This document shows, one piece after another, positions 1 to 54,775 of a stretch of DNA of 54,775 nt (position 1 is its first letter; each line of letters begins with the position of its first letter). The notes beneath the pieces were generated by a model, which saw only the letters and a program-made list of their open reading frames with translations, had not been told where the DNA came from and searched no databases. The stretch spans positions 18,750 to 73,524 of the forward strand of contig NZ_BMOS01000014.1 in the NCBI RefSeq assembly GCF_014647195.1. Direction: 5' to 3'. The position numbers and the translations under genes were made by a program. This stretch comes from Oceanobacillus indicireducens. Its GTDB lineage: Bacteria > Bacillota > Bacilli > Bacillales > Amphibacillaceae.

Positions 1-313
1 TTTTTGTTCGGATTTAATTCATATTAGAATAGTTATGTCCCAGCCTCGTCCGTCTTTTTATTTATTTAACCGCCTTAAAGAAGAAGGAGTCAACCTTCAT
101 TACTATGCTCAAATAAGGAATTCGCACGCTATGTCGGACAGTTTATGCTCGATTTAATGCGTGATAACACCAACTGAAATCATTCCCCGTTTTGCTAACC
201 GAATCCGTGCAATCCATTTATAAGCTTACCGGGTCGGAGAAATTGAGGTGGGCAAGTATCCTGGTGAAGCCATAGAGAAAACTGGTTCTTGTCTATACCT
301 TTTTTCAAAACAT
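1..313. other. Left-edge region without a confident gene
   Basis: No confident gene is visible in the first 313 bases. A short plus-strand open frame with a protein-like end (FARYVGQFMLDLMRDNTN, stop at 175-177) could be the tail of a decayed gene. It has no usable start and I do not recognise the family. Confidence 0.3.
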
Positions 314-342
314 GTGACATTTATGAAAACTTTTGCTATGCT
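314..342 (+). promoter_or_regulatory. Probable promoter of the thi operon
   Basis: GTGACA (314-319), a 17-bp spacer and TATGCT (337-342) make a plausible sigma-A promoter. It ends about 24 bases before the TPP riboswitch, so transcription would start just ahead of the aptamer. Seen in sequence; activity is inferred. Confidence 0.55.
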
Positions 343-365
343 AGATTCGAACTAAATAATATGAA

Positions 366-456
366 ACTACTAGGGGTGCCCTAACTGGGCTGAGAGGAAA
401 GTGTGTTTCCGACTCTTATCGACCTGATCTGGTTAATGCCAGCGTAGGGAAGTAGT
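366..456 (+). ncRNA. TPP riboswitch (THI element)
   Basis: The conserved THI-box segments are present: AGGGGTGCC near 372, CTGAGAGG near 390, and CCTGATCTGGTTAATGCCAG at 423-442 followed by CGTAGGGA. ACTACT at 366-371 pairs with AGTAGT at 451-456 to form stem P1. The element binds thiamine pyrophosphate and is followed by a terminator hairpin, so it should switch off the thiW-thiD-thiE operon when thiamine is plentiful. Confidence 0.96.
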
Positions 457-485
457 GAGATTGTTCTCATAACTATTTTCTTGTG

Positions 486-515
486 AAGCCAGGTCTAATC
501 ATGACCTGGCTTTTT
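486..515 (+). terminator. Riboswitch-controlled terminator
   Basis: A perfect 10-bp stem (AAGCCAGGTC at 486-495 with GACCTGGCTT at 503-512) and a T run follow the TPP aptamer. This is the expected expression platform: ligand binding should favour the hairpin and stop transcription before thiW. Confidence 0.9.
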
Positions 516-553
516 AATTGGTTGATTTTACCCCTTAAGATTGGAGGTCAAGT

Positions 554-1039
554 ATGAATAAAACCCGTCTCATCACGACGATGGCCGTCTTTATCGCAAT
601 TGGAACAATCAGCGCACAATTAATCTGGTTTCCCGCCGGTGTAGCCCGCGCTTATCCAGTACAGCATGCGATTAATGTCGTAGCCGCTGTCACCTTGGGA
701 CCCGGTCCGGCAGTCATTATTGCTTTCATTATCAGTCTATTACGCAATATGCTCGGACTAGGAACCTTATTAGCCTTCCCAGGTGCAATGGTCGGCGCTT
801 TTCTTGCAGGGTTCCTGTATAAGCAAACCAAGAAGCAATCGCTCGCCGCATTAGGTGAAGGGATTGGCAGTGGGGTTATTGGTGCATTATTTGCAGTGCC
901 ATTTGCTTATGTATTTATGGGGACATCGGCCGGTGCATTTGTTTTCATCCCCCCATTCCTTGTAAGCAGTATATCTGGAGCAATTCTTGGACTGCTCGTT
1001 GTATCTAAAGTTTACACCAAGGGCTTAATAAAAAATTAA
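554..1039 (+). CDS. thiW: ThiW, S component of a thiamine-precursor ECF transporter
   Basis: This is a 161-residue, very hydrophobic integral membrane protein with about five to six membrane segments, matching the length and pattern of ThiW substrate-binding S components of energy-coupling-factor transporters. Its probable substrate is a thiazole precursor of thiamine (family knowledge). It starts at ATG 554 after GGAGGTC and is the first gene behind the TPP riboswitch, which supports the role. The energising EcfA/T module is not in the window. Confidence 0.88.
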   Translation: MNKTRLITTMAVFIAIGTISAQLIWFPAGVARAYPVQHAINVVAAVTLGPGPAVIIAFIISLLRNMLGLGTLLAFPGAMVGAFLAGFLYKQTKKQSLAALGEGIGSGVIGALFAVPFAYVFMGTSAGAFVFIPPFLVSSISGAILGLLVVSKVYTKGLIKN

Positions 1040-1069
1040 AATGAGTAAGTTGATGAAGGAGAATGTTCA

Positions 1070-1894
1070 ATGAAGAATGTTGCATGTGCTCTAACGATAG
1101 CGGGTACGGACCCGAGCGGCGGTGCTGGAATTCACGCCGATCTGAAAACGTTTCAGGAATTGAAAACTTATGGGATGTCGGTTATCACCTCCATCGTGTC
1201 CCAAAACACGACAGGTGTTCAAGCTGTTTCCCACGTCTCTCTAGAAATGATCGAACAGCAACTAGACTCGATTATTTCTGATATGCCTATCCATGCATTT
1301 AAAACAGGGATGATTGCCAATCAGGATATGATGAAATTGATTTATAATAAAATAAAGCATTTGGATGCACCTTATGTTATGGACCCGGTCATGGTTGCCA
1401 CAAGCGGTGACACATTGATTGAACGCGATTCCCGTAATTATCTGCGGAAGAATTTGCTTCCGCTTACAACAATTGTAACTCCAAATATTCCAGAAACAGA
1501 ATATCTAATAGGTGAAAAAGTTGAAACCGATGAGGACATGAAGCAGGCTGCCGAAATGCTTGTGAAAAATTTTGGCGCGAAAGCTGCACTAGTTAAAGGC
1601 GGTCACCGCGAAGGCGATGCGGTTGATTTCCTTTATGATGGTTCAAGGATCCATAGCTTTTCGGCTCCCCGAATAAATACAAATAATACACATGGTACAG
1701 GTTGTACGTATGCAGCAGCGATAACTGCTAATCTAAGCCAAGGCCTCCCTCTTAACATTGCGGTTAAACAGGCAAAACATTATGTAACGCTCGCGATCAA
1801 GTATTCTTTGGACTTAGGAGCTGGTAGCGGACCGACGAATCATTGGGCACCGCGTATCCATACAAATAATTTAACGACAACTGAGGTGGAGTAA
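1070..1894 (+). CDS. thiD: Hydroxymethylpyrimidine/phosphomethylpyrimidine kinase ThiD
   Basis: A 274-residue ribokinase-fold enzyme that phosphorylates HMP and HMP-phosphate to HMP-PP in thiamine synthesis. It has the N-terminal TIAGTDPSGGAGIHADLKTF motif, the DPVMVATSGD motif in the middle, and the C-terminal anion-hole region NTHGTGCTYAAAITANLSQG. Length is normal. The start is ATG 1070 after AAGGAG. It lies between thiW and thiE in the riboswitch-controlled operon. Confidence 0.95.
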   Translation: MKNVACALTIAGTDPSGGAGIHADLKTFQELKTYGMSVITSIVSQNTTGVQAVSHVSLEMIEQQLDSIISDMPIHAFKTGMIANQDMMKLIYNKIKHLDAPYVMDPVMVATSGDTLIERDSRNYLRKNLLPLTTIVTPNIPETEYLIGEKVETDEDMKQAAEMLVKNFGAKAALVKGGHREGDAVDFLYDGSRIHSFSAPRINTNNTHGTGCTYAAAITANLSQGLPLNIAVKQAKHYVTLAIKYSLDLGAGSGPTNHWAPRIHTNNLTTTEVE

Positions 1895-1896
1895 CG

Positions 1897-2520
1897 ATGT
1901 CATCATTTAATCCATTAAGCTTAAGGAAATATTTCATTATGGGTAGTCAAAATGTTAAAGGTAATCCCGTTGCTGTTCTGGAGCAAGCAATACAAGCTGG
2001 AATTACAATTTTCCAATTTCGGGAAAAAGGTCCAGGCTCCCTTTCAGGAGATAGTAAAATTAAGTTAGGAAAAGAATTGCGGGCAGTTTGTAGCGTACAT
2101 CAAATTCCATTTATTGTTAATGATGATGTAGAATTAGTAGACAAATTAGATGCAGATGGGATACATGTCGGGCAAGATGATCAATCGGTGAAAGAATTAC
2201 GGGAGATGTTTCCTAATAAAATCATTGGATTATCTGTTTCAAATCAGGACGAATTAAATAATAGTGCGCTAGAATATGTTGATTATATAGGTGCTGGTCC
2301 AGTGTTCCTTACTACAACGAAAGTGGATGCAAAATCTAGTGTCGGGTTGGATTGGATCCGTTTCTTGCGTGCAGAATTCCCTGAGTTTCCGATAGTCGGA
2401 ATCGGTGGGATTAATACAACAAATGCGAGCTCAGTATTAAAAGCTGGAGCAAATGGTGTTTCTTTCATATCCGCTGTAACGAGAGCAGAAGATATAAAAG
2501 AAGCAGTAAGTAAATTATAA
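1897..2520 (+). CDS. thiE: Thiamine-phosphate synthase ThiE
   Basis: A 207-residue TIM-barrel enzyme that joins HMP-PP and thiazole phosphate to thiamine phosphate. Recognisable motifs are FQFREKG, PFIVNDDVELVDKLDADGIHVGQDD and the phosphate-binding IVGIGGINTTN followed by GANGVSFISAV. ATG 1897 follows GGTGGAG and begins two bases after the thiD stop. No thiM (thiazole kinase) gene is present in the operon, so thiazole phosphate must come from elsewhere. Confidence 0.95.
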   Translation: MSSFNPLSLRKYFIMGSQNVKGNPVAVLEQAIQAGITIFQFREKGPGSLSGDSKIKLGKELRAVCSVHQIPFIVNDDVELVDKLDADGIHVGQDDQSVKELREMFPNKIIGLSVSNQDELNNSALEYVDYIGAGPVFLTTTKVDAKSSVGLDWIRFLRAEFPEFPIVGIGGINTTNASSVLKAGANGVSFISAVTRAEDIKEAVSKL

Positions 2521-2703
2521 TATTCTTATTTTTGTTCGCTATGGCAAATAACAGACAGGAAATTATGAACGGTGTATACAATGGAATCTGCTCCAGCGCT
2601 TTATATTCACCACAAGAGTGCCTTCTGGGCGTTGATAAAATACGTAAAAGATTTAAATCGATACGCAAGGCATCTACCTTATATCAAAGAATAAGCATAG
2701 AAA

Positions 2704-2740
2704 ACAGCCTCATACATTTTTGTACGAGGCTGTATTTTTA
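2704..2740 (+). terminator. Terminator after the thi operon
   Basis: A 13-bp stem with one mismatch (ACAGCCTCATACA at 2704-2716 with TGTACGAGGCTGT at 2721-2733) is followed by a T-rich stretch. It can end plus-strand thi transcription. Its left arm is also close to the end of the minus-strand pseudogene, and the hairpin may work in both directions. The 180 bases between thiE and the hairpin hold no convincing gene. Confidence 0.8.
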
Positions 2741-3155
2741 TTTATTTTTTGGAAGCAATCGGTCATCAACCGGAATCTCCGGTCTTATATCTAAGAGCAT
2801 AGAGATGAATTGATCCCTATTTTCCGGCGATATAGCAACTCGTCAAGTTTACTACAAGATATTTGTATTCGTTTTAAGGATAGTGCCGGAGAGTTAAGCG
2901 GCATTTTTGACAAAGCAATTAATTTAATGTCCGGGATATGAACAGTCTGCCGAATCGGGCCATAATAGATTTTATCTTGTCCCCTTCTATTTTATATCCA
3001 GTCCGGAACCAGAACCAGAGCAGAAATGCAGCTAATCCGAACATAATGAACATGATAGTAACCTGCCCTTTTAAGAGCGGAAATAATATCCCAAGTAGCG
3101 AAATTATCCAGACGATGCCAGTTATCCACTTGTCTCTTATGGATGGAAAATACAT
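2738..3155 (-). pseudogene. Broken bacterial PH-domain (YyaB/bPH_4-like) protein
   Basis: From ATG 3155 (after AGGAGGAAG) the frame encodes two membrane segments and FRTGYKIEGDKIK, then stops early at 2919. The family pattern continues in another frame as YGPIRQTVHIPDIKLIALSK and LNSPALSLKRIQIS. After a second shift it continues as ISPENRDQFISMLLDIRPEI, ending at 2738. One missing A near 2955 and one missing T near 2845 would restore a protein of about 138 residues. Both changes are in homopolymers, so real decay and sequencing error are both possible. Confidence 0.75.
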
Positions 3156-3165
3156 AGACTTCCTC

Positions 3166-4044
3166 CTATTTGGCACTTACTGCGAGCATCCGGTCTAAAT
3201 TTTTAAATTCGAGCGATTCCAGTTTCGGTTCAATCTTTGTTCGATCGAATCTTTTCTGTGCCGTTTCCAGCTCACAAGAGACGGGTACATCACATTTAAT
3301 TTCAGCAAGTTCCCTTGAAATGTGAAGCATCTCAAGATCGGTTTCTAATTTGGTACGGATCCCTTTTGTTAATTGATCCGTATTAGCTAGAAGTCCTTCA
3401 ATGGATTGATACTCTTTAATTAATCGAAGCGCGGTCTTTTCCCCTATTCCTTTTACACCTGGGTAATTATCTGCGCTATCTCCCATTAATGCTTTCATAT
3501 CAACGACTTGGTGTGGATATATCCCTTTTTTCTCAAAGAAGTTTTCTCTTGTAAACAATTCATAGTTCCCTTGTCCTTTTCTCATGATCGAGACGTGTAT
3601 ATTCTCATCAACTAGTTGAAGCATATCCTGATCTCCTGTTAGAACAATAACCTCGTGATCTGCTTGAAATAGACGAGCAAGCGTACCAATACAGTCATCC
3701 GCTTCATAATTTTCCAGACCGACATTTGGAATGTTGAAAGCTTCGACGACTTCTTTAATTAAGTCAAATTGTGGTACAAGCTCTTCCGGGGGTGCTCCAC
3801 GGTTTGCTTTATAATCTGGATAAATTTCATTACGGAACGTTTTGCTCCCCATGTCCCAGCAACAAATTACGTGGCTCGGTTCATACGTGTCAACTGCATC
3901 AAGGAAATACCGTAAAAATTGATAAATTCCATTTGTTGGTATTCCTTCACTTGTTTTCATAAAGTTTCCTCGGAAGGCAGTAGCGAAAAATCCTCTAAAT
4001 AACAATGCCATTCCGTCTACTAATAAAATCTTATTCTTTTTCAT
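3166..4044 (-). CDS. ypcP: 5'-3' exonuclease (YpcP-like)
   Basis: A 292-residue stand-alone 5'-3' exonuclease homologous to the N-terminal domain of DNA polymerase I. It acts in removing RNA primers and flaps. Visible motifs include LLVDGMALLFRGFFA, the metal-ligand cluster YEADDCIGTLA, LTGDQDMLQLV, MGDSADNYPGVKGIGEKTA and the helix-hairpin-helix in the same stretch. It abuts dynA directly (dynA TAA followed at once by its ATG), as in B. subtilis, so the two are probably cotranscribed. Confidence 0.93.
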   Translation of the reverse strand: MKKNKILLVDGMALLFRGFFATAFRGNFMKTSEGIPTNGIYQFLRYFLDAVDTYEPSHVICCWDMGSKTFRNEIYPDYKANRGAPPEELVPQFDLIKEVVEAFNIPNVGLENYEADDCIGTLARLFQADHEVIVLTGDQDMLQLVDENIHVSIMRKGQGNYELFTRENFFEKKGIYPHQVVDMKALMGDSADNYPGVKGIGEKTALRLIKEYQSIEGLLANTDQLTKGIRTKLETDLEMLHISRELAEIKCDVPVSCELETAQKRFDRTKIEPKLESLEFKNLDRMLAVSAK

Positions 4045-7000
4045 TTATATATCTACTCCTACCTTTTCTTCCATTATGAGTTTTTCCAACTGTTCTAGTG
4101 TATCATCTAATCTTGGAAGTTCTGCTGGTGCTGCTAATATCGTGAAGTAATTAGAAACTTGTTGCTCCAGTCGTTGGATGGTTGACTCTTTCATCACCTT
4201 GATTAGTTCTTGCCACTGCTCTTTGTAACCTGAAACCATCCTCTCTTGATTTGCTTGGATAAACTTTTCAACTGATGGTAAAAGCATTTGATACAGTTCT
4301 TCTTTCATTGTTTCTTTTTCATTTTGTACGAAAAATGCTTTTGTTCCTTTATATTTTCCAATAATAGGTTGGAAGAGTTTCATTTGTATAGCTGGCATTT
4401 TCTCCTCATAATCCGGTGTATATAATTCATAATCAAACTGGTCCGGTAAAGCAAATAGTGAATTAATCTCCTTATTTCTTTGATGCATTGCCTGGTATAC
4501 CTCATTTGCCAATCGTAATGTATGGCGTTCCATCCTTAAAGATACGGCTTGAAGTTCTTGATTAAGTTCAAATTGAATATATTCGATTAAGTTCTCTAGC
4601 GCATTCCTCAACTCGGCAGTTGCTTTTCTGCCATTTTCAGTAATTGTTGTTGGATTGAACATTTCCTTAAACATATCGTGATAACGAATACTAAGTCGCT
4701 CTATAACATAGTAGAGCTGCTTCTCAATCCGTTGCTCGAGCTGCTGCATATAGACATCCGTTTCATATGTGCGAACATATGTAGCGGCTTGTGTCTGGTC
4801 TTGTTTTATCCGCTCTTTTTGCTGCTCTTTATCTGCTTCATCAAGTGTGATAGAGGAAATATAGTGTTCCATTGTTTCATACGCTCGCTTCATATCCCAT
4901 AAGGCACTGTCAATTGTTAATGAAGCTAAGTCATGATGAATAAAGGAATAAAATTGGCTTTCAAATGCTTCCATTTGCCCGTTTAATGGAAGTTGTTTTA
5001 CCTTCTCACTAAGCGACTGTTTACTAGATACTGGAAATAATCTGGCATTCCGAATCCCAAGTTTTGTTAATTCGTCTGTGACATAAGTCGTGACGAGCTG
5101 TAATTCCTCTTTACTTTCCGCAAGATCGGCAGCATTAACAATGAAAAACATTTTATCCAATTGAAATGCTTCTTTTACCCGGCCGAGTTGTAAAAGAAAA
5201 TCTCGGTCGGCGCGTGATAACGCATGATTATAATACGTGACATAAAGGATAGCGTCCGCATGTTTAATATAATTGAATGCCACATTCGTGTGCCGGGCAT
5301 TCACCGAATCCGCACCAGGAGTGTCTACTAAACTGATACCTTGTCTTGTAATGGGGCTATCATAATAGACATCGATTGCTTCAACGAAACAAGCCATCGT
5401 CTCATCTGCGACATAAGCGACAAATTCATCAAAGGGGATTGTCCGCTTTTTCCCGATATATTCTTTATTGGCAATATAGCCTTTCATCATGGCGCGGATA
5501 TAAGCTTGGTACATCTTATTTAAACGTGCATCTTCAGCAATATTCTTCTTATCAATCCATGTAAGCAGCCGATCGAGGGTATCCCCCTTTGGAGAGAATT
5601 TATCCGTCATATCGGTTAATTCCTCATATAATTTCGCTTCCTGCTTCATTGTCACAATGACCGTACCGTGCGGGTATTCTTCTGTTATTGGATGGATGCG
5701 GTTGACAGTTGCCGTCGTTGGGTTCGGTGAAACAGGTAACACATTTTCTCCAATCAATGCGTTGGAAAAAGATGACTTACCAGCACTGAATGCACCAAAT
5801 AGAGCAATCGTAAATGTTCGATTTTTAAGCCTATCTTGCTTCCTTTTAAGATCTGTTATTAAATCGGTAAAACCTGGGATTTTCTCCGTAAGCGTGATTG
5901 TCTGCTCAATCCGTTTCAGCATTTCTTCAGCTGACAGATTCGTAGGTTGTGCTTCTGCTTCCACTACAGCTTTTATCTCCGTCTTAGTTTCTTCCTGATT
6001 TTTTTCATAAATAGACTGCTCGGCGATAACAAATTTATCTTCTTTCCGCTTTGCTTCAGTCAGCGTTTGTTCCCATTCTCTTTCATCGACACGCGGGAAG
6101 GCGAATACTTCATCTATTACGCTGATCTTGCTTTCCAATTCAGCTTGAATTTTATTGTATTTATCGATAACCTTCCGTACTTCTTCAAGACTTTCTGAAG
6201 ATGTTTCTTGTTTTGCCAATGTTTCAGCATGCTTATCCGCTAGTGCTTGCTGGATCACTTCAAGAAAATCTAAGGAGCGCCGCCTGAATTTAGCTTTAAT
6301 ATCGCTTGCGACGTCATTTGTATAATTTAATACATACTCCCCGTTCACTTGAGCGCCATGCTTTAATAACTTTTCAAAATCAGAGTGATCATAATTGATT
6401 GAGAAATTATTCACTTCTTCGATTAACGCTTGATCAGTCAGTGCATAGTCCTTCAGGAGCTGAACATATTTATCCCTCAGCTTCCATTGAATTGATGAGC
6501 GAATTGTTTCTTGGATTAATTGCTCAAATTCTTCTCTGCGGTTGGCCCTTTCTTCCTCGGTTTTCTTCTTGGATCCAAACAAGCCTACTTTAAAACGTGG
6601 TTGCTCGGCTTCAAGATAACTTTCAGCAAGATCACGTACTTCTTTCGGCATTAAATACGCATTTTGCAATGTTTGTTTTAATTCCGATTGAAACGTCTCT
6701 TCCAATTCTTCTGGCTCTTTCGCAAGATTTCTCATTAGTTTCTCAGCAGTTTCCATATGAGCCAACTGTTGTTCTACATCTTCATCCATTTCTATTTCGC
6801 TCTTTAGTTCATCATACTGCTGTTCCAGGAAGGATTTATGCTTCTCCATAACCTGTTTGACTGAGGCTTGAATATTGAAATGCGTGTCTCCTTCATTTTC
6901 TAGGATGGAAAACAATGTAGTTTTTACCTTGTTGAATTCATTGATTGTTAGCGAAGGATCATAAAGTGATGTATAAAAAACTTCGACAGGTTGAATATTC

Positions 7001-7680
7001 CAAGCTGTAAAGGTTTGCCTGATACTTTCTTTGAAACTGGCAAATGATAATTCCTTTTCATTATGTTTATCAATCTGATTAATTATTAAATAAAATGGGA
7101 TTTGATTTTCTTGTAGTGATTGAAGAAAATACAAATTAACTTCAGATTGGACATGATTATAGTCCACGACATAAAACAGGACATCTACTAAGTGAAGTGC
7201 ACTCTCCGTCATTAAGCGGTCAGCATCATCCGCAGCATCAATCCCCGGTGTATCCATTAGCGCTGCTTTATGTGGTATAATTACTTCTTTCGTACTGATT
7301 TCGATTCGCTTAATTTCATCTTTATCTGTTGAATAGGCCTTAATCATATCAAGATCGTAAGGTTCCTGATACTCAATAGGATCCCCTTTGGTAAAGAAGA
7401 CTCTTGCCCAGCCCTCTCCAGATGTTAACTTAACAATATTTGCACTCGTTGGAATCGGACTTTTTGGCAAAATATCCTTTCCAAGCAGTGCATTAATCAT
7501 GGATGACTTTCCCGCTGAAAAATGTCCTGAGAAACTGACGACGAGCTCCTTATCATGTAACTTTTGATACAACTCCAATATTTTCTTTGCATTTTCCTCA
7601 TCATTATTTGCCTGCATCAGTTGATAAAGAGCTGCAAGCTGTTCTTCGTTCAACTCTGTTCCTGTATTAACCTGCACCAT
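4045..7680 (-). CDS. dynA: Dynamin family protein DynA (YpbR-like, two GTPase units)
   Basis: This 1211-residue protein is a head-to-tail fusion of two dynamin-like units. The first P-loop is GHFSAGKSSMINALLG (about residue 52) with DTPGIDAAD and NQID. The second is GAFSAGKSSFSNALIG (about residue 625) with DTPGADS and NAAD. Long coiled-coil stalks separate them. The B. subtilis homologue tethers and fuses membranes and helps cells survive phage and pore-forming agents (established). It starts at ATG 7680 after GGAGAAAG. The prophage is inserted only 36 bases upstream, in the likely promoter. Confidence 0.95.
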   Translation of the reverse strand: MVQVNTGTELNEEQLAALYQLMQANNDEENAKKILELYQKLHDKELVVSFSGHFSAGKSSMINALLGKDILPKSPIPTSANIVKLTSGEGWARVFFTKGDPIEYQEPYDLDMIKAYSTDKDEIKRIEISTKEVIIPHKAALMDTPGIDAADDADRLMTESALHLVDVLFYVVDYNHVQSEVNLYFLQSLQENQIPFYLIINQIDKHNEKELSFASFKESIRQTFTAWNIQPVEVFYTSLYDPSLTINEFNKVKTTLFSILENEGDTHFNIQASVKQVMEKHKSFLEQQYDELKSEIEMDEDVEQQLAHMETAEKLMRNLAKEPEELEETFQSELKQTLQNAYLMPKEVRDLAESYLEAEQPRFKVGLFGSKKKTEEERANRREEFEQLIQETIRSSIQWKLRDKYVQLLKDYALTDQALIEEVNNFSINYDHSDFEKLLKHGAQVNGEYVLNYTNDVASDIKAKFRRRSLDFLEVIQQALADKHAETLAKQETSSESLEEVRKVIDKYNKIQAELESKISVIDEVFAFPRVDEREWEQTLTEAKRKEDKFVIAEQSIYEKNQEETKTEIKAVVEAEAQPTNLSAEEMLKRIEQTITLTEKIPGFTDLITDLKRKQDRLKNRTFTIALFGAFSAGKSSFSNALIGENVLPVSPNPTTATVNRIHPITEEYPHGTVIVTMKQEAKLYEELTDMTDKFSPKGDTLDRLLTWIDKKNIAEDARLNKMYQAYIRAMMKGYIANKEYIGKKRTIPFDEFVAYVADETMACFVEAIDVYYDSPITRQGISLVDTPGADSVNARHTNVAFNYIKHADAILYVTYYNHALSRADRDFLLQLGRVKEAFQLDKMFFIVNAADLAESKEELQLVTTYVTDELTKLGIRNARLFPVSSKQSLSEKVKQLPLNGQMEAFESQFYSFIHHDLASLTIDSALWDMKRAYETMEHYISSITLDEADKEQQKERIKQDQTQAATYVRTYETDVYMQQLEQRIEKQLYYVIERLSIRYHDMFKEMFNPTTITENGRKATAELRNALENLIEYIQFELNQELQAVSLRMERHTLRLANEVYQAMHQRNKEINSLFALPDQFDYELYTPDYEEKMPAIQMKLFQPIIGKYKGTKAFFVQNEKETMKEELYQMLLPSVEKFIQANQERMVSGYKEQWQELIKVMKESTIQRLEQQVSNYFTILAAPAELPRLDDTLEQLEKLIMEEKVGVDI

Positions 7681-7716
7681 GAATACTTTCTCCTGCCCCT
7701 CTTAAAATAACGATTT

Positions 7717-7733
7717 TAATCTATTATACGTAA
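7717..7733. repeat. attL core, 17-bp direct repeat
   Basis: TAATCTATTATACGTAA is identical to 49310-49326. It flanks the prophage and lies 36 bases upstream of the dynA start. Read on the minus strand it contains TATAAT. Confidence 0.9.
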
Positions 7734-7752
7734 TAATTTTTATTGAACGCAA
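7723..7752 (-). promoter_or_regulatory. Putative dynA promoter created at attL
   Basis: On the minus strand TATAAT (7728-7723) lies inside the att core. The phage DNA beyond it offers TTGCGT (7752-7747) at 18-bp spacing. In the empty site the host sequence now at attR would supply TAGAAA at 17 bp. So the phage swaps the -35 region of the promoter (inference). Confidence 0.45.
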
Positions 7753-7848
7753 ATTACATCATTAAAACATGTACCCCTAATACTAACAATCGTTTAGTTG
7801 TTTTACAACTTTATTGGATATGTAAGATAAGGCAGGTTAATGAACCGA

Positions 7849-7882
7849 TTTGGGGCTACTTTTGGGGCTGAATTGGGGCTAC
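7849..7882 (+). repeat. Three direct TTGGGGCT repeats, probable integrase arm sites (left)
   Basis: TTGGGGCT occurs at 7850-7857, 7862-7869 and 7873-7880, spaced 11-12 bp, about 115 bp inside attL. The same TGGGGCT word recurs near attR. Spacing of about one helical turn and placement on both sides fit arm-type sites of a tyrosine integrase. Apart from these repeats and the terminator that follows, the stretch from attL to the kwaA-like gene holds no gene. Confidence 0.55.
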
Positions 7883-7928
7883 ATAATATCATGTGGGTAG
7901 GCTTTAAAACAACTGACGAATATAAATT

Positions 7929-7954
7929 AGACCGCTAATGCAGCGGTCTTTTTT
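7929..7954 (+). terminator. Plus-strand terminator at the phage left end
   Basis: AGACCGCT (7929-7936) and AGCGGTCT (7942-7949) with a T run form a terminator with no plus-strand gene before it in the lysogen. In the excised circular phage it would lie just downstream of the integrase gene across attP, which explains its orientation. Confidence 0.8.
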
Positions 7955-8043
7955 AAACTATTCAAACACTTGCGGGTAAACCAGAGGTATTAATGAGGAA
8001 ATATCTGGCTAATGTGGTGTTAGAGAGATGAGATATCGAGTTT

Positions 8044-8073
8044 AAAAAATATTTGCCGCTAAATACTAGCGGC
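8044..8073 (-). terminator. Terminator after the Kiwa-like cassette
   Basis: On the minus strand GCCGCTA and TAGCGGC (8073-8055) form a 7-bp stem followed by a T-rich tract. It lies immediately after the kwaA-like stop and keeps transcription from running into attL and dynA. Confidence 0.75.
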
Positions 8074-8081
8074 CAAATAAA

Positions 8082-8708
8082 TTAATATAAGTCATCTTCA
8101 TTTTTAGGTTTTGTTTTATGCTCGGTTAAAACATAAATATCCCCGATTAGATTTACCTTATTAACAGATAGTTGTCTTTTTGCAATGATTCTCAACTTTG
8201 ATTTACTTATTTTTGTAATATAAACATCTTCTTCTGCAGAAAACACATTGTATCCGCATATATTATATAAAGGATTCATAAATAGTTGATCGTTTTTAAC
8301 ATAAAAAGTACCAATGATTATAAATAATAGTAAATTTATTACTAAGCTTCTAGAACTACTTATGTCCATTGATAAGAGAGGTACTATGTAAGTGACTATA
8401 TACCCCATGGTATCCTCTCTAACAAATTCGGCATTTTTAATTACCCCCACTCTACCCTCAGTTTTTGTGTAAACTAAGAAGAAAAGACTGACTCCAAACA
8501 TGGATAAAAAAAACATAATCATTAAGCCAATCCAAAAAAACGACTCAGTAGTGCTATTGTTAATAAATTGGTTTAGGAATTGATTAAACGATAGGATTTC
8601 CCCATGCTTATCATAAATACGAATGTTTTGAACCATAAGTAATAAATACAAAGGTATAAAAGATGACAGGTAGAAGAGTATTTTTTGAATTGTTCGATTG
8701 AACTTCAT
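8082..8708 (-). CDS. kwaA: Putative KwaA, membrane subunit of a Kiwa anti-phage system
   Basis: This 208-residue protein has about four membrane segments: FYLSSFIPLYLLLMV near the N-terminus, FFWIGLMIMFFLSMFGVSLF, GYIVTYIVPLLS and LVINLLLFIIIGTFYV. Then comes MNPLYNICGYNVF and a hydrophilic C-terminal tail. Topology, size and the neighbouring DUF4868/KwaB-like gene fit KwaA, which forms a membrane oligomer working with KwaB (established for Kiwa). The order here is B then A, the reverse of the described E. coli system. The start is ATG 8708 after GGGGGATGAG. The family call rests partly on context. Confidence 0.6.
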   Translation of the reverse strand: MKFNRTIQKILFYLSSFIPLYLLLMVQNIRIYDKHGEILSFNQFLNQFINNSTTESFFWIGLMIMFFLSMFGVSLFFLVYTKTEGRVGVIKNAEFVREDTMGYIVTYIVPLLSMDISSSRSLVINLLLFIIIGTFYVKNDQLFMNPLYNICGYNVFSAEEDVYITKISKSKLRIIAKRQLSVNKVNLIGDIYVLTEHKTKPKNEDDLY

Positions 8709-8733
8709 AACTCATCCCCCATTAATGTTATAT

Positions 8734-9651
8734 TTATTGTGTAATGTCCTCCCCGATACGTCCCAACATAAGAGAAAGATAGTAAGCATCGGCGATACAG
8801 AAGAGTATTTGGCTCCTAACTTCCCTGTTACTCATATACACTATTTGACCTTCCTCATTTAATTCAATATCTAAGTCTGCTTCAGCAATTACACCAGGTA
8901 ATAGGTGTGCCATCTCTAGAAATCCTTCTATACGTCCTGGAGTGTTTATAATTTTGGTTATCCTTTTAGATGCTTGTCTATCATTTAAACAGTCGTCTCT
9001 AAATTCTCCAAAATTCGCTATTACATTTCCGTCTTGAATTCTGTCCAATGCCTCAGTAGCTCTTCCAATAAAATAGTCGCTTAAATTAAAAATTGTTTGT
9101 AAAGCAAATCTATTAACGATTAGCATTTCACCTCGAAAAACTAATATATCAACATCCCTATCTAATCCTATAAACAATTCATTGTCTACCTTTCTTAAGG
9201 TATTATCTTCAATTACTCCTAAAATTCCACGTCTTATCTTTTTCATCTTAGTAAACCTTCTAAAAACATACATTGACTCACCATTATGAGTAAATCTTAT
9301 ACAGTAAAAATTAATTGATTCTAGATCTAACTCCCCTAAATCACCGTGAATATTATCTTCTTCCTCAATTTCCTCTATGGTATCGTTAACGTAGGCAACT
9401 TCCAAATTAGCTACAGCTAAGTATCCATCTTGTCCAACGTTAGGATTATATTGTTCTTGGGGTAATTCGAATAACCTCATTTGAAATACTTCATTGTATA
9501 ATCCTTTTAGCTCTCTCCTTACGGTTCTATGCACTGCTGGTTCAAACACTTCGTAATTTGTCCCTATTTTTTGCACTAATTTCACTGAAACCGATGCTGG
9601 GTTTGTTGTATCAAGCCCTTGCAAGAATTGATTAACTTCATTAATATTCAA
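8734..9651 (-). CDS. kwaB: Putative KwaB (DUF4868), Kiwa anti-phage protein
   Basis: A soluble 305-residue protein with the DUF4868/KwaB pattern. The middle has FYCIRFTHNGESMYVFRRF and the end of that domain LDRDVDILVFRGEMLIVNRF, leading into LQTIFNLSDYFIGRATEAL. KwaB of E. coli Kiwa is about 315 residues and acts with membrane protein KwaA against phage DNA events (established). The next gene is a four-helix membrane protein 25 bases on. The likely start is TTG 9651 behind GGGGGGAT. The pair lies after the endolysin terminator, so it probably has its own promoter and is expressed in the lysogen. Confidence 0.75.
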   Translation of the reverse strand: MNINEVNQFLQGLDTTNPASVSVKLVQKIGTNYEVFEPAVHRTVRRELKGLYNEVFQMRLFELPQEQYNPNVGQDGYLAVANLEVAYVNDTIEEIEEEDNIHGDLGELDLESINFYCIRFTHNGESMYVFRRFTKMKKIRRGILGVIEDNTLRKVDNELFIGLDRDVDILVFRGEMLIVNRFALQTIFNLSDYFIGRATEALDRIQDGNVIANFGEFRDDCLNDRQASKRITKIINTPGRIEGFLEMAHLLPGVIAEADLDIELNEEGQIVYMSNREVRSQILFCIADAYYLSLMLGRIGEDITQ

Positions 9652-9775
9652 TTTAATCCCCCCTCTGAGTATTAATAACTTAATTCTACAAAAGGGAGCA
9701 TAATTCCTTCTTTTTATCTAATTAATTTACAATCGTAATAAAATTGAACTAGTAACTTTGATACTCAAATAAAAT

Positions 9776-9802
9776 AAGCCCGGGTTTTCCACGCCCGGGC
9801 TT
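9776..9802 (-). terminator. Terminator of the late (lysis) operon
   Basis: A perfect 9-bp GC-rich stem (AAGCCCGGG with CCCGGGCTT, loop of nine) lies just downstream of the endolysin stop. On the minus strand it is followed by TATTTTATTT. It separates the late operon from the Kiwa-like cassette. Confidence 0.88.
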
Positions 9803-9841
9803 TAGTGTGTTTGCCACATATTATAACACTTTAATTATACC

Positions 9842-10684
9842 TCATTTAACTCTTAAGCGTTGTCCTGGCTGAATAACATCACTCGTCAAGCCATTCAAGC
9901 TCTTGATAGCATTAACAGTAGTATTATACTGTTGAGCGATTCCCCATAAGGTTTCTCCACTTTTTACAGTATGATAAACAGCCCCGCCACCACTGACAAT
10001 TAACACTTGTCCAGGCTGAATGACATCCCCAGTTAATCCGTTTAAATCTTTCAGCTGCTGTACAGTCATGTTGTGGGCTTGAGCAATACTCCAAAGTGTA
10101 TCCCCTTTTTTAACAGTGTACGTATTACCTCCACCGCCGGACTTTCTTTTCAATCCTAAGGCTTGTGCAATGCCATTTGCATGTCCTAATGCAATACGAT
10201 TCAGGTATGCATCTGATTTGAGCTTATTTGCATCGGCCACCGTATCAATGAATCCATTTTCGGTTAACACAGCTGGCATGTTTGATTCGCGCAAGACATG
10301 GAAATTCGCACGTTTCTTCCCACGATTTCTAAAGTCCACTTGCTTCATCACTTCTGCATGTAGCTTATCGCGATACGTTACAGTATTGCTGGACACACTA
10401 CCATTGTAAATGTAATCTTCATAGCCGGTACCACCACCAGCATTGATGTGGATTGATACAAAGTAATCAGCTCCCCAACTATTTGCATCATTAGTACGTT
10501 GTGCTAAGCTAAATGTCTTATCGGTTGTCCGACTCATTCGGATGCTATGCCCTTCATAATCCCGATTCAAAATATCGCGGACTTTTAGAGCAATTTTTAA
10601 CGTTACATCTTTCTCCTTAAGTCCATTGGCTTGTGCTCCTGGGTCCGTACCACCGTGTCCTGGGTCTAAATAAATTTTACTCAT
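9842..10684 (-). CDS. Endolysin: N-acetylmuramoyl-L-alanine amidase with two LysM domains
   Basis: This 280-residue protein cleaves the amide bond between muramic acid and the peptide of the host wall. An Amidase_3 domain occupies about residues 1-175, with zinc ligands in DPGHGG, the SIHINAGGG motif and the catalytic glutamate in LTENGF. Two LysM repeats ([20 protein letters not shown] and [20 protein letters not shown]) follow. ATG 10684 after AGGAGGAGA is the right start; a longer frame exists but begins without family similarity. It follows the holin gene. Confidence 0.95.
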
Positions 10685-10715
10685 TATAAATCTCCTCCTA
10701 ATAATTTTTATTATT

Positions 10716-10749
10716 AAAAAAGTGGCTTGCCCGTTTGGACTAGCCACTT
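10716..10749 (-). terminator. Hairpin between holin and endolysin
   Basis: On the minus strand AAGTGGCT and AGCCACTT pair across a 14-base loop and are followed directly by TTTTTAATAAT. It looks like an intrinsic terminator or attenuator inside the lysis cassette, upstream of the endolysin ribosome site. Confidence 0.65.
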
Positions 10750-10776
10750 GATTAATCAATTGTTTTATAAAGTGTG

Positions 10777-11169
10777 TTATTTCTCTTTTTTGTCAAAAAT
10801 ATTTTTAAAGAACTCAATAAAAGGATCCATGCTCTTGTCATCCTCGGCCAGTTTAAAATGATTTAATACCGAATTAATCTCACTCAGTAAATACCCAAAA
10901 TAAAGTACATACAGCGCACTGATTCCCAGTGGCTCTGGCATCAACAATGCGACTGGGATTGAATATACAAGCAAAATAAATAAAAGCAATTTCCGGGCTA
11001 TCCCAAAAATTGCTTTTGAACTTGAAAAATCTACCTTTGGATTAAACTTAGCGTTAATCCAACCGACAGTAAAGTCGATAATATTCGCCCCCATAATTAA
11101 AGCTAAAATATAAATTAATTTTGTGTTATCTGATTCCAAGAAACGCTGCAACCATTCTATCATTTGCAT
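10777..11169 (-). CDS. Phage holin (Phage_holin_4 family)
   Basis: A 130-residue membrane protein with hydrophobic segments at about residues 17-37, 63-80 and 85-100 and a charged C-terminal tail ([11 protein letters not shown]). It matches phage holins of the phi-29/Cp-1-related PF05105 group in size and layout. It forms the membrane lesion that releases the endolysin encoded next. It starts at ATG 11169 after AAAGGTGAG. Confidence 0.87.
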
Positions 11170-11214
11170 CTATACTCACCTTTCTTTGTTAATTATTCTT
11201 TCTCGTATTTCTCC

Positions 11215-11242
11215 AAAAGAAAAAGCACCCCATTTGGAGTGC
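11215..11242 (-). terminator. Terminator after the 34-residue zinc ribbon gene
   Basis: On the minus strand GCACTCC and GGGGTGC (11242-11225) form a stem with one G-T pair, followed by TTTTTCTTTT. Confidence 0.65.
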
Positions 11243-11260
11243 ACATCCACTATTACATAT

Positions 11261-11365
11261 TCATATTTCTATAGCGCACGAATCACAAATCGGTTCTGCA
11301 CCATCTTCTTTTATCATTTCAACCTCAATCTCACTAAATTCAGTACCGCATTTTAGGCATTTCAT
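11261..11365 (-). CDS. 34-residue zinc-ribbon microprotein
   Basis: A very short gene reading MKCLKCGTEFSEIEVEMIKE and ending in CDSCAIEI. Two CxxC knuckles (C3/C6 and C27/C30) could bind one zinc. It starts at ATG 11365, seven bases after GGAGGGA, and has its own terminator. It lies between the metallopeptidase and the holin. Function unknown. Confidence 0.75.
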   Translation of the reverse strand: MKCLKCGTEFSEIEVEMIKEDGAEPICDSCAIEI

Positions 11366-11439
11366 AGATTATCCCTCCAGTGTCAATTATTCGAGATAAG
11401 GAGCAATTATCCTCTTTTTACCTACCAACTTTCAATAAA

Positions 11440-11462
11440 AATCACCCCATCAGGAGCGCTTC
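11440..11462 (-). terminator. Weak hairpin after the HEMRH protein gene
   Basis: On the minus strand CGCTCC and GGGGTG pair with two G-T wobbles and are followed by ATTTTTATTG. Its loop and right arm resemble the hairpin at 11215. Weak but well placed just after the stop at 11467. Confidence 0.4.
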
Positions 11463-11466
11463 TTAA

Positions 11467-12024
11467 TTAGGTATTATTATTTTTTACATCCTTTAATCTT
11501 CCTAGTAGAAATAAATGGAAATCATAAACCAAAGTAGAACATGAAAGAATAGACTTCATTAAATAGTAGAGTGCTTCTTTTACAAAACCATGTCGTATGC
11601 AATATCGAAAAGCATATTTATTTGCATTAAATTCAACTCTACTAAAGAAATTATAATGCATCCATCGTAATAGTCTCTTTAATAATTTCTCGTTAGTAGG
11701 TGTTATATTTAACTTGATTTTAAACCTTTTCTTTTCACTGTTCTTATACTGCCAGGCATGTCGCATTTCATGAGCCAACGTACCAATCAATTGCTCGTTT
11801 CTTACTAAAACCACTTTATCTAAATGCCACAAAAATACACCGTTTATTATCTTTGATTTAATTAATAGCTCGGTTAACGATATGTCACACTTTTCTTTAT
11901 AAAACTGTTCATACTTTACCAATCTTTCTTTTTCGTCATTTACTGGTATGACAATGACCTCATCATCAAGATTCAACTTTTTCTTCAATTCTTTAACATG
12001 ATCTTGAAATGTTAATTTACTCAT
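11467..12024 (-). CDS. Putative zinc metallopeptidase (HExxH)
   Basis: A 185-residue protein with LIGTLAHEMRHAWQYKNSEK near residue 85, an HExxH zincin signature. Downstream is EFNANKYAFRYC, which could give the third zinc ligand. I do not recognise a named phage family. It may act on the host wall or on host proteins. The start is ATG 12024, seven bases after AAGGAGGT; the longer frame begins inside that ribosome site. It lies between tail and lysis genes and is followed by a hairpin, like an added cargo gene. Confidence 0.7.
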   Translation of the reverse strand: MSKLTFQDHVKELKKKLNLDDEVIVIPVNDEKERLVKYEQFYKEKCDISLTELLIKSKIINGVFLWHLDKVVLVRNEQLIGTLAHEMRHAWQYKNSEKKRFKIKLNITPTNEKLLKRLLRWMHYNFFSRVEFNANKYAFRYCIRHGFVKEALYYLMKSILSCSTLVYDFHLFLLGRLKDVKNNNT

Positions 12025-12082
12025 AATGTCTACCTCCTTACCCACTTTATCGGAATAAGAAGGGATTATTTAACTTTAATTG

Positions 12083-12343
12083 TTAAACATCCAGCAATCC
12101 AGACTTGTATTTGTTTAAATCGTCGATATACTCCTGCACATCCGCAAGCACCTTATCGACAACCAAAGCACGTAAACCATTAGTATTGCTCTTATTAGCT
12201 TCGTACTGTTCTTTGGTGATTTGTACAGGAGTGTTATTGGAAAACTTAAATCCTGACGTAATAAACTGTAACTCCACGCCTGTATATTCTTCACCATAGC
12301 CATTGTCATATTTAAAATTAATTCCCGTTATTGTCACTCTCAT
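12083..12343 (-). CDS. Hypothetical phage protein next to the tail spike
   Basis: An 86-residue soluble protein starting MRVTITGINFKYDNGYGEEY, with a beta-rich first half and a helical end. It starts at ATG 12343 after AAGGAGAGG and overlaps the preceding gene by 26 bases, so it is translationally linked to the tail module. Function unknown. Confidence 0.7.
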   Translation of the reverse strand: MRVTITGINFKYDNGYGEEYTGVELQFITSGFKFSNNTPVQITKEQYEANKSNTNGLRALVVDKVLADVQEYIDDLNKYKSGLLDV

Positions 12344-12728
12344 TTACATCCTCTCCTTCATCTAAATTAAATGCATCATACAAAACAGAAAGAGCGTAAG
12401 CATCGTCCCCGGAGAACTCTTGCTCACACTCTTCGCTAGTTAATTCTTTAATTTTTGCTTTAACAACGTTCAGTGGCTTTAACATGTTACTCCCTTCTAC
12501 GGTTACTGTTTCATCAAAATATGCCTTTAATTCTTGTTCTAACCATTGTTTTGGTTTATCCTTCCCATCCTCTCGAATTGTCCTTTCTCCTGCAACAACA
12601 GTTTCTAATTGTTCACTTAGATAGTTCGTAAGCTTGGAGCGATTAACACTCTTTAAACCTTTAAAATTCTCATTTTCAAGGAAGATAATTACCTTTTCCA
12701 AATCAATATTTCTGATCTTAATTTTCAT
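12318..12728 (-). CDS. Phage protein, probably DUF1617 family
   Basis: 136 residues. The N-terminal pattern (MKIKIRNIDLEKVIIFLENE, then LKSVNRSKLTNYLSEQLE) resembles DUF1617 proteins found after tail-fibre genes in lactic-acid-bacteria and Bacillus phages. The end is acidic. It starts one base after the spike gene stop, so it belongs to the same operon. Role unknown. Confidence 0.65.
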   Translation of the reverse strand: MKIKIRNIDLEKVIIFLENENFKGLKSVNRSKLTNYLSEQLETVVAGERTIREDGKDKPKQWLEQELKAYFDETVTVEGSNMLKPLNVVKAKIKELTSEECEQEFSGDDAYALSVLYDAFNLDEGEDVNESDNNGN

Positions 12729-12729
12729 A

Positions 12730-15700
12730 TCATGCTGCCTCCAATTTATTTATTCTCGCTTCAAGGCGAGCCACTTTTAATATTAATTCTTCCCTTGTCA
12801 GTTCTATCTTTTCATCTACTTCTTGAATAGCTTTCCAGCTGACACTGTTCATGGCGTATTGCTCCACTCCGTCGCCATCGATAACATGCTTAGGGGTATT
12901 ATAACCTTCACCAATTACTAAGCCATAACGGAGCTTTTCAGTACCTTTTAATCGGTATTGATAAATTGTACTTTGATTAATCACTGCTAGTGCCGATTCA
13001 TTCCAGGCACGAATATCATCTTTGTATTCTGCCAAGGATCCGGTCGGAAAGCTTGCTGCTCTTAATGGATGATATCTTCCGGCAGTGTCTGCAATTCTAA
13101 CTTCATTGCTACTAGAAACATGCGGCCGGATGTAAAGATGGGAGTTTTCTGTTGCTATTAACTGATTTTGAAACGTAACATTTCGTGATACAGTTAATTG
13201 CCCCATCACCCCAACATCTTGAGCTCTCAAATCAGCATAAGCATTATCACCATAGTGTCTAATTTGAAGCTCTCTTGTTGAACCTGCCAACATTTTTAAA
13301 GCAACTGTACCACCGGTAATAATTGCATGGTCGTACCCGTCATCAGACAGTCCAAAGCGTATCATATTTGTACCTTTAGCCATCATTGCAAACAAGTTAC
13401 GTCTACTACTTACACCAGCTCCACCAGAAGCACCACCACGGTTAATGTGTAAGTAAGTGTAAGGATCCCGCTGGAATCTAAATGCTTCTCCGCTGTAATC
13501 AATCCTGCCGTTAAAGTTGTTTCCAGTCCCTCCAAATGTTAGCTTAGCGCTACCCATCGATAAATTACCGTTATTTAAGTTAAACGTCACGCTATTATTT
13601 TGGGATTGCAAAATACCACCAACAATACTATTGGCGGTTAACCCTATTACTGTTAATTTACCTACATCAAGCGTACCGGCTGTTATTTTACCAGCGTTAA
13701 GGTTTGTGATATTTGCGTTACCAACTCGGAAAGTACCTGTGACTGTTGTATCCCCATCAAGGATTAGCTTTTTACCAGAGATTAAAACACCAGAAGTATC
13801 AATATTTATCTGGTTGACAACGTCGCCTTTTTGGACGCGTAGATTAATATTATCGGCTAGTTGGCTTATTTGGGATTGGGTTGCTAGGTCTTCAGGTGCC
13901 GGGGACCAGTCGGGAACTTTTGTTCCAAAACCAATGAACCAATCCTTAACATCTATAGTACCGTCATATGGAGTTATAGTAGAATTCCCATTATCTGCTG
14001 TATATAAAAGGAATCTAATATATTCCGTATCAGGATTCCTAGTAATTAAAGATTTCGGAACAGGCATTTTTAATGTAGTCCAACCATCACTTGCCTTTAC
14101 ATCAAAATAGCCTTCTTTTATTAAAGTGCTGGGAGTTTTCCCCCAGTCAGCAAACCTGAATCTAAGTTTCACATCCTTACTAACTCTAACGGTTATTGAA
14201 ACACCCATATCCCTACCCAACCAACTTTTATCATAGATTGGATAGGTAGAATCGTTTAATTGTGAATAGGTACTTAACCCGCTATTGCCTTGAGGTTCAT
14301 ATCTCCGGTAATCATCAAACTCTGTAATTTTCAGTGGATGTGTATTACTATTGTTTGTTCTGAAGTTTGGCTTTTTGCTGTTACCTAAGATGTTCCTACC
14401 ACCAATCTCAAGATCATCCAAATCATCCCTAACGCTTTTAATCGTACTATCCAAACTTTTAGAAGTCTGCGTAAGTGTATTAATATTTCCTTCCGCATCT
14501 GCCATCCTAGTTTGTAAAGCGTTGGCTAACTGTGTAACGGATGAAACGTTACCCTCCACATCTGACACACGAGTCTGCAAACCAGTTGCAAGCTGGGTAA
14601 CAGATGAAATGTCACCTTCCGCATTTTCTAAACGTCTTGCATAATCGGTTGCTGTCTGTTGTAGAGTAGATATGTTTCCCTCTGCATCACGTAAATCAGA
14701 TTGTAAAGTATTGGCTAGTTGCGTGACGGAAGATATGTTACCTTCCGCGTCAGTTACACGGGTCTGTAAACCTTTGGCAAGCTGCAAAGCACTACTAGCG
14801 TTACCCTGGGCATCTGATACATCTGTCCGCAATCCTTGTACAGACTGTTTAATCGTACTGATTTCACCTGTCTGTTCGTCAACCATTTTGCTTAATGTCG
14901 TCATATTGCCACGTATAGTAGTAGCTAAATCTAATGCGCTCCCAGCTGTACTTAATGCATCTTGCGCCTTGTCAAAGGACTTCTGGGCTTCTTCGATTGC
15001 TTCTGTAGCATTTCTAGTTGCAATGTTGGCATTTTCCACCGCTTCGTTGGCTCGGTTGCGGGCATTGTTTGCTGTTTCTTCAATGTCTTTGATCTCTTTA
15101 CTGACAACTAATTGCCATTGAATACCATCATAACGATACGTACGAGTGTATTCACCGTCAACCACTCTAAACCATAGGTCACCCTCTACTAAGTCGCCTG
15201 TCGGTTCATCTGGTCCATAATAAATGGTGTTTTTGCCATCGATTCGTTTAATGGATTCGTTATAATCTTTCTCAATGACTTCAATTTTATCGTTGATGTC
15301 ATTTGTTCTATCATCAATATTATTTATCCGGTCGGAGAATCTTGCTTTAACGCTGCCAACATCAACAGCTAGGTTTTTCTCGGCAAGCACATCATACTCA
15401 ATACGGTTAACAATAGCTGTACCTTCTACATTTAACTTGCCATGTCTGACCGTTATGGTGTCACCCATACCAACAAGTTCTAATGCAGCAACATCTTTGT
15501 ACTCTTCCGTTTCCCAAAGATGTTCAAACTGTACTTCCATCTCTACTTTGGGCTTGTCTCTGCCTGTTTCGACAAACCAGCCACTTGCGACATTTAATAA
15601 ATCTTCTGCCGTTTCAATATCTTCTTCACTGGAGAAGTCCACAGGAAGGATATAAGGCATTTCATAGTCATTAATGTGCGGGCTGTCGATATATTTACCT

Positions 15701-16392
15701 GGTACAGTAATTAATTGTTCTGGTTCATCGTCAGTTGCTTCTTTAAAGACAAACGGAAATATCCTTGTTTTCAAACTGCTTATATCAAACTTGGCATTTA
15801 GTCCAGTAAGATTTTTCTTGTATGTGACTAGGACTCCATCATCACTGCCACGTCTGTCATGCATGACCAATCTAAAATTGTCACGCTCAATCTGGCCGCC
15901 CCAAATCTGCAGGACAGACCCTTCCATTCCTCCAATCATCTGTAAAGGATTGGTACGGTATAAGCTCGTACTTGACTGAGTGGTTGTGTTTGTACTTGTT
16001 ACATCAAACGGATGTGGATAGGCTGTGCTTGATCCGATTAGTTCCATGACCTGCTTCTTGGTTAGATTATTTGCATGTAATTCCTCAACAAAATTATTTC
16101 CCAAGTCATACGTGACATGTTGGCCAGCAATAATAAGATTGTCGTTTTCGTGATTTTTGGTGATCGAGTAGATTCGGAAAAGCTGTTCGTCTTGTTTATC
16201 ATTTGCCTTGGCTTTGATAAACATTTCTTCCTGGATAATGTCAGCTAAGAAACCCTCTGAATCGTATTCCATGTTTAATTCAAACATGCCGTTAAGTTCT
16301 TCAGTAGCTATCGCTGAAATAGTTCCGGTTAATAATCCTAAGCCGTTATGGATAAAGTTTGTTTCATTACTGTTGTATAAAACTGGGTACAT
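12730..16392 (-). CDS. Tail spike/tip protein with coiled-coil repeats and S74-like chaperone end
   Basis: This 1220-residue protein follows Dit, the usual place for the tail-associated Tal/endopeptidase-type protein. Residues 1-340 resemble the Prophage_tail N-terminal domain that docks on the baseplate. Next comes a helical part with at least five tandem units of about 27 residues containing DAEGNISSVTQLAN (DNA about 14450-14850). A beta-rich domain follows, then a C-terminal intramolecular chaperone-like region: SLAEYKDDIRAWNESAL, with Ser and Lys five apart as in peptidase S74, ending in a coiled coil. It would bind the host surface. ATG 16392 follows AAAGGAGGT. Confidence 0.85.
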   Translation of the reverse strand: MYPVLYNSNETNFIHNGLGLLTGTISAIATEELNGMFELNMEYDSEGFLADIIQEEMFIKAKANDKQDEQLFRIYSITKNHENDNLIIAGQHVTYDLGNNFVEELHANNLTKKQVMELIGSSTAYPHPFDVTSTNTTTQSSTSLYRTNPLQMIGGMEGSVLQIWGGQIERDNFRLVMHDRRGSDDGVLVTYKKNLTGLNAKFDISSLKTRIFPFVFKEATDDEPEQLITVPGKYIDSPHINDYEMPYILPVDFSSEEDIETAEDLLNVASGWFVETGRDKPKVEMEVQFEHLWETEEYKDVAALELVGMGDTITVRHGKLNVEGTAIVNRIEYDVLAEKNLAVDVGSVKARFSDRINNIDDRTNDINDKIEVIEKDYNESIKRIDGKNTIYYGPDEPTGDLVEGDLWFRVVDGEYTRTYRYDGIQWQLVVSKEIKDIEETANNARNRANEAVENANIATRNATEAIEEAQKSFDKAQDALSTAGSALDLATTIRGNMTTLSKMVDEQTGEISTIKQSVQGLRTDVSDAQGNASSALQLAKGLQTRVTDAEGNISSVTQLANTLQSDLRDAEGNISTLQQTATDYARRLENAEGDISSVTQLATGLQTRVSDVEGNVSSVTQLANALQTRMADAEGNINTLTQTSKSLDSTIKSVRDDLDDLEIGGRNILGNSKKPNFRTNNSNTHPLKITEFDDYRRYEPQGNSGLSTYSQLNDSTYPIYDKSWLGRDMGVSITVRVSKDVKLRFRFADWGKTPSTLIKEGYFDVKASDGWTTLKMPVPKSLITRNPDTEYIRFLLYTADNGNSTITPYDGTIDVKDWFIGFGTKVPDWSPAPEDLATQSQISQLADNINLRVQKGDVVNQINIDTSGVLISGKKLILDGDTTVTGTFRVGNANITNLNAGKITAGTLDVGKLTVIGLTANSIVGGILQSQNNSVTFNLNNGNLSMGSAKLTFGGTGNNFNGRIDYSGEAFRFQRDPYTYLHINRGGASGGAGVSSRRNLFAMMAKGTNMIRFGLSDDGYDHAIITGGTVALKMLAGSTRELQIRHYGDNAYADLRAQDVGVMGQLTVSRNVTFQNQLIATENSHLYIRPHVSSSNEVRIADTAGRYHPLRAASFPTGSLAEYKDDIRAWNESALAVINQSTIYQYRLKGTEKLRYGLVIGEGYNTPKHVIDGDGVEQYAMNSVSWKAIQEVDEKIELTREELILKVARLEARINKLEAA

Positions 16393-16411
16393 TGGTTACC
16401 TCCTTTCCAGT

Positions 16412-16439
16412 CAGACATAAAATAAACATTTTGTACTAT
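16412..16439 (+). promoter_or_regulatory. Possible promoter of the plus-strand moron gene
   Basis: CAGACA (16412-16417), a 16-bp spacer and TACTAT (16434-16439) lie 56 bases before the start of the only plus-strand gene in the tail module. Each box matches consensus at four of six positions. Confidence 0.4.
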
Positions 16440-16494
16440 TTAAAAGGAAAAACCCCCTTCTTGTCGAATGGGTATATAGAAGGAGGTGATACAT

Positions 16495-16707
16495 ATGCCT
16501 GAAATTGAGATTAAACACGATGGACGCACTGTAGTGAGCCGTGAAGACATTCCATCAGTTACTGGTGGCACTGTAACAACAAAGATTAAATATGATGATG
16601 GAACTTATATTGAATGCGTAACAAACTCACAAGGTGAAGTTACCGTTAACAGTAACAAGACCTTCAACATCATGCCCGATGGGAGGACAATTCACCTTAC
16701 GAATTAA
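16495..16707 (+). CDS. Small plus-strand moron protein in the tail module
   Basis: A 70-residue, probably all-beta protein (MPEIEIKHDGRTVVSREDIP; later FNIMPDGRTIHLTN). ATG 16495 lies seven bases after AGGAGGTG, and it has a terminator behind it. It runs against all the surrounding structural genes, which with the possible promoter marks it as a moron expressed on its own schedule. Family not recognised. The repeated DGRT words at both ends suggest an internal duplication of a short strand motif. Confidence 0.8.
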   Translation: MPEIEIKHDGRTVVSREDIPSVTGGTVTTKIKYDDGTYIECVTNSQGEVTVNSNKTFNIMPDGRTIHLTN

Positions 16708-16714
16708 TACTCTT

Positions 16715-16745
16715 GGACTGGACGAAATCGTCTAGTCCTCTTTTA
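16715..16745 (+). terminator. Terminator of the plus-strand moron gene
   Basis: GGACTGGACGA (16715-16725) and TCGTCTAGTCC (16728-16738) form an 11-bp stem with one wobble, followed by TCTTTTAT. It ends the plus-strand transcript before it runs antisense into the Dit gene. Confidence 0.8.
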
Positions 16746-16803
16746 TAATTATTTTATTAGCTTTTATAACGACAGCTTCATCAGTAATAATAACCTGACT
16801 CAT
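16732..16803 (-). CDS. Possible 23-residue microprotein after Dit
   Basis: The ATG at 16803 overlaps the Dit stop (TAATG) and has GGAGGTGG upstream inside the Dit end. The product is MSQVIITDEAVVIKAN followed by KIIIKED. Its stop lies within the opposing terminator. Good signals but a tiny product; may be chance. Confidence 0.4.
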   Translation of the reverse strand: MSQVIITDEAVVIKANKIIIKED

Positions 16804-17522
16804 TACACCCACCTCCATCTCGGATTAATTTCTAAACTCTCTATATCTCCATCAAAATTAATTACATTACTTCCATGCCCTAAAACAGGAAAATCACCAA
16901 TCATATGGTTATTAAGATTGGTGATAATGCCATTATTATTTCTATATGCATTCATCAGTTCTGAATCTATAATAATCGTGCCATTAACGTCCTGTATGGT
17001 GATTACTTGGTCATTGATATAAATCTTGCCTGTTCCAGCTACAGTCGCTATGATGATTGGCTGGGATTCATAGCCGGGATTGTTTAAAGTTGTTCGGCCG
17101 GTTATTGTTCTGGATGAATCGGCAATTTCGTACTGGAATGGGTCTAATCGAAATATAACAGTGAACTCTCCCATTTCCAACACGTCATTTATAGCATCAT
17201 CAATTTTCACTGATTTAATTTTATAAAACACAGATTCATCATCATTAAAGCCTAATGTTTTTGCATTAAAAAACTTCATCTTAGCTATCCTAAATGCAGC
17301 TTTGAATGAAGTATTCTCGTAAAAGAAAAATTCAATTGGAAGTTCTATATCCTTGAAAGCACCCTTTTTGGTCAGGGAACTGTGACGACCTTTTATTTCA
17401 ATGTGCTCCGTTTCCTGTTCAGGAGTTGGAACAACAACTCTTTCCCTCTGATAAACATCAAACTTCCTGGTATCTTCGCCGTCAAGATTCGTAATTAAAT
17501 TCCAGTTTCTAATTGTTACCAC
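16803..17522 (-). CDS. Distal tail protein (Dit)
   Basis: A 239-residue protein of the siphovirus tail family (SPP1 gp19.1-like). The N-terminal domain includes FDVYQRERVVVPTPEQETEH and RHSSLTKKGAFKDIELPIEF, then VIFRLDPFQYE, and the C-terminal galectin-like half ends NPRWRWV. It forms the hexameric hub that joins the tail tube to the baseplate. Its start overlaps the tape measure end by 14 bases, the usual order. Confidence 0.92.
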   Translation of the reverse strand: MVTIRNWNLITNLDGEDTRKFDVYQRERVVVPTPEQETEHIEIKGRHSSLTKKGAFKDIELPIEFFFYENTSFKAAFRIAKMKFFNAKTLGFNDDESVFYKIKSVKIDDAINDVLEMGEFTVIFRLDPFQYEIADSSRTITGRTTLNNPGYESQPIIIATVAGTGKIYINDQVITIQDVNGTIIIDSELMNAYRNNNGIITNLNNHMIGDFPVLGHGSNVINFDGDIESLEINPRWRWV

Positions 17523-20500
17523 CCCAAGCCGCTTGTCTTCTGTTTCCTAAATTACTGAGCATGTTGTCAATTTTATTAATATCTTCATCATTCCTTACGG
17601 TGACATTCATGACGATAGGTTGCTGACTTTGCTCATCTTTATCATTATTATTGGCATCCATAGCCATGATTAATTTTTCAAGAACATTTTCCAAGGAAGA
17701 TATTTTGTTTTCTAGTCCACTATTATTAATCTCATGCTCCACTTTAAGAACCTGCTTATTATCCTGAATGGCGAGTGATATACCACCAATTGTCTGCTTG
17801 TACTTCTCAAATCCCTTATTAAATCCTTCAAGCGCATCTTTACCAACAAGTGAAGCTTTTTCTGCTGCCTCTTTCCGCCCCCTGTCAATAGCACCAGCGA
17901 AACCAGCAACGAAATTGTCTCCTGTTTCTTCGGTTTCCTTAGATGGAGAAGCTGTACGGATGGAGCTATTCAAGGCACTTAATGCTCTTTTACCTAGGTT
18001 CCAGGCTCTGCTCCAAATACTTCCATTATTATCATTAATTGAACTACTAAATCCAGCGACAAAGTTTCTTCCCGTGCTAGATGTGTCAACACTAGCTAAG
18101 CCTGAACGTCCACTTGTGGCAACTGTAACACCAGCTGTTCGCACCAAACCTTGACGTGACAATAGTCCACTGCGCATTTGGTTACCAGCTGTACGTCCTC
18201 CACCGCCATCAGTAGTACTGCTTAATCGGTCTGTGACATTCCTTGAGATTAAGAGCGCTGCTGTTCTATTGAATCCTAACGTTCCACTCAAGCCACTTTC
18301 ATGGGAATCACCTTTGGACTTACCATGTGACCTAGCATCACCATCACCTTTGCTCAATTCAGCATCAACATCTCCGACTAACAACCTAGCTGCAGTTGAG
18401 TTCGTTGGAGTTGACAATTTTATTCCTTCGCGATGGCTGTCACCTTTTGACTTACCATGCGATTGAGCATTCTTATTGCCTTTTTTAAGTTCGGAATCAA
18501 CACCATCAACAAGTAATTCAGCGCTAGTTTTATTATCACCAATGGTGAATCCCAAGCTATCCGAATGGGCTTTTCCTTTCTCCTTACCGGCTTGACCCGC
18601 TTCTGTTGTACCCTCTTTTAAGGCCTCCACAGTTTTCCCCGATAATTCAGCTGCAATCTCATACGCTTCGTCGGCTGTATAGCCTAGCTTTTCCAAATGT
18701 TCAACTAATAGATCCCCATTTAGTTGGATACCATCTTTTACTAATTCGAGAATATCCAACTCTTCAAGCATCTGAAGAAGTACTTCTTCACCAGTATTTA
18801 TTTTCTCATCGATGGCCGCGATTTGTTTGTCGATCTCTTCTTTATTGGCACCTTGCTCTTCACGGTTTTTAACCAGTTGCTCACGCTCTTCCATGAGTTT
18901 GCTGTTTTTATTTTGAATCTGCTCAACAACATTACCTTCAGCAACTTCAATATCGTGAGTAGCTTCCAATGATTTAATTTTTTCTTGAGTAGATTCACTT
19001 AGTTTGTCTTTTTGAGATTCCACTAATGAATTAACGGAGCCATATAATTCTAGTTCACCGTTGATATATTGCTGTGCTTGTCTCAATTCTTCATTTTGTT
19101 CAACAAGTGTTTGTTGCTGTTCCTTTTGTTTCTCGGTTAGTTCACCATTTTTCTCGTATTCTTTCTCTATCTTAGCTAACTTTTCCTCGTTTTTGGCAAG
19201 TGTTTCTTCTAAAACTTGAATACCTTCATAACCAGTCTCATTAATTCCATTGCGTTTAAGAAGAATATCGGCTAGACCTTCATCGAGTGCTTCGATTTTT
19301 GCTAGTTCTTTCTCAGAAGCTTCAAGGGAATCCCGTTTTTGCTCCACCTGGTCTTGTAGAAGCTCTACACCTTCCAGATAATCTCCATTTAAAACGTTCA
19401 TTAAATCTGCATGTTCATGTGTTAAGCGTTGCTGTTCCTCCGAGCCGTGAACTGTATCACGTTGTAACTCTTCTATCTCTGCTAAACGGTCTCTTATTTC
19501 TGATTCCGACATTTCAACAGCTTCGGTCATCGTTCCTTGCCGCTCAATAAGATAATTAATATCTTCCTGCGTTTGGGCAATTTCTTTTCTTAATTCTTTT
19601 TCCTTTTCAATTCCCTTAAGCCGTTCAGCTTCCATTTCGACCATGGTGGCTTGGTGTAGGGAGTCAATATATTCTCTAACAGCATCCGTATTTTCAACCC
19701 AAGCATTGCCTTGGTCTGAAATACTGGTTTCAATATTGGGAGTTTGTTCAATCAGCGCATCATTGGCATCAAATAACTCTTGCAATTCTTCTTTTGATAA
19801 ACCAGAGTTCTTTGCAAGTTCTTCAAACTGACCTTGTAGTTTAGCAATTTCTTCCGGGTGTTTAGCCTTTTTAATTGCTTCATTCAAATCATAGAGTCTA
19901 GCCAATTCGCTATTGCTGATTTCCGCTTTACTGGAAAGCTTATCAAACTTATCGGCTGTATTTTCCAATTCAATCGCTTGATCATTTAATGCTTCAGCAC
20001 TATCAAGGCTTAATTCTTCCTGCGCTTTAGTTTTCTCATTAACATAAAATAAAGCCGTACCTAAGGCTCCAACTAAAGCTGTACCGCCCACTAACGCTAA
20101 ACCAATCGGACCAGCAAATGTCATTAGAGCACCAATACCAGCGACTAATCCTGCAACCGCCGTGGTGACTCCTAAAACACCAGTGGCCATCAATCCTGTT
20201 TTGGCTATCGCTTCGAGTGTTGCATCATCCATTTCTACAAGACCCTGGGTAAATTCAGTTAGCATATCAGTGCCGTCTCGTACATATGGTATCAATTGTT
20301 GACCAAGCTCAATCTGTAAACCTTCAAACGCTGATTTCAACTCCGTAACAGATCCTTGAAGGTTATCCTGCATCGTTACAGCCATATCTGCTGCTGCACC
20401 TTCTGAGTTTTCTAGGTCTTCTGTGTAATCAGCTAAAACACCTGAACCTTGCTCAAGTAATGCAGACCAACCAGCTGTTGATTCGGAACCGAATAGCGTT

Positions 20501-21687
20501 GCTAAGGCAGCTGTTTGGGCTTGTGATGACATTCCATCTAATCCTTTTTCAAGTTCAGCCACAACACCGTCAAGTGATTTCATGTTACCATCCGCATCAA
20601 ATACATTGATACCTAGTTTCTTAACTAGCTTTTCAGCTTCGCCGGTTGGCTTGGATAATCTGATTAAACCTTGACGTAACATACGACCTGATTGGGACCC
20701 TTGAATTCCGGCGTCTGACATTATCATCACACCAGAAGCTAGGCCTTCAATATCCATTCCCAATGTACTAGCGATAGGAGCGACCGTAGCCATTGCATCA
20801 CCCATCTGCTCAACATTAGTGTTAGCATTAGATGACGACTTAGCAAGTACATCCGCTATTCTTCCAGCGTCTTCTGCTTCGTACCCAAAACCGGATATGA
20901 TATTTGATGTAATGTCGGCAGCTCTACCTAAATCCATCTGAGCACTTGCCGCTAGGTCTAAGAGTGCTGGAGTAGCCTCCATAATTTGATTGGTATCAAA
21001 GCCAGCCATTCCCAAGAATGACATCGCATCCGCTGCTTCCGTTGCACTAAACATAGTGGATGCTCCCAGGTCTTTGGCTAGTCCTTCCAGTTGTTCAAAC
21101 TCTTCACCAGTGGCGCCCGTTAGAGCTTGCACCTTACTCATACCGGTTTCAAACTCTGCAGCTGTATTTATAACACCTTTACCTATTTTAAGAAGCCCTT
21201 TAAACATAACGCCCGTTGCTGCTCCAACGGCTGCACCTGTCGTCGCCATCGTTTTACCCACATCACGGAATTTCCTATCGAACTCTTCATAGGTCATGCG
21301 GGTGTCTTTGCCTTCAGAATTAAGCCGTTTCAACTGGCCTTCATATTTCTTCATTTCAGCTTCTGTGTTATTCAGGCGACGGGCCAATTCTTCCTGTTTG
21401 GCAGCATGTTCTTCTTCCGTAATATTCCCTTTTTCAAGTTCGGAAGTCCAGTGCTTCTGTTCGTTGGTAATTGCTTGTATACGCTTTTGATACTGCTCAA
21501 TAATACCATTAAGTTGTTTTTTCTTCGCACCGGTATTGTCTAGTTTATTACCGTACTCGTCCGTTTCGGCGGAAGCGTTACGAAATTCAGAGTTAATTGT
21601 TTTAATCTGATTACTCGTTTCAGCCATGGCACTTTTAAACTGGGAAGTGTTCGCAACCAAATTAACTGTTAAATTTCTTCCGCTCAT
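17509..21687 (-). CDS. Tail tape measure protein
   Basis: 1392 residues. N-terminal coiled coil (about 30-130), then the TP901-type core with MSKVQALTGATGEEFEQLEG and STMFSATEAADAMSFLGMAG, then hydrophobic segments around residues 500-550 (GLVAGIGALMTFAGPIGLAL). A long coiled coil follows, then about three 38-residue repeats containing SHGKSKGDSH. By the usual 1.5 angstrom per residue rule this predicts a tail near 200 nm (inference). ATG 21687 follows GGCGGGTGA. It lies after the gpG/gpGT frameshift genes as expected. Confidence 0.95.
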   Translation of the reverse strand: MSGRNLTVNLVANTSQFKSAMAETSNQIKTINSEFRNASAETDEYGNKLDNTGAKKKQLNGIIEQYQKRIQAITNEQKHWTSELEKGNITEEEHAAKQEELARRLNNTEAEMKKYEGQLKRLNSEGKDTRMTYEEFDRKFRDVGKTMATTGAAVGAATGVMFKGLLKIGKGVINTAAEFETGMSKVQALTGATGEEFEQLEGLAKDLGASTMFSATEAADAMSFLGMAGFDTNQIMEATPALLDLAASAQMDLGRAADITSNIISGFGYEAEDAGRIADVLAKSSSNANTNVEQMGDAMATVAPIASTLGMDIEGLASGVMIMSDAGIQGSQSGRMLRQGLIRLSKPTGEAEKLVKKLGINVFDADGNMKSLDGVVAELEKGLDGMSSQAQTAALATLFGSESTAGWSALLEQGSGVLADYTEDLENSEGAAADMAVTMQDNLQGSVTELKSAFEGLQIELGQQLIPYVRDGTDMLTEFTQGLVEMDDATLEAIAKTGLMATGVLGVTTAVAGLVAGIGALMTFAGPIGLALVGGTALVGALGTALFYVNEKTKAQEELSLDSAEALNDQAIELENTADKFDKLSSKAEISNSELARLYDLNEAIKKAKHPEEIAKLQGQFEELAKNSGLSKEELQELFDANDALIEQTPNIETSISDQGNAWVENTDAVREYIDSLHQATMVEMEAERLKGIEKEKELRKEIAQTQEDINYLIERQGTMTEAVEMSESEIRDRLAEIEELQRDTVHGSEEQQRLTHEHADLMNVLNGDYLEGVELLQDQVEQKRDSLEASEKELAKIEALDEGLADILLKRNGINETGYEGIQVLEETLAKNEEKLAKIEKEYEKNGELTEKQKEQQQTLVEQNEELRQAQQYINGELELYGSVNSLVESQKDKLSESTQEKIKSLEATHDIEVAEGNVVEQIQNKNSKLMEEREQLVKNREEQGANKEEIDKQIAAIDEKINTGEEVLLQMLEELDILELVKDGIQLNGDLLVEHLEKLGYTADEAYEIAAELSGKTVEALKEGTTEAGQAGKEKGKAHSDSLGFTIGDNKTSAELLVDGVDSELKKGNKNAQSHGKSKGDSHREGIKLSTPTNSTAARLLVGDVDAELSKGDGDARSHGKSKGDSHESGLSGTLGFNRTAALLISRNVTDRLSSTTDGGGGRTAGNQMRSGLLSRQGLVRTAGVTVATSGRSGLASVDTSSTGRNFVAGFSSSINDNNGSIWSRAWNLGKRALSALNSSIRTASPSKETEETGDNFVAGFAGAIDRGRKEAAEKASLVGKDALEGFNKGFEKYKQTIGGISLAIQDNKQVLKVEHEINNSGLENKISSLENVLEKLIMAMDANNNDKDEQSQQPIVMNVTVRNDEDINKIDNMLSNLGNRRQAAWGGNN

Positions 21688-21707
21688 AAATTCACCCGCC
21701 TTTCCAG

Positions 21708-21881
21708 TTAGATTCCAAGATCGTCAATATAAAGAACATCATCTTCATCCGCTTCTTTTTCTTGTTTTCTTCTCCCAAGAAGCTGTAAATGATAGACCAT
21801 GTCCATATTGTCGATTTCGTTTTGAGATATTCCAATATCAATAAGTTGGTTATACATATCCATCACGGTTTCATTTAGGTT
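21708..21881 (-). CDS. Frameshift extension of the tail chaperone (gpT-like part)
   Basis: A 57-residue frame (starting NLNETVMDMYNQLIDIGISQ, ending LYIDDLGI) has no start codon with a ribosome site. It is reached by -1 slippage from the preceding gene at GAAAAAAAAACC, where A-AAA-AAA is a classic slippery heptamer. Position between gpG and the tape measure gene matches the gpG/gpGT arrangement of lambda-like tails. The fused product would recruit tape measure protein during assembly. Confidence 0.85.
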   Translation of the reverse strand, partial: NLNETVMDMYNQLIDIGISQNEIDNMDMVYHLQLLGRRKQEKEADEDDVLYIDDLGI

Positions 21882-22234
21882 TTTTTTTCGTCAACTTCTG
21901 CTAAATCAACACTTTTTAATAACATTTCTGCTGCCATCGATACTTGGCCCATAACAAAAAGGGTGCAAGCATTTACTGTTTTCATAATGTCCCTTGAATC
22001 CGAACCCTCTTCAAATTCTTGCAAGGTAAATTGATTTCCAAAAACATTACAGACAAACTGCATGTATGAATCCAAATCAGCCACAATCACATTTCCTGAA
22101 TTAATCTCTTCCGAAATCATTGCGGCTTCTTTCAATAACGTCCCGCTGATTCGTTTAGGCGTGACGAATCGTTGCATCTTACCTTCAATTTCAAGTTCAA
22201 TGGAAATTGGTTTATGTTCTGTTTTTGTACTCAA
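21875..22234 (-). CDS. Tail assembly chaperone (gpG-like)
   Basis: A 119-residue protein (STKTEHKPISIELEIEGKMQ) with the compact helical pattern of Gram-positive phage tail assembly chaperones (Phage_TAC_12-like). It ends in EVDEKKT at an A9 run where -1 frameshifting yields a longer form. I prefer TTG 22234, eight bases after AAGGAG; GTG 22243 would sit inside the ribosome site. It is separated from the major tail protein gene by a terminator. Confidence 0.85.
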   Translation of the reverse strand: MSTKTEHKPISIELEIEGKMQRFVTPKRISGTLLKEAAMISEEINSGNVIVADLDSYMQFVCNVFGNQFTLQEFEEGSDSRDIMKTVNACTLFVMGQVSMAAEMLLKSVDLAEVDEKKT

Positions 22235-22251
22235 TAAAATCACTCCTTAAC

Positions 22252-22282
22252 AAAATAAAAAGAGTGAGCAATAGCCCACTCC
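22252..22282 (-). terminator. Terminator after the major tail protein
   Basis: On the minus strand GAGTGGGC and GCTCACTC pair with one wobble, followed by TTTTTATTTTG. Partial termination here would keep structural head/tail genes high relative to downstream tail genes. Confidence 0.8.
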
Positions 22283-22298
22283 TTGATATAGCCCTGTG

Positions 22299-22361
22299 TT
22301 ATTGCCACGTTAAATGCGCGCTAGTGTCCGTTGACGTAGCATTAACATTTACGGGCTTACG
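22299..22361 (-). other. +1 frameshift tag on the major tail protein
   Basis: The tail protein ends AAT CCC TCG TAA. If the tRNA on CCC slips forward one base to CCT, reading continues CGT AAG and gives RKPVNVNATSTDTSAHLTWQ, then stop. The tag is exactly 20 residues, like the capsid tag, and shares PVN, A, TDT, L and W at the same positions. It resembles strands A and B of an FN3 domain. Frameshifting itself is inferred from these features and from the known +1 frameshifts in capsid and tail genes of Listeria phage PSA. Confidence 0.7.
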
Positions 22362-22992
22362 AGGGATTATCTTCTCCTGTATCTTCATTATCATCGTTTT
22401 CATCTTTTTTACCTGGAAGTTCAGAAGCAACCTTCGGATCATATACCACATCTGCAAACCATTCATCAGTTGTAACGATTTCTGAACTAAGTCGTGCTCT
22501 CCACTCACCGTTATAGCGTAGTGGAGTAAACTTAATCGATAAATTTACGTCTTTAGCGTCAATTGTTCCTTGGTCTGTTTCATGATCAATACCCATAACA
22601 GTTGGAGTACCTTTTAATAACCAATAGAAACGGGTTCCGCCACCTCGTATCTTAGCTTCGAATCCTAATGCAATTTCCTTTTTAATATCATCTTTATTAC
22701 TGAAAATAACACCGTTGACCACTTTCTCGCCAAACATAGCAATTTGAAAACTTTCGGGTAAATCGACTGCAGCCATTTCTACATCGAAACTTTCAAAGCT
22801 ATCTAATACAGCAAATGGTCCATTATCCGCCCATTTAATTTCTTGGTTTTCATTCGGTGTACCACTTACACTAACTGCCCCTTCAATGCGTTGTACCTCA
22901 TCATATTCAACACCTGTTCTATCATCTTTTTCTAAAACTGCTCCGTGGAAATTTGATAAACCATGAATTAATCTTGCTTTATTTTTCGTCAT
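22357..22992 (-). CDS. Major tail tube protein (phi13 family)
   Basis: A 211-residue protein resembling the phi13-type major tail proteins of Gram-positive siphophages (RIEGAVSVSGTPNENQEIKW, DLPESFQIAMFGEKV, NGEWRARLSSEIVTTDEWFA). It polymerises into the tail tube. The C-terminal 15 residues are acidic and low complexity, ending in NPS at a CCC-T site that can shift +1 into a 20-residue tag. ATG 22992 follows a ribosome site overlapping the previous gene end. Confidence 0.9.
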   Translation of the reverse strand: MTKNKARLIHGLSNFHGAVLEKDDRTGVEYDEVQRIEGAVSVSGTPNENQEIKWADNGPFAVLDSFESFDVEMAAVDLPESFQIAMFGEKVVNGVIFSNKDDIKKEIALGFEAKIRGGGTRFYWLLKGTPTVMGIDHETDQGTIDAKDVNLSIKFTPLRYNGEWRARLSSEIVTTDEWFADVVYDPKVASELPGKKDENDDNEDTGEDNPS

Positions 22993-23387
22993 TACTCATC
23001 ATCTCCATAAAAGTTTTTCTCGTAGCGCAAAGCCACGTGATAAAGTTTTGTATCTGTTTCAAAAAGCGGTTGATGATCGTACTTACCGTATTCTAACGAT
23101 TTCATGATTCTATCAACCGCCTTAATCATTGCTTTTTCGTGGATAATTGATTCTGAATCTGTAAAAATACTCACTTGGAAATTAACAGTCGCTCGTACTT
23201 CTTCCCCGTCAGCATAAACTGTCGGTCTATTATTTAATTGACTGTAAACAATGCGGGGAAAGGGTGCATCTTGTTTTGCCACTAAATTATGAAAGCCACC
23301 CTTTGATAGAGTGGCCAGTTCTTCATCGTTTCGTAACGCACTAAGCAATTCAGCTTGTGCATCATAGTTACCTAAGTCTGTTGTCAC
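22992..23387 (-). CDS. Tail terminator/completion protein
   Basis: 131 residues from GTG 23387, whose GTGA overlaps the stop of the HK97 gp10-like gene and follows GGAGAGG. A longer frame upstream only re-reads that gene in another phase. Content (PFPRIVYSQLNNRPTVYADG, then RATVNFQVSIFTDSES) fits the tail completion proteins that cap the tail tube at the head side. Position between gp10-like and major tail genes agrees. Confidence 0.75.
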   Translation of the reverse strand: MTTDLGNYDAQAELLSALRNDEELATLSKGGFHNLVAKQDAPFPRIVYSQLNNRPTVYADGEEVRATVNFQVSIFTDSESIIHEKAMIKAVDRIMKSLEYGKYDHQPLFETDTKLYHVALRYEKNFYGDDE

Positions 23388-23770
23388 GAGATCACCCTCT
23401 CCATCACATTCATCATTGCTTGTGCAACTTGGCTTTCTGTTTGGCTTAAAGAATTTCCCACTGGTGATTGCGGCGCTTGGTAGGATGTTCCGTATTCCAC
23501 AAACTTTGCGCGCCATCGAAGGGACATTTTAGGAGCAATGTTTATCCTCCTACCTTCCGCACTTTCAGTCGGTCGCCCAATACGGATATTATCAGCGATA
23601 TGCTCACCGTCTGCACCGGAGCGATTCCAGTTTTGTTCTTGCTTCCTTTTGACAATCTCAGCACCTGCTTTTAAAGATTCATCTTCAATCTTTGTGAGTT
23701 CATCAGTGGCCATCCCTTCGAATTCAGTTGCTAATTCTTCAAAACCGGCAAAGTCCATTTTGAAGCCCAT
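23384..23770 (-). CDS. HK97 gp10-like tail-completion protein
   Basis: 128 residues of the HK97-gp10 family: FAGFEELATEFEGMATDELT near the N-terminus and KAGAEIVKRKQEQNWNRSG with DNIRIGRP later. It acts at the head-tail junction/tail completion step. Start at ATG 23770 behind GAGGTGAG. It is coupled to the next gene by a GTGA overlap. Confidence 0.85.
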   Translation of the reverse strand: MGFKMDFAGFEELATEFEGMATDELTKIEDESLKAGAEIVKRKQEQNWNRSGADGEHIADNIRIGRPTESAEGRRINIAPKMSLRWRAKFVEYGTSYQAPQSPVGNSLSQTESQVAQAMMNVMERVIS

Positions 23771-24151
23771 CTATCTCACCTCATTCACAATGAACTCATG
23801 CTCAATATTTTTTTCTTCCAAGTTATTTAGATATTCAATCTCAAAAATGCGACCTTTATAGTTAAGGCGTAGTTTCTCGCCTAACTCATAGTACTTTTCC
23901 TCCACATCCTTGCGGTAACGAGTGTTTATTCTGGCTGATATTTTTGCTTGTGCAGCACCAGCCATAATAAATTCGTTACCACGGATGTTTCGTATCTGGG
24001 CATAGGTGGTCCCGAGATCACTTTTTTTCCAACCTTCTATCCAATGTCCATCGTCGTTTTGGTATTCTTTCAATTCTTCGTAATGGACAAGCTTGTTAAA
24101 TCTTGCCGGGTTATTTAGTTGATTCATTGTTGTGATAGATGATTTATTCAT
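23771..24151 (-). CDS. Head closure protein (SPP1 gp16-like)
   Basis: 126 residues of the phage head-tail joining family: PARFNKLVHYEELKEYQND near the N-terminus, GTTYAQIRNIRGNEFIMAGA and the closing RIFEIEYLNNLEEKN. It plugs the portal-connector channel after packaging. It overlaps the connector gene by eight bases. Confidence 0.87.
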   Translation of the reverse strand: MNKSSITTMNQLNNPARFNKLVHYEELKEYQNDDGHWIEGWKKSDLGTTYAQIRNIRGNEFIMAGAAQAKISARINTRYRKDVEEKYYELGEKLRLNYKGRIFEIEYLNNLEEKNIEHEFIVNEVR

Positions 24152-24410
24152 TTTTAATCAATCCCGCCTGTAAAAGCATGCTCGTAAGTGTACGATCTAA
24201 TTCCTGGGCAATTGCTGTATTTCTATTTTCATACCAGCTGGTTACAAGAAGAATAACTATCTGTTTATGAATATGTTTTTCTTTATCAAATTCTTGTCCA
24301 GTAGCATTCTTTAAATAATCTTGAGCCGTAGCAATAAGATGTTTCAATAACTCATCATCATGCTCGTAGTGCTCGTCCAATCGTAGGAACTGTTTGACCA
24401 AGGAAAGCAT
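24144..24410 (-). CDS. Head-tail connector (gp6-like)
   Basis: An 88-residue helical protein starting MLSLVKQFLRLDEHYEHDDE with the LLKHLIATAQDYLKNATG motif typical of gp6/gp15-like head-tail connectors. It sits under the portal ring. Its ATG overlaps the stop of the preceding gene (TAATG). Confidence 0.9.
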   Translation of the reverse strand: MLSLVKQFLRLDEHYEHDDELLKHLIATAQDYLKNATGQEFDKEKHIHKQIVILLVTSWYENRNTAIAQELDRTLTSMLLQAGLIKNE

Positions 24411-24865
24411 TAGCCTTCACCCTCTTCGGGTTCATCCGGCTCCTCTGGTGGATCTGGTTCGATTACGTTAACAGTTGCGGTGTCAGAAATACCTTCCGCA
24501 CTAACCGTAATTGTCGCTGTACCAGTACTGACAGCCGTCACCGTACCGTTGCTTACTGTGGCCACGTCTTCATCGCTAGAAGACCAGGAAACATCCTGTT
24601 TAGCTGTAGAAGGTTCTACTTTTGCCGTTAAATTACGGGTTGCGCCAACCTCCAGGTTATTTGTTTTCGGTGATACAGAGACAGATTCCACATCGCTGTA
24701 TTTTGTTTTAACCATAACTGTAGCTTTTTCGGATTCTTTATCACCAATAACTTCCGACACAGAAAAAGAGTACTCTGTGTTTGGAGTTAAACCTTCAACA
24801 GTGTACTCTTTATCCTCAATAGCTTCAGCAATCAATTCTTCATCTTGATATACATTGTAAGGCAT
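24410..24865 (-). CDS. Ig-like protein: C-terminal FN3 part plus Big_2 domain
   Basis: 151 residues. Residues 1-53 (MPYNVYQDEELIAEAIEDKE, then YTVEGLTPNTEYSFSVSEV and ESEKATVMVKT) match strands C to G of a fibronectin type III domain but lack strands A and B. Residues 55-137 form a Big_2 Ig-like domain (VSVSPKTNNLEVGATRNLTA, WSSSDEDVATVSNGTVTAVS, GTATITVSAEG). The tail is acidic and proline-rich. Such domains decorate phage heads and tails and bind sugars weakly (established). ATG 24865 lies after AAAGGAG. It directly follows the capsid gene, whose frameshift tag looks like the missing FN3 strands. Confidence 0.85.
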   Translation of the reverse strand: MPYNVYQDEELIAEAIEDKEYTVEGLTPNTEYSFSVSEVIGDKESEKATVMVKTKYSDVESVSVSPKTNNLEVGATRNLTAKVEPSTAKQDVSWSSSDEDVATVSNGTVTAVSTGTATITVSAEGISDTATVNVIEPDPPEEPDEPEEGEG

Positions 24866-24901
24866 AGTAATCTCCTTTCTATCTATTGAAAATAGCCCTG
24901 T

Positions 24902-24956
24902 TTAAAGGCTAGTCCCACACTAAATTAACTGTGGTATCAGTTGCACTAGCCTTTAA
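24902..24956 (-). other. RNA hairpin overlapping the capsid frameshift tag
   Basis: A perfect 12-bp stem (24902-24913 with 24945-24956) encloses an inner CCACA/TGTGG pair. It begins about 15 bases after the CCC-T shift site and is not followed by a proper T run. It might stimulate frameshifting or tune expression of the next gene. Confidence 0.45.
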
Positions 24957-24971
24957 GTTCACGGGCTGTTT
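24909..24971 (-). other. +1 frameshift tag on the major capsid protein
   Basis: The capsid gene ends ACA CCC TAA. Slipping from CCC to CCT (+1) continues with AAA CAG and yields KQPVNLKASATDTTVNLVWD, then stop. The 20-residue tag resembles FN3 strands A and B and aligns without gaps with the tail protein tag (9 of 20 identical). The stop directly after CCC is a favourable +1 context. Known precedent: capsid and tail genes of Listeria phage PSA. Confidence 0.72.
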
Positions 24972-26214
24972 AGGGTGTTTCCTCTTCAGTTTTTTCTGTA
25001 AAGTCAATTACAATAACTGATTTTTCGTCTAGAATACGAACATCTTGACGTACTGCTACCATTAAAGCTTCACCGAAATGCATATAGTTAGTCCAAGATG
25101 CTTGATACTGGGAGCGATCGAACAGTACAATACCATCTTTTAAGTTTCCGATGATAATTGTATTTTCGCTGTTTTTTCCGATCATTTCATCCGGGAGAAC
25201 TTCTACGCGTGCGCCAAGCAGGCGTTTTGCCGTTGGTTCTTTTACATCCGGCTGTAACAAGTAATTTCCTTGTTTGTCCTTCAGTTTATCGAGTGTAGCA
25301 AATGCTGTTTGGGAAACAATAGCAATGTTGTGATCGTAGTTAGGTTTAAGATTTAAATTAATAGCATCTTTAATGCCATCAATCCCTACAGCTTCCTTTT
25401 GTACGAACTTAAGAGTAGATGGTTCTCCGTTAATCTTTCCAGGTGTACCATTTTTGATAGCGTTAATAATCGCTTTATTTCGTGTAGATGCGATAGTACG
25501 AGCCATCCATGTCATTAATTCGGATAAAACATTGACTGCTGCATCTTCAATTGCTTCACGAGAAACAAGGAAGTAGCCACGATATGTTTTAATCTCATAC
25601 CCTAATTGGTAGAATGGTTTAACAGCAAGTGCAGGGTTTTCTTCCAATTCTGCTACTTCAGGGAGTGCCGCAACTTCTGATTCACGGACAACAGGGAATT
25701 TCCCGCTACCGTTTGCAACTGATTTTACAGTCACATATTGATCTAAGTTAAATTCCTTTTCCTTCAACTTCATAATATCTGTAACAACTTGTTCAGGGAT
25801 AACTACGAAACCTGAGTCTGTTTTTAACTTATCCCCATCAATTTCACGTGTTTCGAGATAATTTTCGAATGCCTGGCGCTGTTCTTCATTAGGTTCAATT
25901 CTTGTTCCATCATCAACTTGACGATACCGAGACATATCAACATCGCGCTCTTCCGGTTCTCCCCCCTCCCGTCCATCAGCCGGTTTCGTACCATCCATCG
26001 CACGCTGGCGGGCTTCGATTTCTTCTTTTTCTTCATTCAATTCACGGACTTCCTTTTCTAAATCGGTGAATTTCGTGTCACCACGTTTTTCGTCATCTTC
26101 CAGCATCCCGCGTATTTCTGCCAAGCGATCAGTAATTTCTTTTAACCGTTTGCCGTCTTTGTCACCATTGAAAAACTGTAATTTCATTTCTAATTTTTTC
26201 TTTTTAATCGTCAT
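24970..26214 (-). CDS. Major capsid protein, HK97 fold
   Basis: 414 residues. The first ~100 are a charged coiled coil (KRLKEITDRLAEIRGMLED) that acts as an internal scaffold and should be removed by the prohead protease. The rest is the HK97 coat domain, with PVVRESEVAALPEVAELEEN, YRGYFLVSREAIEDAAVNVL and LFDRSQYQASWTNY. ATG 26214 overlaps the protease stop (TAATG) with AGGAGG upstream. The gene ends in a CCC TAA +1 shift site. Confidence 0.95.
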   Translation of the reverse strand: MTIKKKKLEMKLQFFNGDKDGKRLKEITDRLAEIRGMLEDDEKRGDTKFTDLEKEVRELNEEKEEIEARQRAMDGTKPADGREGGEPEERDVDMSRYRQVDDGTRIEPNEEQRQAFENYLETREIDGDKLKTDSGFVVIPEQVVTDIMKLKEKEFNLDQYVTVKSVANGSGKFPVVRESEVAALPEVAELEENPALAVKPFYQLGYEIKTYRGYFLVSREAIEDAAVNVLSELMTWMARTIASTRNKAIINAIKNGTPGKINGEPSTLKFVQKEAVGIDGIKDAINLNLKPNYDHNIAIVSQTAFATLDKLKDKQGNYLLQPDVKEPTAKRLLGARVEVLPDEMIGKNSENTIIIGNLKDGIVLFDRSQYQASWTNYMHFGEALMVAVRQDVRILDEKSVIVIDFTEKTEEETP

Positions 26215-26816
26215 TATTTCATTCCTCCTAGGTTAATTAAAGTTTTTATTTTTGCCGCTTGTTCCTCGCGATATTCTTTTAATTCATCATCGTATTGTTT
26301 CATAGGATCAAAACCTCTTGCGCTAACTTCCGAATCTGGGTAGGCGGGAAAAGCAACCGCTGAAATTTCCGTTAGTTTAGCCTTTTTAATAGTACGTAAA
26401 GGTAAGTCGTCTTCCGGCTCGTATATATCATCGTCCGCATCCCTAAATGCAAAACTGACGCCATCCACGTCACCACGTTTAATAGACTCATAGGTGTCAT
26501 TTCCAAGGCTTGTGCTAGGTAAATCCAACTCAAAACGCAAACCTATATCATCTTCTTTTAAACGTAATGTATTGTTTTTAACGCGGCCCAACACTTTTGA
26601 TTTATCATGTGACCATAAAAAACGTTGGTCATCGTCATTTAGTGATTCTAAGAAGGCGCCTTTCTTGAATTGCTCTCTAAATTTATAATATAAACCCAAA
26701 ACATGAGATCTCTTTTCCCATTTAACTGCATAACCACTTAAAGTCCGGTTACCGTCATCATCTTCACGGATACTAATATCATTCGTTAGCATTTCCCGAG
26801 TTTCCGTTTTGTCCAT
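26214..26816 (-). CDS. Prohead maturation protease (HK97/S78 type)
   Basis: 200 residues from ATG 26816 (MDKTETREMLTNDIS). It has the family signature with catalytic His in RFLWSHDKSKVLGRV and catalytic Ser in DGVSFAFRDADDDIY, and LTEISAVAFPAYPDSEVSAR near the end. It cleaves the capsid scaffold domain during maturation. It overlaps the portal gene by 38 bases; the longer frame only adds portal-coding sequence. Confidence 0.92.
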   Translation of the reverse strand: MDKTETREMLTNDISIREDDDGNRTLSGYAVKWEKRSHVLGLYYKFREQFKKGAFLESLNDDDQRFLWSHDKSKVLGRVKNNTLRLKEDDIGLRFELDLPSTSLGNDTYESIKRGDVDGVSFAFRDADDDIYEPEDDLPLRTIKKAKLTEISAVAFPAYPDSEVSARGFDPMKQYDDELKEYREEQAAKIKTLINLGGMK

Positions 26817-28026
26817 CAGCCTCACCGCCTTTCGAATATTGTTGTCCAGCCATAGTGACTGGAAGCATGTTGCCATTGAAATACAATTGATCGCCACCCG
26901 GTTCTGGTGGCAGGTTTTCTCTCGCCCTAGCTTCATCAGGCTTCAAAAATCCGTTTTGAATCCCTTCACTATACGCTTCATACCTTGTTTTCAAATCAGA
27001 ACGCAACATGGCATCAACGTTAAACCGAATAAAAAAGCCCTCACTGATTTCTTGTTCAGTAAGAAGCTTATAGGTCATCTCTTCTTCATATCCTGTTAAC
27101 TTAGGTTGTAATGTATCTTCATAGAACTCTTTATTTTGTTGCTCTTGGTTATGGTGGGTAGCACGTTCTAAGCTATTCAACTGATGCATTTTAACACCGA
27201 AAGCACTAGCAATCTGTCTTTCACTCAATGCCTGCAATTCCACAAACTGCGAATCAGCTAAAGATGTACTGATAGATTGATAATCAAATCCAATCGGTAA
27301 CGGCAACAATTGACCCGCTTTTTCAATACCTCCAGAGACACGGTTCATTCTTGCCTGTAATTCTGTTTGGCTCTTTTCGTCCAAATCACCAATGTATTTC
27401 ACAACTCCGCGAGCATGGAGACCATTCTTTAAATAGTTGTTGGTAAAACGTTGGGCTTCACCAGCATTATCAATAACGGTTTGTAGTTGTTCACGTATTG
27501 GCATGGGTTGAATCCCGTCTTTCGTCATTCCCAAGAAATATAAAACATCTTGATAAGAAAGCTTATATTCAATGCCACCTTGACGGTAAAGGAAAAACAT
27601 AGGATTATCCCCGGTTTTAAATAAATCCACATCATCAATATAAGTTTCTACATGGTCCATATTTAACGGGATTAAAGAAACTGGGTTACCGTTTTTGTTT
27701 CTTCCAATCGCCACAACAGAATACCCATACCAATTCACCTGGTATTCAATTGTCTTCCATAACGTAGAAGCAGACATTAACTTGTTTGGTCTAAGTTTCA
27801 ATATTTTAGATACTGAATGGTCATCTGCACTATCATTTCCTTTATGGACCTTGACAGGTAACTTACTCACATTGTCCGATAAAATTCTTAGGCAAGTGAT
27901 TAAGGTTGTTTCCTTCATGCCTTTTTTGTCCATATTCACACCAAACATGGACCTGAAAACCGGTGACTCTAGAAGCTTATCTACATCAATATCTTCTTTC
28001 TTGATTTCTCTACCAAATAATTTCAC
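26779..28026 (-). CDS. Portal protein (HK97 family)
   Basis: 415 residues. Motifs: TTLITCLRILSDNVSKLPVK near residue 40, WYGYSVVAIGRNKNGNPVSL, YQDVLYFLGMTKDGI and SERQIASAFGVKMHQLN. It forms the dodecameric vertex ring through which DNA enters. It is followed by the protease and preceded by a small DUF1056-like membrane protein, the usual order. Confidence 0.95.
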   Translation of the reverse strand: MKLFGREIKKEDIDVDKLLESPVFRSMFGVNMDKKGMKETTLITCLRILSDNVSKLPVKVHKGNDSADDHSVSKILKLRPNKLMSASTLWKTIEYQVNWYGYSVVAIGRNKNGNPVSLIPLNMDHVETYIDDVDLFKTGDNPMFFLYRQGGIEYKLSYQDVLYFLGMTKDGIQPMPIREQLQTVIDNAGEAQRFTNNYLKNGLHARGVVKYIGDLDEKSQTELQARMNRVSGGIEKAGQLLPLPIGFDYQSISTSLADSQFVELQALSERQIASAFGVKMHQLNSLERATHHNQEQQNKEFYEDTLQPKLTGYEEEMTYKLLTEQEISEGFFIRFNVDAMLRSDLKTRYEAYSEGIQNGFLKPDEARARENLPPEPGGDQLYFNGNMLPVTMAGQQYSKGGEADGQNGNSGNANE

Positions 28027-28033
28027 AAATTAA

Positions 28034-28228
28034 TCACTCCCTTCTGGTAAATGCCAGGAATAAACCAAATGAAATAAGGACTGCTCCTAACAAATACATA
28101 GCTGCTACTACGTTAATTTCGTATGTAGCAATTAGAATGAAAGATAGTCCAGACAAAATAAAAAGCTCATTAATTATACTTTTAATGAACTTGATTGGTT
28201 TGGATATTAAGTTTTTGATTTTTTTCAT
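28034..28228 (-). CDS. Small membrane protein, DUF1056-like
   Basis: 64 residues with a basic amphipathic N-terminus and two membrane segments (LFILSGLSFILIATYEINVV and MYLLGAVLISFGLFLAF). DUF1056 proteins of this size sit between terminase and portal in many Gram-positive siphophages; their function is unknown. Its ATG overlaps the stop of the previous gene. Confidence 0.7.
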   Translation of the reverse strand: MKKIKNLISKPIKFIKSIINELFILSGLSFILIATYEINVVAAMYLLGAVLISFGLFLAFTRRE

Positions 28229-28380
28229 TCACCCCACCCTTTAAATCGGACGGTACTTTTTTGAGCATTTTCTAATAGCATTCTCAATAACCATTCCTCA
28301 GGAATATTGTTATCTCCTTGAAATTTTAACAGAAGGCCTGCCAATTCATTTTCAAGTTTCTTATACTCTATTGGTTTCAT
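28225..28380 (-). CDS. Small hypothetical protein after the large terminase
   Basis: 51 residues (MKPIEYKKLENELAGLLLKF...), helical. The start at ATG 28380 follows GGGGTGATG; a longer frame reaching into the terminase gene lacks support. Function unknown. Confidence 0.65.
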   Translation of the reverse strand: MKPIEYKKLENELAGLLLKFQGDNNIPEEWLLRMLLENAQKSTVRFKGWGE

Positions 28381-28384
28381 TTCA

Positions 28385-29968
28385 TCACCCCATATTATTC
28401 GCCCAATCTTCAATAGCTTTATTCGGATCGTATTCTTGCTTTTTGTTATTCGCAATCGCCCTGGTCAATCCCATAAGCATTGCGATAATACCGTCAATTT
28501 TACCTTGCGTTTTATCGAATTTAATTCTTCCTTGACTGTTTTCTATGGCAACCGTACTTTCGGCCATCCAATTAAACACCGGATTATTAGGGTGCTTCAA
28601 TTTGTTTTCGTATAATAAATCGTAGAAATCTGCAATGGTAGGACTAAAACCGAACCCTTGAACATGGTCCACCATAATAAAACCGTCATTTTGTAAATCG
28701 GAAGCTATACCACTGGAAGCAAATTTATCAAATACAATTTCTTTTATATCGTATTCTCTAGATAGCTCTTCTATAATTTGGCGAACATATCTAAAGTTAA
28801 CAAAGTCGCCTTTTGTAGCTATCATATAACCCTGTTTTGCATATGCTTCATAAGGGAATTTATCTACCTTACCATCGCTGATTAGGGTTTCTGCCGGCTT
28901 AAATAGATAAGGTAACACATGATATTCATCATCTATCGGAAACACCAAGACAAGCGCTGTAAAGTCTTTATCAACAGATAAGTCCAGCCCCGCATAGCAT
29001 GCTTTACCTTTTAAAAACGATAAATCACTGATTGTATTGTCCTTATTATTCCAGTACTTCATGTTAATAGCTCTCTCGGCTTCTAAAACCACATGTTGAT
29101 TCAAGTAATATCTTCTGAATCCAGGTATCAAAGCAGGCATTACTTTTGCCTGTTTGGATAACCTTCTTAATTCGTCAGACTTTCTGAAGCCACCAGGTAA
29201 CAAGTCAATCCCGGGATTAGCTTTTGTCCATTGTTCTTCATCTTCTATATCGCAATCATCATCTGCACGGTAAATGGCAGCATAAAAAGAGTCATCCTCA
29301 ACTTCACCCGACTGTACTTTTAAAGCGTATTGGTATTTTTGATATTCGAGATTATGCTCATCCATTCCATTTGAAGCTGTGGTGATTGACATGATTATCG
29401 GCTCATCACGAGCACCTTGACCAGTTTGTAATTTTGTATAGTTTTCCCCGCCCGTTTTGTCCTCATGCGTTTCATCCACTGCCGCAATGTATGGGTTAAA
29501 TCCATCCAATTTAGAAGTATCAGAAGAAACAATTTGAATAAATGAATCTGTAACTTTCCTTAAAATTCTTCTTCTGCTGTTTACAATCACGCAATGTTTC
29601 ATAAGTGTTTTATTCGTGCGGATCATGTATTCAATCATATTATAAATATTGTCCGCCTGTTCTCGTGAGTTGGCAGCAACAATATTTTCTTGCCCCATTT
29701 CATCATCTGTGAAAAATAAATACAGTATGATAATTGCAGCAATAAAGGACTTTGAGTTTTTACGAGCCATTGTAATGAAGATTTCTCTATATCTTCTTAA
29801 GCCGTCAGATTTTCGTTTTGTCGCAATAATGTCAGTAGCTATTTTAAGTTGATAATCCAACAGTTTTATCTTTTGTCCTTTTTTACCCTTTGGAAGATTA
29901 AGCTTTTCAATAAACGTCTTGAACTTTGCCGCTTCTTTTTCATCAAAATAATATTTTTCCTTTGCCAT
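28385..29968 (-). CDS. Terminase large subunit
   Basis: 527 residues of the Terminase_1 (HK97-like) family. ATPase part: Walker A-like TMARKNSKSFIAAI near residue 68 and Walker B AAVDETHED near residue 166. The C-terminal nuclease part has CYAGLDLSVDKDFTALVLVF (metal Asp), EIVFDKFASSG and DGIIAMLMGLTRAI (Asp). It pumps and cuts phage DNA together with the small subunit encoded 13 bases upstream. Confidence 0.95.
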   Translation of the reverse strand: MAKEKYYFDEKEAAKFKTFIEKLNLPKGKKGQKIKLLDYQLKIATDIIATKRKSDGLRRYREIFITMARKNSKSFIAAIIILYLFFTDDEMGQENIVAANSREQADNIYNMIEYMIRTNKTLMKHCVIVNSRRRILRKVTDSFIQIVSSDTSKLDGFNPYIAAVDETHEDKTGGENYTKLQTGQGARDEPIIMSITTASNGMDEHNLEYQKYQYALKVQSGEVEDDSFYAAIYRADDDCDIEDEEQWTKANPGIDLLPGGFRKSDELRRLSKQAKVMPALIPGFRRYYLNQHVVLEAERAINMKYWNNKDNTISDLSFLKGKACYAGLDLSVDKDFTALVLVFPIDDEYHVLPYLFKPAETLISDGKVDKFPYEAYAKQGYMIATKGDFVNFRYVRQIIEELSREYDIKEIVFDKFASSGIASDLQNDGFIMVDHVQGFGFSPTIADFYDLLYENKLKHPNNPVFNWMAESTVAIENSQGRIKFDKTQGKIDGIIAMLMGLTRAIANNKKQEYDPNKAIEDWANNMG

Positions 29969-29981
29969 ATCCCTCGTTCCC

Positions 29982-30377
29982 CTACTTAACTATCATGTCT
30001 TCCATTTCCGGGTCAGTTTCATCCCCCCTTCCATTTCCTTCACCTCTGTTTTTATCCATACGGATCCGTGAAGCTGGAGTAAATCCTAACTCCTTGGCGA
30101 TGGTCTGCATGCTTGCAAAGGCATCCTTAGCTATGCTGACTTCCGGGCGCTGTTGCACGTAGCCATTAGGCGTTTCGAATGTGTAGCCTTTTTTCATAAG
30201 AATCGTTTCGCTTCGCTTCCACTTTGCATAGGCCTGACAATATGCTTCAAGTGCTTTTAAATCTACCTCTGAAAATGTGTCATGATCAATTAAAGGCAGC
30301 ACTCTTTTCCATTCCGTTTTCGCCATATTATCTAGCCAAGATGGGACTTTATATGTTACTTTACCGTTTTCTGACAA
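29982..30377 (-). CDS. Terminase small subunit (P27 family)
   Basis: 131 residues of the P27-type small terminase family: PSWLDNMAKTEWKRVLPLID, LKALEAYCQAYAKWKRSETI, YVQQRPEVSIAKDAFASMQT and LGFTPASRIRM. It recognises the packaging site and loads the large subunit. It lies directly between an HNH gene and the large subunit, the common cos-phage order. Confidence 0.93.
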   Translation of the reverse strand: MSENGKVTYKVPSWLDNMAKTEWKRVLPLIDHDTFSEVDLKALEAYCQAYAKWKRSETILMKKGYTFETPNGYVQQRPEVSIAKDAFASMQTIAKELGFTPASRIRMDKNRGEGNGRGDETDPEMEDMIVK

Positions 30378-30380
30378 TTA

Positions 30381-30854
30381 TCAACTCCCCCCTATCCTAA
30401 AATCATAGAAAGTTGCACGGTCGACTGGGGGTGGGTTCTCAGCGACTTGCTTTTGAAAATTTCTCACCTCCCCCCTCCCATACTTTTTCACATCTTCTGC
30501 TGTTTTCTTCCTGTGACAAGCATGACATAACGGCTGGCAATTGTTTATCGTGAGTCGCAATGACCAATCAACACGAATAGGTATGATATGGTCAACCTCT
30601 TCAGCTGGTGTCAAAAGACATTGAACACATAAGTAATTGTTAATCATCATCACGTAGTCACGTAACGCTCGCCATTCCTTAGAGTTATAGAACTTAACCA
30701 GGACTGGATCACGTTCTACATTGTAACGCTTGTATCGCTTGCGTTCCTTCTCTTGTTGAATGTGTTTATGTTCTTCACAATAAGAATCCTTTGTGAGATT
30801 GTTGCAGCCGAACTCATTGCAGATGCTGAATGGTTTGGTGCTAGTCGGTAGCAT
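30381..30854 (-). CDS. HNH endonuclease next to terminase
   Basis: 157 residues. An N-terminal zinc-knuckle-like segment (CNEFGCNNLTKDSYCEEH) is followed by the HNH fold: KEWRALRDYVMMINNYLCVQ, EEVDHIIPIRVDWSLRLTIN and NCQPLCHACHRKKTAED. HNH proteins beside P27 terminases take part in cos cleavage and packaging in HK97-type phages (established). It overlaps the previous gene by 14 bases. Confidence 0.92.
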   Translation of the reverse strand: MLPTSTKPFSICNEFGCNNLTKDSYCEEHKHIQQEKERKRYKRYNVERDPVLVKFYNSKEWRALRDYVMMINNYLCVQCLLTPAEEVDHIIPIRVDWSLRLTINNCQPLCHACHRKKTAEDVKKYGRGEVRNFQKQVAENPPPVDRATFYDFRIGGS

Positions 30855-31155
30855 GACCTTTAACCCTTCGCTCGATTTTATTTACAGTAGGATATTTATC
30901 ACCTAATTCTATATGCTCAATTGCGTAAGTTAATCCACCTGGAATAGAAGTGTCTGTATCCCAATCAAAGAATACATTTTTCTTATACTCAATCTCTTTT
31001 CCTTTATAAAATACTTTAGGTACAGATGTTTCATCCTGTAGTTCGATAACTAAAAGCTTTGGTGTAAATCCTCCAACAGCTAGACAGTCTGGGCAATATT
31101 CCGTCGTCGCTACGTTATTACAACCAACTGAAAAACATTTATTCATTTCCTTCAT
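30841..31155 (-). CDS. Hypothetical protein with N-terminal zinc knuckle
   Basis: 104 residues. The N-terminus (CFSVGCNNVATTEYCPDC) closely resembles the N-terminus of the adjacent HNH protein (CNEFGCNNLTKDSYCEEH). The rest is beta-rich (LLVIELQDETSVPKVFYKGK). Function unknown. It is separated from the gene before it by a terminator, so it may begin the late transcript. Confidence 0.75.
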   Translation of the reverse strand: MKEMNKCFSVGCNNVATTEYCPDCLAVGGFTPKLLVIELQDETSVPKVFYKGKEIEYKKNVFFDWDTDTSIPGGLTYAIEHIELGDKYPTVNKIERRVKGHATD

Positions 31156-31167
31156 CTCCTTTTATAA

Positions 31168-31202
31168 ATTAAAAAGACACCTACTAATTTAAGTAAGTGT
31201 CT
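31168..31202 (-). terminator. Terminator upstream of the packaging genes
   Basis: On the minus strand AGACACTTACT and AGTAGGTGTCT (31202-31175) pair with one wobble and run into TTTTTAATTT. The stop codon of the zinc-finger gene lies within the hairpin. It divides early/middle from late genes. Confidence 0.75.
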
Positions 31203-31497
31203 CTTCCTGCATCCTCTTCTTCAATGCATCCTTGTCTTTATTAAGAAGCTTGTCATTCATTTTAATTTCAGCAAGGAGTCTTCTGGATTCTTCAATCGTT
31301 TTTGCCTGGCCATGCTGTTTACGTTTCTTCATGTTACGTTTAATGTCACGTCGCATCTTCGCATCAGTGTAATAAGAAACATATTCATGCTGACAATCTG
31401 GACAAGTGAAATAATATTTATGAATTTGATTCTTTAATACTTTTTTCTTTAGTTCAGTTTCAAACTCACAGAAACAATCGTTACATGTTACTTGCAT
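31189..31497 (-). CDS. Phage zinc-finger protein, basic C-terminus
   Basis: 102 residues. Two knuckles (VTCNDCFCEF and FTCPDCQHEY) form a zinc ribbon in the first 40 residues, followed by a strongly basic helical part (MRRDIKRNMKKRKQHGQ). ATG 31497 follows AAGGGGAGTG. Likely nucleic-acid binding. Its role in the phage is unknown. Confidence 0.72.
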   Translation of the reverse strand: MQVTCNDCFCEFETELKKKVLKNQIHKYYFTCPDCQHEYVSYYTDAKMRRDIKRNMKKRKQHGQAKTIEESRRLLAEIKMNDKLLNKDKDALKKRMQEETLT

Positions 31498-31502
31498 GAA
31501 GG

Positions 31503-31883
31503 TCACTCCCCTTCTTCAATGTATCGCATCATGTATTCATAGTTTTCTTCTATAACAGCTTTGTCAGATTCCAGCGACGCGCCTTTAGCATATTTTATAA
31601 GTGAATCAGATGCCATTAAGCTGATGCTATAATCCACACCATCTAACTCTATTGGAATCGTATCTGTTTTATCAATATATTTATTAGTAAACCTTTCAAA
31701 TAACTTATGGTCATTTTCACTTACATCCTCAATCGCAATACCATTATCGATATTCTCAAAGATTCTATCCATAACCTGCATCGAATCTTTGGCAACCTCT
31801 TCATCTACATTCTCATGAATCTTAACTTCTCCACACGCAGCTAAAATTAAAATAGATAATAATATGAATAAATACTTTCTCAA
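31503..31883 (-). CDS. Prophage lipoprotein
   Basis: 126 residues from TTG 31883 (after GGGGTGAT). RKYLFILLSILILAACGEVK is a lipoprotein signal with lipobox LAAC, so the mature protein would be anchored to the outer face of the membrane. The mature part is acidic and helical (EEVAKDSMQVMDRIFENIDN). It lies between the late regulator and terminase. Surface lipoproteins of temperate phages often block superinfection, but that role is only inferred. Confidence 0.75.
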   Translation of the reverse strand: MRKYLFILLSILILAACGEVKIHENVDEEVAKDSMQVMDRIFENIDNGIAIEDVSENDHKLFERFTNKYIDKTDTIPIELDGVDYSISLMASDSLIKYAKGASLESDKAVIEENYEYMMRYIEEGE

Positions 31884-31998
31884 CTCAATCACCCCGTAAC
31901 TTTTTAACTTTATTATGATTGAGTTGGAAACTTTATGCAATTGTTTATGCTACAACTATAAAACAGATTTTCAATAGATTCTATACATTTTATACACC

Positions 31999-32394
31999 CT
32001 AAGAAAATGTTAAGTTATGGGCAAACTTAATTATTTTCATTATTTCAGCGTGTTTACTGTAAATATAATTCGGACTCAAATCTAATTCATCTGCAATATT
32101 AATTAGTTTTTTTCCTTCAACATACTTATGATAAAGTATTTTATTATCTAAACCGTCAAACATGCTAATTAACTTTTTAGCATTAAATAAATCATTCATC
32201 TTGTGGGCAAGTTCATATTCGAGTGCCGCGATCCTTTCCTCTAACCCTGAAGCAATGGAGTGCTCATTTAATTTGACCTTACTTAAATCACCACTTGTCC
32301 ACCTTTTCAATTCTCTTTTTTCTCTATCTAGCTGGTATTCAAGATAATCAATTTCATTCGTTAATTTTTGATAGTCAAGCAGCCATTCGTACAA
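31999..32394 (-). CDS. Late transcription regulator, DUF1492/ArpU-like
   Basis: 131 residues: an N-terminal coiled coil (KLTNEIDYLEYQLDREKREL) and a C-terminal helix-turn-helix related to sigma region 4 (LDNKILYHKYVEGKKLINIA, DELDLSPNYIYSKHAEIMK). Such proteins switch on the packaging and structural genes in Gram-positive phages. Position just before the late genes agrees. Confidence 0.8.
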   Translation of the reverse strand: MYEWLLDYQKLTNEIDYLEYQLDREKRELKRWTSGDLSKVKLNEHSIASGLEERIAALEYELAHKMNDLFNAKKLISMFDGLDNKILYHKYVEGKKLINIADELDLSPNYIYSKHAEIMKIIKFAHNLTFS

Positions 32395-32419
32395 ATTGCT
32401 TCACCTACCTTTTATGTTT

Positions 32420-32762
32420 GTTGTCAGAGATGAGTGTCAGAGATTAAAAACCTCAATAAGCTTTATTCTATCAACGTTTATACAACTGTCAGAGATACGG
32501 GAAAAAATTCTTTTATATTTTTATTATTGTTCTTTTTTTCTTATTTTTTATTTTTGTTTTATATATACTACTTTATCTATGACAGTAAGAATAAAATATA
32601 CTATAAAGCTATATATAATAAGGGTCTATGACTGTCAGAGATGTTTTTTTCATCTATGACACTTAAGTTCATTGAAAAACCTTGAAAGCCTTGATATACA
32701 TAAGTTAATGGGCTGTCATAGATGTTTATGCTATGTCTATGACTCTATCTATGACAGATTTA
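32420..32762. repeat. Iteron cluster in AT-rich noncoding DNA, probable phage replication origin
   Basis: About ten copies of an 11-12-bp motif CTGTCAKAGATG occur in both orientations. Direct copies start at 32422, 32435, 32486, 32632 and 32713; inverted ATCTATGACA-type copies lie at 32575, 32624, 32651, 32736 and 32747. Between them is a very AT-rich stretch (about 32500-32620). The region lies right after the primase-helicase gene. Iterons plus an AT-rich unwinding segment are the classic make-up of an origin. Binding sites for a regulator are the alternative. Confidence 0.7.
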
Positions 32763-34598
32763 TTATTTAACATATACTTCAGGACGTTTACCATCTTTTG
32801 TAATTCTTTTCTTGCCATACCCAGCACTCTTCAAGCGGCGACCAAATTCTGTATTACCTACAGCATTTAAACCATGTTCTTCACAGTAAGCGGCATACAT
32901 ACGATAGGCCGCACTAGTAACCTTTTCATTCATATCGTGTTCTTCTAAGAATGCTACAACACTATCGGACTCTACGAAATATTGTCTCGTAACATCTTCT
33001 ATCGTTTCGGACTTCGACAGATCACCATTCTTCAGTATCCTTTCTACCCCCGCAAGCGCAAGTTTGAGAAGGTAGCTTTTTGCATTCGGACTGGACAGTT
33101 TTTCATCAATGCTCACGTCACGCTCCTGGACAACCGCATCACACGGTATAATTTGCATCCTTCTTTTAATCCCACCAGACTTATCTTTAAAGACGGGCAA
33201 TTCGTTACAAGTAAAAACCAACGTTGCTTTATTGCTAAAAGCGATAGCTGTTTGGTATATGGGCCTAACCATCACCGGATCACCAGAAGCAATTGTTTTA
33301 AAGTTACTGGACTTGTCTAAATAAGAAGCGTCAATGTCATCCGCCACATTAAGGAGCGTACCAATCAAACTGTACACACTGGTATCATCTTCAAACTTAT
33401 CAAGCGGTACATTTGTGTGTAGCCCCTCAGCGAATGCCTGCAGCATCTTAATTAAAGTTGACTTTCCATTACTACCGGATTCTCCCCAAAAGAAGAATGA
33501 CTTGTGGGGAAATCCTTTTGTCATCAAAACATGGCCAAACATTTCCTCTATTACATTGCGTAAATCTTTCCGGTTACATGTAAACCAATTAAGGAAATTG
33601 TCCACATGCTCATCGTAAGCATCTTCTTTATAATCAATATTTAAGTAATATGGTGTAAAGCCTGGATCCACTTCAACCACTTCATTGTCATAAAGTACAT
33701 ATCCGTTCGCGAACTGTACGGGTAAATCGTCAGCATCTTGTAGTGTTGATTTAATCTGGAATAGATCAAGCAGCTGTTTATGTTGATTTGGTTTAAGGGC
33801 TATCAGTTTATCGATGGCTCTTAAGAGTAAATTATTATCATAAATAAAATGATCATCTTGCTTAAAGAAAAGTTTCCCTCGATATAAATGAATATCCAAT
33901 CTCTCCACCAGAACCTCGCTGGTCATAATAATATCTTTCGGGTCCAGATACTTTTGTTTGGTTGGAGCAGGGTTCTTATTTTTAACTGATTGGATAGTGT
34001 TTTTGAGTTCACGCTCATCAAGTGGTTTCGCGAATACGTATTTATTGATGAAATCGGCAAGTTCATTTAATGTTTCGCCGTCTAATGAGTATTGTTCTAA
34101 GGTCGACAACAAATGACTGTATAAGGCACTGTTTCGTCCTTGCCCGTCTGTCATTTGATAAATGTCATGCCTTAACTTGCTCGGGTAAAGAAGAAATGGC
34201 AGTTCTGGCAAGTCATTTATATTATCAAGATATTGCTCATTTTCCATTCGTCTTAGTTTGCCATTTTGTTTAATGGTGGCATGTGCCCTGGTGCCAGTCT
34301 TATAATCCACCTTTGCACCACTGACTGTTAATTTGTCGGTATAGTTACGAAATGGTGTTCGAATATTTTCTGCTGTTGGCCTCTTATACCACAGATGAAA
34401 CCCTCTGGTGGTATGTACTTTTAAAGTAGGATGGCTTGAATAAATCAAGCCACCTATGTCCGTGTAATCATCAAAATCTACTACAATAATATCTTTATTT
34501 AAAATGACCCCTGCATCATCATAATTTTTATGATCTGTTGAAAAAGTCTTAAAGTCATGCTTCGGTACCTTGCCATCTAATTCGATAAAACGAAGCAA
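32763..34598 (-). CDS. Primase-helicase (prim-pol plus D5/SF3 helicase)
   Basis: 611 residues. The N-terminal part has an archaeo-eukaryotic primase look (IVVDFDDYTDIGG with DxD, TTRGFHLWYKRP). The middle is a D5_N-like region. The C-terminal SF3 helicase has Walker A FFWGESGSNGKSTLIKMLQA near residue 375 and ATLVFTCNELPVF (sensor). It should open and prime the origin that lies just downstream. Start TTG 34598 follows AGAGGTGA. Confidence 0.92.
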   Translation of the reverse strand: MLRFIELDGKVPKHDFKTFSTDHKNYDDAGVILNKDIIVVDFDDYTDIGGLIYSSHPTLKVHTTRGFHLWYKRPTAENIRTPFRNYTDKLTVSGAKVDYKTGTRAHATIKQNGKLRRMENEQYLDNINDLPELPFLLYPSKLRHDIYQMTDGQGRNSALYSHLLSTLEQYSLDGETLNELADFINKYVFAKPLDERELKNTIQSVKNKNPAPTKQKYLDPKDIIMTSEVLVERLDIHLYRGKLFFKQDDHFIYDNNLLLRAIDKLIALKPNQHKQLLDLFQIKSTLQDADDLPVQFANGYVLYDNEVVEVDPGFTPYYLNIDYKEDAYDEHVDNFLNWFTCNRKDLRNVIEEMFGHVLMTKGFPHKSFFFWGESGSNGKSTLIKMLQAFAEGLHTNVPLDKFEDDTSVYSLIGTLLNVADDIDASYLDKSSNFKTIASGDPVMVRPIYQTAIAFSNKATLVFTCNELPVFKDKSGGIKRRMQIIPCDAVVQERDVSIDEKLSSPNAKSYLLKLALAGVERILKNGDLSKSETIEDVTRQYFVESDSVVAFLEEHDMNEKVTSAAYRMYAAYCEEHGLNAVGNTEFGRRLKSAGYGKKRITKDGKRPEVYVK

Positions 34599-34647
34599 GC
34601 AATCACCTCTTTTCTATGGTGCGATGTGGTATAATAGAATAAATTAA

Positions 34648-35151
34648 TCAATACCCACTACTACCAAAACCGTTCGAACCTCGTTCTGTTTCTGGTAGTT
34701 TTTCTATTTCATAGGCATGTACTTCCGGTAACTTCTGAATAACCAGCTGGGCTAGTTTGTCGCCTTTTCGTATTACGTACGAACCATATATTTCCGTATC
34801 TCTTGTTGCGGATCCATTAATATAAAAACCATATCTGTGAAAAGCACCGTTTGGCATTCTTCCGTTATGAATATTATCTACAAGGATACAAATTTCTCCC
34901 GTATACGAATTATCAATCGTTCCAAGCTGCACTCTTAATTTTGTTTTACTTGTCACACCACTTCTTGGTCTTACCTGTGCTTCATATCCATCAGGTAGAT
35001 TAATTGCTATTCCTGTTTTGACAACTATTGTTTCACCAGGGTCAATAATCACGTCCTCATTTGCAAATAAATCAAAACCTGAATCACTGTAGTGTGCCCT
35101 TGCTGGCAAAATTGCATCATCTGCTAGTTTCTTGAAACCTACTTTAATCAT
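34648..35151 (-). CDS. dut: dUTPase
   Basis: 167 residues with all five trimeric dUTPase motifs: ARAHYSDSGFDL, RPRSGVTSK, LGTIDNSYTGEI, GDKLAQLVIQKL and RGSNGFGSSG. It hydrolyses dUTP and keeps uracil out of phage DNA. Its ATG overlaps the stop of the zinc-ribbon gene upstream. An insertion between motifs 3 and 4 (IHNGRMPNGAFHRYGFYING) makes it slightly longer than the usual ~145 residues. Confidence 0.95.
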   Translation of the reverse strand: MIKVGFKKLADDAILPARAHYSDSGFDLFANEDVIIDPGETIVVKTGIAINLPDGYEAQVRPRSGVTSKTKLRVQLGTIDNSYTGEICILVDNIHNGRMPNGAFHRYGFYINGSATRDTEIYGSYVIRKGDKLAQLVIQKLPEVHAYEIEKLPETERGSNGFGSSGY

Positions 35152-35270
35152 TCAGATTCACCTTCCAATTCCTCATAACATTCATCACAATACAATTCAT
35201 GTCCAATATTTTTCATACGATCAAATTCGCAGATTTCCCCGCATTCTGGGCATGGTGTAGGCATATTCAT
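35148..35270 (-). CDS. 40-residue zinc-ribbon microprotein
   Basis: Starts MNMPTPCPECGEICEFDRMK and continues to YCDECYEELEGESE. Two CxxC pairs (C7/C10, C28/C31) form a zinc ribbon. ATG 35270 overlaps the preceding stop (ATGA) and lies six bases after GGGAGGA; the stop overlaps the dUTPase start. Such tight coupling on both sides supports a real gene. Function unknown. Confidence 0.8.
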   Translation of the reverse strand: MNMPTPCPECGEICEFDRMKNIGHELYCDECYEELEGESE

Positions 35271-35533
35271 TCAGATTCCTCCCGACTCATTAAAATTCCA
35301 TAGCCAGCAATATCATTCCAAGCATTTTCGTTACCATGATTGCCATGGGCGATTCTCATTTGTTTATCGAACAGTCTAATAATCCCAAGCATATCTTTAT
35401 ACTGACCCGGTTTGATTCCATTCGGATAGAGTATGCTTAAAAATTCATCGCTCATATGGAAAGCATCACCGTACATTTTATTTTTTGATTGGACCAATTC
35501 CCCGATCCGTTTTCCTGTTTCAATGTAGTTCAT
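35267..35533 (-). CDS. Hypothetical protein resembling DUF6378/MazG-like phage proteins
   Basis: 88 residues. NKMYGDAFHMSDEFLSILYP, then DMLGIIRLFDKQMRIAHG and AWNDIAGYGILMSRE resemble the small DUF6378 helical family, related in fold to nucleotide pyrophosphohydrolases. Its place beside dUTPase would suit nucleotide metabolism; activity is uncertain. Confidence 0.7.
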   Translation of the reverse strand: MNYIETGKRIGELVQSKNKMYGDAFHMSDEFLSILYPNGIKPGQYKDMLGIIRLFDKQMRIAHGNHGNENAWNDIAGYGILMSREESE

Positions 35534-35536
35534 TGG

Positions 35537-35803
35537 TTAGTCTCCCTTCGGTCCTGAAAGTTGTTCTGGTGTTGCCCACTTCAATTCTCTACCTCTGGCT
35601 CTTCTCACATAAAAATAAGGACTAAGATACTCTAATCGCTCTTTAGCTTTTGCTTTAGATGCATAGAGTGCAGGTTTCTTTTTGTTCGGATAAGCAGTGA
35701 TCCAAGCACTCATTCTCTCACCTGTATAATAATCTCTAACCATTTTATCTCCCGCATAAAGTTTACCTGTGCCTTGTTCGGCAATTACATATAGTGGTCT
35801 CAT
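35537..35803 (-). CDS. Hypothetical phage protein
   Basis: 88 residues beginning MRPLYVIAEQGTGKLYAGDK. A basic mid-region (ASKAKAKERLEYL) and the aromatic YFYVRRARGRELKW segment are visible. The ATG overlaps the previous stop. Family not recognised. Confidence 0.65.
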   Translation of the reverse strand: MRPLYVIAEQGTGKLYAGDKMVRDYYTGERMSAWITAYPNKKKPALYASKAKAKERLEYLSPYFYVRRARGRELKWATPEQLSGPKGD

Positions 35804-36180
35804 TCTAATTCCTCCAACTCAACATTTATAATTTCCGGCATTTCTCCCAGCCGATCCTGTACAACTTTCCGTATTTTTTCCAGTTCTTCACCAAATGTGC
35901 CATGCTTCCTTATAATTTCCTCAATTCTTTCACCAACTTCATAAAAGAATTTAATTGTCCCTTCTTTCGTGGACATGAATAGATAATCAAAAATGTTCAC
36001 AGGAATGATCATAATTTTAGCTCCTGTCGTTACCTCGGATACGTTTAGTCGGTCCCCCTTACCAATCGGGATAGCGCAAAATTGGTAATCTCCTACCTGA
36101 ATGCCATGCCCGACGGCCGGTGTCCACTCTTTCATCGCTAGCCAGAATTGCTGGGGTTGCTCATTTACTGTTATTTTCAT
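35800..36180 (-). CDS. Hypothetical phage protein
   Basis: 126 residues starting MKITVNEQPQQFWLAMKEWT. The first half is beta-rich and the second half helical (YEVGERIEEIIRKHGTFGEE). ATG 36180 follows GGAGGGAA and overlaps the stop of the 47-residue gene (ATGA). The longer frame with an upstream ATG has no ribosome site. Function unknown. Confidence 0.68.
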   Translation of the reverse strand: MKITVNEQPQQFWLAMKEWTPAVGHGIQVGDYQFCAIPIGKGDRLNVSEVTTGAKIMIIPVNIFDYLFMSTKEGTIKFFYEVGERIEEIIRKHGTFGEELEKIRKVVQDRLGEMPEIINVELEELE

Positions 36181-36320
36181 TTCCCTCCACCCTTCCATTG
36201 ATTACTATGTTCAAGTACATAACGCCTACCAGATACATAAATAACAGTTGGAACATGTTTCTTCACTTTATCGACCTTCACAATTGGCCTATACTTTTCT
36301 CCTTTGGTGAATTTCCGCAT
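36177..36320 (-). CDS. 47-residue hypothetical protein after the polymerase
   Basis: Reads MRKFTKGEKYRPIVKVDKVK and ends EHSNQWKGGGK. It is basic and probably an SH3-like small beta fold. ATG 36320 immediately follows the polymerase stop and has AAGGGTGG nine bases upstream; the stop overlaps the next ATG. Too short for usual gene calling but well fitted into the operon. Confidence 0.75.
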   Translation of the reverse strand: MRKFTKGEKYRPIVKVDKVKKHVPTVIYVSGRRYVLEHSNQWKGGGK

Positions 36321-37982
36321 CTAAAATATCCACCCTTCAATTTCTTTAATGTACCAATTTAAATCAATGTGCCGTTTGTTTAATTTGTCTAGTGATTCAT
36401 TCCAAACCAAGCAATTCTCCGATGTATAAGGCACTTTTGTATATTTGGTTTCCGCGCCTTTTTTTGTTTTATAAATGGATCCGGCATATTTATCCCTGGA
36501 AGCAAACACGCGATTCACGTCTGGAAGCTTTTCAAAATGACTTGTATATGTCCCTTCAAGCAACGTATCTTCTTTCATTTCGTGTGCCATTCCGTCAAAT
36601 TTACCGGCTCTCACGACGTTTTGGAACCGTTCAAGTCTATTAGCCCTCCACTCGTTTAAAACCGTCCTATTTGGCTTAATTCCGTCCATATAGTAATCAA
36701 CTAATGCCTTATCAATAATCGTTAAGCTATTTCGCTCATAGTTCCCACCTTCATGGTTCGCAAACCGGCCACGAGCGTGTAACGTGTCATCGTCATATTT
36801 AATTACATAATTGTTTACATCGCGCTGGGCAATTTGTTTAATGTAATCAATCTCGAATTCTAGCGAATAGTGCTGCTCAAATAATTTCACGATTTTTAAA
36901 ATAGATTCTTTCATTACTGGCTCGTACTTGATAATAAGTCCATCCGTATTCGTTTGGATGAGTTCACAAAAATTCTCCAGGAGAAGTATCAAATGGGTTA
37001 GAATCAATTGACCATTAACTACTACATTATTAGCAGCTTGAGGATTATAAAGATTTGTCCACTTTGATTTTAATCCCCCATAGACAATGTTCGTAATCAA
37101 CTTGTATGCCTGTTCCTTGTTGTCCTCCTGGTTTTGTAATTCCCTTCTGGTGCTATATATCGCTTTATATCGCCCGAGCGCCTCCCCTGTTAAAAAGCCG
37201 TTGTTTAATATCAAAGAAGGATAATAGGACTTCACATCAATCTGCATGAAATGACCTTCTGAAGCATAATTATTTTTAGCTGCGTGTAAACCTCCAAACC
37301 CATAAATATGATCTAATCCAGCTAACTTAAAGGTGAACTTCTGTTTCTCCAAATCTTTAAAATCCCGACCACCCCGGAACTGTTTCTGTATATCTTGATA
37401 AAAATCAATAACAGGTTTGGGAAGTTCAGTCACAGTGAGCTGTTTATCAAAGGTGAGTTTCAACCGATCCGCATCTTTACCTTTTCGTGATTTTAAAACA
37501 TCACTAGCTAAATTAACTCGAGTCTTTTTTAAAGATGATGCCGGAAGTTTAAATTCTTTTACTACCTCGAATTTACTCGTAAAATAATCTTCTCGTTCAC
37601 TAAAGATAAATTGCATGGTTTTCAAATCTGTCTCAATATCTGTATTGGTAATGTCATAAGATAAATTAGCTTGAATTTCTTTTAAATCCAAATCGGGAAG
37701 CTCTTGTTTTAAGTCGATACTGATTGGATTTTGTAGATTTAAAGTGAAGCGTTTCTTACCTATTATTTTTTGTAACGAATCGTATGGATCCATGCCCTTT
37801 AAAATACTAGCAAGCAACTTATCATCCATGCTGTAATTGTTATAACCAACCAGGAAGTATGTTTGAGACAAAAGGCGCTCTAAAGCGCCCTTGTCTATAA
37901 TTGTTGTTATTTCATCATCTTTCATAAACACCGCTGACCAATCATTGTAGCTAGAAGCAGTTACTTTATAAAAAGTAAACAT
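36321..37982 (-). CDS. Short family B DNA polymerase
   Basis: 553 residues. Polymerase motifs are clear: A, MQIDVKSYYPSLILNNG near residue 247; B, KLITNIVYGGLKSKW near 293; C, LIQTNTDGLIIKYE near 338. The N-terminal region keeps a YNNYSMDDKLL segment like exonuclease motif II. It shows no convincing DxE of motif I, so proofreading may be absent. Most family B enzymes exceed 700 residues. Together with the primase-helicase it gives the phage its own replication core. Confidence 0.88.
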   Translation of the reverse strand: MFTFYKVTASSYNDWSAVFMKDDEITTIIDKGALERLLSQTYFLVGYNNYSMDDKLLASILKGMDPYDSLQKIIGKKRFTLNLQNPISIDLKQELPDLDLKEIQANLSYDITNTDIETDLKTMQFIFSEREDYFTSKFEVVKEFKLPASSLKKTRVNLASDVLKSRKGKDADRLKLTFDKQLTVTELPKPVIDFYQDIQKQFRGGRDFKDLEKQKFTFKLAGLDHIYGFGGLHAAKNNYASEGHFMQIDVKSYYPSLILNNGFLTGEALGRYKAIYSTRRELQNQEDNKEQAYKLITNIVYGGLKSKWTNLYNPQAANNVVVNGQLILTHLILLLENFCELIQTNTDGLIIKYEPVMKESILKIVKLFEQHYSLEFEIDYIKQIAQRDVNNYVIKYDDDTLHARGRFANHEGGNYERNSLTIIDKALVDYYMDGIKPNRTVLNEWRANRLERFQNVVRAGKFDGMAHEMKEDTLLEGTYTSHFEKLPDVNRVFASRDKYAGSIYKTKKGAETKYTKVPYTSENCLVWNESLDKLNKRHIDLNWYIKEIEGWIF

Positions 37983-37985
37983 GAC

Positions 37986-38795
37986 TTACTCAAACTGCGG
38001 TTCGTCACAAATGAAGTTTTGACCGCGTTTCCCTGTTTTTTTGTTTTCCCAGTTGGTTAACGTAAGGTCTACCTCTATTCCCACACCATTCTCGAAAGCA
38101 TCAACTAAACTAGTTTCTGGTGTTTCAAAATCCTCTGGATTCAATTCAACTCCTAATGCACCAGCTACACGTAGTGCTAGCTTGATATTCATGTTCATGA
38201 AACGTTCATTGTGGAAGGAAATCATCCCAAAGTATTTACGGCCTTCATAGCCTTCTGAAAGAATCTCAAACTGAAGAGATAACCATTCGAATCCACTGTC
38301 ATTAGTTCTCCATTCAACATTCTCAAGCATTGCTTCATATGTTCCTTCTGGTAGTTCTTCAAAGTCACTAACTGCACCTTTCTTTACGTCAAAACCTTCT
38401 GCTAAAATTTTTGCTGCTGCATCCATTAAACTCATATCTGATCGCTCCTCATTTATATTTAATATTTGTAGTAATTCTTTACATTGGTGCTCATTAAACG
38501 TTCCAATATGAGCATCTTTTTCCGATAAGTTCATGGCTTCTTGGAGCCATTTATAAGCCTTTCCCCGGCTCATTTCACCAGACTTCCATTTACGGTCAAA
38601 ATATTTATGACATTTCATTCTAAGTTCTCTTAGTTTGCCGTTGGCCATTGTCCCTAAAGGTGTTTTTCCTTTTCCATGCGTGCCTACCCTTGCATCACAA
38701 GGGCGGCATACGTAGAGATTAGTCCCATAATCTTGACCATAGAAGTCTTTACTGGAAAGAAATTCTGCTTGCTGATTACAATAAGGGCAGTGCAT
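37986..38795 (-). CDS. Fusion of DUF3268 zinc finger and DUF669 SSB-like protein
   Basis: 269 residues. Residues 1-110 are the DUF3268 zinc-finger domain (MHCPYCNQQAEFLSSKDFYG, VCRPCDARVGTHGKGKTPLG, KMSR-like GEMSRGKAYKWLQEAM). Residues 121-269 are DUF669, a probable single-strand DNA-binding/annealing partner (FEELPEGTYEAMLENVEWRT, RVAGALGVELNPEDFETPET). In-frame ATG 38435 with GAGGAG nine bases before it could give the DUF669 part alone (149 residues). The two domains are usually separate genes. Confidence 0.85.
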   Translation of the reverse strand: MHCPYCNQQAEFLSSKDFYGQDYGTNLYVCRPCDARVGTHGKGKTPLGTMANGKLRELRMKCHKYFDRKWKSGEMSRGKAYKWLQEAMNLSEKDAHIGTFNEHQCKELLQILNINEERSDMSLMDAAAKILAEGFDVKKGAVSDFEELPEGTYEAMLENVEWRTNDSGFEWLSLQFEILSEGYEGRKYFGMISFHNERFMNMNIKLALRVAGALGVELNPEDFETPETSLVDAFENGVGIEVDLTLTNWENKKTGKRGQNFICDEPQFE

Positions 38796-39725
38796 TTATT
38801 CAGTAGCCACTCTTCTACGTCTGCGACGTGGGGATGGATTGTCTTCTTTTTTGTCCTCTTTTTCTGGTTCAGTCGATTTATCTCCCTCAGGCTTAGAATC
38901 TTCTTTCTTGGTGTTGGTATCTTCTACCGCTTGTGCACGTTCCTGCTGTTTCAAAGCACGCTCCACTTCCTGCTGTTTTTCCTCTTCCTTCACAATGGCA
39001 TCTTGTTCTTTCTTAGAAGTTTTTTGGGAACGATCATAAGCACCGGACACCGTATCAAGTAATTTAGCAATGCGCTCATCGTCTACTTTGTCCCGAGTGT
39101 AATTCTTCCGTTTCGAATCAACTCTACGAATATAGTTTTTTCCAACCTTGCGGCATAGAATAGTGTAATCACTATTTCCATTGACAATATTCAACCATTT
39201 TAATTTTAGAGACGGCACATAACGCTCCACGTCATTTTCTGTAATGACATTGACCCTTGATAAGTAGAGGACATTCATCCCTGTTTTCATGGTCAATTCT
39301 TTCAATCTCATAACCAGGACCCGGACCATCATTTCATGTGTTTGGTGGCCTTTCCCCCAGCCAATATCACCAATGTTTTTAACTCCATGTTCTTCAATTA
39401 TTTCTTGTTCAAATAGAGTAACTACATCATCAATCACATCAATTACTATGGTTTCGAATGTATGGTTACCTGCTTCAAGTTCGGTGATAGCCTGAATCAA
39501 GATTTCACTTGCTGGTTTGGTGATTTCCCCTTTTGCATTTCGTTCGTTGCGAATATTGATAGACGGTGTTTCAATCATTTCAGCATTTCCATCGGTGTTC
39601 ATGTTTAATGGATTCGGAAACTCATCTGCAAAGTAGGTTTTACCATGCATGGTCCCCCCAAAGATCACAAAGTTACGCGGCGTTTCTTTTGCTACTTTCC
39701 TTTCATTCTTCGGCAAAATTGACAT
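38796..39725 (-). CDS. Sak4-like AAA/RecA-type ATPase
   Basis: 309 residues. P-loop FVIFGGTMHGKTYFADEFPN near residue 21 and Walker B-like FETIVIDVIDDVVTL; a phage family related to Sak4 single-strand annealing ATPases. The last 75 residues are charged and disordered, ending in SPRRRRRRVATE, likely DNA contacting. ATG 39725 follows GAGGAGG. Neighbours are the YqaJ nuclease and the SSB-like protein, which form a recombination set. Confidence 0.87.
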   Translation of the reverse strand: MSILPKNERKVAKETPRNFVIFGGTMHGKTYFADEFPNPLNMNTDGNAEMIETPSINIRNERNAKGEITKPASEILIQAITELEAGNHTFETIVIDVIDDVVTLFEQEIIEEHGVKNIGDIGWGKGHQTHEMMVRVLVMRLKELTMKTGMNVLYLSRVNVITENDVERYVPSLKLKWLNIVNGNSDYTILCRKVGKNYIRRVDSKRKNYTRDKVDDERIAKLLDTVSGAYDRSQKTSKKEQDAIVKEEEKQQEVERALKQQERAQAVEDTNTKKEDSKPEGDKSTEPEKEDKKEDNPSPRRRRRRVATE

Positions 39726-39726
39726 A

Positions 39727-41259
39727 TTATTTTTCCTCCTCAACAATTTTGAAAGTCATATTGTTTTGCTTCATAAAAGCTTCCAATGCATCAAGCTGTG
39801 ATTCCGTTCCAACCACTTCATAAACCTCAATGAATTGCTCTTCATCCTCTGTTGGTGGTTTAATTTCTTGCTTGAACTCGTTGTGCATTTTCTCGGCACC
39901 AGCCATCCGTTTTTCTTTTAATTCTTTTTCTCGCTTTTGCTCTAACTGGTTAATGGCATTCTTTGCATCATCTTCAATGATCTGTTTAATCTCATCATTT
40001 TCTTTATGACCAATTAAATGTATATAACTACTTTCTAAGAGTTCGGTACCCAGCTTTAAATTGGTAATTTCTACATGTTGCTTAATAAGTTCTTTTTGTG
40101 TTTCTTCCGTTAGCTTTTGGGCAATGATTGCATTCGCCTGCTCGTGTAACTCCTCTTCAATCGATTTAAGAGTAGTAGATTTGTTAAGGAAACGATCTTC
40201 AATCACAAGTTGGTCCGCAATCTCATCCGCAAGCTGTAAATCGTCGATGACTTGATTACGAATACCCTCCACCTTGATCCGTTTCTCCTCACGTTGTTTC
40301 TCATCAAAATCTTTTGACTGTTCCAGAAGAGGATCAATGACAGAATCAAACTTTTCATTCAATTTTTTAGTCAGTGCTTCAAACTCTTTAATTGGTTCTG
40401 TCAGTTGTTTCTTCGTTTTGACCCGGTACTGATCAACTAAGCGCTTGCCTTTTCGTAAATCAGCAATGACCTTGTTGCATTCCTTCGCTTCTTTTTCTGT
40501 GAAGGTTAAACCCTCATACTTTTTAAGATTTTCTTCAAGTTGCTTTTCAATCTCTTCATAGTTAAATTCAATGACAGCTGGTTCAAATTTGACCGTTTTT
40601 ACTTCTAACTCTGTAGCCATCGGCCTTTTCCCTCCCGGAATAATATTTTCTGGTAAACAGTTGTTATAGTCCCATTCGCTTGCACCACGATTGTTAGAAA
40701 GCCAATCGCATCTTTTCCAAAATAGTTCAATTTCATGAAGTAGGTTCTTTATGAAATCATCATCACGTTTTACGATAATAGAAGTGTCTAATCTTTTAGC
40801 ATCAAATTCCAAATTGAAATCTGCCGGCCGTTCATATAGTGCAAGAACACCTTGTTCTAAGCCATTTGCAAACATGTAAGCCTGCATCTGTGCTTTATAG
40901 ACTTCTATGGTTGGTACAGCGCCATGTGTCTTTATTTCAAGTAATGTTTTTGCATCATAATCCACACCGTCTGTGTTGGCCCGAATACTGTTTTCTTCAT
41001 CGATGGTAGATGTTTCTACAAATTCATAGTCGGTAGTGAGATTGATATACTCCCGAATCTGTGGCTCCATTGCATGGCCGTAAGCTGTATATTCGTTTCC
41101 TTGGAAATCCGATTTCGTGATACCAACTTTTTCACTTGCTAGTTCGTACTGTGTTTTAAATTTACTTAATCCAAGGATGACCGGAACGTCGGAACCACCA
41201 ACATATTTATGGCGGTTCTCTGTTACGTTCGGTTCGTCGCGTTGGAGAAGGGAACTCAT
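39727..41259 (-). CDS. YqaJ-type recombination exonuclease fused to DUF1351
   Basis: 510 residues. Residues 15-205 are a YqaJ/lambda-exonuclease domain (KYVGGSDVPVILGLSKFKTQ, AMEPQIREYI, NTDGVDYDAKTLLEIKTHGA with D and ExK, YKAQMQAYMF). Residues 215-490 are a coiled-coil DUF1351 region (FEPAVIEFNYEEIEKQLEEN, TFTEKEAKECNKVIADLRKG). In many lactic-acid-bacteria phages these are separate genes. The nuclease would trim DNA ends for the annealing proteins encoded next. Its ATG overlaps the previous stop. Confidence 0.9.
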   Translation of the reverse strand: MSSLLQRDEPNVTENRHKYVGGSDVPVILGLSKFKTQYELASEKVGITKSDFQGNEYTAYGHAMEPQIREYINLTTDYEFVETSTIDEENSIRANTDGVDYDAKTLLEIKTHGAVPTIEVYKAQMQAYMFANGLEQGVLALYERPADFNLEFDAKRLDTSIIVKRDDDFIKNLLHEIELFWKRCDWLSNNRGASEWDYNNCLPENIIPGGKRPMATELEVKTVKFEPAVIEFNYEEIEKQLEENLKKYEGLTFTEKEAKECNKVIADLRKGKRLVDQYRVKTKKQLTEPIKEFEALTKKLNEKFDSVIDPLLEQSKDFDEKQREEKRIKVEGIRNQVIDDLQLADEIADQLVIEDRFLNKSTTLKSIEEELHEQANAIIAQKLTEETQKELIKQHVEITNLKLGTELLESSYIHLIGHKENDEIKQIIEDDAKNAINQLEQKREKELKEKRMAGAEKMHNEFKQEIKPPTEDEEQFIEVYEVVGTESQLDALEAFMKQNNMTFKIVEEEK

Positions 41260-41537
41260 ATATTAATCACTCCGTCCCATTCTTTGAATTCTTTTTCAAA
41301 ACGGTTTTGTGCTTCGAGTCGTTTATTTTGATTAAAGATTTCGGTGTGAATTCCTCTTACTGCTTCTTCTACCAATCTAACCAATGGAAATGCACCTGCA
41401 TTATTGAACATTGTACTTTTTACAATCTCGTTTTTATAAGTGATCGTTATTCTGTAACGGAATGGAAACAATATGTTTGGATCATGACTTGCAGTAACTT
41501 GATATTTATGACCATCTATTGAAACGGTTTTATTCAC
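41256..41537 (-). CDS. Hypothetical phage protein
   Basis: 93 residues, beta-rich start (MNKTVSIDGHKYQVTASHDP) and helical end. GTG 41537 overlaps the helicase stop (GTGA), and the stop overlaps the next ATG. Family not recognised. Its place in the recombination block suggests a small accessory factor. Confidence 0.65.
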   Translation of the reverse strand: MNKTVSIDGHKYQVTASHDPNILFPFRYRITITYKNEIVKSTMFNNAGAFPLVRLVEEAVRGIHTEIFNQNKRLEAQNRFEKEFKEWDGVINI

Positions 41538-42790
41538 AACCTCATCTCCTTCTTAAACAATTCTTCTGTAAAATCTTCCTTCCGTTTCAATGCTGCATAA
41601 ACAGCTTCTTCAACGGACCCTTTCGTCACATATTCATATACAGTTACTTTTTTAGTTTGACCGTTACGGTATGCCCTACCTAATGCTTGATCGTGATTCT
41701 GGTAACTGTACGTTGGTGTGTAAATAATCACGATATTTGCATACTGTAATTCAATGGCGGCAGCACCTGCCTGGTACTGAACAATGGTGACAGAGTTTTT
41801 CAGGCCTTCTTTTTCTTCTTCATTTGGAAGACTGAATTTCTGGCCACTCACTTCATAAACTGTTTTCTTCAATTTCTTCATAAGCTTCACAAGCTCGTCC
41901 TTTTCTTTTGTGAAGTTGTAGAAGATGATAATATTTTCTTCCGTACCTTCTGCCAGCATTTCCGTATATTTCAGCTTATCCTTTTGATTGGCATAGTACC
42001 GTAAGCCATATTGAAGTTTCTGGACCGTGTCATAAAGTTCTAGTTCACCATCCACTTCCAGGACTCTATCTTTATGAATCTTGTTATATTCTGTCGACTT
42101 CTTAAACTCTATTGGTTCGTGATGTATTCCAGGTAGATCAAGGCACTCTTCTTTTGCTAGTCTGATAGAAAAAGACTGATAGAGTTTGTTTAGCTTGTCC
42201 TTTTCTGTGAAATCGACCACTGCTTTAAATCTTCGGTTGCCAAAGAATTTGTCCTCATATACTGCATGTTTTTTAAGAAACTGTGTTTTATTCTTGTAAT
42301 GGCCGAACATGATCATGTAAGCAATTGTATCTTCCCAACCGTTAGAACTTGGGGTAGCACTTAACAGTAAGAAGTTAGTACTTGCCTGTGAAAGCTTAAT
42401 CCCTGCCTTACCGCGTTGACTTGTTGGGTTCTTAATGTAATGGCACTCATCATAGACAACAAACCAGCCAGCGAACTCTTTCCAGCGCCTAGCAAGGACA
42501 CCGTAGCTTAATGACTCATACTCAATGTCGATACCATAATGATTGGAAACAAAATCAATTTCACGATCCCAGCCACCTTCATTTATCTTTTGTGGAGGAG
42601 CCACTATCAATAACGGTTCACCATTTGAATGTCTGATGTAATGATGAATAGCCATCATGGTTTTTCCAGTACCGGTATCTGCAGCAATCAGATAGTTTGG
42701 ATCGATTTTATTGAGTAAGTTTTTCTGAAAATCATATAACACGGAATTCCTTAAGATTTTCCTTCGCTTCTTCGAGACTGTAAGCGACAA
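41534..42790 (-). CDS. SNF2/DEAD-like phage helicase
   Basis: 418 residues of superfamily 2: Walker A LIAADTGTGKTMMAIHHYI near residue 35, DECH box FVVYDECHYIKN, motif III LLLSATPSSNG, and motif VI DQALGRAYRNGQTKKVTV. It probably remodels or unwinds DNA during phage replication/recombination. The start is uncertain: TTG 42790 has GGGAGGTG six bases upstream, and GTG 42742 (402 residues) has AAGGA. Both overlap the VRR-NUC gene. Confidence 0.9.
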   Translation of the reverse strand: MSLTVSKKRRKILRNSVLYDFQKNLLNKIDPNYLIAADTGTGKTMMAIHHYIRHSNGEPLLIVAPPQKINEGGWDREIDFVSNHYGIDIEYESLSYGVLARRWKEFAGWFVVYDECHYIKNPTSQRGKAGIKLSQASTNFLLLSATPSSNGWEDTIAYMIMFGHYKNKTQFLKKHAVYEDKFFGNRRFKAVVDFTEKDKLNKLYQSFSIRLAKEECLDLPGIHHEPIEFKKSTEYNKIHKDRVLEVDGELELYDTVQKLQYGLRYYANQKDKLKYTEMLAEGTEENIIIFYNFTKEKDELVKLMKKLKKTVYEVSGQKFSLPNEEEKEGLKNSVTIVQYQAGAAAIELQYANIVIIYTPTYSYQNHDQALGRAYRNGQTKKVTVYEYVTKGSVEEAVYAALKRKEDFTEELFKKEMRL

Positions 42791-43016
42791 AAGCTACACC
42801 TCCCGATTTACGAATCAACTCTATATGTGCCGCCTGAAGTGGACTAACTACACCACCCGGTTGTTTCACTTCAATGGCCACGAACTTCCCATTTACACAT
42901 GCTGTAATATCCGGTGTGCCAGCACGGCTATAAATGGAACCATGATTCTTGATGTGGTAAGCGCCTAAGCTGTCCAGGTAACGTTGTATTGCATTTTCAA
43001 TTCTTTTTTCACTCAT
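42732..43016 (-). CDS. VRR-NUC domain nuclease
   Basis: 94 residues, almost entirely a VRR-NUC (virus-type replication-repair nuclease) domain: IENAIQRYLDSLGAYHIKNH, RAGTPDITACVNGKFVAIEV (PD...ExK core) and KQPGGVVSPLQAAHIELIRK. Likely a structure-specific endonuclease working with the SNF2 helicase encoded next. Coupled to both neighbours by overlaps. Confidence 0.92.
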   Translation of the reverse strand: MSEKRIENAIQRYLDSLGAYHIKNHGSIYSRAGTPDITACVNGKFVAIEVKQPGGVVSPLQAAHIELIRKSGGVAFVAYSLEEAKENLKEFRVI

Positions 43017-43432
43017 ATACGACCACTGGACCGAAGTAAATCCATATCTGACTTTTTAGCTTTACGTGCTTTTAATTTCTGGTTCGGTTCTTCATAGAAA
43101 TAGTCTTCCAGTTCTTCCGATGATGTTTGGTTATCCTCAACAAGTTCAGCAATTCCGACCACGTTTAATTCTGTTTGAGTTCGACCGGTATCATCTGCAA
43201 GCTTAGCTTTATCGAATTTACGAGTATGCGTATTAACGACTGACAAAATATGCGGCACATCATCTTTATAAGCAAGGACATTTCCATGTTCTAAAATGTG
43301 CTCAATTATTTTTGCTTCTTTCTTTTGAATAAGCTCAAGATCCTGTTTCCGTTTATTTTTTAGTTGTTCCATTTCGTTAAAAAGACCATTGATTTCTGAT
43401 TGCTTCAAATGTGTATTTACATTAACGTCCAT
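43013..43432 (-). CDS. Hypothetical coiled-coil protein
   Basis: 139 residues. The first 50 are a coiled coil (FNEMEQLKNKRKQDLELIQK); the end is acidic then basic (KLKARKAKKSDMDLLRSS). ATG 43432 follows AGGGGAGA. It could contact DNA or the nuclease encoded next. Family not recognised. Confidence 0.65.
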   Translation of the reverse strand: MDVNVNTHLKQSEINGLFNEMEQLKNKRKQDLELIQKKEAKIIEHILEHGNVLAYKDDVPHILSVVNTHTRKFDKAKLADDTGRTQTELNVVGIAELVEDNQTSSEELEDYFYEEPNQKLKARKAKKSDMDLLRSSGRI

Positions 43433-43481
43433 TTTAAAAAATCTCCCCTCGTGTTATAATGTCAGTAATATATATTTTTTC

Positions 43482-44030
43482 TTAAATCACCAGTTGGCGC
43501 TGGTGGTTTTTTATTTTCTCAACCATGTTTTCTCTAAGGACCTTAAAGCTTTTACCTTTAATACCAAGATTGCTTTGAATTTCTTTATAGGTATAGCCTG
43601 CAATTCGTTGTTGAAATAGATTGTTTTCTTGTCTATTGAATCCAGAAGAAACTTCCTTAAAATAAAACCTGTCTAAAGCTTGCTCTTCAAGATTTATTTC
43701 AGAATGGATCGTTTCTACAATCTCTACACCTTCAACTATCTCCGCATTTATACTTTCGCTATAATCACACTGGCGGATTGGTCGCTTTAAATAGCTTAGA
43801 TAGTCTAGCAATTTCAAACGAATGATCCGATGTGCATAGCTGTCAAAAGACAAGCCATCTTCCATTGGTCGGAAATTTTCACTTGCTTTCCATAGGGCAA
43901 TCCTACCGACTTGGATTAAATCATCCATTTCAATCCGGTACTTTTCACAAATGTATTGTGCTCGGAAATGAATGCGTAAAACGCGTCTTATGATATATTC
44001 CTTTTCGAACAGAAAGTCATTTGTTGGCAT
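43482..44030 (-). CDS. Phage sigma-70-like factor
   Basis: 182 residues. Region 2: MDDLIQVGRIALWKASENFR and LSFDSYAHRIIRLKLLDYLS. A helix-turn-helix resembling region 4: FQQRIAGYTYKEIQSNLGIK. ATG 44030 lies seven bases after GGGGAGGTGAG; a GTG at 44039 is inside that ribosome site. Probably directs transcription of the early or middle phage genes that follow. Confidence 0.87.
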   Translation of the reverse strand: MPTNDFLFEKEYIIRRVLRIHFRAQYICEKYRIEMDDLIQVGRIALWKASENFRPMEDGLSFDSYAHRIIRLKLLDYLSYLKRPIRQCDYSESINAEIVEGVEIVETIHSEINLEEQALDRFYFKEVSSGFNRQENNLFQQRIAGYTYKEIQSNLGIKGKSFKVLRENMVEKIKNHQRQLVI

Positions 44031-44035
44031 GAAAC

Positions 44036-44269
44036 TCACCTCCCCTCACTTTCCCAATCGACAACTAATGCAGTCAGTGCTTTTGATTTATCCACCCGAC
44101 TTTCAAAACGACGTTTCCCGGTTGGTGTTGTCATCCAATGAATAAACTCTGGATTTACATTTAGTGCATCAGCGCATTCTTTTTGAGTGCCCATAACCAA
44201 GAAATCATCGCCCTTGTAAACTGCATAAATAGCGTTTCTTGAGTAGGTCATTCCTTTAGGTTTTTCCAA
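44036..44269 (-). CDS. Hypothetical phage protein, helix-turn-helix-like
   Basis: 77 residues. YKGDDFLVMGTQKECADALN followed by VNPEFIHWMTTPTGKRRFES is typical of small phage proteins with a homeodomain-like segment. TTG 44269 follows GGGGGGTG. It lies six bases before the sigma factor start. May be a DNA-binding regulator. Confidence 0.65.
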   Translation of the reverse strand: MEKPKGMTYSRNAIYAVYKGDDFLVMGTQKECADALNVNPEFIHWMTTPTGKRRFESRVDKSKALTALVVDWESEGR

Positions 44270-44285
44270 AGTCGTTCACCCCCCT

Positions 44286-44528
44286 TCAAAACATGTGCCT
44301 TCTTAAATAAGATGTAGCTTGTTCGCTAATGTCTCTATCAATCTTCTTGCGATTAAGAGCATGAAGTGTATCCAACGAACGTTCAAGCTTCAACATGACT
44401 TCCCTCTTAGAACTAAATTCCGCATTTTCAGCCATATGCAAAGCATTAATTGATGTGTTCATGATGTTTTCTACTTCATCCAGCATTTGTTGCCAATCCT
44501 CCATGAGGTAGTGTTCTTTAAGAGCCAA
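44286..44528 (-). CDS. Hypothetical helical phage protein
   Basis: 80 residues, nearly all helix (EDWQQMLDEVENIMNTSINA, KLERSLDTLHALNRKKIDRD). TTG 44528 follows GAGGTG by seven bases; an internal ATG at 44504 would start at MEDWQQ. Function unknown. Confidence 0.62.
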   Translation of the reverse strand: MALKEHYLMEDWQQMLDEVENIMNTSINALHMAENAEFSSKREVMLKLERSLDTLHALNRKKIDRDISEQATSYLRRHMF

Positions 44529-44539
44529 TTTTCTTCACC

Positions 44540-44632
44540 TCACTTATCCTTCAATATTTTCTTAAAGCAACCATCACATAACAGACTGCGTTTATTGCGC
44601 GGAGGACTACCGCATTCGATGCATTTGTTCAT
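44540..44632 (-). CDS. 30-residue zinc-ribbon microprotein
   Basis: Reads MNKCIECGSPPRNKRSLLCD followed by GCFKKILKDK. Knuckles C4/C7 and C19/C22 give a minimal zinc ribbon with basic residues between. ATG 44632 overlaps the stop of the preceding gene and lies six bases after AAGGAGA. Probable nucleic-acid or protein contact module; function unknown. Confidence 0.78.
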   Translation of the reverse strand: MNKCIECGSPPRNKRSLLCDGCFKKILKDK

Positions 44633-44961
44633 TCCGATTCTCCTTTCAGTGCTTGGCGTGCTTTTCTACCGCCATCAAGTCCTAATTGAGTCCTGCCATG
44701 ATGGTCATATAGAGTCCAAGACTCATCATCCGCATAAAACTCCAAAGCCTGTTTGTAGCGCTCTATTTTCTTCTGCATTAGATTACTAACATGTTGTCCA
44801 GTAGCAATTGCGCTTTCCAATTCCTCCACACGATTGATAAGGTGACCCAGCGCATCCGCCCTCTTTTTACCGTACTCATAATCTTCTTTAGTCTTTTGAT
44901 TAGAAAGGATTACGTTTATATCCCCCAGCCATTCTTTGGCTACTTGCAATTGGTCAGTCAT
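44629..44961 (-). CDS. Hypothetical coiled-coil phage protein
   Basis: 110 residues with a central coiled coil (ADALGHLINRVEELESAIAT) and a C-terminal segment FYADDESWTLYDHHGRTQLG seen in many small phage proteins of unknown function. Start and stop overlap its neighbours by four bases each. Confidence 0.7.
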   Translation of the reverse strand: MTDQLQVAKEWLGDINVILSNQKTKEDYEYGKKRADALGHLINRVEELESAIATGQHVSNLMQKKIERYKQALEFYADDESWTLYDHHGRTQLGLDGGRKARQALKGESE

Positions 44962-45101
44962 TCACTCCCACTCCCTTTCGCATGTTTTATCATTTGTCCA
45001 ACTGTAACGATTTCGCGTAAATCGGTAGAGTACTCAACGCTTGCCAATTTAGCGTGTTCGTCACCGTCACATACATAATCAAGTAGTACGTTACTAATCA
45101 T
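44958..45101 (-). CDS. 47-residue hypothetical phage protein
   Basis: Reads MISNVLLDYVCDGDEHAKLA, then SVEYSTDLREIVTVGQMIKH. ATG 45101 is nine bases after AGGAGG; an earlier in-frame ATG touches the ribosome site. Its stop overlaps the next start. Family not recognised. Confidence 0.72.
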   Translation of the reverse strand: MISNVLLDYVCDGDEHAKLASVEYSTDLREIVTVGQMIKHAKGSGSE

Positions 45102-45276
45102 TCTCTTCATCCTCCTTTACTTGACGATAGACAGCTGTAATTTCTCCATGTTTTAAATCGTATTCAGCACTTTCTAGATGCATAGATTTACTAAAGTCGA
45201 TATAAGTCCCATCAGGTTTTACCTCGAAAAAATTCCCGCGACTGGTTTGTACTACGTCTCCTGTTCTTACCTCCAT
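45094..45276 (-). CDS. Hypothetical small beta-barrel-like protein
   Basis: 60 residues (MEVRTGDVVQTSRGNFFEVK...). The strand-rich start resembles small SH3/KOW-like folds. ATG 45276 follows GGGAGGG. Function unknown. Confidence 0.65.
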   Translation of the reverse strand: MEVRTGDVVQTSRGNFFEVKPDGTYIDFSKSMHLESAEYDLKHGEITAVYRQVKEDEEND

Positions 45277-45290
45277 CACTTATCCCTCCC

Positions 45291-45500
45291 TTAAAATTTT
45301 CTTGCATAGCTTACTGCACGATATAAATTCATTACTTCTTCATTTTTTTCGTTATACTCTCGGTCGTACAAAATAGGAATGTTGTACGTCAGTTCCAGGT
45401 CATTCATTAACGAACCTAATCTCCTTGTTCTGATTGGTTCATCACATTTATCTATCTCGTTAAATCGTTCCTGATAAGATTGCAGTTCTTCGTGTGTCAT
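45291..45500 (-). CDS. Hypothetical phage protein
   Basis: 69 residues, helical (HEELQSYQERFNEIDKCDEP; LYRAVSYARKF at the end). ATG 45500 follows GAGAGGTG. Member of the early operon. Family not recognised. Confidence 0.65.
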   Translation of the reverse strand: MTHEELQSYQERFNEIDKCDEPIRTRRLGSLMNDLELTYNIPILYDREYNEKNEEVMNLYRAVSYARKF

Positions 45501-45557
45501 TTTGATTCACCTCTCCCTTTCTTTTAAAATTCTTAACGCCTACCCACGCGTTTTACT

Positions 45558-45830
45558 TTATTGCCATTCATCAACAATGTTTGCTATAGCTTCAATGGTT
45601 GGCTTATACAGCCACCAACGTTTACGGTTTCTTCTGCGTTCGTGCAATTTCACCCGAGGATCAGGCAATATTTCATCTTCCAAGTACCTAACAGACATGC
45701 ATGTTATTTCCGAAAGCATATTTATGTCAGCCAATAACTGTTGGTGGTGCACTTGACTCTGAATTTGCTTTTCAATCTGATCCTGAATTGCTTTTTCATC
45801 AATTTCGATTGTCACTTTTGGAGGTAACAT
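45558..45830 (-). CDS. DUF771 family early phage protein
   Basis: 90 residues. MLSEITCMSVRYLEDEILPD with RRRNRKRWWLYKPTIEAIAN matches the DUF771 pattern, a winged-helix-like protein near phage switch regions. It is immediately downstream of the Cro-like gene. Likely a DNA-binding early regulator or excision-related factor; the exact role is unknown. Confidence 0.75.
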   Translation of the reverse strand: MLPPKVTIEIDEKAIQDQIEKQIQSQVHHQQLLADINMLSEITCMSVRYLEDEILPDPRVKLHERRRNRKRWWLYKPTIEAIANIVDEWQ

Positions 45831-46022
45831 TTAATCACCCCTGATATTTAAAATTGCGCAAATGCGTTTAATGTGCTCTTGTGCTTTTGGACCTGTTCTT
45901 TTCCCACTTAAAATATCTGAAAGATATGGTCCGGATATTCCTAGCAATTTTGCTAGCTCTCCATGCTTCATTTTTTTCTTGTAAAGTTCATTTCTTACAC
46001 GAATACTTAAATCATCCGACAT
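45831..46022 (-). CDS. Cro-like XRE family regulator
   Basis: 63 residues, a single helix-turn-helix: KHGELAKLLGISGPYLSDIL then SGKRTGPKAQEHIKRIC. It heads the leftward early operon and probably opposes the CI-like repressor encoded on the other strand. Confidence 0.87.
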   Translation of the reverse strand: MSDDLSIRVRNELYKKKMKHGELAKLLGISGPYLSDILSGKRTGPKAQEHIKRICAILNIRGD

Positions 46023-46040
46023 TCTCTATTCTCCTTTTTT

Positions 46041-46049
46041 TGGTATAAT
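46041..46049 (+). promoter_or_regulatory. Extended -10 promoter of the 46072 membrane protein gene
   Basis: TGGTATAAT is an extended -10 box with a perfect TATAAT. It lies 23 bases before the start of the plus-strand gene and just outside the start of the Cro-like gene. No good -35 is visible, as expected of extended -10 promoters. Confidence 0.55.
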
Positions 46050-46071
46050 CTCCTATAAGGGAGGTGATTTC

Positions 46072-46590
46072 TTGAAAATAGCAGCATTAATATTTTTGTT
46101 ATTATTTCTCTATACTAGGAGGTCTGTTGGACTCTTATGGAAAAATATAAAAATCAAAAACTTACTTATAACCTATAAAGAATTTTTCAGAGCAGATAAT
46201 CAAAAAGAAAGAATGAAAGTTTTTCAGCAAATTGCACAAAACCGCCCTTTGAGTAATGATTTAATAGGTGGGCTATATTTTTACTCTCCTTCTTATGATG
46301 ATTTTTCGGACGAAGATAAACTAAAAAATACATTTATTTCCTTAATGGAATCTTTTGATAATAATTCGCATTGGGCTAAAAAATATCTACATCCGAAATA
46401 TTTTGCTAAAGATCTTTTTATTCTTCCTGCTTCTATATTCGGATTCCTACTAAACCATAAATTCAAGTCATTTTCTTCACTTCTTTTGAGTTGCCTTACA
46501 TGGATAGCAACCATATTAATATCTGCATACGCAAATGAAATACGATTATTTATCGAAGAACTCATTAAAAAGATTATTGAAACAGTATAA
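46072..46590 (+). CDS. Lysogeny-module membrane protein (plus-strand moron)
   Basis: 172 residues from TTG 46072 after GGGAGGTG. An N-terminal membrane anchor (IAALIFLLLFLYT), a soluble helical middle (YKEFFRADNQKERMKVFQQI) and a second hydrophobic region (FSSLLLSCLTWIATILISAY) are visible. It lies inside the early region but reads against it, with its own promoter, so it is probably expressed in the lysogen. Superinfection exclusion or abortive infection are natural guesses, not shown. Confidence 0.72.
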   Translation: MKIAALIFLLLFLYTRRSVGLLWKNIKIKNLLITYKEFFRADNQKERMKVFQQIAQNRPLSNDLIGGLYFYSPSYDDFSDEDKLKNTFISLMESFDNNSHWAKKYLHPKYFAKDLFILPASIFGFLLNHKFKSFSSLLLSCLTWIATILISAYANEIRLFIEELIKKIIETV

Positions 46591-46762
46591 GTATTAGCAA
46601 CAATAAAATGTAAGCAGTATGAAAAATGCGATGGTATTTATCTGCAAGCAATAATGAATCCAGTTTTTTCTCTAGTACATTGAACATCATTTTATTAACT
46701 ACTAAATTATCCTCATTTGTTGTTGGTGCAACTTTTGGGGATTTTTCTTTTTGTTCTTCCAC
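46574..46762 (-). CDS. Small tail-anchored membrane protein
   Basis: 62 residues from GTG 46762 (after GAGGTG). A charged N-terminus (EEQKEKSPKVAPTTNED) and a single C-terminal membrane helix (IFHTAYILLLLILILFQ). It is the first gene downstream of the leftward early promoter and overlaps the end of the opposing membrane protein gene by 17 bases. Function unknown. Confidence 0.62.
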   Translation of the reverse strand: MEEQKEKSPKVAPTTNEDNLVVNKMMFNVLEKKLDSLLLADKYHRIFHTAYILLLLILILFQ

Positions 46763-46894
46763 TTATTTCACCTCACTTCCTTGTATTAGCGTTGCTACCG
46801 CTTTTTAAGCTATTAATCCGAAATAGGATATACCTTCATTGGCTAGGTATCACAGCGCATATTAGAACAAAAGCTAATTTTTTAGCGAAAGTTA

Positions 46895-46923
46895 TTGACC
46901 CTAATTAGCGCGTATGCTATTAT
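46895..46923 (+). promoter_or_regulatory. Rightward promoter with operator in its spacer
   Basis: TTGACC (46895-46900), 17 bp, TATTAT (46918-46923). The spacer carries ATTAGC-N6-GCTATT. It reads toward the repressor gene with a 220-base leader. Confidence 0.6.
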
Positions 46924-47055
46924 AAAAGCATAGCTAAATAAGACTTAAGAAAAGCCTGTAACATCACATTTTATCTGCTCCCCAGCGAAAAAATGTTTTT
47001 AGGTAGGTCGTATTTTTTATTGTCTTTTTTCGCTAATCAAATAGCTTATGAACAT

Positions 47056-47084
47056 AGTATATTAGCATTCGCGCTAATTGTCAA
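47056..47084 (-). promoter_or_regulatory. Leftward early promoter
   Basis: On the minus strand TTGACA (47084-47079), 17 bp, TATACT (47061-47056). The spacer is the palindromic ATTAGC operator. It drives the early operon and its -35 overlaps that of the repressor promoter. Confidence 0.78.
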
Positions 47085-47107
47085 CACTTTATTAGCGTAA
47101 ATATTAT
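47078..47107 (+). promoter_or_regulatory. Repressor promoter
   Basis: TTGTCA (47078-47083), 18 bp, TATTAT (47102-47107), 35 bases before the repressor GTG. An ATTAGCG half-site lies in the spacer. Divergent from, and overlapping, the leftward early promoter. Confidence 0.68.
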
Positions 47108-47142
47108 ATTTTTTGTCATAAGCTCTCGAGAGGTTGATATAA

Positions 47143-47565
47143 GTGAGTTTAGTCGAAAGAATAAAAATGCTATGCAACGAGAAAAAAGTAACTTTTGCAG
47201 AAGTGGAAAGAAAAGTAGGCATTTCAAATGGACAAATAAGACGTTGGGATAATTCATCTCCCAAGATTGAAAATGTGCAAAAAGTAGCCGACTATTTTGA
47301 TGTTTCTACCGATTATCTTCTTGGTCGTACCGACAAAAAACGTTACTATGATCTAACAGAAAAAGACGAAAAAGAAGTAGAAGAAGAATTACAACGCATT
47401 CTTAATAATGCAGAAACTAATTTTGGTTTTGCTGCATTTGATGGGAAAACTCCCAGTGAAACAGATAAAGAAGACTACGAAATGTATGTATCCGCGATGA
47501 GAGATGCTATAAGATTACACAAGAGATTAGCTAAGAAGAAATTCACCCCTAAGAAATACAGGTAA
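47143..47565 (+). CDS. CI/ImmR-like phage repressor
   Basis: 140 residues from GTG 47143. N-terminal XRE helix-turn-helix (TFAEVERKVGISNGQIRRWD, NVQKVADYFDVSTDYLLGRT). The C-terminal part is helical with no S24 peptidase domain, so it is unlikely to cleave itself. The metallopeptidase gene directly downstream suggests ImmR/ImmA-style inactivation. It maintains lysogeny by binding the ATTAGC operators. Confidence 0.88.
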   Translation: MSLVERIKMLCNEKKVTFAEVERKVGISNGQIRRWDNSSPKIENVQKVADYFDVSTDYLLGRTDKKRYYDLTEKDEKEVEEELQRILNNAETNFGFAAFDGKTPSETDKEDYEMYVSAMRDAIRLHKRLAKKKFTPKKYR

Positions 47566-47577
47566 GGGAATGATTCC

Positions 47578-47994
47578 GTGACAATAAAAAAGAGGGTCAA
47601 TCAGTTATTTAAGAAGTATGGTACAACAGATCCATTTGAGATAGCTAAAATAAGGGGAATACCGATTATTTACAGACCTTTAGGTAGATCATATGGTTTT
47701 TTCACTAATTACTATAGAACTTTTACAATTCAAGTGAATGAAGATATACCTTATAAAAAGCAACTTTATACCATTATGCATGAACTCGGTCATATTACAT
47801 TACACCCAGAGATAAATTCCGCTTTTTTGAAAGCCAATACATACTACATGACTGATAGATATGAAACGGAGGCTCATGAATTTGCCATAGAGATGTTCTA
47901 CAATCAAGAAGAATTGAAAAATGTCACCATTCAAGAAGCTACTGAAGAATACGGTGTTCCCGAACAGCTTCTTATTAAAAAATTTTACACTTAA
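47578..47994 (+). CDS. ImmA/IrrE-type anti-repressor metallopeptidase
   Basis: 138 residues. HExxH zinc site in YTIMHELGHITLHPE near residue 65 and the downstream ETEAHEFAIEMFY helix, typical of ImmA/IrrE peptidases. In ICEBs1 and phi105 such enzymes cut the ImmR-type repressor to trigger induction (established). GTG 47578 begins 12 bases after the repressor stop. Confidence 0.92.
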   Translation: MTIKKRVNQLFKKYGTTDPFEIAKIRGIPIIYRPLGRSYGFFTNYYRTFTIQVNEDIPYKKQLYTIMHELGHITLHPEINSAFLKANTYYMTDRYETEAHEFAIEMFYNQEELKNVTIQEATEEYGVPEQLLIKKFYT

Positions 47995-48080
47995 AAAGAA
48001 CAAACGTTTCACTTTAAGGAGGTGATGCAGTAATTTGTCCCCAATAATACGCCTACCCACGTATGAAGGGATGAATAATA

Positions 48081-49262
48081 TTGAAACTATATAAAACCGA
48101 TATTGACGATGAGGTCTATTACTATTTTTTGAAAAATGGTGAAAAACGTTGGATGTATCGCCATAAATACAAAGATACTTCAGGAAAGAGAAGGGAGAAG
48201 AAAAAGAGTTCGTTTGAGACAGAAAAAGCTGCATATAGAGCATTATTAAAAGTTAAAGCCGATTTATTAGATGGCCATCATACAAAAGTAGAAAGTGATC
48301 AAATTACAGTATCTCAATGGCTCGATATATGGTATGAAACTTATAAAGGTAATTGGAAAATATCATCTCGAAAACAACGAAAGAAAATTATAAAAGATAA
48401 AATCAAGCCTCTTCTTGGTAAATATAAATTAAGTCAATTGGATCGGGGCACTTATGTACGAGAATATATAAATGTTTTACTCGAGAAATACCAACCCAGT
48501 TCTGTTCAGTTGTATCATAGGCTTTTCAACATCGCTATTAACGCTGCTGTAGAGGACGAAATTATTCCTCGTAACAGGTTTAAAAAAGTTTCTATTGAAA
48601 AAGATGAGGAACTAGATAATTTCTTAACACCTGAAGAATTGAATATTTTTCTGCACTCTGCTAAAAAGTATGTTAATTTTACAAATTATACACTCATATA
48701 CTTACTTGCGTATACCGGTCTTCGTCGAGGTGAAGCGTATGGTTTAAAATGGGAGGATTTAAATTTTAAAGAAAAAACGTTAACCGTTAGACGAACTAGA
48801 GATCATTTTGGAGAGCGTACACCGAAAACAAAAAACAGTTATCGTACAATTCCAATTGATGATATGGTTATAAAAAAAATGGAGTCTTATCAAAAATGGT
48901 GTATTAAAACAAAATTTAAATATGGTATGAAGTTAGACAAAGAAAAAGATTTTATTTTTATTACTCGTTTAGGGGCAACGCCCGCTAATACCAACTCCGT
49001 TCCTCAAGCATTTGATGCTATTTACAAATATATGAAGAAAGATGAAATTAACGTTAGGAGAATAACACCACACGGACTAAGACATACACACGCAACTATC
49101 TTAATCAATAATGGTGTACCTCCAAAAACAATTGCGGATCGTCTAGGAAACACCGTGGAAATGATTTATAAAGTGTACTCCCATTCATTTAAAGAACTAG
49201 AAGATAAAGCTGTTTCTACATTCATCGACGTATTGAATGGGGCTAAACCTGGGGCTAAATGA
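48081..49262 (+). CDS. int: Tyrosine integrase
   Basis: 393 residues from TTG 48081. An N-terminal arm-binding domain of the AP2-like type (YYYFLKNGEKRWMYRHKYKD), a SAM-like core-binding domain (VSQWLDIWYETYKGNWK), and a catalytic domain with Arg in LAYTGLRRGEAYGLKW, His-x-x-Arg in TPHGLRHTHATILINNG and Tyr in MIYKVYSHSF. It lies 47 bases from attR. Two TGGGGCT repeats are encoded in its last codons, so the gene end doubles as an arm site. Confidence 0.95.
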   Translation: MKLYKTDIDDEVYYYFLKNGEKRWMYRHKYKDTSGKRREKKKSSFETEKAAYRALLKVKADLLDGHHTKVESDQITVSQWLDIWYETYKGNWKISSRKQRKKIIKDKIKPLLGKYKLSQLDRGTYVREYINVLLEKYQPSSVQLYHRLFNIAINAAVEDEIIPRNRFKKVSIEKDEELDNFLTPEELNIFLHSAKKYVNFTNYTLIYLLAYTGLRRGEAYGLKWEDLNFKEKTLTVRRTRDHFGERTPKTKNSYRTIPIDDMVIKKMESYQKWCIKTKFKYGMKLDKEKDFIFITRLGATPANTNSVPQAFDAIYKYMKKDEINVRRITPHGLRHTHATILINNGVPPKTIADRLGNTVEMIYKVYSHSFKELEDKAVSTFIDVLNGAKPGAK

Positions 49263-49277
49263 TACTTTACAGCCCCA
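49240..49277. repeat. Integrase arm sites at the right end
   Basis: TGGGGCTA occurs at 49240-49247 and 49252-49259 (12-bp spacing), and an inverted copy AGCCCCA at 49271-49277. They mirror the triple repeat inside attL. Confidence 0.55.
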
Positions 49278-49309
49278 GGAGCTTGGTATATATAGCCTTT
49301 CAAGTTAAA

Positions 49310-49326
49310 TAATCTATTATACGTAA
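49310..49326. repeat. attR core, 17-bp direct repeat
   Basis: Identical to 7717-7733. Host DNA begins to the right. From here to the next gene (49480) there is only a possible promoter half-site (TAGAAA on the minus strand at 49339-49344) and a terminator. Confidence 0.9.
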
Positions 49327-49424
49327 AAATCACCTATATTTCTACCGCTCCCCCTTAGTTAACATAATAAAGTTATCGTAAATTGAAAACTGGGGTCAGA
49401 GCATTTGTCCCATTTTTTAAATAC

Positions 49425-49466
49425 ACAGAAAAGAGAGCCTTAACTGTTTTGCAGTCAAGGCTCTTC
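49425..49466 (-). terminator. Terminator of the yng operon
   Basis: On the minus strand GAGCCTTGACTG and CAGTTAAGGCTC (49463-49435) form a 12-bp stem with one mismatch, followed by TCTTTTCTG. It sits just after the yngE stop. Confidence 0.85.
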
Positions 49467-49479
49467 TAATGCTATAAAA

Positions 49480-51009
49480 TTAGACTGGATAAACACCGTG
49501 CTTTCTTTCTGTGAAGGTAAGATTCTTATCTTCATAGATTTCGTATCGTTTAATAAGCTCTTCCCGTAAGCGGTCCGGATGAATGATATCATCAACAACC
49601 ATTTCTGATGCTAAACGATAAATATCAATTTCATCCTTATAGGCGTCCTGCTTCTCTTTAATAAACGCATTTCTTTCTTCCTCAGGCAACTCAGCGATTC
49701 TTTTTGCGTATACCGCATTCACTGCTGCCTCAGGGCCCATGACAGCAATTTGGGCATTTGGGAATGCAAGTACCGAGTCTGGTTCAAAAGCTGGTCCTGC
49801 CATCGCGTATAGACCTGCACCGTATGCTTTCCTCACGATAACAGAAATTTTAGGTACCGTAGCTTCACTCATACTCGCGAGCATTTTTGCACCATGACGG
49901 ATAATCCCTTCTCTTTCAACTTTTGTACCAATCATAAAACCTGGAACATCTGTCAAGAAAAGAAGTGGAATATTAAATGCATTACAAAGCTGGATGAATT
50001 TCGCAGCTTTATCCGCGGAATCTGTGAAAAGGACACCCCCTTTTACACGAGGCTGATTCGCAATAATCCCTACACTTCGGCCATTAATCCGCGCTAAGCC
50101 GGTAATCAATTCTTTCGCAAATTCTTTCTTTACTTCAACTAAACTGTCTTCATCGATTACCTGTTCAATTAATTCAATCATATTAAAAGCCGCATTCTGA
50201 TTTTCCGGAACAATTTCTGTTATCGTCTTATCCGACGCTTTCACGGCTTTCTGAGCTGACTCAGGAGGCTTATTCCTAAAGTTCGGCGGGAAATAGCCAA
50301 GATATTTTCTTGCATAAGCTATTGCTTCTTCTTCCGTTTTCACAAGGACGTCACCGACACCGGAAACGGTACAATGCATTCTTGCACCACCCATTTCCTC
50401 TAAAGACACTTTTTCACCGATTACCTTCTCCGCCATTCTCGGCGAGCCAAGATACATCGATGCATTACCTTCGACCATTACTACAACGTCACAAAAAGCT
50501 GGAATATATGCTCCTCCTGCTGCAGATGGGCCGAATAATAAACAAAGCTGTGGCACCCTTCCAGATAGTTTTATTTGGTTATGGAATATCCTGCCCGCCC
50601 CTCTTCTACCAGGGAACATCTCGATTTGGTCGGTGATTCTTGCACCGGCGGAATCAACAAGGTAAATAATCGGAATTTCCAAGTTAAGTGCTGTTTCTTG
50701 AATCCGAAGTATTTTCTCAACGGTCCGTTTCCCCCATGATCCAGCCTTAACAGTCGAATCATTGGCCATCACACAAACATTTTGACCATTGATTTTGCCA
50801 ATCCCTGTAACTACTCCATCAGAAGGTAAATCTCCGGCCATACAGTTGGCGAAAAAAGCATCTTCTATATCTAAATCTTCATCAAATAAAAGCTCTAAAC
50901 GTTTCCGTACAAACAATTTCCCCTTTTCTGTGTTTGCTAGGTGATATTTTTCTTTCCCACCTTGTTTAATCGTTTCTACCCGTTGTTCTAGTTCCTCAAT
51001 AAATGACAT
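49480..51009 (-). CDS. yngE: Acyl-CoA carboxylase carboxyltransferase subunit (YngE-like)
   Basis: 509 residues of the biotin-dependent acyl-CoA carboxyltransferase family, methylcrotonyl-CoA carboxylase beta type. It has two crotonase-like halves: PIIYLVDSAGARITDQIEMF with LFGPSAAGGAYIPAFCDVVV, and FTDSADKAAKFIQLCNAFNI with RKAYGAGLYAMAGPAFEPDS. Works with the biotin carboxylase and carrier encoded upstream, in leucine breakdown by homology. Confidence 0.93.
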   Translation of the reverse strand: MSFIEELEQRVETIKQGGKEKYHLANTEKGKLFVRKRLELLFDEDLDIEDAFFANCMAGDLPSDGVVTGIGKINGQNVCVMANDSTVKAGSWGKRTVEKILRIQETALNLEIPIIYLVDSAGARITDQIEMFPGRRGAGRIFHNQIKLSGRVPQLCLLFGPSAAGGAYIPAFCDVVVMVEGNASMYLGSPRMAEKVIGEKVSLEEMGGARMHCTVSGVGDVLVKTEEEAIAYARKYLGYFPPNFRNKPPESAQKAVKASDKTITEIVPENQNAAFNMIELIEQVIDEDSLVEVKKEFAKELITGLARINGRSVGIIANQPRVKGGVLFTDSADKAAKFIQLCNAFNIPLLFLTDVPGFMIGTKVEREGIIRHGAKMLASMSEATVPKISVIVRKAYGAGLYAMAGPAFEPDSVLAFPNAQIAVMGPEAAVNAVYAKRIAELPEEERNAFIKEKQDAYKDEIDIYRLASEMVVDDIIHPDRLREELIKRYEIYEDKNLTFTERKHGVYPV

Positions 51010-51028
51010 GTTCTAGTCCTCCCCCCAA

Positions 51029-51799
51029 CTATTCCCCTTTATAAATCGGTTTCCGCTTTTCACTGAATGCTTGCAAGCCTTCTTTCCGGTCCTGAGTCGG
51101 TATCGTTTTCTGATAAGCAAGATGCTCGATTTCAAGTCCTGTTACGAGATCCGTTTCCGCCCCACGATTAATTGCAAGCTTTGCCTGTTCCAAAGCTACT
51201 GGACCATTGGCAGTAATTCTTTCCGCAATTTCCCTAGACTCGTTTATTAATTCCGAGCTCGAAACTACCTCATCTAAAATACCGAGCTTTTCCGCTTCAT
51301 GGGCAGTAATTGATTGAGCGGTATAGATGAGACGCTTTGCCTTGCCGGACCCAATTAAGCGCGGCAATCGCTGTGTCCCGCCCGCTCCTGGAATAATTGC
51401 TAATGATGTCTCTGTAAGCCCAAGCTTCACATGTTCTGCAGCTAAGCGCAGGTCACAAGCAAGAGCCAGCTCAAGACCACCACCAAATGCGACACCATTG
51501 AGTGCTGCAATTACCGGCATGCGCATGCTTTCAACTCGGTTCACTGTTTTACCGATATAGCGAACTGCCTGAACGACTTCCCGATCAGTCATCGTTTTCC
51601 GTTCTTTAAGATCGGCCCCCGCACAAAAAGCTTTCTCTCCCTTGCCAGTAATAACCGTACAAAAGCTTTCCTCATTTGCATCAACTGAATCGAGTACTTG
51701 ATTTAGTTCATTTAACAACTCGGTGGACATTGCATTCGCTGCCTCAGGTCGATTTAAAGTAATGGTTGATACATGATTTTCTATATGAACTTCAATCAT
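51029..51799 (-). CDS. yngF: Enoyl-CoA/methylglutaconyl-CoA hydratase (YngF-like)
   Basis: 256-residue crotonase. Motifs: ITLNRPEAANAMS, EKAFCAGADLKER (oxyanion hole), LNGVAFGGGLELALACDLRL and LGLTETSLAIIPGAGGTQRL with the catalytic Glu. By operon context it hydrates 3-methylglutaconyl-CoA. The gene is 19 bases after the carrier-protein gene block and precedes yngE. Confidence 0.92.
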   Translation of the reverse strand: MIEVHIENHVSTITLNRPEAANAMSTELLNELNQVLDSVDANEESFCTVITGKGEKAFCAGADLKERKTMTDREVVQAVRYIGKTVNRVESMRMPVIAALNGVAFGGGLELALACDLRLAAEHVKLGLTETSLAIIPGAGGTQRLPRLIGSGKAKRLIYTAQSITAHEAEKLGILDEVVSSSELINESREIAERITANGPVALEQAKLAINRGAETDLVTGLEIEHLAYQKTIPTQDRKEGLQAFSEKRKPIYKGE

Positions 51800-51823
51800 C
51801 CCGTTGCCCCCTTTTCTCCCTGA

Positions 51824-52036
51824 TTATTCGATAATTGCAATTTCGTCTCCTTCATTAACAAAGTCCCCTTCAGCGACTTTCAATTCTTTGATTACGCCAT
51901 CAGCTTCAGCTGGAATCGGGATCTCCATCTTCATTGATTCCAAGATAACGACATCCTCTCCAGAGCTAACAACATCCCCTTCGTTCTTAACAATTTTCCA
52001 TACATTACCTGCCATACTTGCAACTATTTTTTCCAT
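51824..52036 (-). CDS. yngHB: Biotin carboxyl carrier protein (YngHB-like)
   Basis: 70 residues, a single biotinyl domain: the biotin-accepting lysine lies in VVILESMKMEIPIPAEADG and the matching hairpin in VAEGDFVNEGDEIAIIE. It carries CO2 between the carboxylase and the carboxyltransferase encoded on either side. Confidence 0.95.
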   Translation of the reverse strand: MEKIVASMAGNVWKIVKNEGDVVSSGEDVVILESMKMEIPIPAEADGVIKELKVAEGDFVNEGDEIAIIE

Positions 52037-52048
52037 AATTGTTCCTCC

Positions 52049-53404
52049 CTACGATTTTTGGATTAATGGGATATAATAATTATCCACAAAATTAGTCGTT
52101 GTATTTCCTTGTTTAAATTGAGGAACCGCTACAGATTTCTCTAGCATTGGCAGATTCGTTTTGATCCCATCAATCCGATAATTTGCCAATGCCTGTTCCA
52201 AACGCTCAACAGCTTCTTTCCGTGTCTCTCCCTTTACAATCAATTTACCAATCATTGGATCGTAAAAAGGGGTTACTTGATAATTTTCGGTAAAAGCAAT
52301 ATCATGGCGGATTCCTTTTCCCTCAGGTAAATTCACGCTTGTTATGGTACCTGGGGAAGGGAAAAATCGTACCGGGTCTTCCGCATAAATTCTTGTTTCT
52401 ATTGCGTGTCCATTCCGTTTAATTTCCTCTTGTTTAAACGGAAGCTCTTCTCCATTTGCAATCCGGATCTGCATTTCAATCATGTCGATGCCTGTTATTT
52501 CCTCTGTTACAGGGTGCTCGACTTGAATCCTTGTATTCATTTCCAAAAAGTAATAGTTCTCTTCTTCATCCACAAGAAATTCAATCGTTCCCGCATTCGT
52601 ATAAGAAATTGCTTTCGCTGCCTGGACGCCAGTTTCTCCCATCTTTTTTCGCGTTTTCTCTGAAATAAATGGTGATGGAGCTTCTTCAATCACCTTCTGA
52701 TTACGCCGCTGAATCGAGCATTCCCGGTCAAATAAGTGGACAGCATTTCCATACTCATCTGCAAGAATTTGTATTTCAATATGGTGCGCATTTTCTATTT
52801 TTCTTTCCAAAAACATGGAACCGTTACCAAAAAAATTCAATGCACGTTCGGAATTACTTGTAAATACTTTTCTAAGTTCTTCCTCTTCCCGGACGACTTG
52901 CATCCCGATTCCACCGCCGCCTGCAGCAGCTTTCAGCATAATTGGATAACCAATTTCCTTGGCAAACTCTACCGCTTGTTCTACATCGGTAATTGCCTTT
53001 TCTGTTCCTGGTACAACAGGTACGTTTGCCGCAATCATTGCATTCCGGGCATTTATTTTATCCCCCATTTGTTGAATAACTTCACTTTTAGGACCGATAA
53101 AACGAATCCCTTCTTTTTCACATCGTTGTCTAAATACGGCATTCTCACTAAAAAAACCATAACCCGGGTGAATAGCATCGGCTGCGACCTTTTTAGCAAC
53201 ATCGAAAATCTTATCCATATTCATATAACTTTCATTAACTTGAGAAGCTCCTAACAAATAAGCTTCGTCTGCCGCTTTTACGAACGGTGCTTCTTTATCC
53301 GCCTCTGAATAAACAGCAATGGATGTAATACCAAGACGTTTACAGGTCCGAATAATCCGAGATGCAATCTCCCCTCGATTTGCAATTAGTATTCTCTTAA
53401 TCAT
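52049..53404 (-). CDS. yngHA: Biotin carboxylase subunit (YngHA-like)
   Basis: 451 residues. ATP-grasp biotin carboxylase: KRILIANRGEIASRIIRTCK, ADAIHPGYGFFSEN, IMLKAAAGGGGIGMQVV, LEMNTRIQVEHPVTEEITGI and FYDPMIGKLIVKGETRKEA are all present. It carboxylates biotin on the carrier encoded 12 bases downstream. It is the carboxylase half of the methylcrotonyl-type enzyme. Confidence 0.94.
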   Translation of the reverse strand: MIKRILIANRGEIASRIIRTCKRLGITSIAVYSEADKEAPFVKAADEAYLLGASQVNESYMNMDKIFDVAKKVAADAIHPGYGFFSENAVFRQRCEKEGIRFIGPKSEVIQQMGDKINARNAMIAANVPVVPGTEKAITDVEQAVEFAKEIGYPIMLKAAAGGGGIGMQVVREEEELRKVFTSNSERALNFFGNGSMFLERKIENAHHIEIQILADEYGNAVHLFDRECSIQRRNQKVIEEAPSPFISEKTRKKMGETGVQAAKAISYTNAGTIEFLVDEEENYYFLEMNTRIQVEHPVTEEITGIDMIEMQIRIANGEELPFKQEEIKRNGHAIETRIYAEDPVRFFPSPGTITSVNLPEGKGIRHDIAFTENYQVTPFYDPMIGKLIVKGETRKEAVERLEQALANYRIDGIKTNLPMLEKSVAVPQFKQGNTTTNFVDNYYIPLIQKS

Positions 53405-53445
53405 TGGCTGCCCCCTCTATTAGATTACTGATCTCAACGGTTATC

Positions 53446-54588
53446 CTAGCATCCTAGATATCTTGCAATAACAAGACGTTGAACTTCGGAAGTACCTTCA
53501 CCGATTTCTAAAAGTTTAGCATCACGTAGATAGCGCTCTACTTCATATTCCCTCATATAGCCATATCCGCCATGAATTTGGATTGCCTGATCAGCCGTGC
53601 GAACTGCAGTTTCTGAAGCATATAATTTCGCAAAAGCTGCCTCCTTACCAAATGGCTTATCTTGATCTTTAAGCCAAGCAGCTTTATGAACCATCGTTCT
53701 CGCTAGTTCAACTTCCATCGCCATATCTGCCAGCTTAAATTGAATCGCTTGAAATTTAGATAGGGATTGGCCAAACTGCTTTCTTTCCTTTGCATACTCG
53801 AGTGCTTTATCTAAAGAACCTTGGGCTATCCCGACACCTAGTGCGCCAATCGATATTCTTCCTCCATCCAGCGTTGAGAGGAATTGCTTGAATCCTTTGT
53901 TTACTTCACCAAGGACATTCTCTTTCGGGACGATGACATGATCAAGGACAATTTCAGCGGTATCCGAACCTCTGACACCCATCTTATCGTAATTGCTCGT
54001 AATTGTAACGCCGGCAGTGTCTGTTGGCACAATAATCGAGGAAATAAGTTTCTTCCCATTCTCATCCTTGCCAGTCACCGCAGTAACGATTAAAAGCTTT
54101 GCAAAGCTTGCATTCGTTATAAAGCATTTTTCCCCATTAATAACATAGTTGTCACCTTCCAGCACGGCGGTCGTCATTGTACCACCTGCATCCGATCCCG
54201 CATTCGGTTCCGTAAGTCCAAAGGAGCCGAGCGCCTTTCCTTCCGCTAAAGGTTTTAAAAATTTCTCTTTCTGCTCATCTGTGCCAAAATAATAAAGCGG
54301 GCTTGCACCTAGTGAGACTGCTGCAGCATAACTAAGCCCCGTACTGCCGCATACCCGGCCAATTTCCTCCACTGCAAGAGCATAAGAAACCGTATCTCCG
54401 CCAGAACCACCATACTCTTCCGGAAATGGAAGTCCAAGTAACCCTAATTCACCAATCTGCTTAAATATATCTTCTGGGAATTCCGCCTTCGTGTCAATTT
54501 CAATCGCCCGTGGTCGAATTACTTCTTCCGCAAAATCTCTCACCATTTTCCTAATCATCTCTTGTTCCTTTGTTAATTCAAAGTTCAT
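53446..54588 (-). CDS. yngJ: Acyl-CoA dehydrogenase, isovaleryl-CoA type (YngJ-like)
   Basis: 380 residues. FAD acyl-CoA dehydrogenase with LGSFGLTEPNAGSDAGGTMT, CFITNASFAKLLIVTAVTG, MGVRGSDTAEIVLDHVIVPK and QIHGGYGYMREYEVERYLRD. The catalytic glutamate should be in the conserved region near DGGRISIGALGVGIAQG or in HGGYGYMREYEVERY, as the subfamily dictates. It starts the operon at ATG 54588 after AAGGGGGAA. No acyl-CoA synthetase (yngI) or HMG-CoA lyase (yngG) gene lies in the cluster. Confidence 0.93.
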   Translation of the reverse strand: MNFELTKEQEMIRKMVRDFAEEVIRPRAIEIDTKAEFPEDIFKQIGELGLLGLPFPEEYGGSGGDTVSYALAVEEIGRVCGSTGLSYAAAVSLGASPLYYFGTDEQKEKFLKPLAEGKALGSFGLTEPNAGSDAGGTMTTAVLEGDNYVINGEKCFITNASFAKLLIVTAVTGKDENGKKLISSIIVPTDTAGVTITSNYDKMGVRGSDTAEIVLDHVIVPKENVLGEVNKGFKQFLSTLDGGRISIGALGVGIAQGSLDKALEYAKERKQFGQSLSKFQAIQFKLADMAMEVELARTMVHKAAWLKDQDKPFGKEAAFAKLYASETAVRTADQAIQIHGGYGYMREYEVERYLRDAKLLEIGEGTSEVQRLVIARYLGC

Positions 54589-54625
54589 CCGCCTATTCCC
54601 CCTTGTTTAACTTATGAAAATCAAG

Positions 54626-54643
54626 ACCGACTGGTTGGTCGGT
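54626..54643. promoter_or_regulatory. TetR-type operator upstream of yngJ
   Basis: ACCGAC-N6-GTCGGT is a perfect inverted repeat 38 bases upstream of the yngJ start, typical of TetR-family regulators of fatty and branched-chain acyl-CoA genes. The rest of the right edge to 54775 shows no confident gene. Confidence 0.65.
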
Positions 54644-54775
54644 ATCCTGGTAAAAAAATACTCCTCTAGGAAGTCCCATCTCCTATATGCCCATTCCGAG
54701 TGACAGCATGAAGAATCAAGAAAAAATCCATTTCGCTGGTACCATTTATATGTCCAGTTCACCATACCGAGAATA

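Follow-up and report, generated by a model that had tools for sequence, protein, structure and literature searches.

Putative +1 frameshift tags on the capsid and tail-tube genes of a phage locus in Oceanobacillus indicireducens as candidate donors of the first two strands of a split FN3 domain

The window analysed here, that is, the whole 54,775-nt stretch of Oceanobacillus indicireducens contig NZ_BMOS01000014.1 (assembly GCF_014647195.1), carries on its minus strand a major capsid gene and a major tail gene, each followed in the +1 frame by a short cryptic tag, and a gene for a small two-domain protein directly 3′ of the capsid tag. The features that concern us are these.

24970-26214, minus strand: major capsid protein (HK97 family), zero-frame form, 414 aa (PF05065, E 6e-45; phrog_10, 4.7e-71)
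24972-24975, minus strand: capsid CCC-U slip site, which overlaps the UAA stop of the gene (sequence)
24912-24971, minus strand: capsid +1 tag KQPVNLKASATDTTVNLVWD, FN3 strands A-B; tag stop UAG at 24909-24911
24894-24967, minus strand: RNA stem predicted around the capsid tag and tag stop (AGCCC/GGGCU plus inner AAAGGCUAGU/ACUAGCCUUU; fold z -3.4)
24872-24878, minus strand: likely ribosome binding site of the partner gene, AAAGGAG (sequence)
24410-24865, minus strand: partner ("catcher") protein, FN3 without strands A-B (residues ~1-55), Big_2 and an acidic tail (Pfam, phrog_341)
22357-22992, minus strand: major tail (tube) protein, zero-frame form, 211 aa (phrog_88 major tail protein, E 5.3e-41)
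22362-22365, minus strand: tail CCC-U slip site (CCC UCG UAA), one codon ahead of the stop (sequence)
22302-22361, minus strand: tail +1 tag RKPVNVNATSTDTSAHLTWQ, FN3 strands A-B; tag stop UAA at 22299-22301
22290-22357, minus strand: RNA stem predicted around the tail tag and tag stop (AGCCC/GGGCU; z -2.3 without the terminator hairpin, -4.4 with it)
22259-22284, minus strand: terminator-like hairpin followed by a T-run, 3′ of the tail gene (RNA fold and sequence)

The capsid ORF ends in ACA CCC TAA and the tail ORF in AAT CCC TCG TAA, as the first-pass annotation of this DNA had read them, and the +1 frames then encode KQPVNLKASATDTTVNLVWD and RKPVNVNATSTDTSAHLTWQ, each running directly into a stop. 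Both genes thus have CCC-U at the zero-frame stop or shortly ahead of it, and an open +1 frame beyond, the arrangement of programmed +1 frameshifting of the SPP1/PSA type, and we infer that ribosomal slippage would yield long forms of both proteins. The codon that lies between slip codon and stop at the tail site was counted against the mechanism proposed below. The tail-tube protein had no matches in Pfam; its gene is followed by one for a tail chaperone (PF23857) and by an ORF that, at 1392 aa, has the size of a tape measure.

The two tags are of identical length (20 residues) and agree at nine positions (P, V, N, A, T, D, T, L, W), and ACAGGGCTAT is common to the DNA 3′ of both tag stops; here too the sequence agrees with what had been claimed. 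As to the further claim that such twins are hard to explain by chance, a motif anchored on P, N, L and W was matched by 2 of the 120 shifted ORF ends tested within the window, the capsid and tail ends only, as against 36 matches in 240,000 trials with shuffled downstream DNA (0.00015 per shuffled end), a figure that is descriptive because the motif was composed after the tags had been seen.

The partner gene begins directly downstream of the capsid tag, and the FN3 domain that it encodes begins at strand C. By itself, the partner of the window matches only positions 47-82 of the 84 in the Pfam fn3 profile (27.7 bits), and that of L017 also starts at profile position 47 (25.2 bits). The remainder of the window protein includes a Big_2 match (1.2e-15), and residues 3-134 of its 151 align to positions 5-145 of the 154-position profile phrog_341. 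That family is labelled major tail protein, whereas by position and domains the partner is a half-FN3/Big_2 protein adjoining the capsid gene.

When tag and partner are read jointly, the match to fn3 (PF00041) becomes full-length in the three loci scanned in this way, L017 (36.5 bits, positions 2-83 of 84), L032 (40.4 bits, positions 2-83) and L056 (46.5 bits, positions 2-81). Three tags of 20-21 residues searched alone had no matches in Pfam, as expected at such a length. The joined reading of the window was folded instead: AlphaFold gave a two-domain model of tag, intergenic linker and partner (mean pLDDT 90.9) in which both tag strands, at model residues 5-10 and 15-20, are confident and the linker falls below pLDDT 50. 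Because that linker is artificial and absent in the cell, the model speaks for compatibility of fold and not for binding in trans. The partner alone was also folded confidently (95.8), without the strand at partner residues 20-23, so that AlphaFold does not demonstrate that the partner needs the tag. Neither extension holds a whole FN3 or Ig domain, as each tag has 20 residues, with two predicted strands, and the other strands lie in a separate ORF. The tag had been called FN3-like, and the FN3 part of that description stands, but the domain is incomplete: judged from sequence and profiles, each tag is the first two strands only, stopping where strand B ends, and the rest of the domain, from strand C on, is encoded by the gene 3′ of the capsid.

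Comparison with relatives argues for the twin tags. Two tagged genes were found in the window, L011, L014, L024, L028 and L034, and likewise in five prophages of four genomes (L089-L093), L112 and G750. A search with the partner without its tag (E < 1e-20) gave seven matches, all of which carry a tag directly upstream, and six of the seven are tagged on a second, putative tail gene ~2.4-2.8 kb further. At all ten untagged loci where a capsid relative and its end were in view, the fetched stretch has no half-FN3 ORF, and in three Staphylococcus phages with related capsids it has neither tag nor half-FN3 ORF (capsid relatedness for Staphylococcus phage PVL is 70.6% across the portion that matches). 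When the half-FN3 alignment was searched class-wide, 111 of 398 genomes gave a match; among the matches listed many lie within frames of at least several hundred residues, and those looked into were a subset that includes regions of G319, G024 and G226. L032 has a capsid tag and a partner with an untagged tail gene, and L017 and L094 carry a tag on another virion protein, with no second tag found in the stretch read; these three loci were counted against the mechanism.

Slip sites in the relatives are CCC UAA or CCC UAG, as found by a scan that demanded CC[CT]T. The tags are mostly 20-21 residues long and end one residue past the W, the exceptions being the L034 capsid tag (23 residues) and the capsid tags that two Enterococcus phages carry in the -1 frame, which are several residues longer. 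P and W (or F) are invariant partly by construction, because the scans demanded these residues; divergent tags without W were found by eye only. The first-pass annotation would have been contradicted by random stops and a drifting +1 frame in related phages. The opposite was found: tag length and the W near the stop are kept, the tag frame is the only one in which variation peaks at third codon positions, and its pN/pS of 0.49 compares with 1.05 and 1.52 for the two remaining frames. Phages of Enterococcus and Carnobacterium carry similar tags behind other slip sites, some in the -1 frame, and their presence in the -1 frame in Enterococcus phages argues that selection acts on the peptide. Within one phage, capsid and tail tags are more alike (0.52) than tags of different phages (0.45; permutation P 0.001, in a set of 16 phages, some of them near-duplicates).

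The DNA of the tags may also be partly constrained by pairing in the RNA. The first arm of the predicted capsid stem starts 5 nt past the CCC, and folding a shorter stretch gave z -4.9; ACAGGGCTAT holds the 3′ arm of the predicted stem at both tags. In 29 of the 30 tag regions folded, the arm was paired beyond the stop of the tag, whereas the remaining one (L015) gave a local hairpin; the fold z was below -2 in 26 of the 30. In a comparison of pairing, 26 cells had changed on both sides as against 12.0 in shuffles, with pair counts that were mixed and mostly favourable.

What, then, would the same cryptic peptide be doing on both head and tail? We consider it probable that the phage employs a split FN3 domain as a tag and catcher, in which slip-made A-B tags are displayed on capsid and tail and the partner docks on them in trans. 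By close precedent, a fraction of ribosomes would slip +1 on the CCC-U near the 3′ end of the capsid and of the tail-tube gene, aided by the proline codon, by a stop that overlaps the site or lies close to it and by the RNA stem downstream, and the slipped subunits would gain a 20-residue A-B beta hairpin. The partner, made separately, would dock on the displayed hairpins by strand complementation and complete the FN3 sandwich, to which the tag would bring its conserved W and the partner its conserved Y, L and Y. One decoration protein could in this manner be mounted on both head and tail, the frameshift rate setting the number of copies, with Big_2, or its replacement in relatives, presumably acting on the outer face of the virion, where it would probably contribute to weak adhesion to surfaces.

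Could the tags instead be expressed and act by themselves, as short extensions that adhere or that stabilise the capsid, with the partner an unrelated Ig decoration protein? Other kinds of extension do exist, as the +1 tags of Listeria phage PSA lack FN3 character, but the tag provides the strands that the partner is missing and the two occurred together in all seven partner matches, and we judge this reading very unlikely. A purely RNA-level explanation, in which the conserved element is a frameshift stimulator or other structure and the peptide is incidental, would account for the stable folds of the 26 tag regions and the excess of two-sided changes. It does not account for a third-position excess confined to the tag frame, for the peptide pattern kept in Enterococcus and Carnobacterium with other slip sites and partly in the other shifted frame, or for a peptide that provides what the partner is without, and it seems to us the least credible of the readings.

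Two further explanations start from a whole FN3 domain. Related prophages append a complete FN3 by +1 at CCC UAA (two frames in L097, one each in L098 and L099), as does the tail of Bacillus phage 268TH003 by a frameshift, and a whole-FN3 ancestor is therefore plausible. It is another matter to hold that the tags are decayed remnants of such an extension and the half-FN3 ORF a leftover restarted downstream, to which we give very little credence: the break falls just past the W in both tags of many phages, the tags are constrained in pN/pS and codon positions, the partner retains its ribosome site and still starts at strand C, and tail tags are kept though the next listed ORF is no half-FN3. 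Alternatively, tag and partner might be joined covalently, as a capsid-FN3-Big_2 chain, through read-through of the stop, a further shift or bypassing by the ribosome, since in L017, L032 and L056 they share a frame and are separated by just one UAG. However, the distance from the tag stop to the first listed start runs from 21 to 53 nt and covers all three frames, L011 and L034 hold a further in-frame stop, the listed tail tags lack a half-FN3 as the next ORF and the partner has a likely ribosome site of its own, all of which makes a covalent product highly improbable. With spacing and frame so variable, and extra stops in two of the five loci read, read-through or bypassing was rejected as a general mechanism.

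If the split-domain reading is correct, recoding adds half a domain rather than a whole one. A share of capsid and tail subunits would carry a tiny docking site, its dose set by slipping, and the bulky, variable part would be supplied once in trans, which would also explain the same cryptic peptide on head and tail. A family labelled major tail protein (phrog_341) would gain a function, hidden Ig domains would become findable and a natural display system would be on offer. It may be that the phages share a transferable grammar of split FN3, with +1 or -1 A-B hairpins on capsid, tail tube and baseplate on which any protein starting at strand C could be mounted, and with partners that end in an A-B hairpin of their own, as those of L107 and G750 do, able to chain non-covalently; the chances of this broader proposal seem to us about even.

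Among the titles and abstract openings listed from open-licence papers, we found no report of split FN3 in phages. A close known system is Bacillus subtilis phage SPP1, in which, according to the excerpts consulted of PMC6316719 and PMC7666168, a +1 shift at the CCCUAA that ends the tail-tube gene adds an FN3 domain (gp17.1/gp17.1*) and tails contain short and long tube protein at 3:1. The capsid slip site of the window, CCC UAA, is identical to that reported for SPP1 gene 17.1 (PMC6316719). In SPP1, however, as far as those excerpts go, the extension comprises 87 residues described as FN3, on the tail, whereas in the window both capsid and tail would gain strands A-B only, the remainder being a separate protein. 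Excerpts of PMC5009743 describe +1 shifts on CCC at both the capsid (cps) and tail (tsh) genes of Listeria phage PSA, and for the paired shifts proposed in the window PSA, cited earlier as precedent, is a correct one; in the same source excerpts Listeria phages PSA, A118 and A500 have frameshifts on both genes. The precedent does not extend to the tags themselves: when read, those of PSA proved unrelated, with no P-x-N-L...L-x-W pattern and no FN3 features, and PSA was dropped as their closest relative. In A118 and A500 the tail gene has an annotated Ig-like domain in the +1 frame, by eye a whole Big_2, and the capsid is followed by an annotated HeH/LEM sequence. Ig and FN3 sequences attached to phage structural proteins by +1 or -1 shifts are likewise described, with reference to Fraser et al. 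2006, in excerpts of PMC5009743 and PMC6316719. As presented in those excerpts, such domains form one chain, whereas the domain in the window is divided between two proteins.

In donor-strand complementation in pili, and in engineered split-Ig tag/catcher pairs, a missing beta strand or hairpin is supplied by another polypeptide. The window differs from both in its components, as the acceptor is a putative virion decoration protein and the donor a putative frameshift product on head and tail.

Two genes of the window end at a CCC-T site beyond which a +1 shift would append a short peptide, or tag, and a partner ORF that begins within an FN3 domain follows the first of them:

26214-24970, minus strand: major capsid gene (PF05065, phrog_10), ending in ACA CCC TAA
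24878-24872, minus strand: AAAGGAG, by its sequence the likely ribosome site of the partner
24865-24410, minus strand: partner ORF, half-FN3 and Big_2
22992-22357, minus strand: tail-tube gene (phrog_88), ending in AAT CCC TCG TAA

Past CCC the +1 frame of the capsid gene reads KQPVNLKASATDTTVNLVWD and that of the tail-tube gene RKPVNVNATSTDTSAHLTWQ, each then meeting a stop. The first-pass annotation had given the letters and lengths of both tags, nine identities between them and a common stretch of DNA, ACAGGGCTAT, all of which were correct on re-reading. It had also held that the twin tags exceed chance, and this was borne out when we took all stop-to-stop frames of at least 120 codons on both strands of the window in both shifted frames: the tag motif occurred at 2 of 120 ORF ends, which were the capsid and tail tags, versus 36 of 240,000 trials with shuffled DNA past the stop, figures that are descriptive because the motif was composed after the tags had been seen. 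Across all loci assembled by then the motif was met in 47 of 1842 tests, all 47 being the same type of tag by eye, in a set that includes repeated copies of the same places (e.g., L035, L059 and L101 alongside the window) as well as loci found via the tag pattern.

The tags resemble the opening stretch of an FN3 domain, which consists of strands A and B. Within the partner, Pfam finds Big_2 (1.2e-15) and an fn3 match that does not set in before position 47 of the 84-position profile. At three loci, L017, L032 and L056, the tag shares its frame with the partner, and the two were joined by treating UAG as a residue; fn3 then matched over positions 2-83 (36.5 bits), 2-83 (40.4 bits) and 2-81 (46.5 bits) of 84, respectively. 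The partner half by itself gave 27.7 bits for the window and 25.2 bits for L017, the two that were scanned alone, and three tags searched by themselves had no Pfam match. We also fused the window tag, the intergenic stretch and the partner in silico and folded the chain with six relatives in the alignment (A1), two of them partner-only. The joined model had a mean pLDDT of 90.9, with strands at tag residues 5-10 and 15-20 and values below 50 in the artificial linker (24-32). Its best Foldseek matches in the PDB were the tandem Ig/FN3 proteins LigA, CD45, fibronectin and PTP delta, with E of roughly 1e-6 to 1e-5 and, in the top rows, TM-scores of mostly 0.35-0.57; this reflects the whole two-domain model. 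Folded by itself the partner reached a pLDDT of 95.8, but no strand was predicted at residues 20-23, which by FN3 topology we take to be strand E, the neighbor of strand B. Neither of these models, partner alone or joined as a single chain, is proof of binding between separate chains.

Do tag and partner occur together in related phages? Loci were gathered with the capsid, partner and tail proteins, a half-FN3 alignment or probe and tag-derived DNA patterns, and only the last route preselects for the tag. The cleanest count comes from the partner as query against 159 genomes of the family at a cut-off of 0.001: 42 matched, many of the weaker matches being Big_2 alone in long proteins (the weaker places inspected were G076, G084 and G138). 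Seven places matched at E <1e-20 (the window's own genome, G019, G140 twice, G141, G143 and G155), all seven with a W-type tag directly upstream, and in six of them, G155 being the exception, a second tag follows a frame of 194-212 codons some 2.4-2.8 kb downstream, which we assign to the tail gene from its size and location. Two tags were likewise present at L011 (found via the capsid protein), L014 (partner protein), L024, L028, L034 and in G750 (tag pattern), and at L112. Among 397 genomes the tag DNA pattern occurred in four, namely the window's own, G555, G750 and G652, the last with a match unlike a tag. Exceptions were L032, with capsid tag, partner and an untagged tail gene, and L017/L094, where the tagged protein is a virion structural protein (phrog_2729; on a 132-kb contig in L017) and a second tag was absent from the stretch read. 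Ten untagged capsid-relative loci with the capsid end in view (L001-L006, L008-L010 and L012, of which L006 and L012 read identically there) had no half-FN3 ORF in the fetched stretch, and the L009 tail protein is 71% identical to that of the window yet lacks a tag. Five tagged loci gave no partner match in the contig scan: the contigs of L025, L026 and L030 stop shortly past the tag, that of L016 begins just before it, and L015 looks like a tail end.

Is it the peptide that has been conserved, or the RNA? Codon position three varied most among 34 distinct tags (entropy 1.41 versus 0.81 and 0.81; Wilcoxon P 0.0004), an excess not seen when either of the other frames was read (P 0.93 and 0.98), and over 24 distinct tags pN/pS was 0.49 in the tag frame versus 1.05 and 1.52 in the others, albeit from non-independent pairs with high pS. 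Across 32 tags from 16 phages, residues P3 and W20 were invariant, partly since the scans demanded P and W, and position 18 was L or I. Capsid and tail tags were more alike within one phage than between phages (0.52 versus 0.45; permutation P 0.001). This would be expected if a single partner accommodates both, although common ancestry through module duplication, or near-duplicates among the phages compared, could also explain it. A predicted RNA stem, in turn, spans each tag plus its stop. For the window capsid z was -3.4 (-4.9 on a shorter stretch) and for the tail -2.3 without the terminator hairpin and -4.4 with it; z fell below -2 in 26 of 30 tag regions (the others -1.95, -1.58, -1.02 and -1.0), and the 5' arm pairs past the tag stop in 29, L015 having a local hairpin instead. 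In alignment A4, 78.6% of cells pair versus 72.3 in shuffles (helix 1, 92%; helix 2, 71.6%), both sides change in 26 cells versus 12.0, and the covariation score is 0.206 versus 0.138. Further pair types were not unusual (reached by 92 of 500 shuffles), and sliding A4 by one column left 9 pairs with double changes versus 10 unslid, nearly equal. Part of the tag conservation may therefore be RNA-driven.

Phages outside the group bear on the same question. The annotated capsids of the Enterococcus phages EC99P1, EF1c55 and BC611 differ in size and neighborhood from those of the window group; these phages carry the same kind of tag on capsid and tail and the same half-FN3/Big_2 kind of partner, with tags in the +1 (capsid) and -1 (tail) frames in EC99P1 and in -1 on both genes in the other two. 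In Carnobacterium phage cd2 both genes bear tags in the +1 frame, at CCC UAA and beside AAA UAG. By eye, and outside the motif, a divergent +1 tag that lacks W was seen in Enterococcus phage EH93P1 on the gene preceding its partner, and L095, L096 and L100 are split in a similarly divergent way. Where the peptide stays while frame and site differ, the simplest reading is selection on the tag peptide. In Bacillus phage 268TH003 the tail gains a whole FN3 by +1 at CCC UAA, as do two frames of L097 (G319) and one each of L098 and L099. This is a likely ancestral arrangement, L097 being a candidate example whose two FN3-gaining frames are spaced like capsid and tail genes. In L097 the FN3s lie at 3976 and 6418, after frames of 328 and 177 codons, and another FN3 frame lies at 6750.

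Big_2 is present in the partners of the window, L106 and L107, and half-FN3 followed by Big_2-like sequence aligns in several relatives. From literature on phage Ig-like domains, including PMC6316719, we infer that the partner may act in weak adhesion. The partner of Lentibacillus populi (L011) has a Thr-rich tail in place of Big_2, which might be glycosylated. The same region (7268-8493) continues with a 294-residue protein of phrog_4417, to which PHROG assigns no function; it has no Pfam match at 0.1 and by eye resembles a glycosyltransferase. The window partner matches phrog_341, a PHROG family named "major tail protein", and in several database phages the ORF that matches the partner is annotated with this name or as "chitinase"; where such an ORF adjoins the capsid gene these labels look wrong. 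In Latilactobacillus phage TMW 1.1381 P1 (L107, OQ240258; 4424-5454), an annotated baseplate protein is followed by an A-B-like tag in the -1 frame, then by a protein with half-FN3, Big_2 and its own C-terminal A-B-like hairpin, and then by one that starts with another half-FN3 before a BppU Ig-like domain, a possible chain. On the minus strand of L111 (G750), a 91-residue frame that starts near 2707, counted on the reverse complement, has a half-FN3 and an acidic linker and ends in an A-B-like hairpin, PGGLSSTGNTDTTVDLGWN; given the one acceptor in view, the protein might bind its own copies. Elsewhere in the window, two adjoining ORFs of equal length, 305 aa each with TTG starts (8734-9651 and 9842-10759, minus strand), are a possible duplication.

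We propose that a +1 slip at CCC-U would add strands A-B to the ends of capsid and tail subunits and that a separately made partner would complement them. The distance from tag stop to first listed partner start is 21-53 nt with all three frames represented (L024 being counted from its listed TTG, with an ATG further on), which disfavors a general mechanism of tag-partner fusion. At the loci listed, the ORF after a tail tag is never a half-FN3, so if tail tags are of use their complement would have to be supplied in trans; only a single half-FN3 ORF was found in the window, and its own genome gave only one match. The slip sites are of a kind already known. In published accounts, SPP1 gp17.1* arises by a +1 slip at CCCUAA; the ratio in tails is 3:1, and the FN3 is dispensable (PMC6316719, PMC7666168). 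Slippage in the Listeria tail genes occurs at CCC UGA, and that in PSA cps at ACA CCC (UCC GAA) (PMC5009743). SPP1 gains an FN3 by its slip, whereas what is new here is that strands A-B alone would be appended, with the remaining strands provided by another gene.
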